From positions 1 to 37,076 of the forward strand of contig NZ_CAMFHB010000054.1 of NCBI RefSeq assembly GCF_945952055.1: a DNA stretch of 37,076 nucleotides, written 5' to 3'. The notes under the pieces are model-generated. The model was given only the letters and a program-made list of their open reading frames with translations. It was not told the DNA's origin and searched no databases. This document shows, piece after piece, positions 1 through 37,076 of this stretch. The position numbers and the translations under genes were made by a program. Position 1 is the first letter of the stretch. Each line of letters begins with the position of its first letter. This stretch comes from an uncultured Alsobacter sp. (GTDB lineage: Bacteria > Pseudomonadota > Alphaproteobacteria > Rhizobiales > Beijerinckiaceae).

Positions 1-79
1 GGAACACGGCAATGCAATGAGTGCAAGCGACGCTGGTTTCGCGTCCCCGCAACCAAAATACGCAGTGCTCACGCGCTGA
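1..79 (+). CDS. 3' end of an unidentified protein (partial)
   Basis: Reading from base 2, an open frame runs to a TGA at 77-79, and a strong intrinsic terminator begins four bases later, which is why I call it the tail of a real gene entering from the left. The visible C-terminus ends in ...KYAVLTR. Third-position GC is lower than in the genes to the right. I do not recognise the family from about 25 residues. The other two plus frames also stay open across this short stretch, so the frame choice rests mainly on the position of the stop relative to the terminator. Confidence 0.4.
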   Translation, partial: EHGNAMSASDAGFASPQPKYAVLTR

Positions 80-82
80 ACC

Positions 83-111
83 AACGCCGCCCCTTCCCGG
101 GCGGCGTTTTT
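83..111 (+). terminator. Rho-independent terminator
   Basis: A perfect 10-bp stem (83-92 with 99-108), GC-rich at its core, has a 6-nt loop and a run of five T (107-111) at its 3' side. It reads as a terminator only on the plus strand. It therefore closes the gene entering from the left and insulates it from frlD, which is transcribed toward it. On the minus strand there is no U-run after the stem. The stretch 112-186 shows nothing else. Confidence 0.85.
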
Positions 112-186
112 GCGTTTTGGGCTCCCGCTTCCCTGCCCGCCCCCCTTGCGCCGGCGATCTCCCGTCCCGGTCCCCGCAGCCCGCGC

Positions 187-1008
187 TCAGGCCGCCCCGG
201 TCTGGACGGTGGAGGGGACGCCATAGCCGACCGCGCCACAATAACCGCACGTCCGCGCGGCCTCGTCCGCAGCAGCCTGCAGCACGGCGTCGGGAGATTC
301 GTCGCGCAGCAGCCCGACGAGCACCCTGGCGATGAAACTGTCGCCGGCTCCCAATGTGTCGACGACGGTTGCTGGAGCCGCCGTGATCTCATGCCATCCG
401 TCGTTCCCCGACAGGACCGCGCCGTCCGCGCCCCGGGTCGCGAGAACCCAACGCGCCCCGGCCGCATGCATGGCGCCGACGACCCCGCGCAACTCCGCCG
501 TCGAGGATTCGGTCGCAGAGATCGACGCGAGCCAGCAATGCGCCGCAACGCGCGCGCGATGGTCGGGCTCGCGGCGTGTGGAAAAATCGTAGGACAGGCG
601 CGTGGCCAACGAGATGGCGCCGAGGCATCCGTCGAGCCCGGCGTGCTGGTAGACGTGAGCGGCGTCATGACGGGCGATGAAGTCCAGGTCTCCACGGCTA
701 GGCTCGAATCGCGACACGCCCAGATCGTAGGAAACGAACTGGCGGTCGCCGCCCACGTGCCCGATCACGCAATGGGCTGTCCTGCCCTCAACCACGCGAA
801 GATGGCTTGCATCGACGCCTTCGGTGTCGAGCACGTGCCGGATCAGGCGGCCGGGGGCATCGTCGCCGACCGCGCCCACGTAGGCGGCAGCGGCGCCGCA
901 GCGCCGCGCGAACACCGAGACGTTGAAGCAGTTCCCGCCGGGGTACATCAGCCCGTCACTGAGGTAGCAATCGACGTCGTTGTCGCCCACGCCAACGATG
1001 CGCACCAT
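187..1008 (-). CDS. frlD: PfkB-family sugar kinase, fructoselysine 6-kinase-like (FrlD)
   Basis: This 273-residue ribokinase-fold kinase is expected to phosphorylate the 6-hydroxyl of an imported sugar-amine (Amadori) compound in the cytoplasm. The N-terminus has GDN (8-10), VDxY (12-15) and GGN (24-26). GDNxVDxY followed by PGGNxxNV is the pattern of FrlD proteins, unlike most PfkB sugar kinases. The C-terminal catalytic GAGD motif is at 220-223. I chose the ATG at 1008 because GGAGAG lies just upstream and the protein then starts where E. coli FrlD does; the GTG at 1050 lies inside the operator. The gene diverges from an FrlB-like deglycase, its normal pathway partner. The exact substrate (fructosyl-lysine, -asparagine, -glutamine or another amine) cannot be read from sequence. 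Confidence 0.85.
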   Translation of the reverse strand: MVRIVGVGDNDVDCYLSDGLMYPGGNCFNVSVFARRCGAAAAYVGAVGDDAPGRLIRHVLDTEGVDASHLRVVEGRTAHCVIGHVGGDRQFVSYDLGVSRFEPSRGDLDFIARHDAAHVYQHAGLDGCLGAISLATRLSYDFSTRREPDHRARVAAHCWLASISATESSTAELRGVVGAMHAAGARWVLATRGADGAVLSGNDGWHEITAAPATVVDTLGAGDSFIARVLVGLLRDESPDAVLQAAADEAARTCGYCGAVGYGVPSTVQTGAA

Positions 1009-1030
1009 GCCGAACTCTCCGATTGACAAC

Positions 1031-1050
1031 GTGTGAGAACGTTCGCACAC
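1031..1050. promoter_or_regulatory. LacI-family operator palindrome
   Basis: The 20-bp stretch is an inverted repeat with 18 of 20 positions symmetric around a central CG. Its core is TGTGAGAACGTTCGCACA (1032-1049). An even-length palindrome centred on CG and built around AACGTT is the classic form of LacI/GalR operators. The only local-repressor gene of that family is at 8133-9278, at the end of the same gene series, and is the likely binder. The palindrome and its position between two divergent catabolic genes are seen directly; the pairing with this LacI is inferred. Confidence 0.75.
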
Positions 1051-1070
1051 TGCCCTCGCATCGTCAACGA

Positions 1071-1087
1071 GCGGGCAAAAAGCCCGC
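1071..1087 (+). other. Hairpin in the frlB leader
   Basis: A perfect 6-bp GC stem (GCGGGC with GCCCGC) encloses a five-A loop, ending 22 bp before the frlB start codon. In a transcript starting near 1055 it would lie in the 5' untranslated region. There is no U-run after it on the plus strand, so it is not a standard terminator. It could stabilise the leader or modulate translation. On the opposite strand the loop is five T inside the stem, which also does not make a terminator. Confidence 0.4.
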
Positions 1088-1109
1088 GCCGTACACCCGA
1101 GAGACGAGA

Positions 1110-2111
1110 ATGGGCGCTCACACCAAGGCCGATGTCGCCGCAGCGCTGGACGCCATTGCCGAAAGGCCGCTCTCGCATGTCTTCCTGGTCGCCTGTGGCG
1201 GGTCCTTCTCGATCATGCTGGCCGGAAAATATCTCATGGACCGGACCGCGCCCGACCTGCCGTGCGACGCGCTCAATGCGGACGAGTTCATCTGCCGTTC
1301 GCCCGCGCGCCTCGGTCCGCGGGCGCTGGTGATCCTGTGCTCGCAGACCGGCACGACCAAGGAGACCGTCGCCGCTGCGCGCTTCGCCCGTGAAAAGGGT
1401 GCCGTCACCATCGCCATGTCGCTCGACCTGGCGTCGCCGCTGGCCTCTGCTTCGGATCACCGGGTGGCATATCGGGCGCACTACACCACCGGCGAAAGCA
1501 TTGACGCGTCCGACAGCAACTATGCCGTCCTTTATGCGCTGCTCGTGGGGCTGCTCGCCCAACGGGGGCAGGCCGACCTGCGCCCCGCGCTGGCGACGAG
1601 CCTTGCCGGCCTGCAGCCCACCATCGACAAGGCCAAGGAGCGCCTCTGCGCGCCGATCGCCGCCTATGCCGAGAGTTTCGCCACTGCACCCGCCGTCTAT
1701 ACGCTGGCAGCTGGGCCAAATTCCGGGGCAGCGTATTCATTCGCGATCTGCGTCCTCATGGAAATGCAGTGGATCAACTCGCAAGCCGTCCACGCCGACG
1801 AGTTCTTTCACGGGCCGTTCGAGGTGGTTGACAAGTCGGCTCGCTTCATCGCGCTGCTCGGGACCGGCCCGACCAGGAGGCTGGAAGAGCGAGCGCGAGA
1901 CTTCCTGATGCGGTACGGCGATCCGGGCAACATCCTGGTTCTCGATGCGGCCGACCTCGATCTCGACGCCCTGGCGGACCCGTTCCGGGAGCTCTTCGTG
2001 CCGTTGATCTTCTTCGACGTCCTGTGGGTGTTCGCGTACCGCCTGGCGGCGGTGCGGCAGAAGCCGATGCTCGAAGCCCGGCGCTACATGAAGAAAATCA
2101 CGAACTACTGA
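1110..2111 (+). CDS. frlB: SIS-domain sugar-amine-6-phosphate deglycase, FrlB-like
   Basis: This 333-residue protein has two sugar isomerase (SIS) domains and matches E. coli FrlB (340 residues) in length and layout. FrlB-type enzymes cleave a phosphorylated Amadori compound into glucose 6-phosphate and the free amine or amino acid. Visible landmarks are CGGS at 29-32 in the first SIS domain, the SQTGTTKET phosphate-binding loop, and EFFHGPFE in the second domain. Glu231 and His234 of that motif match the EFxHGPxE motif of FrlB/FraB. I chose ATG 1110 (preceded by GAGAGACGAGA) over GTG 1023 because upstream residues have no counterpart in the family and would overlap the operator. It leads the plus-strand catabolic operon. 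Other SIS deglycases (glucoselysine-type) are the main alternative. Confidence 0.85.
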   Translation: MGAHTKADVAAALDAIAERPLSHVFLVACGGSFSIMLAGKYLMDRTAPDLPCDALNADEFICRSPARLGPRALVILCSQTGTTKETVAAARFAREKGAVTIAMSLDLASPLASASDHRVAYRAHYTTGESIDASDSNYAVLYALLVGLLAQRGQADLRPALATSLAGLQPTIDKAKERLCAPIAAYAESFATAPAVYTLAAGPNSGAAYSFAICVLMEMQWINSQAVHADEFFHGPFEVVDKSARFIALLGTGPTRRLEERARDFLMRYGDPGNILVLDAADLDLDALADPFRELFVPLIFFDVLWVFAYRLAAVRQKPMLEARRYMKKITNY

Positions 2112-2173
2112 GCAGAAGTAGCCGCAGTACAGGCAGCGCATAGACGCCCGCGATCAAGACAAACACCAGAGAG

Positions 2174-2180
2174 AAGGAGG
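2174..2180 (+). promoter_or_regulatory. Strong Shine-Dalgarno of dctP
   Basis: AAGGAGG lies 5 nt before the ATG at 2186. It decides between that ATG and the out-of-frame ATG at 2181, which sits directly against it. A strong site suits a periplasmic binding protein that must be made in excess of its membrane partners. Confidence 0.7.
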
Positions 2181-2185
2181 ATGGC

Positions 2186-3193
2186 ATGCCCTTTTCCAAG
2201 ATCACGCGCCGCGCGCTGGCCGGCGCAGCGGTTTCGGTGGCCCTCGCAGCCATGTCCCTGGGCGCGCAGGCCCAGACCCCGACCGCGATCCGGATCGCTT
2301 CAGTCAATCCGCCGACGGCCGAGTCCCTCGTCTTCGTGCAGAAGGTCGCGGACCGGGTCACCGAGCGCACCCAGGGCCGCGTGACCTTCCGGCTTTTCCC
2401 GTCCGGTCAGCTCGGCACGACCAACGACTCCATCGAGCAGGCCAGCCAGGGCCAGCCCGTGATCACCTACACGTCGGCCTCCTTCATGGCCGGCTTCGGC
2501 GTCCCCGAACTGTCCGTCATCGAAGGGCCCTTCATCGTCGCCAACAACGAGGAGGGTGAACGCCTGGCGTTCTCGCCGCTCCTGCAGGGCTGGTACGACC
2601 AACTCGCCGCCAAGTCCGGCATCCGCGTCATCGCCCTCAACTGGTTCGACGGCCCCCGCCACATGATCGGCAATGCCGGTTACGGCAAGCCCGAAAGCCT
2701 GAAGGGCGTTCGGATGCGCGTCCCGCCGGTGGAGACGTGGATCAAGACCTTCGAGCCCCTCGGCGTCGTTGCGACCACGGTAGAGGCCGCGGAGGTCTAT
2801 TCGGCGCTGTCGCAGGGCGTCGTGGCCGCCGCCGAGTCGCCGCTGACGGGTTTGCGGGCGAGCAAGTGGTTCGAGGTGTCCAAGCACATCACGCTGACCG
2901 GCCATTTCAACCTGTTCACCGGCTGGGTGATGAGCGAGGCGACCTTCAAGGGGCTGTCGGCCGGCGACCGCGCCATCCTCCTCGAGGAGTTCCGCAAGGG
3001 TGGCCAGGAGCTGTCGAAGGTCTCCGCGGAACGCGGTGCCGCCATTCGCAAGGAATTCGAAGCCGCCGGCGTGACATTCCACGAGGCGGACATCCCGGCC
3101 TACCGCAAGATGACCGCCAGCTTCTACACGAGCTTCCCGAAGTGGCCCGCCGGGCTCCACGAGAAGGTCCTGGCGGCGGCCGCCGGCAAGTAG
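2186..3193 (+). CDS. dctP: TRAP transporter periplasmic solute-binding protein
   Basis: This 335-residue DctP-family receptor binds the substrate in the periplasm and delivers it to the membrane pair encoded next. Residues 1-29 form a Sec signal peptide with an AQA cleavage site. The mature protein carries the family's conserved arginine in the RVPP segment (Arg178), which pairs with a substrate carboxylate in characterised members. This argues for a carboxylate-bearing substrate, such as a sugar-amino-acid conjugate, rather than a plain sugar or amine. It lies 74 bp after frlB and 54 bp before dctQ, on the same strand. Pairing of a TRAP importer with FrlB/FrlD-like enzymes is unusual, since the known fructoselysine and fructose-asparagine systems use other transporter types. 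Confidence 0.92.
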   Translation: MPFSKITRRALAGAAVSVALAAMSLGAQAQTPTAIRIASVNPPTAESLVFVQKVADRVTERTQGRVTFRLFPSGQLGTTNDSIEQASQGQPVITYTSASFMAGFGVPELSVIEGPFIVANNEEGERLAFSPLLQGWYDQLAAKSGIRVIALNWFDGPRHMIGNAGYGKPESLKGVRMRVPPVETWIKTFEPLGVVATTVEAAEVYSALSQGVVAAAESPLTGLRASKWFEVSKHITLTGHFNLFTGWVMSEATFKGLSAGDRAILLEEFRKGGQELSKVSAERGAAIRKEFEAAGVTFHEADIPAYRKMTASFYTSFPKWPAGLHEKVLAAAAGK

Positions 3194-3247
3194 ACGTTGC
3201 TGCTGCGGTGACCACGCCCTGGGGCGGCGTGACGAAAGGGGGGCGGC

Positions 3248-3733
3248 GTGAGGGTGCTTGACGCAATCCTGTCGATCATCGGAACCGTCGTTCCGGTGGT
3301 TCTGCTGGCTCTCGTGATCATCGTGGTCACCGCCAACATCATCGCCCGAAACGTCTTCGGGCTCCCGTTCCATGCGGCCCACGACATCGCCATGCTGGCC
3401 TTCGCCGGTGTCGTGTGGTTTGGGCTGGTCGGCGCCGCGCTCGACGGGCAGTTCTTCGGCGTCGACTATTTCGTCGATCGACTGCCCGGCAGGCTGCCGC
3501 TGTACTGCCGGATCGCGTCGCGCGCGGTCGTCGTCATCTGCAGCGCGGCGATCATCTACTCCGCGTGGATGCAGATCGGAACCGCGCGCTTCTCGCGGTT
3601 CCTGTCGCTCGGCTGGCCCAAATGGATCGTCTCGGCCGGCCTGCTCGTCTCCATGGTTCTCGTCATCGTGGTGCAGGTCCGCGAGATGGTTCGGTTGTAC
3701 CGCGGTGAGGCTGTCGGGAGGACGACGTCGTGA
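3248..3733 (+). CDS. dctQ: TRAP transporter small membrane subunit
   Basis: This 161-residue hydrophobic protein has four predicted membrane segments (roughly residues 6-28, 44-65, 86-106 and 124-147) and the WFGLVGAALDG-type centre of DctQ proteins. It forms the transport complex with DctM in the inner membrane. The start is a GTG at 3248 preceded by an A/G-rich AAAGGGGGG; a second GTG two codons later is possible. Its TGA overlaps the GTG start of dctM (GTGA), so the two are translationally coupled. Confidence 0.92.
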   Translation: MRVLDAILSIIGTVVPVVLLALVIIVVTANIIARNVFGLPFHAAHDIAMLAFAGVVWFGLVGAALDGQFFGVDYFVDRLPGRLPLYCRIASRAVVVICSAAIIYSAWMQIGTARFSRFLSLGWPKWIVSAGLLVSMVLVIVVQVREMVRLYRGEAVGRTTS

Positions 3734-5004
3734 TCCTTGCGTCCATCGTCTTCTTCCTCCTCCTGGTCTTCGGCGTCCCCGTGGCGTTCGTGATGCTCGG
3801 CGCATCCGTGTTCTACTTCGTCGAGAACCCGATGATGGCCAGCATCGTGGCGCAGCGCATGTCGTCGTCGCTGGAATCCTTTCCGCTGCTCGCGGTGCCT
3901 TTCTTCGTCTTCGCCGGGGCGGCAATGGCCCGCGGCGGGATCGCCGACCGGCTGTATGGCCTCGCCGACGCAATGGTGGGCCACTGGCGCGGCGGCCTGG
4001 CCCAGGTCGGCGTGCTGAATTCGCTCTTCATCGGCGCCATGTCGGGGTCGGCCAATGCCGATGCGGCCATCGATGCGCGCTCGCTGGTCCCGATCATGCG
4101 GCGCCAGGGATACTCCAACGGCTTCGGCTCCGCGATCAGCGTGGTCTCCGGGGTCATAGCGCCGCTGTTGCCGCCCAGCATCGGCCTGATCATCTACGGA
4201 CTGCTGACCGACACGTCGATCGGCCGGCTGTTTATCGGCGGCATCGTTCCGGCGGTGCTGTGCACGCTCGTGCTGATGGCGACGGTCCGCCACCTCGCCA
4301 TCCGCCGCAACTACGCATCCTCGCGCACGACCCGGATGGCGGGGCCGGAGATCGCGACCCGCTTCCGCGCCGCCCTGTGGGCACTGGCCATGCCGGTCAT
4401 GCTCATCGTGGGGCTGCGTGGCGGCTGGTTCACGCCGACGGAACTCGGCGCCATGGCCGCCCTGTATGCGCTCGCGGTCGGGCTCTTCATCTACCGCGGC
4501 TTTGGCGCCACCGACATCTACGACCTGCTGCGGGAGGCGGCGTTCACCACCGCCAGTGTCATGTTCATCGTCGCAGCCGCGGGCGTCCTCGGCATCATTC
4601 TCGCGCTGGAGCAGGTCCCCCAGCGCATCGTCGAGGCGCTCCTGACGCTCTCCGACAACAAGTACGTCGTGCTCTCCATCATCATGCTGGCGCTGCTCGT
4701 GCTGGGCACCATCCTGGAGGGGATCGCCCTCCTCGTCATTCTCGCGCCGCTGCTTCTCCAGGTGGCCACCAAGATCGGGATCGATCCGGTCCACTTCGGG
4801 ATCCTGATCGTCTTCAACACCACGATCGCGTCGATCAGTCCGCCCGTCGGGACCGTCATCTACACCGTCTGCTCGATTACTAAATGCACGCTCGAGGAAC
4901 TGACCGTCGAAATGCTCCCGTTCATGCTGACGCTCACCGTCCTCCTCTTCATCCTGACGTTCTGCCCGCCGCTCGTGACCTTCCTTCCCAACCTGATGTT
5001 CTAG
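3730..5004 (+). CDS. dctM: TRAP transporter large permease subunit
   Basis: This 424-residue polytopic membrane protein is the sodium-driven translocation subunit of a TRAP transporter. It has about a dozen hydrophobic segments and family motifs such as GSANADAAID and the SISPPVGTVIY stretch near the C-terminus. Its GTG start overlaps the dctQ stop by four bases, with GGAGG just upstream. It ends three bases before the next gene, so it is surely cotranscribed with the enzyme genes. The sequence gives no direct substrate information. Confidence 0.95.
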   Translation: MILASIVFFLLLVFGVPVAFVMLGASVFYFVENPMMASIVAQRMSSSLESFPLLAVPFFVFAGAAMARGGIADRLYGLADAMVGHWRGGLAQVGVLNSLFIGAMSGSANADAAIDARSLVPIMRRQGYSNGFGSAISVVSGVIAPLLPPSIGLIIYGLLTDTSIGRLFIGGIVPAVLCTLVLMATVRHLAIRRNYASSRTTRMAGPEIATRFRAALWALAMPVMLIVGLRGGWFTPTELGAMAALYALAVGLFIYRGFGATDIYDLLREAAFTTASVMFIVAAAGVLGIILALEQVPQRIVEALLTLSDNKYVVLSIIMLALLVLGTILEGIALLVILAPLLLQVATKIGIDPVHFGILIVFNTTIASISPPVGTVIYTVCSITKCTLEELTVEMLPFMLTLTVLLFILTFCPPLVTFLPNLMF

Positions 5005-5007
5005 ATC

Positions 5008-5955
5008 ATGCGCTTCTATGACGCCGAAGCCGTTCATGCGCTGCTGGCCTATCCGGAGCTGATCGAAGCCCTGCGCCAGGCCCATCGCCAGGCGGGGCCC
5101 GACGCCGCGCACATGGTGCGAGACGATCCCGCCGGCGGCGACAACAGGTTCGTCGTGCTGGTGGGCTGGCAGGGCGGATCCGTCATCGCGGTGAAGATGG
5201 TCGGCGTGTTCCCCGACAACCTCGCCCTCACGCCCCCGCAGCCCTCCGTCCAGGGGCTGGTCGCGGTCTTCGATGCCGCAACCGGAGCGCCGGTGCTGGC
5301 GGCGGACGGCGCCGCCATGACCTTCCGCAAGACCGCGGCTGACTCCGCGCTCGGCGCCAGCCTACTGGCCCGGCCGGACGCGCGCGTCCTCCTCATTGTC
5401 GGAGCGGGCGGACTCGCGCCCCACGTTCTCGAGGCCCATCGCGCCGCGCGCCCGTCGATCGACCGGGTGCTGGTGTGGAACAGGACGCATCACCGGGCCG
5501 AGGCGCTGGCGCGCGCGCAGGCAGGGCGAGGATTCACGATCCGCGCCGTGTCCAACCTCGACGAAGCCGTGGCGGAGGCCGACGTGATCTCCTGTGTCAC
5601 CATGTCGGACGCGCCGCTGGTGAGGGGTGCGCTGCTCAAGCCCGGCGCCCATCTGGATCTCGTCGGCGCGTACCTTCCGACCATGCGCGAGGCCGACGAC
5701 GACGCCATGGCACGGGGCTCGATCTTCGTCGACACGCGCTCGGGCATGGAAGGGGCGGGCGACCTGGCCCAACCGGTCCAGAGCGGCCGCATCGACTGGT
5801 CGAACGTGCGGGCCGACCTCTTCGACCTGTGTGGGGGACGCCATCCGGGCCGCACGCATGCTGACGAGATCACGGTCTTCAAGAACGTCGGCGGCGGCCA
5901 TCTCGACCTCTTCACGGCGCAGTGGCTGAGAGCCGTCGCGGGGCGCGCCCCATGA
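5008..5955 (+). CDS. Ornithine cyclodeaminase / mu-crystallin family protein
   Basis: This 315-residue NAD(P)-binding enzyme belongs to the OCD/mu-crystallin family, whose members include ornithine cyclodeaminase, ketimine and pyrroline-2-carboxylate reductases, and alanine or opine-type dehydrogenases. The family RKTAAxSALGA segment lies before a Rossmann motif (GAGGLAPHV), followed by VWNRTHHRAEAL. The true ornithine cyclodeaminases are usually longer (about 350), so a reductase or dehydrogenase acting on the amine released by the deglycase is more likely. It starts 4 bp after dctM and overlaps the next start codon (ATGA), so both are coupled. The substrate is not identifiable from sequence. 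Confidence 0.85.
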   Translation: MRFYDAEAVHALLAYPELIEALRQAHRQAGPDAAHMVRDDPAGGDNRFVVLVGWQGGSVIAVKMVGVFPDNLALTPPQPSVQGLVAVFDAATGAPVLAADGAAMTFRKTAADSALGASLLARPDARVLLIVGAGGLAPHVLEAHRAARPSIDRVLVWNRTHHRAEALARAQAGRGFTIRAVSNLDEAVAEADVISCVTMSDAPLVRGALLKPGAHLDLVGAYLPTMREADDDAMARGSIFVDTRSGMEGAGDLAQPVQSGRIDWSNVRADLFDLCGGRHPGRTHADEITVFKNVGGGHLDLFTAQWLRAVAGRAP

Positions 5956-8000
5956 GCGATCGGTCGGACCCGCTGCTCACGCCGTTCAGGCTGAAGCACC
6001 TGACGCTGAAGAACCGCTTCATGTCGACGGCGCATGAGCCGGGCTATGGCGAAGACGGCATGCCGAAGGCTCGCTATCGCCTTTATCACGCAGAGAAGGC
6101 CAGAGGCGGGATTGCGCTGACGATGACAGCCGGGTCCGCCGTCGTGTCGCGCGACAGCCCCGCCGTCTTCGGCAACCTGCACCTCTACGACGACGCCATC
6201 GTGCCGTGGCTGCGCGAGATGGCGGACGCCTGCCACGAGCATGACTGCAAGGTGATGATCCAGATCACTCACCTGGGTCGCCGCACCGCCTGGAACACCG
6301 GCGACTGGTTGCCCGTTCTCGCGCCGTCCCCGGTGCGCGAGCCCGCGCATCGGGCCTTTCCCAAGACGGCCGAGCACTGGGATCTCGACCGCATCGTCGC
6401 CGACTACGCGAGCGCGGCGCAGCGGTGCCAGGCGGCGGGCCTCGACGGGTTGGAGTTCGAGGCCTACGGCCATCTGATGGACCAGTTCTGGTCGCCCGCC
6501 ACCAACCGGCGCGACGACGAGTATGGCGGCTCGCTCGACGACCGTCTTCGCTTCAGCTGGCGCGTCATCGACGCAGTGCGCGCCGCGGTGGGACCGGACT
6601 TCGTCGTCGGGATCCGCATGACGGCCGACGAGGCGCTGAAGGACGGGCTGTCGCGCGCCGACGGTGTCGAGATCGCAAGGCGCATGGCCGCCAGCGGCAA
6701 GGTGGATTTCCTCAACATCATTCGGGGCTCGGTCGAGAGCGACGTGTCGCTCGCCAAAGTCATCCCGCTGCACGGCACGCCGGCGTCCCCGCATCTCGAC
6801 TTCGCGGGCGAGGTTCGCTCGGCCGCGCGGTTTCCCGTCTTCCACGCAGCGCGCATCAACGATGTCGCCACCGCGCGCCACGCCATCGCTTCGGGCAAGC
6901 TGGACATGGTCGGCATGACTCGAGCCCACATCGCCGATCCGCATATCGCCCGGAAGGTCGCGGCCGGCCACGAGCACCATGTCCGCCCCTGCGTCGGCGC
7001 AAGCTATTGCGTCGACCGGGGCGGCGAGGGCGGCGAGACGCTGTGCATCCACAACGCCGCCACAAGCCGCGAAGCGACGATGCCGCACGTCATCGCGCGA
7101 AGCGAGGGGCCCCTGCGCAGGGTGCTCGTGGTCGGCGCGGGCCCGGCCGGGTTGGAGGCCGCGCGCGTCGCCGCGGAGCGCGGACACCACGTCACCGTGT
7201 GCGAGGCCGCCGGGAAGGCCGGCGGGCAACTCAGGCTTGCGACGCAGAACCCGCGCCGCCGCGAACTGGTCGGCATCATCGACTGGCGGCTAGCCGAACT
7301 GCAGCGCCTCGGCGTCGAACTGCGCTACGACACCTGGATCGAGGCCGGCGACGTCGATCCGTTCAAACCCGACGTCGTCATCGTCGCCACGGGCGGCGTG
7401 CCGCAGTCGCCGGCGCTCGAAGCGGGCGACGACCTCGTCGTCTCGAGCTGGGACGTGCTGGCGGGCACCGTGCAGATCGCCCAGAACGTCCTCGTCTACG
7501 ACGACAACGGCGCTCACCCCGGGATGTCCGCGGCCGAGATGATCGCAAAGGCCGGCTCTCGCCTCGAGATCGTGACCCCCGAACGCAACTTCGCCCCCGA
7601 CATCGGACCCTTCAACCACGTCCCCTACATGCAGGCCTTCCGGCGACACGGGGCGCAGCTGACGATCACCACGCGCCTCACATCCGTCCGACGTGACGGA
7701 AACGCCCTCGTCGCCACGCTCTCGTCCGACTACGCGCCGGAGATCCGGGAAGAGCGACGCGTCGACCAGGTTGTCGTCGAACACGGAACGGCACCGATGG
7801 ACGATCTCTATCTCGCCCTGCGCCCCCGCTCCATGAACCGCGGGGAGGTCGACTACGAAGCCCTGACGGCCGGGCGTCCGCCGTTTCCGGACCGCAATCC
7901 CGATGGCGACTTCGTCCTGATCCGCATTGGCGACGCCATCCAGTCGCGCAACGTGCACGCTGCGATCTACGACGGACTTCGGTACGGTCTGCTGCTGTAG
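5952..8000 (+). CDS. Old-yellow-enzyme/FAD fusion oxidoreductase, N-methylproline demethylase-like
   Basis: This 682-residue enzyme joins an N-terminal FMN TIM barrel (about 1-340) to a C-terminal FAD/NAD(P) region (GAGPAG after about residue 395). This is the layout of trimethylamine dehydrogenase, histamine dehydrogenase and stachydrine/N-methylproline demethylases. SPATNRRDDEYGGS is a classic barrel motif. The cluster segment reads Cys347, Ala350, Cys353, Cys365, so one of four canonical [4Fe-4S] cysteines is alanine. The start at 5952 overlaps the preceding stop, which beats the earlier in-frame start at 5922. In this operon it probably demethylates or oxidises the amine released from the sugar conjugate; that role is inferred. 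Confidence 0.85.
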   Translation: MSDRSDPLLTPFRLKHLTLKNRFMSTAHEPGYGEDGMPKARYRLYHAEKARGGIALTMTAGSAVVSRDSPAVFGNLHLYDDAIVPWLREMADACHEHDCKVMIQITHLGRRTAWNTGDWLPVLAPSPVREPAHRAFPKTAEHWDLDRIVADYASAAQRCQAAGLDGLEFEAYGHLMDQFWSPATNRRDDEYGGSLDDRLRFSWRVIDAVRAAVGPDFVVGIRMTADEALKDGLSRADGVEIARRMAASGKVDFLNIIRGSVESDVSLAKVIPLHGTPASPHLDFAGEVRSAARFPVFHAARINDVATARHAIASGKLDMVGMTRAHIADPHIARKVAAGHEHHVRPCVGASYCVDRGGEGGETLCIHNAATSREATMPHVIARSEGPLRRVLVVGAGPAGLEAARVAAERGHHVTVCEAAGKAGGQLRLATQNPRRRELVGIIDWRLAELQRLGVELRYDTWIEAGDVDPFKPDVVIVATGGVPQSPALEAGDDLVVSSWDVLAGTVQIAQNVLVYDDNGAHPGMSAAEMIAKAGSRLEIVTPERNFAPDIGPFNHVPYMQAFRRHGAQLTITTRLTSVRRDGNALVATLSSDYAPEIREERRVDQVVVEHGTAPMDDLYLALRPRSMNRGEVDYEALTAGRPPFPDRNPDGDFVLIRIGDAIQSRNVHAAIYDGLRYGLLL

Positions 8001-8132
8001 GCGCCCTGTGACGCACTGCGGGTTCGGACGGTTCACGGCTGCTGCGAACGGTCGGGTTCCACCTTTTCGCGGCATGCTATAGCCAACCGCGCATGCGAGC
8101 GTGTAACCACGCCTTCCGACTGCGGTAGACCC
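8001..8132 (+). promoter_or_regulatory. Likely lacI promoter region
   Basis: These 132 bp precede the LacI-family gene. A TATAGC at 8078-8083 could be a -10 box, with a weak TTCCAC 15 bp upstream. Two GCATGC palindromes (8072-8077 and 8091-8096) flank it. At 8041-8058 there is a degenerate relative of the 1031-1050 operator with a good left half (GCTGCGAAC) and a poor right half, which might serve autoregulation. No terminator is visible for the upstream operon. Confidence 0.3.
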
Positions 8133-9278
8133 ATGGCTCCCCGACGCCCGGACAAGATCACCATCACCGACGTGGCGCGGCACGCTGGCGTCAGCACGGC
8201 GACGGCCGGCCGCGTGCTTGGCGGCTATGGCTACACCAGCACCGAGGTTCGCGACCGGGTTCGCGCCAGTGCGGAGGCGATGGGCTACAGGCCCAATCTG
8301 CTCGCCCGCAGCTTGATCACCGGGCGCACCAAGACGATCGGCGTGGTCGCGGGCGACATCCAGAGCCCGTTCTACGCCAGCATGCTGCGCGGCATTTCGG
8401 ACGTTGCCCGGACCGAAGGCTTCGGGGTGATCGTGACGAACACCGACGAGCGGTCCGACCGGGAGATCGAGGCGGTGCAACTGCTTCTCGAGAAGCAGGT
8501 GGACGGGCTGATCGTGGCACCCTCCGACCTCCTCAACTCGCCCCATCTCCATGCGGCGATCGAAGGGGGCTGCCCGGTGGTGCAGGTCGACCGCATCGTG
8601 GCCGGCCTGCCGGCGGACTCGGTCACCGTCGACAACCGCGGCGCGGCGCGCGACGCCGTCGCGCACCTGATCGCGGCCGGTCATCGTCGCATCGGCATCG
8701 TGGCCGAGCTGGAGCGATCTGCCTACGGCAGCGTCGCGGCTTTCGTCAGGGCGGTCGAGGACGACAGGGTCGAGGCAACGGCGCTGTTCCCGAGCTGGCA
8801 GCGCCTCTACGGCTACCTGGATGCGCATCGCAGCGCCGGCCTCACCATCGAGCCGGCCTTCATCGCGCGCGTCGGCGAGTATTCCGTCGCGGCCGGAAAG
8901 GCCGAAACGCTGAAGCTCCTGGACCGGCAGCAGCGCGTGAGCGCTCTCTTCACCGCCGACGGACTGATGTCGGCCGCCGCCATGGACGCCATCACCACGC
9001 TCGAGATGGCGATCCCGACCGACGTGTCCCTGGTCTGCTTCGACGATCTCGACTGGATGCGGTTCGCCAAGCCGGGGATTTCGGCGGTGGTGCAGCCGCT
9101 TCTGGAACTCGGCGAAACAGCCGCCAGCACCGTGCTGTCGCGGATCCAGGGCGACACGTCCGCCTCGCGCCACGTCACCCTGCTGCCGCAGCTCGCCCTG
9201 CGTGGATCGGTGCAAGGTCTCCCGGGCTCCCTCGCGTCGGCTCGGGACGACGGCCCCTCGCCCCCGACACGGCCGTAA
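8133..9278 (+). CDS. LacI-family transcriptional regulator
   Basis: This 381-residue protein has an N-terminal LacI helix-turn-helix (ITDVARHAGVSTATAGRVL at about 11-29) with the following hinge, then a periplasmic-binding-like effector domain. It most likely represses the divergent frlD/frlB promoter through the palindrome at 1031-1050 and is released by the substrate or a phosphorylated intermediate. It is somewhat longer than usual (about 340) because of a C-terminal tail rich in Ser, Pro and Asp. Being encoded last in the plus-strand series with its own 132-bp upstream gap, it may be transcribed separately. Confidence 0.92.
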   Translation: MAPRRPDKITITDVARHAGVSTATAGRVLGGYGYTSTEVRDRVRASAEAMGYRPNLLARSLITGRTKTIGVVAGDIQSPFYASMLRGISDVARTEGFGVIVTNTDERSDREIEAVQLLLEKQVDGLIVAPSDLLNSPHLHAAIEGGCPVVQVDRIVAGLPADSVTVDNRGAARDAVAHLIAAGHRRIGIVAELERSAYGSVAAFVRAVEDDRVEATALFPSWQRLYGYLDAHRSAGLTIEPAFIARVGEYSVAAGKAETLKLLDRQQRVSALFTADGLMSAAAMDAITTLEMAIPTDVSLVCFDDLDWMRFAKPGISAVVQPLLELGETAASTVLSRIQGDTSASRHVTLLPQLALRGSVQGLPGSLASARDDGPSPPTRP

Positions 9279-9308
9279 TCGGCCGGTGGCCCGCGGACGG
9301 GAGGAGGG

Positions 9309-9401
9309 ATGACGACGCGCCCCCCGACGAACGCGCACGACCGCATCTTTGCGCTGCCCGGAGGCGCATCGCAGCATCCTGTTGCGCGCGGTGACGACTA
9401 G
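9309..9401 (+). CDS. Possible 30-residue small ORF upstream of the peptidase
   Basis: An ATG at 9309 is preceded by GGAGG (9300-9304) with a 4-nt gap and opens a 30-codon frame ending in TAG at 9399-9401, 29 bp before the peptidase start. It could be a short leader peptide or chance in high-GC sequence. There is no recognisable motif. I list it only because its ribosome-binding site is as good as those of the real genes. Confidence 0.2.
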   Translation: MTTRPPTNAHDRIFALPGGASQHPVARGDD

Positions 9402-9430
9402 CATGGGACCCGTCCACCGGAGGCCCTCCC

Positions 9431-10555
9431 ATGACCCGCGAAGAGATCCTGGCGCAGCTCGTCGCCTTCCCGTCCGTGGTCGGCCGGCCCAACGGTGACA
9501 TCGTGGACTGGATCCGGTCCTGGCTGGCCGGTCATGGCGTCATCGCCCATGTCCTGCCGGGTCCCGAGGGCGACCGGGCGAATCTGTTCGCGACCATCGG
9601 CGTGCCGGACAGGCCTGGCCTCGTCCTCTCCGGCCACATGGACGTCGTGCCGGCCGCGGAACCGGACTGGGCGACCGATCCCTTCCGACTGCACGCCGAC
9701 GGCGACCGCCTGCTCGGGCGGGGCACGAGCGACATGAAGGGCTTTCTGGCCGCCGTGCTCGCGGCGGTGCCGCGCCTCGCGGGGCAGGACCTCGCCCGGC
9801 CCGTGCATCTGGCCTTCTCCTATGACGAGGAGGCCGGGTGCCGCGGCGTCCCGCATCTCATCGCCAGGCTCGGCGAGCTGTGCGCCCCGCCGGCCTGCGC
9901 CGTGATCGGCGAGCCGAGTGGCCTGCGGGCGATCCTGGCGCACAAGGGAAAGGCCGCGGCGCGGATCACGGTGCAGGGGCGGTCCGGGCACTCGTCGCGC
10001 CCCGATCTCGGACTGAACGCCATCCACGGCATGGCGAGCGTGCTCTCGGCCGCCGTGGCGGCCGCCGAAGCCGCCACGCGCGGCCCGCACCATCCCTCCT
10101 TCGCGCCGCCCTATTCGACCATCCAGGTCGGAACGCTCACGGGCGGCCACGCCCTCAACGTCATCCCGGCGCTCTGCACGGCCGAGATCGAGGCCCGCGC
10201 CATCGCCGGCCAGTCCGCCGCCGCGCTGCTGGCGCCCGTCCGCGACGCCCTCGCGGCGCTCGACCGGCAGGGCTTTGCGACCGCCTGGGAGCCGCTCTCG
10301 GACTATCCCGCGCTCGCCTTGCCCCGCAGCGCGCCCATCGCCACGCTCCTGGCGGAGGTCGCGGGCCACGAGCCTCTCGCCGCCGTGAGCTACGGGACCG
10401 AGGCGGGGCTCTACCAGGCGGCGGGGATCGACGCGATCGTCTGCGGGCCGGGGGACATCGCGCGGGCCCACAAGGCCAACGAGTTCATCACGCGCGGGGA
10501 GCTCGCGGACTGCGAGGACATGATCGTCGCCCTGGCGTCCCGGTTCGCCGCCTGA
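9431..10555 (+). CDS. ArgE/DapE/ACY1-family zinc amidohydrolase
   Basis: This 374-residue M20-family deacylase resembles acetylornithine deacetylase in length and motifs. The di-zinc site is complete: His69 in SGHMDVVP, Asp101 in GTSDMKG, Glu133 (general base) and Glu134 in YDEEAG, Glu161 in GEPSG and His347 near the C-terminus. The dimerisation segment carries GRSGHSSRP. It should remove an acyl group from an N-acylated amino acid or polyamine in the cytoplasm. GGAGG sits 7 bp before the ATG. It lies between the LacI gene and a convergent FAD oxidoreductase. With two acetyltransferases further on, an acylated-amine intermediate is plausible, but housekeeping arginine synthesis cannot be excluded. 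Confidence 0.88.
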   Translation: MTREEILAQLVAFPSVVGRPNGDIVDWIRSWLAGHGVIAHVLPGPEGDRANLFATIGVPDRPGLVLSGHMDVVPAAEPDWATDPFRLHADGDRLLGRGTSDMKGFLAAVLAAVPRLAGQDLARPVHLAFSYDEEAGCRGVPHLIARLGELCAPPACAVIGEPSGLRAILAHKGKAAARITVQGRSGHSSRPDLGLNAIHGMASVLSAAVAAAEAATRGPHHPSFAPPYSTIQVGTLTGGHALNVIPALCTAEIEARAIAGQSAAALLAPVRDALAALDRQGFATAWEPLSDYPALALPRSAPIATLLAEVAGHEPLAAVSYGTEAGLYQAAGIDAIVCGPGDIARAHKANEFITRGELADCEDMIVALASRFAA

Positions 10556-10565
10556 CGGCGCGCCG
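10556..10565. other. Short palindrome between convergent genes
   Basis: CGGCGCGCCG is a perfect 10-bp palindrome in the 16-bp gap between the stops of two convergent genes. With no loop or U-run it is at most a weak pause site. Confidence 0.2.
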
Positions 10566-10571
10566 AAGGGC

Positions 10572-11897
10572 TCAGAATTCGGCGACCTTGCCCCAGGCCG
10601 ATGCCGCGAAGCGACGCGGATGGTAGGGGCGCGGATCGACCAGGGGCTCGGCACCCGTGACGATGTCCGCGATCAGGTGCCCCGCGCCGGGACCGATCCC
10701 GAAGCCGTGGCCGCTGAAGCCGGCGGCCAGGATGAAGCCCGGAATGTCCTCGATCTCGCCGATGGCCGGAACGCCGTCCGGCGTACTGTCGATGTATCCC
10801 GCCCAGGTCGCCGCGACGGGCACGGTGCGCAGCGCCGGCAGCAGGTCCATGGCGCGGCGGTGCGTGAGCGCGATCTGGCGCGCGTCCGGCACCGGATCGA
10901 GAACCCGGCACGCCTCCATGGGGGTGGGCTCGTCCAGCCGCCAGCGCGCCAGGGTCTCGTGTCCCGCCTTCCAGGCCTGGAGTCCGCCCGGCGCGATGTT
11001 GCGCCAGCGCTTCGCCAGCATCGGGCCGAACTGCCGGATGAACCGGATCTGCTGTGGCGTGGGATCGACCCGGGCGCCGCCGCTGATGGCCAGGTTGTAG
11101 CCACCGTCGCCGCGGCGCGTCACCGACACCTGGCTGGTGTGGAGGGCATCGGGCAGCCCCTGGGCGCCCGGCGCGACGGCCAGGATCGAGGAGCGCACGG
11201 AAGACTGCGGAAACCGCACGCCGAGCTGGTTGCAGAACGACGACGCCCAGGCCCCCCCGGCCATGACCACCGTGCGGGTCCGGATCGTCCCGGCCTCGGT
11301 CACCACGCCGCTGACGCGGCCGGCCGACACCTCGAGGCCCCGGGCGGCGCAGCCCTGGTGCACGGTGCCGCCGTACTTCATGACCCCCAGCGCCGCCACG
11401 GGAACGGCACGCCGGGTGTCCGCGATTCCGTCGGTCGGCGAGAACACGCCGCCCTTCCAGCGCTTGCCCGTGGCCGCACCGCGGCGGCTCGCCTCCTCGC
11501 CGTCCAGCATGAACGTGGTCACGCCGACGCCGCGCGCGAAGGTACCCCACCGCGCCCAGCCCGCGATCTCCGCGTCGTCGTTGCTGAGATAGAGCAGGCC
11601 GCAGCGGCTGAAGCCGGGATCCTCGCCGATCTCGGCGGCGAGCGAGTCCCACAGCGCCAGGCTCCTGGTGGCGAGCGGAAGCTCCCGCGCGTCGCGGTTC
11701 TGCTGCCGACACCAGCCCCAGTTGCGGCTCGACTGCTCGGCACCGACGGCGCCCTTCTCGAGGAGCGCCACCCGGACGCCGCGGCGGGCCAGGTAGTAAG
11801 CCGTGAAGGTGCCCACCACGCCCGCCCCTATCACGACGACGTCGGCCTCGGCCGGCAGGGCCGAGCCGGTCTGGATGGTCATCAAGGGCACGCGCAT
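10572..11897 (-). CDS. FAD-dependent amine/amino acid oxidoreductase (DAO family)
   Basis: This 441-residue oxidoreductase has the FAD-binding GxGxxG at residues 24-29 (GAGVVG) and the C-terminal GFSGHGFGIGPGAG segment typical of DAO/sarcosine-oxidase-like proteins. The sequence after the first strand (SSRNWGWCRQQNRD) marks a subgroup that often accompanies opine or amino acid uptake genes. It probably oxidises a secondary or primary amine in the cytoplasm. The ATG at 11897 follows GGAGAG; the GTG at 11921 is less likely. It is the last gene of the minus-strand array, 99 bp after an AsnC-type regulator, and converges on the peptidase. It is the first of three DAO paralogues in the window. Confidence 0.88.
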   Translation of the reverse strand: MRVPLMTIQTGSALPAEADVVVIGAGVVGTFTAYYLARRGVRVALLEKGAVGAEQSSRNWGWCRQQNRDARELPLATRSLALWDSLAAEIGEDPGFSRCGLLYLSNDDAEIAGWARWGTFARGVGVTTFMLDGEEASRRGAATGKRWKGGVFSPTDGIADTRRAVPVAALGVMKYGGTVHQGCAARGLEVSAGRVSGVVTEAGTIRTRTVVMAGGAWASSFCNQLGVRFPQSSVRSSILAVAPGAQGLPDALHTSQVSVTRRGDGGYNLAISGGARVDPTPQQIRFIRQFGPMLAKRWRNIAPGGLQAWKAGHETLARWRLDEPTPMEACRVLDPVPDARQIALTHRRAMDLLPALRTVPVAATWAGYIDSTPDGVPAIGEIEDIPGFILAAGFSGHGFGIGPGAGHLIADIVTGAEPLVDPRPYHPRRFAASAWGKVAEF

Positions 11898-11996
11898 CAG
11901 GGCTCTCCGAACGTGCCGCAACCCTAGCCGCGGCCCGGCAGCGTCCGGTGCTGGAGTTGTCCCGCAGACCGCATTTTCTGCTGCGGGTGCCGGCCG

Positions 11997-12473
11997 TCAG
12001 CGGTTGAAGAGCTTCGACAGGGGAACGTGGTTCTTCACCACCGGCGACTTCAGGACGACGAAGCTGAAATACTTGTCGATGCCGACGTCCTGGTCGATCA
12101 ACCGCTCCATGATCGACTGGTATTCGGCGATGCTGCCCGTCACGAACTTCACGAGGTAGTCGTACCCGCCCGAGATGAGGTGGCACTCCATCACGCAGTC
12201 GAGCTTCTCGACCGTCGCGACGAAGCGTGCAAAGTCGATCTGCCGGTGGTTCTTGAGCGTGATCTCGGTGAAGACCGTCAGCGCCTGGCCGAGCTTCGCC
12301 ACGTTGATCAGCGCCGAATAGCCGGTGATGTAGCCTTCGTCCTGCAGCTTGCGGACGCGGATCAGGCAAGGGCTCGGCGAGAGGTTCACGAGGCCGGCCA
12401 ACTCGACATTGGTGATGCGGCCGTTCTTCTGCAGCTCCGAGAGAATCTTGATGTCGATCTGGTCGAGCTTCAT
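11997..12473 (-). CDS. Lrp/AsnC-family transcriptional regulator
   Basis: This 158-residue regulator has an N-terminal winged helix (LDQIDIKILSELQKNGRITN, then LSPSPCLIRVRKL) and a C-terminal RAM ligand-binding domain (GGYDYLVKF). Such proteins sense amino acids and control neighbouring transport and catabolic genes. It sits in the minus-strand array between the ABC ATPase (54 bp upstream) and the FAD oxidoreductase (99 bp downstream), so its likely targets are these. The ATG at 12473 has only a weak GGGA upstream. Confidence 0.93.
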   Translation of the reverse strand: MKLDQIDIKILSELQKNGRITNVELAGLVNLSPSPCLIRVRKLQDEGYITGYSALINVAKLGQALTVFTEITLKNHRQIDFARFVATVEKLDCVMECHLISGGYDYLVKFVTGSIAEYQSIMERLIDQDVGIDKYFSFVVLKSPVVKNHVPLSKLFNR

Positions 12474-12527
12474 GCGCGTCCCGTGATGCTCATGGGGGTC
12501 GATCGATTCACGCGGGCCGCCGACGGG

Positions 12528-14189
12528 TCAGCGCCGGGACAGCGCGGCCACCACCTCGGGATCGTTCTCGATCGAGTCCAGCCAGTGCGGGTCGAGCTTC
12601 GGCACCGAAGCGAACAGCAGCTTCGTATAGGCCTTGTGGTTGCGCGCGCCGACCTCGTCGCGCGACATCTGCTCGATCTTCTCGCCCGCATACATCACCG
12701 CGATCTGGTCGCACACGGCCTCGACCGTCGGAAGATCGTGGCTGATGAATACGTAGCACAGGCCGAGTTCGCGCTGCAGTTCCTTCAGCAGGTCGATGAT
12801 CGCCGCCGCCACCACGGTATCGAGGGCGGAGGTGATCTCGTCGCACAGGATGATCTGCGGATCGGCGGCGAGAGCCCGCGCGAGGTTGATCCGTTGCTTC
12901 TGCCCGCCGGAGAGCTCAGGCGGCCGGCGATGCTTCAGGCCGCGCGGCAGGTGGACCATGTCGAGCAGCCGGTCGACCCGCGCCTCGGCCGCGGCCCCCT
13001 TGAGCCCGTGATAGAAGGCGAGGGGGCGTCCCAGGATGTCGGCGATGCACTTCGCCGGGTTGAGGGCGGTGTCCGCCGACTGGAAGACGATCTGCACCTG
13101 GCGCAGCTGCTCGCGCGTGCGGTCCTTGGCGGCGCTGGGCAGCGGCTTGCCCTGCAGCAGGATCTCGCCCGACGCCGCGGGCAGGATCCCCGCGATGGCG
13201 CGCGCCAGGGTCGACTTGCCGCAGCCCGACTCGCCGATGACCCCGAGGTTGCGCCCCGGCTGCAGCGTCAGGCTCACGCCCTTGACGATGGTGACGAGCG
13301 GGCGCCCGTCGGACTGCAGGCCACCGTAGCCGGCCACCACGTCCCGCAGCTCCAGCACGGGCTGCGCGAGAGGCGCGGGCGCCGCGCCCGCCGGTGGGCC
13401 GCCGGGCCGAAAGGCCGCCAGCAGCGCCTGCGTGTAGGGGTGGGACGGCGCCTGCAGGATGTGCGCTGTGGACCCCACCTCCTGCACCTCGCCGCCCTTC
13501 AGCACGACGATCCGGTCCGCGATCTGCGCCACGACGGCGAGGTCGTGCGAGACGTAGACGCCCGCGATGCGGCTTTCCCGCATGACCGCCTTGAAGGCCC
13601 GCAGCACCTCGATCTGGGTGGTCACGTCGAGCGCGGTGGTCGGCTCGTCGAAGATCACGAGGCTCGGATTGCCGATCAGGGCCATCGCCGCCGAGAGCCG
13701 CTGCAGCTGTCCGCCCGAGACCTGGTGCGGGTAGCGCTCGCCGATGGTGTCCGGGTTGGGCAGGGACAGCGCCCGGAAGAGCTCGACCGCGCGCAGGCGC
13801 GCCTTGTCGTCGGGCATGAGGCCATGGATGCGGGAGACCTCGACCACCTGGTCGATGATCCGCATGGCGGGGTTGAAGGCCGCCGCCGCGCTCTGGGGCA
13901 CGTAGGCCACTTCGGTGCCCCGCACGGCGGCGCGCTGCCGCTCGGTGAGACGCACCATGTCCTTGCCGGCGACGACGACGCTGCCACCCTCGATCCGGCA
14001 GCCCTCGCGCGCGTAGCCCATCAGGGACAGCGCGATGGTGGTCTTGCCCGAGCCGCTCTCGCCGATCAGCGCGACGATCTCGCCCGGGGCGATGTCGAAG
14101 CTGACGCCCTTGATGATCTCGACCCGCCGGCCGGCATCCGTCGTGGCGCCGATGCGCAGATCCCGGATCTCGACGAGGTTGGCCATCAT
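12528..14189 (-). CDS. Fused double ABC ATPase of a peptide/opine-type importer
   Basis: This 553-residue protein carries two complete ABC domains, the DppD and DppF roles in one chain. Walker A motifs are at 43-50 (GESGSGKT) and around Lys325 (GESGCGKS). Signature motifs are SGGQLQR and SGGQKQR, and Walker B ends are DEPTTALD and DEITSALD. It energises uptake through the two permeases encoded just upstream. The ATG at 14189 overlaps the preceding stop (ATGA); a second ATG follows directly. The fusion is common for alphaproteobacterial importers of this class. The closest functional guess is small peptides or amino-acid conjugates, including opines. Confidence 0.93.
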   Translation of the reverse strand: MMANLVEIRDLRIGATTDAGRRVEIIKGVSFDIAPGEIVALIGESGSGKTTIALSLMGYAREGCRIEGGSVVVAGKDMVRLTERQRAAVRGTEVAYVPQSAAAAFNPAMRIIDQVVEVSRIHGLMPDDKARLRAVELFRALSLPNPDTIGERYPHQVSGGQLQRLSAAMALIGNPSLVIFDEPTTALDVTTQIEVLRAFKAVMRESRIAGVYVSHDLAVVAQIADRIVVLKGGEVQEVGSTAHILQAPSHPYTQALLAAFRPGGPPAGAAPAPLAQPVLELRDVVAGYGGLQSDGRPLVTIVKGVSLTLQPGRNLGVIGESGCGKSTLARAIAGILPAASGEILLQGKPLPSAAKDRTREQLRQVQIVFQSADTALNPAKCIADILGRPLAFYHGLKGAAAEARVDRLLDMVHLPRGLKHRRPPELSGGQKQRINLARALAADPQIILCDEITSALDTVVAAAIIDLLKELQRELGLCYVFISHDLPTVEAVCDQIAVMYAGEKIEQMSRDEVGARNHKAYTKLLFASVPKLDPHWLDSIENDPEVVAALSRR

Positions 14190-15028
14190 GCGCTCCGATC
14201 CCTGATCTTGCGCGGCAGGTTGTCGATCAGCAGGTTGACGCTGATCGTCAGGCTGGCGATGGCGACCGAGGGAAACATCACGGCCGGGGCGCCGAAGGGC
14301 AGGCCGCTGATGTTCTCCCGCACCAGGGCGCCCCAGTCGGCATTCGGCGGCTGGACGCCGAGGCCGAGGAAGGACAGCCCCGACAGGAGCAGCACGATGA
14401 ACACGAAGCGCAGGCCGACGTCCGCGAACACGGGCCCGAGGATGTTGGGCAGGATCTCCGAGCCGATGATGTAGGGCACCCCCTCCCCGCGCGCCCGCGC
14501 CACGGTGATGAAGTCCATGGTGTTGACGTTGACGGCGAGCGCGCGGGCGAAGCGATAGGAGCCCGGGGTGTAGATCACCGCCAGCGTCATGATGAGAACC
14601 GGGATCGACGAGCCGACGCCGGCCACGACGACCAGGCCGAAGAGCTTGCTCGGGATCGAGTTCAGGGCGTCGAGGAAGCGGCTGAGCACCGTGTCGGTCC
14701 ACCCCCCGGCGACCGCAGCCGCCATGCCCAGCGTCACGCCGGTGAAGCAGGCCAAGCCCACCGCCGCGAGCGAGATGCCGACCGTGTAGCGCGTCCCCAG
14801 GAGGATGCGCGAAAGCATGTCGCGGCCCAGGTAGTCCGTGCCCAGCGGGAACTGCGCCGACATCGGTCCGAAATAGTCGCTGTCGACGATCTCGCCGATT
14901 CCGTGCGGCGCCAGCAGCGGCGCGAAGAGGGCCACCAGCGTCCACAGCAGGATGGTGCAGGAGGCCAGCAGGCCCACCAGGTTGATGCGGAAATGGAACG
15001 GGAGGGGGATCGCACCGACCATGGTCAT
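14186..15028 (-). CDS. ABC transporter permease, DppC type
   Basis: This 280-residue inner-membrane permease has an N-terminal segment followed by the OppC-type loop (FGPMSAQFPLGTDYLGRDMLSR) and the EAA-like region before the last membrane spans. Its start ATG overlaps the stop of the preceding permease (ATGA), and its own stop overlaps the ATPase start, so the three are translationally coupled. Confidence 0.93.
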   Translation of the reverse strand: MTMVGAIPLPFHFRINLVGLLASCTILLWTLVALFAPLLAPHGIGEIVDSDYFGPMSAQFPLGTDYLGRDMLSRILLGTRYTVGISLAAVGLACFTGVTLGMAAAVAGGWTDTVLSRFLDALNSIPSKLFGLVVVAGVGSSIPVLIMTLAVIYTPGSYRFARALAVNVNTMDFITVARARGEGVPYIIGSEILPNILGPVFADVGLRFVFIVLLLSGLSFLGLGVQPPNADWGALVRENISGLPFGAPAVMFPSVAIASLTISVNLLIDNLPRKIRDRSA

Positions 15029-15975
15029 CGCAGCCGCGGGTTGGACAGGATCGCCACGACGTCGGCGATCGTGATCAGGAGCAGGTAGACGACGCAGAAC
15101 ACCATGGCACAGCTCTGGATGAGCGGCAGGTCTCGCGTCGAGACCGCATCCACCATCAGCTTGGCGATGCCCGGATAGTTGAAGATCGTCTCGACGATGA
15201 TCACGCCGCCGAGCAGGTAGGACAGCGACAGGGCGACCGCATTGATGATCGGGCCGACCGCGTTCGGCAGCGCATGCCGCAGCACGATGCGCGCCGGCGA
15301 TGCTCCCTTGAGCCTCGCCATCTCCACGTACGGCGTGTTCAGCGTCTCGATCATCGCGGCCCGCGTCATGCGGATCATCTGCGCCGAGATGACGAAGGCC
15401 AGCGTGATCACCGGCATGGCGAAGATGCGCAGCAGGTCGAGGAAGGACGTCGCCTCCCGGGCGACGGAGAGGGCCGGCAGCCAGCGCAGGTGCACGGCGA
15501 AGATCAGCACCGCCGAGGTCGCCACCATGAACTCGGGCACCGAGATCACCGCGATGACGCCGAAGGTGAGCAGGCGGTCGAACAGGCTGCCGCGCAGGAT
15601 GGCGGCGCAGATGCCGAGCGACAGCGCGATGGGCACCGACGCCAGGGCGGTCACCCCGGCGAGCTTCAGCGAGTTGAGGAGCCGCGGACCGATGAGCTGC
15701 GTCACCGGCATCTTGTTGGCGTAGGACACGCCGAGATCGCCGCTGCCCAGGCCCGCCAGCCAGCGCACGAAGCGCAGGAAACCGGGCTCGTCGAGATGCA
15801 TCGCCGCCCGCAGGCCGGCCACGGCCTCGGGCGTCGCGGCCTGGCCGAGCAGCACCTCGGCGACGTCGCCGGGGAGGATCGCTGTCGCGCAGAAGACCGT
15901 GAACGACACCACGACCAGCGTGAACAGGGCGACGAGCAGTCGGCCGCCGACGAGGGACCAGACGAAGCGGTTCAT
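15025..15975 (-). CDS. ABC transporter permease, DppB type
   Basis: This 316-residue inner-membrane permease has a first membrane helix at about residues 9-30, the long periplasmic loop after ATAILPGDVAE, and the EAA-type segment (ARLKGASPARIVLRHALPNA) near residue 220. I chose ATG 15975 because the first helix then starts close to the N-terminus as in the family; an ATG at 16044 would add 23 polar residues. The upstream gap to the binding-protein gene is about 85 bp. Confidence 0.92.
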   Translation of the reverse strand: MNRFVWSLVGGRLLVALFTLVVVSFTVFCATAILPGDVAEVLLGQAATPEAVAGLRAAMHLDEPGFLRFVRWLAGLGSGDLGVSYANKMPVTQLIGPRLLNSLKLAGVTALASVPIALSLGICAAILRGSLFDRLLTFGVIAVISVPEFMVATSAVLIFAVHLRWLPALSVAREATSFLDLLRIFAMPVITLAFVISAQMIRMTRAAMIETLNTPYVEMARLKGASPARIVLRHALPNAVGPIINAVALSLSYLLGGVIIVETIFNYPGIAKLMVDAVSTRDLPLIQSCAMVFCVVYLLLITIADVVAILSNPRLR

Positions 15976-16059
15976 GGCGTTGCCCGTCTGGCTCCTGTCG
16001 TCGAGGGAGGGACTCAGGGAGCGGCGTACCGCTCCCTCGTTCATTGCAAGATCCGAGCC

Positions 16060-17667
16060 TCAGGCCGTGAGCCAGACATACTCGGCGAAGGCATAGCCCA
16101 TCATGCCACCGAGCGGGTTGGACTCCAGGCCCTGGAGCTTGGACGAGATCGCGTCGACGTTGGAGATCCACACGGGGATGGCCGTACCGGCCTCGTTGGC
16201 GATCATCGCCTGCATCTCGCCGTAGATTTGCTTGCGCTTGGCCTGGTCGAGCGAGCCGCGCGCCTCGATGATCATGCGGTCGAACTTCTCGGACTTGTAC
16301 TGGCTTTCGTTCCAGGGGGCCGAGCTCGTGTAGAGGAGCGAGAACAGGATGTCGGGCGTCGGCCGCGGGTTGATGTTGCCGAAGTGGAATGGCGCCTTCA
16401 GCCAGTAGTTCGACCAGTAGCCGTCCGACGGCACCCGCTTGACGTCGAAGTTCATGCCGATGGCCGCACCGGCCTGCTGCAGGACCACCGCCATGTCGAC
16501 GGACGACGACGCGGCGTCCGACGCGACGAGAGGCACGGCCTGGCCGAGGAGGCCCGACTTCTGGAAGAGCGACTTGGCCCGCTCGGGATCGTAGGGCTTG
16601 GGCTTCAGTTCGGCGTTGAAGTAGGGGCTGGACGGCGGGACCGGCTGGTCGTTGGCGATCTCGGCGAGGCCACGCAGGGCCGACTTCTGGATCTGCTCGC
16701 GGTTGAGCAGGTACTTCACGCCCTCGACGAAGCCCGCCTTGTCGCCGGGCGACATGTCCATGCGCATGTTGAGGTTGGTGTAGTTGCCCGAGGTCGTCTT
16801 GGACAGGACGACGCCGGGCTGGCTCTCCACGAGACGCATGGAGCGCGGGTTGATGGACGCCGCCAGCTGGATGTCGCCCGACAGGAGCGCGTTGACGCGG
16901 GCCGTGTCGTCGGGGATGGCGAAGAACTCGAAGGACTCCAGGTTCGCCTGCTTCTTCCAGTAGTTCTTGTTGCGCACGGCGACCGAGCGCACGCCGGGCT
17001 CGAAGGTCTGGCAGACGAAGGCGCCGGTGCCGTTGGCCTTGGAGAAGTCGGTCGTGCCGTCGGCGATGATCATGAAGTGATGCATGCCGAGGATGGTCGG
17101 CAGGTCGCCGTTGGGATCGGCGAGGGTGATCTCGACGGTGAGGGGATCGATCGCCTTCACGTCGGTGATCTGCTTGGCGATCGAGTTGACCTTGGAGGCG
17201 ACCGCCGGGTCGAGGTGGCGCTTCAGCGAGAACACCACGTCGGCCGAGGACAGCGTCTTGCCGTTGTGGAAGGTCACGCCCTTGCGCAGCTTGACCGTCC
17301 AGACCTTGGCGTCCTTGCTCTCGATGCTCTCGGCGAGCTCCATCTGCGGCGTGCCGCTTTTGTCGAGGAACGTCAGGCGATTGTAGAAGGCGCAGCAGCG
17401 CACGTAGTCGGTCGAGAGCGACGCCTTGGCCGGGTCGAGCGTGTCCGCGGTCGAGGACGACCAGCCCGCGGCCTTGAGGTTGCCGCCCGACGTCGGCGTC
17501 TGCGCCACGGCCGCCGTGACGCTGCCGAGCAGCGCGCTGCCGGCCGCGCTGGCCACGCCGCCCGCCAGCAGCATCTGCATCAGCTCGCGTCGCGTGGCTC
17601 CGCGGCGGATCGCGTTCTCAACCATGGCGTTGTCGGCCGCGGTCCAGTTGGTGATGGATTTCGTCAC
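16060..17667 (-). CDS. ABC transporter substrate-binding protein, family 5
   Basis: This 535-residue periplasmic receptor has the usual length and motifs of the DppA/OppA family (WTVKLRKGVTFHNGK, DPERAKSLFQKSG). The N-terminus has a twin arginine at 26-27 (TRREL) before a hydrophobic stretch and a likely cleavage after Ala55, suggesting Tat export. I chose the GTG at 17667, with AAGGGG about 8 bp upstream; the longer form from 17712 adds residues without family support. Family 5 receptors bind di- and oligopeptides, opines, nickel chelates or conjugated amino acids. The enzymes around it favour an amino-acid or amine conjugate. Confidence 0.93.
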   Translation of the reverse strand: MTKSITNWTAADNAMVENAIRRGATRRELMQMLLAGGVASAAGSALLGSVTAAVAQTPTSGGNLKAAGWSSSTADTLDPAKASLSTDYVRCCAFYNRLTFLDKSGTPQMELAESIESKDAKVWTVKLRKGVTFHNGKTLSSADVVFSLKRHLDPAVASKVNSIAKQITDVKAIDPLTVEITLADPNGDLPTILGMHHFMIIADGTTDFSKANGTGAFVCQTFEPGVRSVAVRNKNYWKKQANLESFEFFAIPDDTARVNALLSGDIQLAASINPRSMRLVESQPGVVLSKTTSGNYTNLNMRMDMSPGDKAGFVEGVKYLLNREQIQKSALRGLAEIANDQPVPPSSPYFNAELKPKPYDPERAKSLFQKSGLLGQAVPLVASDAASSSVDMAVVLQQAGAAIGMNFDVKRVPSDGYWSNYWLKAPFHFGNINPRPTPDILFSLLYTSSAPWNESQYKSEKFDRMIIEARGSLDQAKRKQIYGEMQAMIANEAGTAIPVWISNVDAISSKLQGLESNPLGGMMGYAFAEYVWLTA

Positions 17668-17739
17668 GGGGATCCCCTTCCTGCTCTCGGTGACTTCGCT
17701 GCCCCGCGGCACCGGCCGGCGGGACCTCTTGCGCGGCCT

Positions 17740-18456
17740 TCAGGCCTGTTCGTCTTGCTCCACCGCGTCGGCGAGTTCCGCCATCGAGGTGAAGTGATAG
17801 TCCGGCCGGGTGAAGCTCTCCGGCTCGATCGTGCCGCCGTATCCAGGCTGCGCGTGGCGCCTCTGGATCCAGCAATTGGTCATGCCCAGCCGTCGCGAGA
17901 CCCCGATGTCGTGGTACTGGCTCTGGGCGACGTGGAGGATGTCGTCCTTGCCCGCACCCTCCGTCCCGACGAAGGCGAAGACCTGCTCGAAGAAGGCCGG
18001 GTCGGGCTTCTCCAGGCCGGTGTCGTCGACCGTGAAGGCCGCGTGGAACGGACGGCCGAGCGTCAGCGAGAAGTGCTCGAAGGCCCAGCGCTGGGCGTTC
18101 GTCATGGCGATGAGGCGATAGCGCCGCGCCAGGCGCGCGAGCGCTTGCGCGCTGTCGGGAAAGCCCTTCCAGTTTTCCGCCGAGGCCCGCAGGCGCTCCC
18201 CGTGCCGGGGTTCGGCGGGCAGGCCGAGCTGCGGCGCGATCACGAGGTAGACGCGGGCGAGGTCGTCGGGGAAGCGCAGGGCATCCGGGGTGTAGCGCGC
18301 GGCGCGGTAGAGCGATAGCGCGGCCTCGCCGTCGATGGCGACGCCCGCTTCCGCGGCGATGGCCGCCAGGCAATCCTTGATACCGCCCTCGAAGTCGATC
18401 AGCGTGCCGACGACGTCGAAGCTCATGTATCGGAAGTCACGCAAGCGCTTCGCCAC
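17740..18456 (-). CDS. HAD-superfamily hydrolase, haloacid dehalogenase type II-like
   Basis: This 238-residue protein has the HAD motifs FDVVGTL (nucleophile Asp14), TNA, EKPDP and a C-terminal acidic segment. The second position after the nucleophile is Val rather than the second Asp of phosphatases, which points to the dehalogenase-like branch. The GTG start has AGAGGG upstream; the ATG at 18426 would cut into motif I. It lies 72 bp before the binding protein and 236 bp after the aminotransferase. A second HAD protein of this branch is at 21235. The physiological substrate is unknown. Confidence 0.85.
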   Translation of the reverse strand: MAKRLRDFRYMSFDVVGTLIDFEGGIKDCLAAIAAEAGVAIDGEAALSLYRAARYTPDALRFPDDLARVYLVIAPQLGLPAEPRHGERLRASAENWKGFPDSAQALARLARRYRLIAMTNAQRWAFEHFSLTLGRPFHAAFTVDDTGLEKPDPAFFEQVFAFVGTEGAGKDDILHVAQSQYHDIGVSRRLGMTNCWIQRRHAQPGYGGTIEPESFTRPDYHFTSMAELADAVEQDEQA

Positions 18457-18596
18457 GTCTGGTCCCTCTGCGCAGGTCGATCGCCTGCCTTCGTGTCGCT
18501 GTTCGGCAGTCAGGTCCCGATCGCGTCCGGGAGGTCCCCGGTGGCCCTGGCGCGGCCCCTCGCCGATCTCGACCTTCGTCTCAGTGTCTCAGGCTG

Positions 18597-18636
18597 GTGC
18601 TGCGGGAGTCGCTGAAACCGCGAGTCCCCGCAGCAC
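18597..18636. repeat. Long imperfect hairpin between aminotransferase and HAD genes
   Basis: A 10-bp perfect outer stem (18597-18606 with 18627-18636) continues into a 4-bp inner stem after a mismatch and a bulge, around a 7-nt loop. It lies in the 236-bp space between two minus-strand genes, the widest gap in that array. Neither strand has a U-run after the stem. It could be a processing or partial termination site that sets different levels for upstream enzymes and the downstream importer. The rest of 18457-18692 shows nothing clear. Confidence 0.55.
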
Positions 18637-18692
18637 AAAATTCTGAAAACGGGCCCGGCCCCACATAACGGATGCGGCGAAGCCGCCGCCGC

Positions 18693-20066
18693 TCAGGCCA
18701 TCGCGGCGCGCACGTCGGGATCCTCGAGGGTCTGGTCGAGCGTCATCCGCGTGCGCTCGAGGATGGCGTCGATGTCCGCGTCGGTGCAGCACAGCGGCGG
18801 TGCGTAGCCCAGCACGCCGTTGCCGAAGGCCCGGATCACCAGGCCGTTGTCCCAGGCCCTGTCGAAGATGCGCCGAGCCGGATCGGCCGCGGGCGGCAGA
18901 GGCGTCTTGCGGGCCTTGTCGGTGACGAGCTCGACGGCCGCCAGCATGCCGCGCCCGCGCACGTCGCCGACCAGCGGATGGTCGGCCAGCGCGCGCAGCC
19001 CGGCGAGAAGCCGGGCCCCCGCCTTGCGGCCGTTCTCGAGCAGGCCCGCCTCGTAGAGGCGCAGCACCTCGAGCCCCACGGCCGCGCTGACCGGGTGGGC
19101 CGAATAGGTGTATCCGTGGCCGATCACCGAGCCGCCGGCCCCGTCGGCGATCGTCGCGTAGACGTGGTCCGACAGGAAGACCGCCCCCATCGGCACGTAG
19201 CCCGAGGTCAGCCCCTTCGCGGCGGTCATCAGGTCGGGAACGATCCCTTCGTCGCTGCAGGCGAAGAGCGGTCCCGTGCGGCCGAAGCCGGTGATCACCT
19301 CGTCCGCGACGAACAGGATGTCGAGTTCGCGGCACAGGTCGCGCATCGCCTTGACCCAGCCGTCCGGCGGAACCAGCACGCCGCCCGAGCCCTGGATGGG
19401 CTCGACGTAGAAGGCGGCCACGCGGTCCTGTCCCAGTTCCTCCACCTTCGCCCGCAGGGCGGCGGTCGAAGCCGCGATGATCGACGCGGCGTCCTGGCCC
19501 GCCGGATTGCGGTAGGCATAATGCGACGGAATTTTATGCTGCCAGTGAAAGGGCACGCCGAAGCCCTGGTGGAAGGCGGGCAGCGCGGTGAGGCCGGCGC
19601 CGACCGTCGACGAGCCGTGATAGCCCTGCTCGACCGAGATGAACTGGTCCTTCTCCGGCCGCCCGCGCGCGATCTGGTAGTAGCGGACGAAGCGCACGGT
19701 GCTGTCGACCGCGTCGGACCCGCCCAGCGTGAAGTAGACGTGGTTGAGGTCGCCGGGGGCGCGGTCGGCGAGTTCGGCGGCCAGCCGGATCGCCGGCTCC
19801 GACCCCAGTCCGAAATAGCCCGTGGCATAGGCGAGCTCGCGCATCTGCCGCGTCGCCGCCTCGACGATGCTGTCGACGCCGTAGCCGACGTTGACGCACC
19901 AGAGCCCGGCGAAGCCGTCCACCATGGTGTGCCCCGTGGCGTCCGTGACGGTCGCGCCCTTGGCCGACTTCAACACCCTCACGCCCGCCCGCTCGTGCCC
20001 CCGGTAGGACGCGACGGGATGGACGAGGTGCAGGCGGTCGAGCTCGACGAGCGAATTGCTGGACAT
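18693..20066 (-). CDS. Class III (omega-amino acid/diamine) aminotransferase
   Basis: This 457-residue PLP enzyme belongs to class III aminotransferases of the putrescine- or beta-alanine:pyruvate type. The Schiff-base lysine is Lys284 in TAAKGLTSGYVPMGA. The N-terminal HPVASYRGHER, followed by GLWCVNVGYG, is shared with diamine- and taurine-type transaminases. It would convert a primary omega-amine to an aldehyde, which the aldehyde dehydrogenases at 23221-26177 could oxidise. It begins 15 bp after the GNAT gene in the same direction, so the two are cotranscribed. Amine preference cannot be settled from sequence. Confidence 0.9.
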   Translation of the reverse strand: MSSNSLVELDRLHLVHPVASYRGHERAGVRVLKSAKGATVTDATGHTMVDGFAGLWCVNVGYGVDSIVEAATRQMRELAYATGYFGLGSEPAIRLAAELADRAPGDLNHVYFTLGGSDAVDSTVRFVRYYQIARGRPEKDQFISVEQGYHGSSTVGAGLTALPAFHQGFGVPFHWQHKIPSHYAYRNPAGQDAASIIAASTAALRAKVEELGQDRVAAFYVEPIQGSGGVLVPPDGWVKAMRDLCRELDILFVADEVITGFGRTGPLFACSDEGIVPDLMTAAKGLTSGYVPMGAVFLSDHVYATIADGAGGSVIGHGYTYSAHPVSAAVGLEVLRLYEAGLLENGRKAGARLLAGLRALADHPLVGDVRGRGMLAAVELVTDKARKTPLPPAADPARRIFDRAWDNGLVIRAFGNGVLGYAPPLCCTDADIDAILERTRMTLDQTLEDPDVRAAMA

Positions 20067-20081
20067 GGGTGTCTCCGGTGT

Positions 20082-20945
20082 TCAGCCGAGCGCCTGGCTG
20101 GCGAGTGCGTAGGTCTGGAAGGATGAGGTCTGGCGCGGCTGCGCATGGCGGACCATCGCGACGCCGCCACCGACGGCCGGCAGGCCGCGCTCCGCCAGCC
20201 AGGTCCCCAGGGCGGGGTCGGGCGTGTCGACCCGGACGAAGCCGCTGGTGCAGCGCGCGAAGGCGGCCTCGACGAGGGCCTTGGCCTCCGCCGTCGTCTG
20301 GGCGACGACGGGACCGACGACCTCGCCGCGCCCGAAGGCACGCAGCACGGCGAAGCCGCGGATCGTCCCGTCCTGGCGCAGCACGGCGACCCGGCCGACC
20401 GCTGCGAGCGCGGCCAGCATGGTCGCCCGGTCGAAGCCGGTCGCCATGCGGTCGAGAGGCGAGAGCGACGCGATCGCCTGCGGCTCGACGTCCCAGGCGA
20501 TGCGCCCGTCTGTCCCGGCCACGCCCGGAACCGGCCCCTGGTGCTGCACGATGTCGCCGACGCGCCGGAAGCCGAGCTTTTCGTAGAGAGGCAGCCCTTC
20601 GCGCGTCGCGATGAGGCGCTGTTCCCGCCCCTCGACGGCGGCGAGGGCCCGGTCCATCAGGAGCCGGCCGATGCCGCGTCCGCGCAGGCTCTCGTCCACC
20701 AGCACCATGTTCACGGTGGCGCCGTCGGCACCGAAGGGGGTCGCGAGCGCCGTGCCCACGAGGCGCTCGCCGTCCAGCGCGGCAAGGCCGCGGCTCTGGG
20801 CCAGCACGAGCGCCCAGTCCTCGAGGCGATGGGGCCACTGCGCCTGGCGCGACAGCGAGACCGCCTCCCCGAGCCGATCGACCGTCAGCGGGCCGATCCG
20901 GATGTCGCGGGAGAGGGGAGCGGTCGCGGCAGTGTGGCTGGTCAT
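20082..20945 (-). CDS. Two-domain GNAT acetyltransferase
   Basis: This 287-residue protein has an N-terminal GNAT domain with the acetyl-CoA loop RGRGIG (about residue 90) and a C-terminal domain of the kind often paired with it (GFAVLRAFGRGEVVGPVV). It likely acetylates a small amine. It opens the long minus-strand array. The ATG at 20945 is directly preceded by TCCTCC rather than a Shine-Dalgarno, so a leaderless or unusual start is possible. A clear paralogue is at 27749-28657: both share WPHRxxDW near the N-terminus and end in TYALASxAL. Confidence 0.85.
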   Translation of the reverse strand: MTSHTAATAPLSRDIRIGPLTVDRLGEAVSLSRQAQWPHRLEDWALVLAQSRGLAALDGERLVGTALATPFGADGATVNMVLVDESLRGRGIGRLLMDRALAAVEGREQRLIATREGLPLYEKLGFRRVGDIVQHQGPVPGVAGTDGRIAWDVEPQAIASLSPLDRMATGFDRATMLAALAAVGRVAVLRQDGTIRGFAVLRAFGRGEVVGPVVAQTTAEAKALVEAAFARCTSGFVRVDTPDPALGTWLAERGLPAVGGGVAMVRHAQPRQTSSFQTYALASQALG

Positions 20946-21234
20946 GGAGGAACGCTAGCGCCGCCCGGCGAGGCGGTTGCGCTCTCTTGTGCCGTCGCGG
21001 CGGCAGCTTCCGCCATTCCTCGGCACCGCCGCCACATCTTATGCCGGGCGGACGCGGCGCGGGCCGTCGTCACGGGCGCCGGGGCCGCCGCCCGCGGACA
21101 CGGCCGCAACTCTCTGCCGCCGTGCTCACGCGATACGGCACGATCTGCTCCGGGCAGGACGGGATTCCGGCAATGCCTCTGCCGCGCGGGTCCTACTCTC
21201 GTTCGTATCGACGGACCATCCGAGGACCCGCTCC
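20946..21234. promoter_or_regulatory. Divergent intergenic region, GNAT / HAD
   Basis: This 289-bp gap is the longest in the window and separates the minus-strand array from the plus-strand HAD-PuuB-like pair, so it must hold both promoters. I see no convincing -35/-10 pair, operator palindrome or terminator; it is rich in GC repeats that could form several weak hairpins. Confidence 0.35.
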
Positions 21235-21903
21235 ATGCCCCAGTTCCGGCCCAAGTACATCACGTTCGACTGCTACGGCACGCTCACCAACTTCCAGATG
21301 GCCGAGGCGGCGCGCGACATCTACGGGGCCGGCCTGGACGAGCAGGCCATGCTGCGCTTCATCCGGATCTTCGCGGCCTACCGGCTGGACGAGATCCTCG
21401 GCGCCTGGAAGCCCTATGCGGAGGTCGTCCACAACGCCGTCGAGCGCACCTGCCGCAAGACGGGCGTGCCGTTCAAGCCGGAGGACGCCAAGGCGATCTA
21501 CGAGCGCGTGCCGACCTGGGGCCCGCACGCCGACGTCCCCGCGGGGCTCGCCAAGGTCGCCGAGAAGATCCCGCTGGTGATCCTGTCCAACGCGTCGAAC
21601 GACCAGATCATGCACAACGTCGCCAAGCTCGGCGCCCCGTTCCATGCCGTCTACACGGCGCAGCAGGCCAATGCCTACAAGCCGCGGTTCCAGGCCTTCG
21701 AGTACATGTTCGACATGCTCGGCTGCGGCCCCGAGGACGTGATGCACTGCTCCTCGTCGTTCCGGTACGACCTGATGTCGGCCTACGACCTGGGGATCAA
21801 GAACAAGGTCTGGGTCAACCGCGGACACGAGCCGCCGAATCCCTACTACGAGTACGTGGAGATCAAGGACATCTCCGGCCTGCCCGGCGTGCTGGGCCTC
21901 TGA
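21235..21903 (+). CDS. HAD-superfamily hydrolase, haloacid dehalogenase type II
   Basis: This 222-residue protein has FDCYGTL with the nucleophilic Asp near residue 12, SNASND as motif II, YKPRF as the lysine motif and SSFRYDLMSAYDLG as motif IV. The DxYGTL form is that of L-2-haloacid dehalogenases. I chose ATG 21235 with GAGGA upstream because upstream in-frame residues are low-complexity. It is followed after 9 bp by a PuuB-like oxidase and is certainly cotranscribed with it. HAD proteins of this type often accompany amine catabolism with unknown roles. Confidence 0.88.
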   Translation: MPQFRPKYITFDCYGTLTNFQMAEAARDIYGAGLDEQAMLRFIRIFAAYRLDEILGAWKPYAEVVHNAVERTCRKTGVPFKPEDAKAIYERVPTWGPHADVPAGLAKVAEKIPLVILSNASNDQIMHNVAKLGAPFHAVYTAQQANAYKPRFQAFEYMFDMLGCGPEDVMHCSSSFRYDLMSAYDLGIKNKVWVNRGHEPPNPYYEYVEIKDISGLPGVLGL

Positions 21904-21912
21904 GGATCCGCC

Positions 21913-23193
21913 ATGCGCTTCGCATCCTACTGGCACGACACGGCGCCGGCCTTCACGGGCGCGACGGCCGGTCCCACGGACGGGACATGGGACGTCGCCG
22001 TGGTCGGCGGCGGCTTCACCGGCCTCTCCGCGGCCCGGACGCTGGCGATGGGCGGCGCGAAGGTGGTCCTGCTCGAGGCCGGGACGATCGGCAGCGGTGC
22101 CTCCGGACGCAACGGCGGCCACCTGAACAACGGGCTCGCGCACTCGTTCACGGCCGCCAAGGCGCATCTCGGGCCGGAGCGCGCGGTCGCCCTCTACCGT
22201 GCGCTCGACGCGTCGGTGGACCACGTGGAGCGCACCGTCGCGGACGAGGGGATCGCCTGCGACTTCAAGAGGGTCGGCAAGCTGAAGCTCGCCTCCAAGC
22301 CGGCCCATTTCGACGCCATCGCCCGCAACTTCGACGTCGTGCATCGGGAGGTCGATCCGGACACCGCCCTGCTCAGCCGCGACGACCTGAAGGGCGAGGT
22401 GCGCTCGGACGCCTTCCACGGCGCCATGCTGTCGAAGAAGAGCGCCGTGATGCACATGGGCCGCTATGCCACGGGCCTGGCCGAGGCGGCCGTGCGTCGC
22501 GGCGCGACCATCTTCGAGAAGGCGCCGGTCACGGCCCTGCGCCGGGAGGCTGGCGGCTTCGTGCTGCAGACCCCGCGCGGAACCCTCACCGCGAAGGAGG
22601 TGCTGGTCGCTACCGGCGCCTACACGACGGGAGCCTTCGGCTGGTTCAGGCGCCGCATCATCCCCGTGGGCAGCTTCATCGTCGCGACGCGGCCCCTGTC
22701 GGACGTCGAGGTCGCCGGCGCCCTGCCGCGCGAGCGCACCTTCGTGACCTCGATGAACATCGGCAACTACTTCCGGCTTTCCCCCGATCGCCGCCTCATC
22801 TTCGGCGGCCGGGCGCGCTTCTCCGCGGTCTCCAACCAGCAGTCGGATGCCAGGAGCGGCGCCATCCTGCGCGCCGGCCTCGCGGAGCTGTTTCCGCAGC
22901 TCGCCACTGTCGACGTCGACTATTGCTGGGGCGGCCTCGTCGACATGACCAAGGATCGCTATCCGCGTGCCGGGCGCAACGAGGACGGGCTCTGGTACGC
23001 CATGGGCTACTCGGGGCACGGGGCGCAGATGTCCGGCTACATGGGCGCGACGCTGGCCCGGGCCATCCTCGGCCAGCAGGACGACAACCCCCTGAAGGGG
23101 CTCTCCTGGCCGGCCGTGCCGGGGCACCTGGGCCAGCCCTGGTTCCTGCCCATCGTCGGCTTCTATTACAAGATGCTCGACCGCTTCCAGTGA
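21913..23193 (+). CDS. FAD-dependent amine oxidase, gamma-glutamylputrescine oxidase-like
   Basis: This 426-residue DAO-family protein resembles PuuB/OrdL. It has GGGFTG in the FAD motif near residue 32, SGRNGGHLNNG after the second strand, and the C-terminal GYSGHGAQMSGYMG. PuuB oxidises gamma-glutamylputrescine to the aldehyde, releasing ammonia and hydrogen peroxide. The aldehyde dehydrogenases in the convergent operon could take the product. No PuuA-like ligase or PuuD-like hydrolase is in the window, so the true substrate may be a different gamma-glutamyl or N-substituted amine. Confidence 0.87.
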   Translation: MRFASYWHDTAPAFTGATAGPTDGTWDVAVVGGGFTGLSAARTLAMGGAKVVLLEAGTIGSGASGRNGGHLNNGLAHSFTAAKAHLGPERAVALYRALDASVDHVERTVADEGIACDFKRVGKLKLASKPAHFDAIARNFDVVHREVDPDTALLSRDDLKGEVRSDAFHGAMLSKKSAVMHMGRYATGLAEAAVRRGATIFEKAPVTALRREAGGFVLQTPRGTLTAKEVLVATGAYTTGAFGWFRRRIIPVGSFIVATRPLSDVEVAGALPRERTFVTSMNIGNYFRLSPDRRLIFGGRARFSAVSNQQSDARSGAILRAGLAELFPQLATVDVDYCWGGLVDMTKDRYPRAGRNEDGLWYAMGYSGHGAQMSGYMGATLARAILGQQDDNPLKGLSWPAVPGHLGQPWFLPIVGFYYKMLDRFQ

Positions 23194-23203
23194 GCGGGGA
23201 CGG

Positions 23204-23220
23204 GCGCCGCGCCGCGGCGC
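23204..23220. terminator. Hairpin between convergent genes
   Basis: A perfect 7-bp all-GC stem (GCGCCGC with GCGGCGC) with a 3-nt loop fills most of the 27-bp gap between the stops of the PuuB-like gene and gabD. It lacks U-runs, so any two-way termination would be weak. Confidence 0.4.
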
Positions 23221-24672
23221 TCAGTCCAGCCCGCCGATGTGGAAGCTCTTGGTCTCGAGATACTCCTCGATGCCGATCTGGGCCCCTTCCCGTCCGAGCC
23301 CGGACTGCTTGACGCCGCCGAAGGGAGCGACCTCGGTCGAGATGGCGCCGGTGTTGAGGCCCACCATCCCGAACTCCAGAGCCTCGCCGACGCGCCAGGC
23401 CCGCTTCAGGTTCTCGGTGTAGAAATAGGCCGCGAGCCCATACGGCGTGCCGTTGGCGATCGCGATGGCCTCGGCCTCGCTCCCGAACCGGAACAGCGGC
23501 GCGACGGGCCCGAAGGTCTCCTCGGCGGCGAGCGCCATGTCCGTCGTCGCGTCGCCGAGCACCACCGGCGCGACGTAGAAGCCGCCCGCCGGGGTCGGGG
23601 CGCCGACCGTCAGCGTCCGCGCGCCCTTGGAGACCGCATCGGCCACGTGACGCTCGATCTTGTCGAGCGCGGCCGCGTTGATCATGGGCCCGATGTCGAC
23701 GCCGGGCTGCGTCCCCGGGCCGACCCTCATGGCCGAGACCCGGGCCGCGAGGCGTTCGGCGAAAGCATCGTAGATGCCGTCCTGCACCAGGATGCGGTTC
23801 GCGCAGACGCAGGTCTGGCCGCCGTTGCGGAACTTCGAGGCGATCACGCCTTCGATGGCGCGGTCGAGGTCCGCGTCGTCGAACACGATGAACGGGGCGT
23901 TCCCTCCCAGTTCCAGGCTCAGGCGCTTGATGCTGTCGGCGGCCTGGCGCATCAGCAGCGCCCCCACGCGCGTCGACCCCGTGAAGGAGATCTTGCGCAC
24001 CGTGGGATTGGCCGTGATCTCCGCCCCGATCCCGGCCGGCATGCCGGTCACGATGTTCACGACCCCGGCCGGGATGCCGGCACGTTCGGCGAGCACGCCG
24101 AGGGCGAGCGCCGAGTAGGGCGTCAGGTCGGAAGGCTTGATCACCACCGTGCACCCGGCCGCGAGAGCGGGGGCGACCTTGCGGGTGATCATCGCGTTGG
24201 GAAAATTCCACGGCGTCACGATCCCGCACACGCCGACGGGCTCCTTGAGGACGAGGATGCGCCGATCCGGCGTCGGCGAGGGGATGGTTCCGCCCCCGAC
24301 GCGGCGCGCCTCCTCGGCGAACCACTTCACGAAGGACGCGCCGTAGCGGATCTCGCCCTGGGCCTCGGCGAGCGGTTTGCCCTGCTCGGTCGTCAGGATC
24401 AGCGCGAGGGCGTCGAGGTTCTCCAGCATCAGGGCATGCCAGCGCTCGAGCAGCGCCGCGCGCTCGGCCGCGGTGCGGGCCCGCCATGCCGGGAAGGCGG
24501 CGGCTGCCGCCGCGATGGCCTCGCGGGTGTCCTGCGTGCCGGCGTCCGGCACGGTGCCGATGACCTGCCCCGTCGCGGGATCGGTCACGTCGATGGTCGC
24601 CCCGCTGGCCGCGTCGCACCACCGGCCTCCCACGAGGCACTGCTGGCGCAGGAGGTCGGTGCTGATCGGCAT
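23221..24672 (-). CDS. gabD: NADP-dependent succinate-semialdehyde dehydrogenase
   Basis: This 483-residue aldehyde dehydrogenase matches GabD in length (482) and motifs. The cofactor region has TPWNFPNAM, the general base is in LELGGNAPF, and the catalytic cysteine is Cys288 in GQTCVCANR, the same number as in E. coli GabD, with the neighbouring Cys290. It oxidises succinate semialdehyde to succinate for the citric acid cycle. I chose ATG 24672 with GGGAGA upstream; the start at 24717 overlaps the previous stop and lacks family support. It is last in the four-gene minus-strand operon. Confidence 0.9.
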   Translation of the reverse strand: MPISTDLLRQQCLVGGRWCDAASGATIDVTDPATGQVIGTVPDAGTQDTREAIAAAAAAFPAWRARTAAERAALLERWHALMLENLDALALILTTEQGKPLAEAQGEIRYGASFVKWFAEEARRVGGGTIPSPTPDRRILVLKEPVGVCGIVTPWNFPNAMITRKVAPALAAGCTVVIKPSDLTPYSALALGVLAERAGIPAGVVNIVTGMPAGIGAEITANPTVRKISFTGSTRVGALLMRQAADSIKRLSLELGGNAPFIVFDDADLDRAIEGVIASKFRNGGQTCVCANRILVQDGIYDAFAERLAARVSAMRVGPGTQPGVDIGPMINAAALDKIERHVADAVSKGARTLTVGAPTPAGGFYVAPVVLGDATTDMALAAEETFGPVAPLFRFGSEAEAIAIANGTPYGLAAYFYTENLKRAWRVGEALEFGMVGLNTGAISTEVAPFGGVKQSGLGREGAQIGIEEYLETKSFHIGGLD

Positions 24673-24713
24673 GGTCTGTCTCCCTGGTCGAGGATCGTTC
24701 GGTCGTGGCCGCG

Positions 24714-26177
24714 TCACCGCAGCGCGACGAGGACGCTCTTGCTGCGCCGGCTGGCGCGAAAGGCCTCGCGGCCGAGGTCCTTGCCGATGCCGGAGCCCTT
24801 GAAGCCGCCGGTGGGCAGGATGTGGTCCCGCGACCTCCCGTAGCGGTTCACCCAGATCGTGCCGGCCTGGAGACGGCGGGTGAGACGCAGGGCCCGGGAG
24901 AGGTCGCGCGTGTAGAGACCCGCGGCGAGGCCGTAGCTCGGGTGGTCGGCGAGCACGACGGCTTCGTCCTCGTCCTCGAAGATCTGCACCGTCAGGACGG
25001 GGCCGAAGATCTCCTCGAGGATCGCGGGCGAGTCGCGCCCGACATCGGCGAGGACCGTGGGAGCGTAGAAGTATCCCGGCCCCTCCAGGGGCGCGCCTCC
25101 GGCCAGCACCGTCGCGCCGGCGTCGACGGCCCGCCGCACGATGGCGTCCACGCGACCGAGCTGGCGCTGCGAGACGATCGGCGAGTAGCGCGTGGCCGCG
25201 TCCCAGGTCGGGCCGGGCCGGATGCCGCTGATCCGTTCCAGGATCCCGTCGACCAGGGCCCCGGCGACCGAGGCCTGCACGACCAGCCTGGTGCCGGCGA
25301 CGCAGGCCTGCCCGGCATTGGCCAGGACGCTTCCGGCGATGCTGGACGCGGCGAGGTCGAGATCGGCGTCCGCGAACACCACCTGCGGGCTCTTGCCGCC
25401 CAGTTCAAGGGTCATCGGCTTCACGCCCGTGCGGGCCAGGTTGGCCATGATGGCGGAGCCGGCGGCCGTGGATCCGGTGAAGCTGACCTTGGCGACGTCG
25501 GGATGGGCGACGAGAGCGGCACCCGTTTCGGGGCCGTCGCCCAGCACGACGGCGATCACCCCGGCCGGGATTCCGGCCTGGACGGACAGCTCGGCCATGC
25601 GCAGGGTCGCGAACGGCGTCATCTCGGAGGGCTTGAGGACCACCGCGTTGCCGGCGGCCAGCGCCGGGGCGAGCTTCCACGCGGCCATGGAGAGCGGGAA
25701 GTTCCACGGCGTGATGGCGCCGACGACGCCGTAGGGCTCCGTGGCCACGAAGCCGAAGCTGTCGTCGGCGGTGGGCACCAGGTCGCCACCCTCCTTGTCG
25801 GCGAACTCGGCGAAGAAGCGGATCTGCTCCACGGTCACCGGCAGGTCACCCTCGAGCAGCGCCGAGATCGGCCGTGTCGAGGCCACCGCCTCCAGCCGCG
25901 CCAGCGGCTCCGCCTGCGCCTCGATCAGGTCGGCCCAGCGATGCAGCGCCTGCGTGCGCTCGCGCGGTCGCAGACCGCCCCATCCGCTCGCCGCCAGCGC
26001 GGCGCGCGCGGCCGACACCGCGCGGTCGACGACGTCGGCATCGGCGACCGGGCAGGCGGCGAAGGCCTCCCCGTCGGACGGGCGTCTCAGCTCCAAGGCG
26101 GCCGGCGCCCCGACCATGCGCCCACCGATGAAATGGGCCGCGGGAAAGGCGAGGCCCGCCGGGTCGAAGCTGGTCAT
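24714..26177 (-). CDS. Aldehyde dehydrogenase (PuuC/aminoaldehyde type)
   Basis: This 487-residue NAD(P)-dependent aldehyde dehydrogenase has [18 protein letters not shown] and the catalytic Cys292 in [10 protein letters not shown], all standard for active enzymes. It fits oxidation of an aminoaldehyde made by the transaminase or the PuuB-like oxidase. It lies 13 bp after the cupin gene and 41 bp before gabD. The broad family does not fix the substrate. Confidence 0.9.
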
Positions 26178-26190
26178 GGCGGCCCGGCCC

Positions 26191-26544
26191 TCAGCCGACG
26201 ACGACGTAGATCTTGCGCACCGTCTCGATCGTCTTCCACACGCCGCGGAAGCCGGGCTTCATCACGAAGCTGTCTCCCTTGCGGTAGGTCACCGGCTCGC
26301 CGCCGTCCTCGGTCAGCTGCAGGATGCCGTCGAGGATGTGGCAGAATTCGAAGGTCTCGCCCTTGATGGAGATCGTCTCGCCCGCCGTCGCCTCCCAGAC
26401 GCCGGTGCGCACGGTTCCGTCGCGCGAGCTGTCCTGGGCCCAGGTCCGGAAGGTCGGATCGCCCGCGACCAGTCGCTCGGGCAGGGCCTTGGAGATCTTG
26501 GGTTCGGCCGAGGGGTTGGTGTCGATCGTCGTCAGCAGGCTCAT
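26191..26544 (-). CDS. Small cupin-domain protein (DUF861/EutQ-like)
   Basis: This 117-residue single-cupin protein has the two strands motifs GETFEFCHILDG and KGDSFVMKPGFRGVW. Proteins of this class are found in many amine and amino acid catabolic operons and have no settled reaction. It lies between the hydroxyacid dehydrogenase (27 bp) and an aldehyde dehydrogenase (13 bp) in one operon. Confidence 0.85.
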   Translation of the reverse strand: MSLLTTIDTNPSAEPKISKALPERLVAGDPTFRTWAQDSSRDGTVRTGVWEATAGETISIKGETFEFCHILDGILQLTEDGGEPVTYRKGDSFVMKPGFRGVWKTIETVRKIYVVVG

Positions 26545-26571
26545 GGTGCTTCCTCGCGGGAAAGGGGTGTC

Positions 26572-27495
26572 TCAGTAGCCGCGGTCACGATCGACGAGCC
26601 CGATCATGGGGCGGCCCGTCTCGTGCCGGCGGATGTTGTCGAGCACGGCCGCCGCGGCGGTCTCGGGCTGGGTGATGCTGGCCACGTGGGGCGTGATCAT
26701 CACCCGCGGGTGGGACCACAGGGGATGTCCGGCCGGAAGCGGCTCGGGGTCGGTGACGTCGACGACGGCGGCGGAGATCTGGCCGTCGTCGAGGGCCGCC
26801 AGGAGCGCCTCCTGGTCGAGCTGGCCGCCCCGCCCGAGATGCGCGAGGGCCGCACCGCGCGGCAGGCGCGCGAAGAGGCCGGCATCGAGGAAGCCCCGCG
26901 TCTCGGGGGTCAGCGGCAGCATGCAGACGAGAATGTCGGTGCAGGCCAGGAGGGCCTCGAGCCCGGCCGGCCCGTGATGGCAGGCGACGCCCGGGAGGGT
27001 GCGCGGCGAGCGGCTCCAGCCCGCCAGCGGGAAACCGAACGGGGCGAGGCGCTCGAGGACGGCCTGGCCCAGCATCCCGAGCCCGAGCAGTCCGACGCGC
27101 CGCTGGCCGGCCTGGACCACCGGGCGGGCCCGCCACTCGCCGCGCTTCTGCTGGTCCACATAGCCGGGCCATTCGCGATGCAGGGCGAGCACCGCCAGCG
27201 TCGCGTACTCCTGCATCATGCGGACGATCCCGTCCTCGACCATGCGCACGACGGCGACGCCTGCCGGCACGCGATCCAGTTGCAACTGGTCGACGCCCGC
27301 GCCGATGGAGAACAGCACCTCGAGCCGGCGGTATCGGCCGAGGTCCTGCGGCAGCGTCCAGGTGATCAGGTAGCGCACGCTGTCGGGATCGATCTCGCCC
27401 GCATCCGTCGCGAAGGCGAGGTCGGGCCGGGTGCGGGCGAAGGCGTCCCGGAAGATCCGGCCCCGGTGCGCGTCGGAGAGGAAGAGGAAGGCCAA
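26572..27495 (-). CDS. D-2-hydroxyacid dehydrogenase, glyoxylate/hydroxypyruvate reductase-like
   Basis: This enzyme has the NAD(P)-binding GLGMLGQAV, the catalytic arginine in HLGRGG, the glutamate in DPEPLP and the histidine in [10 protein letters not shown], all as in GhrA-type enzymes. From the TTG at 27495 it is 307 residues, close to E. coli GhrA (312), and its N-terminus AFLFLSD aligns with the family start. There is no good ribosome-binding site there; the frame stays open to 27660, so the start is uncertain. It leads the operon with the cupin and two aldehyde dehydrogenases. It would reduce a 2-oxoacid made in the pathway. Confidence 0.85.
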
Positions 27496-27748
27496 GGCGG
27501 TGATCCGGCGTTCGGGAGCGCGAAGCCAGGGCGAGAGCCCCGGCCGGCGGCAGCTTGGCCCGCCCAAGGCGGCATATTGCGTCGAACCCTCGCTGCGGGA
27601 CGGCAGATCCCGCCGAAAAGCGCGGCTGCGGAAGCCGGCGGCGCTGCGTCCCTCCGCCATCCCGACGATTCAGTGGAAAGTGTGGGCAGGATGCCCTTCG
27701 TCGGCGCAAGATTCCGCGCGCCTTGCCGTATCAAGGAGGCGGGGCGCT
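27496..27748. promoter_or_regulatory. Divergent intergenic region, hydroxyacid dehydrogenase / GNAT
   Basis: This 253-bp region must carry promoters for two divergent units. A small inverted repeat (GGGCA-GGA-TGCCC, 27684-27696) is visible. I see no clear sigma-70 pair. Part of it may code if the dehydrogenase starts further upstream. AAGGAGG at 27733-27739 is the Shine-Dalgarno of the GNAT gene. Confidence 0.35.
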
Positions 27749-28657
27749 GTGACAAGGCTGGCACCAGTGACGCACGTTTTGGCCGAGCGGACGCTCGAAT
27801 CCTACCGGATGCGGATCGCCGACATCCGGGACGTGGCCATCGAGCAGCTGCATGCGCTGTCGATGGCCGTGCGCTGGCCGCACCGTGCCGACGACTGGGA
27901 GATGCTGCGGGAGTTCGGCCAGGGCGTCGCCGCCTGCGACGACATCGGGCGCGTGATGAGCACGGCCATGTGGTTCCGCCAGGGCGACGATTTCGCCACC
28001 GTGGGGATGCTCATCACCTCGCCGCGCCTGCAAACCCACGGCACCGGCCGCTGGCTGATGGAGCACGTGATCGCGCGGACCGCTCCGCGCCTTCTCGGCC
28101 TCAACGCCACCCGGGCCGCGCGGCCGCTCTACAGGTCGATGGGCTTTCGGGCCGAGGCCACGGTCTACCAGTGCCAGGGCGAGGCCAAGGGGGCGCCCGA
28201 CGTCGTCCCCGCGGGCGTCCTGCGCCGGCTCGGCCCCCACGATCTGGACGCGGTGACCGCGCTCGACCGGCAAGCCTTCGGCACGGATCGCGGCCGCCTC
28301 CTCGCCCTGCTCGAGCAGCACTCGGACGGGCTCGTCCTGGTCCGGCACGACGCCATCGTGGGCTTCTCGATGTGCCGGCCCTTCGGGCGTGGGCATGTCA
28401 TCGGCCCGATCGTCGCCGGCACGGACGACGACGCCATCGCGCTCTTCGCCCCGCACGTGGAGCGGCATCCCGGCCAGTTCCTGCGCGTCGACACGCGCCA
28501 CGAGGACGGGCCCTTCGCCCAGGCCGTCATCGGCGCAGGCGTGGGCTTCTTCGACACGGTCACGACCATGTCGCTGGGGCCGCGGCCCTGGCTGCGGCCG
28601 CCCTCCGCGCCGGACGGCCCGCGCACCTACGCGCTCGCCAGCCACGCCCTCAGCTGA
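27749..28657 (+). CDS. Two-domain GNAT acetyltransferase, paralogue of the 20082-20945 gene
   Basis: This 302-residue protein has an N-terminal GNAT domain and a C-terminal domain (GFSMCRPFGRGHVIGPIV). The GTG at 27749 has AAGGAGG 9 bp upstream, which beats GTG 27767. It shares WPHRxxDW and the TYALASxAL tail with the first GNAT. Its acetyl-CoA loop reads LQTHGTGRW where the paralogue has LRGRGIGRL, still of the QxxGxG type. It ends 8 bp inside the convergent FAD oxidoreductase gene. A small amine is the likely acceptor. Confidence 0.85.
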   Translation: MTRLAPVTHVLAERTLESYRMRIADIRDVAIEQLHALSMAVRWPHRADDWEMLREFGQGVAACDDIGRVMSTAMWFRQGDDFATVGMLITSPRLQTHGTGRWLMEHVIARTAPRLLGLNATRAARPLYRSMGFRAEATVYQCQGEAKGAPDVVPAGVLRRLGPHDLDAVTALDRQAFGTDRGRLLALLEQHSDGLVLVRHDAIVGFSMCRPFGRGHVIGPIVAGTDDDAIALFAPHVERHPGQFLRVDTRHEDGPFAQAVIGAGVGFFDTVTTMSLGPRPWLRPPSAPDGPRTYALASHALS

Positions 28658-29771
28658 CGGCGCCGGAGAAGCGCGCGATGCGGAAATCCTCGAGCGGGAT
28701 GTCCGTGTGGCCGCTGGCGATGAGATCGGCCATGGTCTCCCCCACGCCCGGCCCGAGCTGGAACCCGTGGCCGCAGAAACCGAAGGCATGGAAGAGGCCC
28801 GGCGTGATCGCCGACGGCCCCATCACGGGCAGCATATCGGCGAGGTAGCCCTCGCAGCCCGACCATGTCCGGATGACCGAGACGTCCGCCAGCGCCGGCA
28901 CCAGCCGCAGGATGGCGCGCAGCTGCCGCGGCAGCGCGGCGGGATCGGGACGCGCGTGGCCGGGATCCAGGTCCACGGCCACCCGGTCCGCCGCGCCGCC
29001 GAAGACCACGTTGCCGCGCTCGACCTGTCGCAGGTAGCCGTCGGCGCCCGCCCGGCGCGTCCAGATCCCCACGACGGGCAGGATGCGGTGGGGCAGCGGC
29101 TCGGTCACACCCATCTGCGGGCCGCGCGCGGCGATCGGGACGGGCTCGCCGAGATCGGCCGCGATGCGGCCGCCCCAGGCTCCCGCGGCGTTCAGGAGCA
29201 CCTCCGACCCGAAGACGCCCCGGGACGTCTCCACCGTGAAGCCCGTGCCCGTGTGGTGGATCGAGAGCACCGTGCAGTCCTCGACGATGCTGCAGCCCAG
29301 CCGCCTCGCGGCCTCGGCGAAGGCCGGGGCGATCACGCGTGGATTGCCGCATCCGTCGTGCGGGGAGAAGGACGCCCCGATCGCATCCGGGCCGATCCCG
29401 GGGAAACGCGCGCGCAGCTCGTTCGACCCGAGCTCCTCGAGCGCGAGGCCCCAGGGAAGCGCGGCCCGCGCGTAGGCGCGCATGTCCTGCAGCGCGTCAT
29501 CCTCGAAGGCGAGGCGGAGATGTCCCGTCACGCGAAACTCGACGTCGCGACCGAGCATCGCCTCGGCCTCGTTCCACAGGGCCAGGGATCGGTGCGCGAG
29601 CGGAAGCTGGGTCAGGTGACGGTTCGTACGCCGGACGTTCCCGAAGGAGGCGACCGTCGCGCCCGTCCCCACGCGATTGCGCTCGAGGAGCGTGACGCGC
29701 ACGCCGCGGCGGGCCAGGAAGAAGGCCGCCGCGGTTCCCATCAGCCCGCCGCCGACCACGATCGCGTCCAT
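28650..29771 (-). CDS. FAD-dependent oxidoreductase (DAO family), opine oxidase subunit B/HcnC-like
   Basis: This 373-residue protein has the FAD motif GGGLMG at residues 7-12 and the C-terminal GFCGHGFQLGPGVG segment. It is the third DAO homologue in the window. It diverges from the hyuA-hyuB-HcnA-like-HcnB-like operon. Opine oxidases and hydrogen cyanide synthase need exactly such a DAO subunit with the other two, and none is in that operon. So this gene is the likely partner, controlled from the shared promoter. Sarcosine oxidase-like function alone is the alternative. Confidence 0.85.
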   Translation of the reverse strand: MDAIVVGGGLMGTAAAFFLARRGVRVTLLERNRVGTGATVASFGNVRRTNRHLTQLPLAHRSLALWNEAEAMLGRDVEFRVTGHLRLAFEDDALQDMRAYARAALPWGLALEELGSNELRARFPGIGPDAIGASFSPHDGCGNPRVIAPAFAEAARRLGCSIVEDCTVLSIHHTGTGFTVETSRGVFGSEVLLNAAGAWGGRIAADLGEPVPIAARGPQMGVTEPLPHRILPVVGIWTRRAGADGYLRQVERGNVVFGGAADRVAVDLDPGHARPDPAALPRQLRAILRLVPALADVSVIRTWSGCEGYLADMLPVMGPSAITPGLFHAFGFCGHGFQLGPGVGETMADLIASGHTDIPLEDFRIARFSGAVS

Positions 29772-29862
29772 TCAAGCTCCCCGCTCCGCACCCCGTCGCA
29801 CCGGACACCCGGCACGGTGGCGCGATCGGACGGGGCGGTCAAAGTGGGAGTGCGCGGGCGTC

Positions 29863-29879
29863 CATAAGTCCGGCTTATG
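29863..29879. promoter_or_regulatory. Perfect inverted repeat, probable LysR-type binding site
   Basis: CATAAG-TCCGG-CTTATG is a perfect 6-bp inverted repeat with a 5-nt spacer and contains the LysR consensus T-N11-A (TAAGTCCGGCTTA). It is strikingly AT-rich in its arms for this region. It sits in the 184-bp divergent promoter between the DAO gene and hyuA, 77 bp before the hyuA start. The LysR gene facing the end of the hyu operon is the likely binder. No second copy is visible upstream of that LysR gene. Confidence 0.65.
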
Positions 29880-29955
29880 CGCTTGCCCCGCCTCGCTATT
29901 GGACCCCGCCGCCGGGCGCATGGCAGCCTTCGTCCGACACCAGGGGGACGATGCC

Positions 29956-32025
29956 ATGCCGATGTCCGAGAAGGGGAATGCCGCCGCCGACTGGAAGGTC
30001 GGCGTCGACATCGGCGGGACCTTCATCGACTTCTGCGCCCTGGAGACGCATTCGGGCCGGATGGCGTCGCTGAAGGTCCTCACGACCCCCGACGACCCTG
30101 GCGCCGAACTGATGACCGGGCTGTCCCTTCTGGCCGAGCGCGAGGGGCTCGATCCCATTGCCGTGTCCCGGTTCGTGCACGGCACGACGGTGGGCATGAA
30201 CACGGTCATCCAGCGCAAGGGCGCGTCCCTCGCGTTGTTCACCAATGCCGGCTTCGAGGACGTGATCGAGCTGGCGCGCCTGCGCATGCCGGAGACCTAC
30301 TCGCTGTTCTGCTCGCGGCCGGACCAGCTCGTGTCCCGCGACCGCGTCTTCGGCATCCCGGCGCGAATGCGGTCGGACGGCAGCGAGGCCGCGCCGCCCG
30401 ACCTGGCGAGCGTTGCGGATGCCGTCGCCGCCGCCAGGGCGAAGGGCGTCGCGGGCATCGTCGTATCCTTCCTCCATGCCTGGCGTGACGACGGGCACGA
30501 GCGCCGGGTCAAGGCCGAGGTGGCGCGGCTCGCCCCCGACCTGTTCGTCTTCACCTCGGCCGAGGTCTGGCCGGTGATCCGCGAATACGAGCGCACCACC
30601 ACCGCCATCCTGAACGGCTATGTCCACCCGCGCATCTCCGGATACCTGACGGCGCTCGAGGAGCGGCTGGCGGCCCGGGGCGTCCCCGCGACCCCCCTGC
30701 TCACCAAGTCGAACGGCGGCGTGATGAACGCCGCCGAGGGCAAGCGCTCCTGCGTGAAGATGCTGCTCTCCGGGGCGGCCTCGGGGGTGATCGGGGCGGC
30801 CTGGCTGGCGCGCCAGGCGGGCGAGGACCGGATCCTGACGCTCGACATCGGCGGCACGTCGGCCGACTTCGCGCTGATCGTCGACGGCCAGCCGCAGTTC
30901 GGCACCGGCGAGATGATCGGCGAGTTCCCGCTGCACATCCCTTCGGTCGCGGTGAGCTCCATCGGGATCGGCGGCGGCTCGATCGCCAGCGTCGACGAGC
31001 AGGCCATCCTGCGGGTCGGCCCCGAGTCCGCGGGGTCGACGCCCGGGCCCGCGTGCTACGGACGTGGCGGCGAGAGGGCGACGGTGACCGACGCCATGGT
31101 CGTGTGCGGTTGGCTGGGCCACAGCGCGATGGCCTATGGCCAGCTGCAGATGGACCCGGCGCAGGCCCGCGCCGCGGTGGGCCGGCTCGCCGCTCGGACC
31201 GGACGGAGCGTCGAGGCGACGGCCCAGGCGATCCTCGACGTCGCCATCTCGGAGCTCTTCGTCGAGGTCGAGAAGATGGCGTCGCGCGCGGGGGTGGACC
31301 TGCGCGACTTCGCGCTGATGCCGTTCGGCGGCGGCGGTCCGATGCTCGGGGCGCTGCTGGCGCGCGAACTGGGACTGCGCAGGATGCTCGCGCCGCGGCG
31401 TCCGGGCGTCGTCTCGGCCCTCGGCGGCCTCGTCGCCGACCTGCGGGGGGACTTCATCAGGACGCTCTTCCGGCCGTTGTCGCCGGCCGTCCTGCCGGAC
31501 CTGCGCGAGGCCGTGGCGCAGATGGCGGAGGAAGGACGCGCGTGGCTCGCCGAGCAGGGTCATCGCGGTCCCGTCGATCTGCTGCTGCATGCGGACATGC
31601 GCTATGCCGGCCAGAGCTACGAAATCGAGACCTCCCTCGACGCGGACTGGCTGGCGCGCGGCGACCTCGACGCCATCGCGGGGCGCTTCCACGCGACGCA
31701 TGCCAGGCTCTACGACTTCTTCGACGAGAAGGGGCACATCGAGATCGTCAACCTGCGGCTGTCGGCGCTCGGCGCCGGGCCGTCCCTCGCCTTCCCGCAG
31801 GCCGAGGAGATCGACGGCGAGGCCCTTGCCGAACGCAGCATCGCCGTTCACGTCGATGGCGCCCTCGCGCAGGTCGGCCTCTACCGCCGTGCCGACCTCG
31901 TGCCCGGCCAGCGCTTCGCGGGACCGGCCGTCGTGGCGCAGGAGGACACGACGCTGGCCATCCCGCCCGGCACGCAGGTGCGGGTCGACCGGCACCTCAA
32001 CCTGCAGCTGACCTTCCCGGAGTGA
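29956..32025 (+). CDS. hyuA: Hydantoinase/oxoprolinase family subunit A
   Basis: This 689-residue protein has the actin-like ATPase fold of the HyuA/5-oxoprolinase family, with VGVDIGGTFIDF near the N-terminus, HGTTVGMNTVIQRKG, TLDIGGTSADFALI and FGGGGPMLG. With HyuB it would use ATP to open a cyclic amide such as an N-alkylhydantoin or 5-oxoproline. ATG 29956 has AGGGGGA 7 bp upstream; an in-frame ATG at 29920 is less favoured. It starts the four-gene operon. The acetone/acetophenone carboxylase branch shares the fold, so the reaction is not certain. Confidence 0.9.
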   Translation: MPMSEKGNAAADWKVGVDIGGTFIDFCALETHSGRMASLKVLTTPDDPGAELMTGLSLLAEREGLDPIAVSRFVHGTTVGMNTVIQRKGASLALFTNAGFEDVIELARLRMPETYSLFCSRPDQLVSRDRVFGIPARMRSDGSEAAPPDLASVADAVAAARAKGVAGIVVSFLHAWRDDGHERRVKAEVARLAPDLFVFTSAEVWPVIREYERTTTAILNGYVHPRISGYLTALEERLAARGVPATPLLTKSNGGVMNAAEGKRSCVKMLLSGAASGVIGAAWLARQAGEDRILTLDIGGTSADFALIVDGQPQFGTGEMIGEFPLHIPSVAVSSIGIGGGSIASVDEQAILRVGPESAGSTPGPACYGRGGERATVTDAMVVCGWLGHSAMAYGQLQMDPAQARAAVGRLAARTGRSVEATAQAILDVAISELFVEVEKMASRAGVDLRDFALMPFGGGGPMLGALLARELGLRRMLAPRRPGVVSALGGLVADLRGDFIRTLFRPLSPAVLPDLREAVAQMAEEGRAWLAEQGHRGPVDLLLHADMRYAGQSYEIETSLDADWLARGDLDAIAGRFHATHARLYDFFDEKGHIEIVNLRLSALGAGPSLAFPQAEEIDGEALAERSIAVHVDGALAQVGLYRRADLVPGQRFAGPAVVAQEDTTLAIPPGTQVRVDRHLNLQLTFPE

Positions 32026-32030
32026 CGCCG

Positions 32031-34010
32031 ATGTTCGACCGCATGAACCTGAGGGTCCTCGCCAACCACGTCCGGGCCGCGGCCGAGAACATGGCCCACA
32101 CGCTGCAGCGCACGGCCCACTCCGCCTTCGTCAAGGAGACGGAGGACTTCACCGTCATGCTGATGAACCGCAAGGGCGAGACCTTCGGCGTGCCGATGGA
32201 GCTCGGCGCGACCTGGTTTCCGGGCCTGACCTATGGGCGGGCGCTGGCCATGGTCGACGACTACCGACCCGGCGACGTCGCCTTCACCAACGATCCCTAT
32301 GCCTGCTACGTGGCGACCCACGTGCCCGACACGCATCTGTGGAAGCCGGTGTTCCACGACGGCGAGATCGTGGCCTGGACGGGCGGGCACATCCACAACA
32401 CCGACATGGGCGGCGCCGTGCCGGCATCGCTGTCGCGGGCGCTGACGGAGATCCACCAGGAGGGCATCCGCTTCCCGCCCATGAAGCTCGTCAACGAAGG
32501 GGTCTTCGACGAGCAGATCCTGCGCATCATGGTCACCAACGTCCGCAAGCCCGACCTCAACATCGGCGACATCAAGGCCCTGGTGGGCGCGCTTGCGACC
32601 GGCGAGCGCAAGGTGCTGGCGATGATCGACAAGTTCGGCAAGCAGGCCTTTCTGGACGGGGTCGAGGCGCTGCTCGATCACGCCGAGGCCGAGGCGCGGG
32701 CCATGCTGCGCGACATGCCGGACGGCACCTGGACCTTCTCCGACTATGCCGACGAGGACTCGGTGGAGGCCAACCCGTGCCGCCTGCACGTCACGCTGAC
32801 GATCCGGGGCGACGAGGCGCTGCTCGACTTCACCGGCTCCGATCCCCAGCTCGCCTCCTCGCTCAACGTCCCGTCCGGCGGCGACCCGCGCCACACGATC
32901 CTCCTGGTGGGGATCTACTACGTCCTCTACACGCTGAACCCCAAGATCCTCCTGAACACCGGGCTGACACGGCCCTTCACCTGCATCGCGCCGGAAGGCA
33001 CCGTGCTCAATCCCGTGTTTCCCGCTGCCGTGGGCATGCGCTCGCTGACCTGCGCCCGCCTGCGCTCGGTGATCTTCGGGGCCTTCTCGCAGGCCATCCC
33101 CGACCGGCTCCCCGCCGCGCCCGCCGGCAACAACTGCATCGTCAACGTCATGACCACGGACGAGCGCACGCGCCGCACCGTCATCGCCGCGGTCAATCCG
33201 GTGGTCGGTGGCGGTGGCGGCATGCCCCACCGGGACGGCACCAACGGCTCGGGGGCCGACGCCGCCTACCTGAAGAACACGCCCATCGAGATCACCGAGA
33301 CCGAGACCCCGGTGGAATTCGTGCGCTACGGCCTGGCGCGCGACAGCGGTGGCGCCGGGCGGTGGCGCGGCGGGCTGGCGACCGACATGGCGTTCCGCGT
33401 GTTCGCGCCCGACAGCCGCATCACGGTGCGCAACCGCGACCGCAGCTTCTTCCGGCCCTGGGGCGTCCTGGGCGGGCGCGCCGCCGGTCTGTCCGACATG
33501 GCTGTGAACCCGGGCAGCGCGGAGGAGCGCCGCCTCGGCAACGTCGACACGGCGGTCCTGCAGCCCGGCGACGTCCTCTCCATCCGATCGGCCGGTGGCG
33601 GAGGCCGCGGCGACCCGCGCGAGCGTGAACCCTGGCGCGTGGTGCAGGACGTGGAGCGCGGCTACGTGTCCGTCGAGGCTGCCGAGCGGGACTATGGCGT
33701 CGTGGTGCGCGACGGCCGGCTCGACGAGGCCGCCACCCGCCTCCTGCGGGCGACGATGCCCGCGCATGGCGCTCATTTCCATTTTGGGCCGGAGCGCGAC
33801 GGCTACGAGGCCCGCTGGACGCCGGATGCCTATGAGCGGCTCACCGCGATCCTTGCGGGCCTGCCGATCCACTGGCGCTTCTTCGCCAAGACGGAGATCT
33901 TCCGCAGGATGAGCGGGCGTTCCGGGGCAGAGGGCGTGCAGCACGCCCTGGCGCAGGTGCAGGCGAGGTTCCCGAACATGCCGGCGCCGGCCACAGGGGG
34001 AGCGGGCTGA
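32031..34010 (+). CDS. hyuB: Hydantoinase/oxoprolinase family subunit B with C-terminal extension
   Basis: This 659-residue protein is the HyuB partner. FTNDPYACYVATHVPDTHL, GGHIHNTDMGG and the near-terminal GGGGRGDP (522-529) are family landmarks. After the usual tail (WRVVQDVERGYVSVEAAERDYGVV) about 75 extra residues follow, including HFHFGPERDGYE and IHWRFFAKTEIFRRM. It starts 5 bp after hyuA with GGAG upstream and ends directly against the next ATG. The function depends on HyuA; the substrate is unknown. Confidence 0.9.
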   Translation: MFDRMNLRVLANHVRAAAENMAHTLQRTAHSAFVKETEDFTVMLMNRKGETFGVPMELGATWFPGLTYGRALAMVDDYRPGDVAFTNDPYACYVATHVPDTHLWKPVFHDGEIVAWTGGHIHNTDMGGAVPASLSRALTEIHQEGIRFPPMKLVNEGVFDEQILRIMVTNVRKPDLNIGDIKALVGALATGERKVLAMIDKFGKQAFLDGVEALLDHAEAEARAMLRDMPDGTWTFSDYADEDSVEANPCRLHVTLTIRGDEALLDFTGSDPQLASSLNVPSGGDPRHTILLVGIYYVLYTLNPKILLNTGLTRPFTCIAPEGTVLNPVFPAAVGMRSLTCARLRSVIFGAFSQAIPDRLPAAPAGNNCIVNVMTTDERTRRTVIAAVNPVVGGGGGMPHRDGTNGSGADAAYLKNTPIEITETETPVEFVRYGLARDSGGAGRWRGGLATDMAFRVFAPDSRITVRNRDRSFFRPWGVLGGRAAGLSDMAVNPGSAEERRLGNVDTAVLQPGDVLSIRSAGGGGRGDPREREPWRVVQDVERGYVSVEAAERDYGVVVRDGRLDEAATRLLRATMPAHGAHFHFGPERDGYEARWTPDAYERLTAILAGLPIHWRFFAKTEIFRRMSGRSGAEGVQHALAQVQARFPNMPAPATGGAG

Positions 34011-34325
34011 ATGGACAACCCGGGCGAGAGCCGCGGCAGGGTCGTGCGCCTGGCCGGCCACGGCCGCGAGCCGCTGGCGTTCACGCTGGACGGCATCGCG
34101 CACGGCGCGCTCTCGGGCGACACCGTCCTGACGGCCGTGCTCGCCGTCGCGCCCGCGCTGCGCGGTGGCGACCCGCGCGAAGGGAACCGGGCCGGCTTCT
34201 GCCTCATGGGCGCCTGCCAGGATTGCTGGATGTGGCAGGAGCAGGGGCCGCGCCTGCGCGCCTGCTCGACGCCGATCGCGGCCGGCATGCGGCTCCTGAC
34301 GCGCCCGCCCGGAGACTGGCCGTGA
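34011..34325 (+). CDS. Small [2Fe-2S] subunit, HcnA/opine-oxidase gamma-like
   Basis: This 104-residue ferredoxin-like protein has Cys64, Cys69, Cys72 and Cys85 in the order Cx4Cx2Cx12C, the pattern for a plant-type [2Fe-2S] cluster in HcnA- and sarcosine-oxidase-alpha-like domains. It is the small electron-transfer subunit of a multi-subunit amine or opine dehydrogenase. Its ATG follows the hyuB stop with no gap, and its stop overlaps the next GTG start. Confidence 0.9.
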   Translation: MDNPGESRGRVVRLAGHGREPLAFTLDGIAHGALSGDTVLTAVLAVAPALRGGDPREGNRAGFCLMGACQDCWMWQEQGPRLRACSTPIAAGMRLLTRPPGDWP

Positions 34326-35716
34326 CCGCCCGCCCGCAGGTCGTGGTGGTGGGGGCCGGCCCCGCCGGCATCCGCGCCGCGGAGGCGCTGGCGTCGGCCG
34401 GGCTCGTTCCGCTGGTGATCGACGAGGGCGAACGGGCCGGCGGCCAGATCTACCGCCGACCGCCGGACGCCTTGAGCCGGCCGCCGGCCGTCCTGTACGG
34501 GTCGGAGGCCGGCAAGGCCGTCGCGCTGCACGCCACGTTCGATCGGCTCGTCGCCCAGGGACGGGCGCGGCACTGGCCGCGTTGTGCGGTCCTCGCCGTC
34601 GCGGAGAGGTCGCTCCAGGTCCTCGGCCCGGAGGGCGTGTCGACGGTCCGCTTCGACCGTCTGGTCCTGGCCACCGGTGCGACGGACCGGCTGGCGCCCG
34701 TGCAGGGGTGGGACAGCCCCGGCGTCTACAGCCTCGGCGCCATGCAGGTGGCTCTCAAGGCCCAGGCGGTGGCCCTGGGCCGCCGGATCGTGCTGGCCGG
34801 CTCGGGGCCGCTCCTGACGCTGGTGGCGACCCAGCTCCTGGCGGCGGGCGCCCGGCTCGAGGCCGTGCTCGACACGGCATCCCTGGCCGACCAGCTTCGC
34901 GGCCTGCCCGACCTGATGACGCGGCCCTCCCTGACCGTGCGCGGGCTCGCGATGCGGGCCCGCCTGGCCCGCCTCTATCGGCCCGGCGTTCGGCTCGGCG
35001 CCATCGAGACCGACGCCCGGGGACCCGTCGCCGTGACCTGGCACGATGCGTGGGGGCGCCCTCGCCGGTCGCCCTGCGATGCCGTCGGGCTCGGCTGGCA
35101 TCTGCGGGCCGAAACGCAGCTTGCCGAGCTCGCCGGCTGCGCTTTCGACTTCGACGAGACCTGGCGCCAGTGGCTGCCGCGCGGCGATGCGATGGGGCGG
35201 GGAGCCGAGGGCGTGTACCTGGCCGGCGACGGCTTCCGCCTGCGCGGCGCCGACGGCGCGGAACTGTCCGGTCGGCTGGCCGGCGCCGCATGCCTGGAAG
35301 ATCTCGGCCTGCCCGTTCAGCGCACGGCGGCGGACCTTGCAGCGCTGTCCCGGGTGTCGCGCTTCGCCCAAGGCATCGCACGCGCCTTTCCCTGGCCGCG
35401 GGACATGGTGCGGCAGACGCCCGACGGCACGGTCGTGTGCCGCTGCGAGGGCGTCACGGCCGGGATGGTCCGCGCCGCGGCTGCGCACGGCGGCGCGGAC
35501 GTCAACCGGGCCAAGTCGCTGGGGCGCGTCGGCATGGGCCGCTGCCAGGGACGCTACTGCCAGATCGCGGGGGCGGAGATCGTGGCGGCCGCCGCAGGAC
35601 ACGCCTCCCCGGCGCAGGCCGGTCGCCTGCGCGGCCAGGCGCCTGTGCGGCCGGCGCCGGTGGCGGCGATCGCCGGCCCGGCCGCCGCCGTCGATCCGCT
35701 CCAGGGTGACCGCTGA
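34322..35716 (+). CDS. FAD/NAD(P) oxidoreductase with BFD-like [2Fe-2S] domain, opine oxidase subunit A/HcnB-like
   Basis: This 464-residue protein has GAGPAG near residue 10, GGQIYRRPP around residue 41, a second nucleotide motif (AGSGPLLTLVA) and a C-terminal cluster domain with Cys373, Cys375, Cys408 and Cys413. This is the layout of HcnB and octopine/nopaline oxidase subunit A. The tail after the cluster is Ala/Pro-rich. The GTG start at 34322 overlaps the preceding stop (GTGA). With the preceding small protein it makes two of the three expected subunits; the DAO protein at 28650 probably completes the complex. Confidence 0.9.
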   Translation: MTARPQVVVVGAGPAGIRAAEALASAGLVPLVIDEGERAGGQIYRRPPDALSRPPAVLYGSEAGKAVALHATFDRLVAQGRARHWPRCAVLAVAERSLQVLGPEGVSTVRFDRLVLATGATDRLAPVQGWDSPGVYSLGAMQVALKAQAVALGRRIVLAGSGPLLTLVATQLLAAGARLEAVLDTASLADQLRGLPDLMTRPSLTVRGLAMRARLARLYRPGVRLGAIETDARGPVAVTWHDAWGRPRRSPCDAVGLGWHLRAETQLAELAGCAFDFDETWRQWLPRGDAMGRGAEGVYLAGDGFRLRGADGAELSGRLAGAACLEDLGLPVQRTAADLAALSRVSRFAQGIARAFPWPRDMVRQTPDGTVVCRCEGVTAGMVRAAAAHGGADVNRAKSLGRVGMGRCQGRYCQIAGAEIVAAAAGHASPAQAGRLRGQAPVRPAPVAAIAGPAAAVDPLQGDR

Positions 35717-35725
35717 AGCGAGGCC

Positions 35726-36649
35726 TCAGGGCGCGTCGGGCTCGGGCTGTCTTTCGAGGCCGTTCCAGCCCAGCGCGCTGCAGGCTTCGCGCAGCTGCTC
35801 GCGCATCAGGGCGTGGATGGCCGACAAGGGATGATCGCGCCGCGTGAGGAGCGTGATCGGCACCACGGTGCGGGGCAGGAAGCGGCGCTTCACGATCCCG
35901 GGAAACTGCTCCCAGGGCAGCAGCCCGTCGACGATGGCCACGCCGAGGCGGTCGCGCACGAAGGGCAGGGCGGTGATCGAGAGATCGATCTCGATGGCCG
36001 GCAGGTAGGGCAGGCCCTGCTCGGCCGCGACGACGCCGAGCAGCCTCGCTGGAAGCGTCCCTGCCCGATAGGAGATCAGGGTTTCGTCGGCGATGTCCGC
36101 GAAGCCGACCGCCTCGCGGCCGGCGAGGCGATGGTCCTGGGGCAGGATGCAGGCGAGTTCGGCCTGGCCGATCGTCTCCACGTCGATGTCGTAGCGGGGC
36201 TCGTCGTTCATCGCGATCCCGAGCGAGACCTCCCCGCTGCGCAGCATGTCGACGATGTTGCCCACCGGCGCGATCAGCGATCGCACCACGATGTCGGGAT
36301 GGGCCGCGCGGAAGGCGCTGAGCGCCCGCGGCACGATCGCCATCGAGGGCGGTGCGGAGGCTGCGAGCCGAACCAGCCCCATCCGGCCGAGGCGCATGTC
36401 GACGGTGCGCCGGCTCAGGGCTCCGAGCTGGGAGAAGATCCGCTCGGCGTCCGGGTAGATCTCGCGCGCCTCCTGCGTCGGCACGAGGCGCCCGCGCACA
36501 CGGTCGAACAGCTTGAAGCCGAGCTGGTCCTCGGTGTGCAGCAGGATCTGGCTCAACGCCGGCTGCGAGATGTTCAGCATCGCCGCCGCGCCGGTGACGG
36601 TGCCGCAGCGCATCAGGACGCAGAAGACCTCGAGTTGTCGTGCTCGCAT
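35726..36649 (-). CDS. LysR-family transcriptional regulator
   Basis: This 307-residue regulator has an N-terminal helix-turn-helix (MRARQLEVFCVLMRCGTVTG, then LNISQPALSQ) and a LysR-type effector domain. It faces the end of the hyu/HcnAB-like operon, only 9 bp away. The likely target is the inverted repeat at 29863-29879. Opine and amino acid catabolic operons are often controlled by LysR proteins that bind the substrate. The gap 36650-36841 shows no clear operator. Confidence 0.93.
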   Translation of the reverse strand: MRARQLEVFCVLMRCGTVTGAAAMLNISQPALSQILLHTEDQLGFKLFDRVRGRLVPTQEAREIYPDAERIFSQLGALSRRTVDMRLGRMGLVRLAASAPPSMAIVPRALSAFRAAHPDIVVRSLIAPVGNIVDMLRSGEVSLGIAMNDEPRYDIDVETIGQAELACILPQDHRLAGREAVGFADIADETLISYRAGTLPARLLGVVAAEQGLPYLPAIEIDLSITALPFVRDRLGVAIVDGLLPWEQFPGIVKRRFLPRTVVPITLLTRRDHPLSAIHALMREQLREACSALGWNGLERQPEPDAP

Positions 36650-36841
36650 GCCGTTGCTTTGCGAAGGGCGCCCCGGGCGCGGAAGACCGTCGTGCCGCCT
36701 GCCAGCCTAGCCCGAGCGTGGCCGCAACGGCCACCCCGTGTGCGTGTCGCACCCGCGTGAGCCGTGCTGCGACGATTGCCCGGGTCTACGCCGCGCGTGG
36801 TCGGCCGTGCCCGCAGGAGCGCCGGCCGGGAACGCCGGTCG

Positions 36842-37076
36842 TCACAGACAGCTCGGCGTCGCGCAGATCGAGAAGCTTCTGTCCCGCGGCGTGCGCGCCA
36901 CGCGCGGAGGAGGTGCCGTCGGCCTTGTCGCGGCGGCAATGCCGACCGGCGGCCGGGCTGCACCGGGTGCCTGGGCGGCCTGGACGGGAATGGCGGCCGG
37001 AGCGGAGGGAGGCGCCACGGGCACGGCGCTCGGGGCCGCCGGTGCCGGGGCCGGCGGGGGCGGGGCGGTTGCGACG
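36842..37076 (-). CDS. C-terminal end of a Pro/Ala-rich protein (partial)
   Basis: A minus-strand frame runs off the right edge and ends with TGA at 36842-36844. The visible 77 residues are dominated by Pro and Ala, then RVARTPRDRSFSICATPSCL. Such tails are common in secreted or envelope proteins. Another minus frame over the same bases reads ...GQKLLDLRDAELSVTTG, which looks equally protein-like at its end, so the true frame, or a frameshift, cannot be settled here. The function is unknown. Confidence 0.4.
   Translation of the reverse strand, partial: VATAPPPPAPAPAAPSAVPVAPPSAPAAIPVQAAQAPGAARPPVGIAAATRPTAPPPRVARTPRDRSFSICATPSCL

Follow-up and report, generated by a model that had tools for sequence, protein, structure and literature searches.

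Organization of the locus

The analysed stretch of DNA, 37,076 nucleotides in full and referred to below as the window, comes from a soil-type alphaproteobacterium and carries the genes of interest between positions 187 and 9278. An FrlD-like PfkB sugar kinase is encoded on the minus strand (187..1008; probable ATG at 1008 within the ORF 187–1050; PF00294), and an FrlB-like SIS deglycase on the plus strand (1110..2111; probable ATG at 1110, the ORF being open from 1023; PF01380). Between these divergent genes lies a palindromic LacI-type operator, TGTGAGAACGTTCGCACA, at 1032..1049 (no strand assigned). The deglycase gene is followed on the plus strand by the genes of a TRAP transporter, namely the solute-binding protein DctP (2186..3193; PF03480), the small permease DctQ (3248..3733; PF04290) and the large permease DctM (3730..5004; PF06808). 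Then come an OCD-family reductase, probably a delta1-piperideine-2-carboxylate (P2C) reductase (5008..5955, plus strand; PF02423, best model PRK06141), an OYE/FAD flavoenzyme from the wider clade of the N-methylproline demethylase HpbA (5952..8000, plus strand; PF00724 and PF07992), and a LacI-family regulator (8133..9278, plus strand; PF00356).

From the deglycase to the flavoenzyme the genes form a close-packed plus-strand series. The DctP gene begins 74 bases after the deglycase gene and is followed by that of DctQ after another 54; the DctQ and DctM genes overlap by 4 bases, 3 bases separate the DctM and OCD genes, and the OCD and OYE genes overlap by 4 bases (ATGA). The kinase gene is divergent from the rest. 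A scan of positions 7900–9600 for promoters and terminators found none. All gene families that an earlier, sequence-only reading had reported for this segment (kinase, deglycase, TRAP transporter, OCD protein and flavoenzyme, with LacI at the end) were confirmed by Pfam and NCBIfam models, and the motifs it quoted (GDNxVDxY, GAGD and EFFHGPFE) were found in the translations.

Related loci and the operator

A search through the deglycase yielded 80 further loci, and together with the window they form the studied set of 81. The kinase recurs in 79 of them, so that a PfkB kinase accompanies the SIS deglycase as in frl-type fructosamine systems, the LacI gene in 73, and the OCD gene in 60. A polar-amino-acid ABC importer was found in 43 loci and a TRAP importer in 19, and the kinase, deglycase, TRAP and OCD order of the window is repeated in six other loci. 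The sequence-only reading had set the transporter apart from those of the known Frl and Fra systems. The TRAP transporter is indeed present, but it is one of two main importers within one locus family and does not define a separate system. The M20, DAO and other downstream genes of the window were considered as members and rejected, since with the chosen thresholds no m20, dao1 or hyuA was recovered from the other 80 loci.

The operator, exact at 1032–1049 in the window, occurs in 73 of the 81 loci, and no match was obtained when the letter order of this 1.56 Mb of sequence was reversed as a control. In the genome that carries the window (the host genome) it is the only site at up to two mismatches; one further site appears at three mismatches, and the backwards control also gave one at up to three. 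Judging by co-occurrence, the LacI-family regulator encoded at 8133..9278 presumably binds this operator. Given the common operator and the gene order shared with six other loci, the gene set is not a chance assembly. The genes, the operator and the conserved neighbourhoods are direct observations.

Kinase and deglycase

The best NCBIfam model for the kinase is fructoselysine 6-kinase (148 bits) and that for the SIS protein is fructoselysine-6-phosphate deglycase (110 bits). Both scores are below the equivalog cut-offs for E. coli FrlD and FrlB (247 and 430 bits, respectively). In the 352-residue reading of the SIS protein (1053–2111), E237 and H253, 16 residues apart, are invariant in six aligned SIS sequences; we take them to be equivalent to the catalytic residues of FraB and GlmS. 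The closest solved sequence is 3eua, a putative fructose-aminoacid-6-phosphate deglycase (257 bits), which is presumably B. subtilis FrlB. The latter prefers alpha-glycated amino acids (PMC12632257), and this was counted against a fructosyl-lysine reading. FrlC-like epimerases are encoded in 21 of the 81 loci; for all three that were tested the best NCBIfam match was fructoselysine 3-epimerase, with scores below the curated cut-offs. The fructoselysine reading is thus supported by the best models of the kinase and the SIS protein, by the match of the latter to 3eua, and by the FrlC-like epimerases. By gene content the kinase and deglycase pair belongs to an frl-type fructosamine system, and fructosamine activity is predicted for it. 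A class-wide deglycase search of 385 genomes at 1e-50 matched only the window's own deglycase.

The OCD-family protein

The window OCD protein scores 313.2 bits against PRK06141, a model that spans both pyrroline- and piperideine-2-carboxylate reduction and has a curated cut-off of 322. Among five relatives one is above this value (L066, 331.6) and the others are below it (L089, 313; L118, 306.6; L233, 304.7; L105 of Paracoccus rhizosphaerae, 286.5). The Asp of the GGD motif has diagnostic weight for cyclodeaminases and is present in 1u7h and in the Ti plasmid enzyme; the residue is not confined to cyclodeaminases, however, since an archaeal alanine dehydrogenase has it too. The corresponding residue of the window protein is Tyr222, and across 60 OCD proteins, the window included, this position holds Tyr in 58, Trp in one and a gap in one. 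The change from Asp to Tyr disfavours a cyclodeaminase. Because pipecolate and aminoadipate genes stand beside the loci of relatives, the protein is most likely a P2C reductase and not a cyclodeaminase. The ketimine-reductase assignment made from the letters alone is supported, P2C/Pyr2C reductase being the best model.

The OYE/FAD flavoenzyme

On the phylogenetic tree the window flavoenzyme falls into the wider HpbA/N-methylproline demethylase clade (support 95/99) and outside the annotated HpbA branch, which holds a paralogue from contig C14 of the host genome (100/99). Among the matches listed, it is 56–59% identical to proteins annotated as hpbA. The OYE proteins of 14 other loci fall outside the wider clade. 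In the alignment, the second Cys of the FadH motif is absent from the window protein and from all 31 non-FadH rows. Trimethylamine dehydrogenase has four Cys for a 4Fe-4S cluster. On the Cys pattern and the tree, both a dienoyl-CoA reductase and a trimethylamine dehydrogenase were rejected; the earlier comparison with the latter is corrected in that N-methylproline demethylase is the nearer of the two. The demethylase label is retained in so far as the protein belongs to the wider HpbA clade, kinship being its sole basis.

Among the seven loci with the window layout, the two genomes whose locus includes an OYE lack the L-pipecolate oxidase AmaA, and the five whose locus has none possess AmaA (Fisher p 0.048, kinship ignored). 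A general replacement of AmaA by the OYE in all loci was not supported: of the 15 genomes whose locus encodes an OYE, 13 keep AmaA at 1e-110. An OYE gene also adjoins an OCD gene in L182, where the kinase and deglycase were not found; the pair may therefore have a role apart from fructosamines. The window flavoenzyme may produce an imine for the OCD enzyme, stand in for pipecolate oxidase, or act as an N-demethylase. We put forward only tentatively that it is a new amine dehydrogenase of the lysine route, which would either replace AmaA as an L-pipecolate dehydrogenase, as the exclusion in the seven loci suggests, or make the cyclic imine reduced by the OCD enzyme, as the pairing in L182 suggests. 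Since this pair occurs outside fructosamine loci too, replacement of AmaA taken alone is given a lower rating and appears rather unlikely.

Lysine and pipecolate route genes

We counted AmaA, P6C dehydrogenase, the aminotransferase, HglS and YdiJ as route genes. Five relatives have three to five pipecolate/aminoadipate genes beside the locus, and two of these five also have the TRAP transporter, the OCD protein and an FrlC-like epimerase. L232, of Aureimonas psammosilenae, carries all five route genes. In L233 a 20-kb region contains AmaA, OCD, TRAP, YdiJ, HglS, P6C dehydrogenase, aminotransferase, kinase, operator, deglycase and FrlC; the operator is followed on one strand by the kinase, aminotransferase, P6C dehydrogenase, HglS and YdiJ. 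HglS of L233 and L232 scores 736 and 727 bits (cut-off 550), and P6C dehydrogenase 803 and 809 bits (cut-off 730). HglS adjoins four of the 80 loci against 0.07 expected, and P6C dehydrogenase five against 0.30. The AmaA-like proteins are below their curated cut-off, which was exceeded in none of 42 genomes, none of 297 genomes and none of 14 control genomes.

In the host genome P6C dehydrogenase scores 808.9 bits, likewise above the cut-off of 730, and a match was found in 20 of the 21 genomes searched. On host contig C68 its gene adjoins those of an acyl-CoA dehydrogenase and a CoA-transferase; the latter matches the model for succinate-glutarate CoA-transferase best (604 bits, below the cut-off of 750). 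HglS had no match in the host genome, and E. coli as the control genome gave a match in the same search; the best host match to AmaA had 277.6 bits.

Proposed pathway and alternative readings

We consider it fairly probable that the locus is an frl-type operon under LacI control and that it serves the use of glycated lysine, an Amadori compound of the fructosyl-lysine kind. The substrate, each of the reactions and the role of the flavoenzyme are predicted from gene content and relatedness. The TRAP transporter would import glycated lysine, the kinase would phosphorylate the sugar at C6, and the SIS deglycase would free lysine and glucose 6-phosphate. The alpha-amino group of lysine would then be lost, with an aminotransferase as the candidate enzyme in some relatives and possibly the OYE in the window, and the product would close to P2C, which the OCD protein would reduce to L-pipecolate. 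Oxidation of pipecolate to P6C is assigned to AmaA in relatives and might be performed by the OYE or another enzyme in the window genome. P6C dehydrogenase would yield 2-aminoadipate, and 2-oxoadipate would follow. The latter would be converted to glutaryl-CoA in the host, with candidate genes on C68, and to 2-oxoglutarate via HglS and YdiJ in other species.

Catabolism of the fructosamine (Amadori) type with TRAP uptake, as first suggested from the sequence, agrees with the family models and the recurring loci. The further suggestion that the released amine is cyclic or methylated is revised. Because the clusters of relatives include pipecolate/aminoadipate genes, the deglycase most likely sets free plain lysine, which would turn cyclic (P2C, pipecolate) only afterwards; a methylated substrate is possible. 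Several observations were counted against the glycated-lysine reading: the alpha-deamination of lysine has candidate enzymes only; 69 of the 81 loci have no route gene within 10 kb or the stretch examined; the kinase, SIS, AmaA-like and FrlC-like proteins and the window OCD protein score below cut-offs; FrlC, AmaA and HglS were not found in the window; and the host values for HglS and AmaA are as given above.

If the operon were instead a broad one that serves alpha-glycated amino acids in general, like that of B. subtilis, lysine would be only one of several amines, with the OCD and OYE proteins handling cyclic ones such as proline (reduction of delta1-pyrroline-2-carboxylate and demethylation of N-methylproline). 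The match to 3eua, presumably B. subtilis FrlB, and the preference described for that enzyme (PMC12632257), the double scope of PRK06141, and the grouping of the window flavoenzyme with the wider HpbA clade all fit such an operon. We nevertheless find it unlikely, as the recurrent catabolic neighbours in relatives are lysine/pipecolate route genes and proline-route genes were not recognised on inspection of the gene tables.

The same clade membership fits a glycated or free N-methylated substrate, demethylated by the OYE and passed on to the OCD protein. Members of the clade adjoin MttB-type proteins in six of ten stretches (one Pfam-checked) and also occur near betaine transporters, carnitine genes, and ETF and formaldehyde-handling genes. 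This substrate is nonetheless improbable: the OYE is missing from five of the six other loci with the window layout, those of the 14 other loci lie outside the clade, and MttB, ETF and formaldehyde genes were not recognised in the window operon. Were the OCD protein a lysine or ornithine cyclodeaminase giving pipecolate or proline in one step, the loci without another lysine-converting gene would be accounted for; replacement of the GGD Asp and the best model, a P2C/Pyr2C reductase, make this very improbable.

Comparison with known systems

The preferred glycated-lysine operon shares the kinase and deglycase logic with the E. coli frl operon and, in the 21 loci noted above, an FrlC-like epimerase. 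It differs in the LacI operator, the OCD protein, the lysine-route genes and protein scores below the curated cut-offs. The importer of the E. coli operon is also of a type other than the TRAP or ABC importers found here. B. subtilis frlBONMD-frlP has the same kinase and deglycase pair, with 3eua as the closest solved deglycase; import is by the ABC importer FrlONM with FrlP, and the part of the source consulted names neither OCD nor pipecolate genes for it (PMC12632257). The Salmonella fra locus is similar in its kinase, deglycase and importer of a dicarboxylate-transporter family; FraA, however, belongs to the Dcu family, and the locus also has an asparaginase (PMC4072780). The clusters of relatives share HglS, P6C dehydrogenase, an AmaA-like protein and YdiJ with the D-lysine/pipecolate route of P. 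putida. In contrast, the reductase here is of the OCD family, and glycated lysine is not linked to the P. putida route in the part of the source consulted (PMC7286885).

The literature searched yielded no description of this gene set and none of Amadori compounds being taken up by a TRAP transporter, and the earlier statement that no such pathway is described holds as far as these searches reach. If the proposal is correct, a regulon of Rhizobiales and Rhodobacterales takes glycated lysine via pipecolate to 2-oxoglutarate or glutaryl-CoA, is kept as one block by a few of these bacteria, on chromosomes or plasmids, and includes TRAP uptake of an Amadori compound. The clear operator would define a testable regulon, and the context would suggest functions for OCD and OYE proteins, which are usually annotated by family only. 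The window OYE shares its supported wider clade with the N-methyl-L-proline N-demethylase HpbA; unlike HpbA it sits in a fructosamine operon, and the C14 copy of the host is closer to HpbA.

Operon and related loci

The window comprises the entire contig C54 of a 6.6-Mb genome assembled in 106 contigs. All listed genes of the operon (187..9278) were verified against family models. The kinase gene extends leftward from position 1008 on the minus strand. The genes of the deglycase, DctP, DctQ, DctM, OCD and OYE run rightward on the plus strand, nearly gapless from dctQ to OYE, with the OCD stop and the OYE start overlapping at 5952–5955 (ATGA); the LacI gene follows 132 bases after OYE on the same strand. 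Protein searches at the thresholds used found no FrlC-, AmaA- (L-pipecolate oxidase), HglS- or P6C-dehydrogenase-like proteins in the window. A hairpin followed by a T run, read by eye on the plus strand at 85–111, may be the terminator of a gene that lies beyond the left contig border and faces the kinase.

Of 297 same-order genomes searched, 31 have a deglycase match at 1e-20, the window's own included. Five of the others encode deglycases 56–62% identical to that of the window, every one from another family; among the 11 same-family genomes tabulated, none yielded a match. Contigs of genomes were scanned with an alignment of six deglycases, which gave 172 stretches and 108 relatives, and the best 80 of the 108 were retained. 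Together with the window they form the set of 81 loci, in which the deglycase is present by construction and several loci are truncated at contig ends. Neighboring genes were counted by protein searches at fixed identity thresholds.

The kinase was found in 79 loci, LacI in 73 and OCD in 60. A polar-amino-acid ABC binding protein is encoded in 43 loci, GntR in 36, an FrlC-like protein in 21, DctP in 20, DctM in 19, a glycerol-3-phosphate-dehydrogenase-like FAD protein in 19, and OYE in 15. OCD accompanies DctM in all 19 loci and the first ABC binding protein in 42 of 43. The gene order of the window is repeated in six loci (L064, L066, L082, L089, L090, L093). A sister type, mostly from Mesorhizobium (L062, L063, L068–L070, L073 and others), has the same deglycase and kinase and a different ABC binding protein; this second binding protein occurs in 21 of the 81 loci, all 21 with a DAO-type oxidase and only seven with OCD. 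Such loci probably serve another amine. A kinase/SIS pair also lies beside an ABC importer on two plasmids (L139, L140), one of them a Ti plasmid and the other the opine plasmid pAoF64/95; the SIS proteins are 41–42% identical to the window deglycase.

Candidate operator

The gap between the kinase and deglycase genes contains the palindrome TGTGAGAACGTTCGCACA (1032–1049), a putative binding site of the LacI protein. At up to three mismatches it is unique in the window (two readings of one palindrome) against 0.04 expected, yet two matches also arose in 2 of 100 shuffles. In the whole genome it is the sole place at up to two mismatches; one other appears at three, as does one for the backwards control. 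Sites with at most two mismatches occur in 73 of the 81 loci, and the same bases read backwards in none. The gene starts near these sites belong to the deglycase (68), kinase (54), LacI (37), the ABC binding protein (34), the FAD protein (18), DctP (6), a second SIS gene (4), FrlC (3), the second ABC protein (3) and no listed gene (1), a site between divergent genes being scored for both.

All 35 genomes chosen from those behind the loci have at least one site, and 61 of their 63 genomic places are those already in the loci, as matched by number per genome rather than by coordinate. One extra site lies upstream of a gene for an FrlC-like protein (39% identical), on a contig of the L090 genome other than that of the locus; the other, with two mismatches, is in the L107 genome. 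The backwards control was positive in three of the 35 genomes (G682, G694, G691). In L060, L079, L108 and L121 a second frl-type SIS gene has its own upstream palindrome, TGTGAGATCGATCTCACA. Additional palindromes such as TTATAATACGTATTATAA, perhaps GntR sites, precede the deglycase in GntR-bearing loci L095 and L118.

The sequence-only reading of a fructosamine-type catabolic locus is supported by the family models and by the recurrence of kinase, LacI, OCD and operator in the 81 loci: the system is real, conserved and regulated. Passages of PMC12632257 describe differing preferences of E. coli and B. subtilis for epsilon- and alpha-glycated amino acids, and import in B. subtilis by FrlONM with FrlP or MsmX; Salmonella FraA is given as Dcu type in part of PMC4072780. 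An excerpt of PMC8262997 discusses soc genes in organisms that use Amadori-type opines, citing papers on fructosyl-amine oxidase. Among the matches listed from the library searched, no paper linking Amadori compounds or fructoselysine to pipecolate, a TRAP transporter, HglS, OCD or Rhizobium describes the gene set, and we consider the system new as a combination.

Lysine-route genes

The substrate is probably glycated lysine. Genes of the lysine route occur beside some loci: AmaA in 7 of 81, P6C dehydrogenase in 5, HglS in 4, aminotransferase in 4 and YdiJ in 3; 69 loci have none of the five. Among the recurring neighbors, HglS (740 bits, cut-off 550) and P6C dehydrogenase (825, cut-off 730) pass their NCBIfam models, and the AmaA-like protein (464, below 600), a YdiJ part (513, below 1350) and the FrlC-like protein (115, below 305) do not.

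The clusters are clearer in three longer stretches that were fetched. L233 (Rhizobiales MAG, UBA3584; genome of L085) unites within 20 kb LacI, AmaA, OCD, TRAP, YdiJ, HglS, P6C dehydrogenase, aminotransferase, kinase, operator, deglycase and FrlC. In Aureimonas psammosilenae, the species of L094, stretch L232 carries GntR, deglycase, kinase, LacI, ABC, OCD, HglS, YdiJ, AmaA, P6C dehydrogenase and aminotransferase. Stretch L231 comes from the same genome as L119, that of Pseudotabrizicola alkalilacus, and carries AmaA, P6C dehydrogenase, aminotransferase, kinase, TRAP, LacI and OCD. Three or more route genes are also found in L105 (Paracoccus rhizosphaerae: aminotransferase, P6C dehydrogenase, HglS and AmaA, with TRAP, OCD and FrlC) and L065 (Pelagibacterium lacus: aminotransferase, P6C dehydrogenase and HglS, with FrlC); neither OCD nor an importer was found in the L065 stretch.

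HglS lies beside 4 of the 80 loci against 0.07 expected at random placement, and P6C dehydrogenase beside 5 against 0.30, the estimate taking loci as independent and copy numbers from 21 genomes, all with a locus. P6C dehydrogenase is present in 20 of 21 locus-bearing genomes (19 above the cut-off), so its presence alone tells little and its nearness to the locus tells more. AmaA matches at 1e-110 were obtained in 35 of 42 hand-picked locus-bearing genomes (31 candidates scored per genome) versus at least 44 of 297 genomes of the order (5 candidates per genome), a comparison that is not strict and includes a non-random set of 42. In neither set did any match reach the AmaA family cut-off; control genomes gave no match.

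In the window's genome, P6C dehydrogenase (808.9 bits) is encoded on contig C68. It adjoins a CoA-transferase, whose closest model is succinate-glutarate CoA-transferase (604 bits, below 750), and an acyl-CoA dehydrogenase with mixed models, all below cut-off, including glutaryl-CoA dehydrogenase. HglS, present in 5 of 21 locus-bearing genomes, was not found there, and the best AmaA match scores 277.6 bits. The tail of the route in this genome would thus lead to glutaryl-CoA. According to part of PMC7286885, HglS converts 2-oxoadipate to D-2-hydroxyglutarate; in Phaeobacter inhibens, a passage of PMC5653290 reports, lysine is partly degraded via L-pipecolate, with a possible pipecolate oxidase gene on a plasmid.

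OCD protein and OYE flavoenzyme

The top model for the window OCD is P2C/Pyr2C reductase (313.2 bits, cut-off 322), and one of five relatives' OCDs tested (L066) passes that cut-off. At the position of the cyclodeaminase Asp, which we take to be functionally important, 58 of 60 OCDs have Tyr, one has Trp and one a gap. Asp is found there in the Ti plasmid cyclodeaminase, 1u7h and archaeal alanine dehydrogenase, and is absent from 6t3e (Pyr2C reductase), mu-crystallin and 7rbp.

The most interesting part of the system is the OYE flavoenzyme. In 199 genomes of the order its best ten matches besides itself are 66–74% identical; proteins annotated as HpbA (N-methylproline demethylase) are 56–59% identical among the matches listed. 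Nine stretches around OYE relatives (17 kb each) contain no kinase, deglycase or OCD of the operon type. An MttB-type protein, in one case confirmed by Pfam, occurs in 6 of 10 OYE stretches, counting the genome's own copy on contig C14. In a 32-row tree the window OYE groups with HpbA-type proteins (95/99), and its closest neighbors there (99/98) are three proteins encoded by G069, G136 and G105, genomes other than its own. The 14 OYEs of other fructosamine loci fall outside this group, that of L124 being long-branched and badly placed. On this tree, OYE would have entered fructosamine loci at least twice. Within loci of the window layout OYE and AmaA are mutually exclusive (2 vs 5, p 0.048); over all 42 genomes the exclusion is gone, 13 of 15 OYE genomes having AmaA. 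The second OYE of the window's genome (L181, contig C14), 60% identical, lies within the HpbA branch, and judging by this placement it is probably a true HpbA, which the genome would encode in addition to the window OYE. In the iron-sulfur motif of FadH type, the second Cys is missing from all 31 OYE rows aligned.

On a plasmid of Rhizobium sp. ACO-34A (L182), an OYE annotated as N-methylproline demethylase is directly followed by an OCD 48% identical to that of the window, with no kinase or deglycase within 18 kb. OYE and OCD may thus act consecutively, and their co-occurrence does not prove fructosamine use.

Remainder of the contig

An M20 deacetylase (9431–10555) scores above two NCBIfam cut-offs for acetylornithine deacetylase; it was excluded from the system because it was not found in the 80 related loci. 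The region 10572–36649 encodes three DAO-type oxidases (Pfam), a peptide-type ABC transporter, a class III aminotransferase, two aldehyde dehydrogenases, HyuA/HyuB-type proteins and two GNAT proteins, and on inspection by eye resembles a gene block that handles amino acids or opine-like compounds. Compared with window positions 5008–26177, the L182 block has an ABC ATPase (51%), permease (48%), binding protein (34%), class III aminotransferase (37%), OYE (43%), OCD (48%) and aldehyde dehydrogenases (34–38%). Since this block unites relatives of both halves of the window, without kinase or deglycase, the two halves may be functionally linked.
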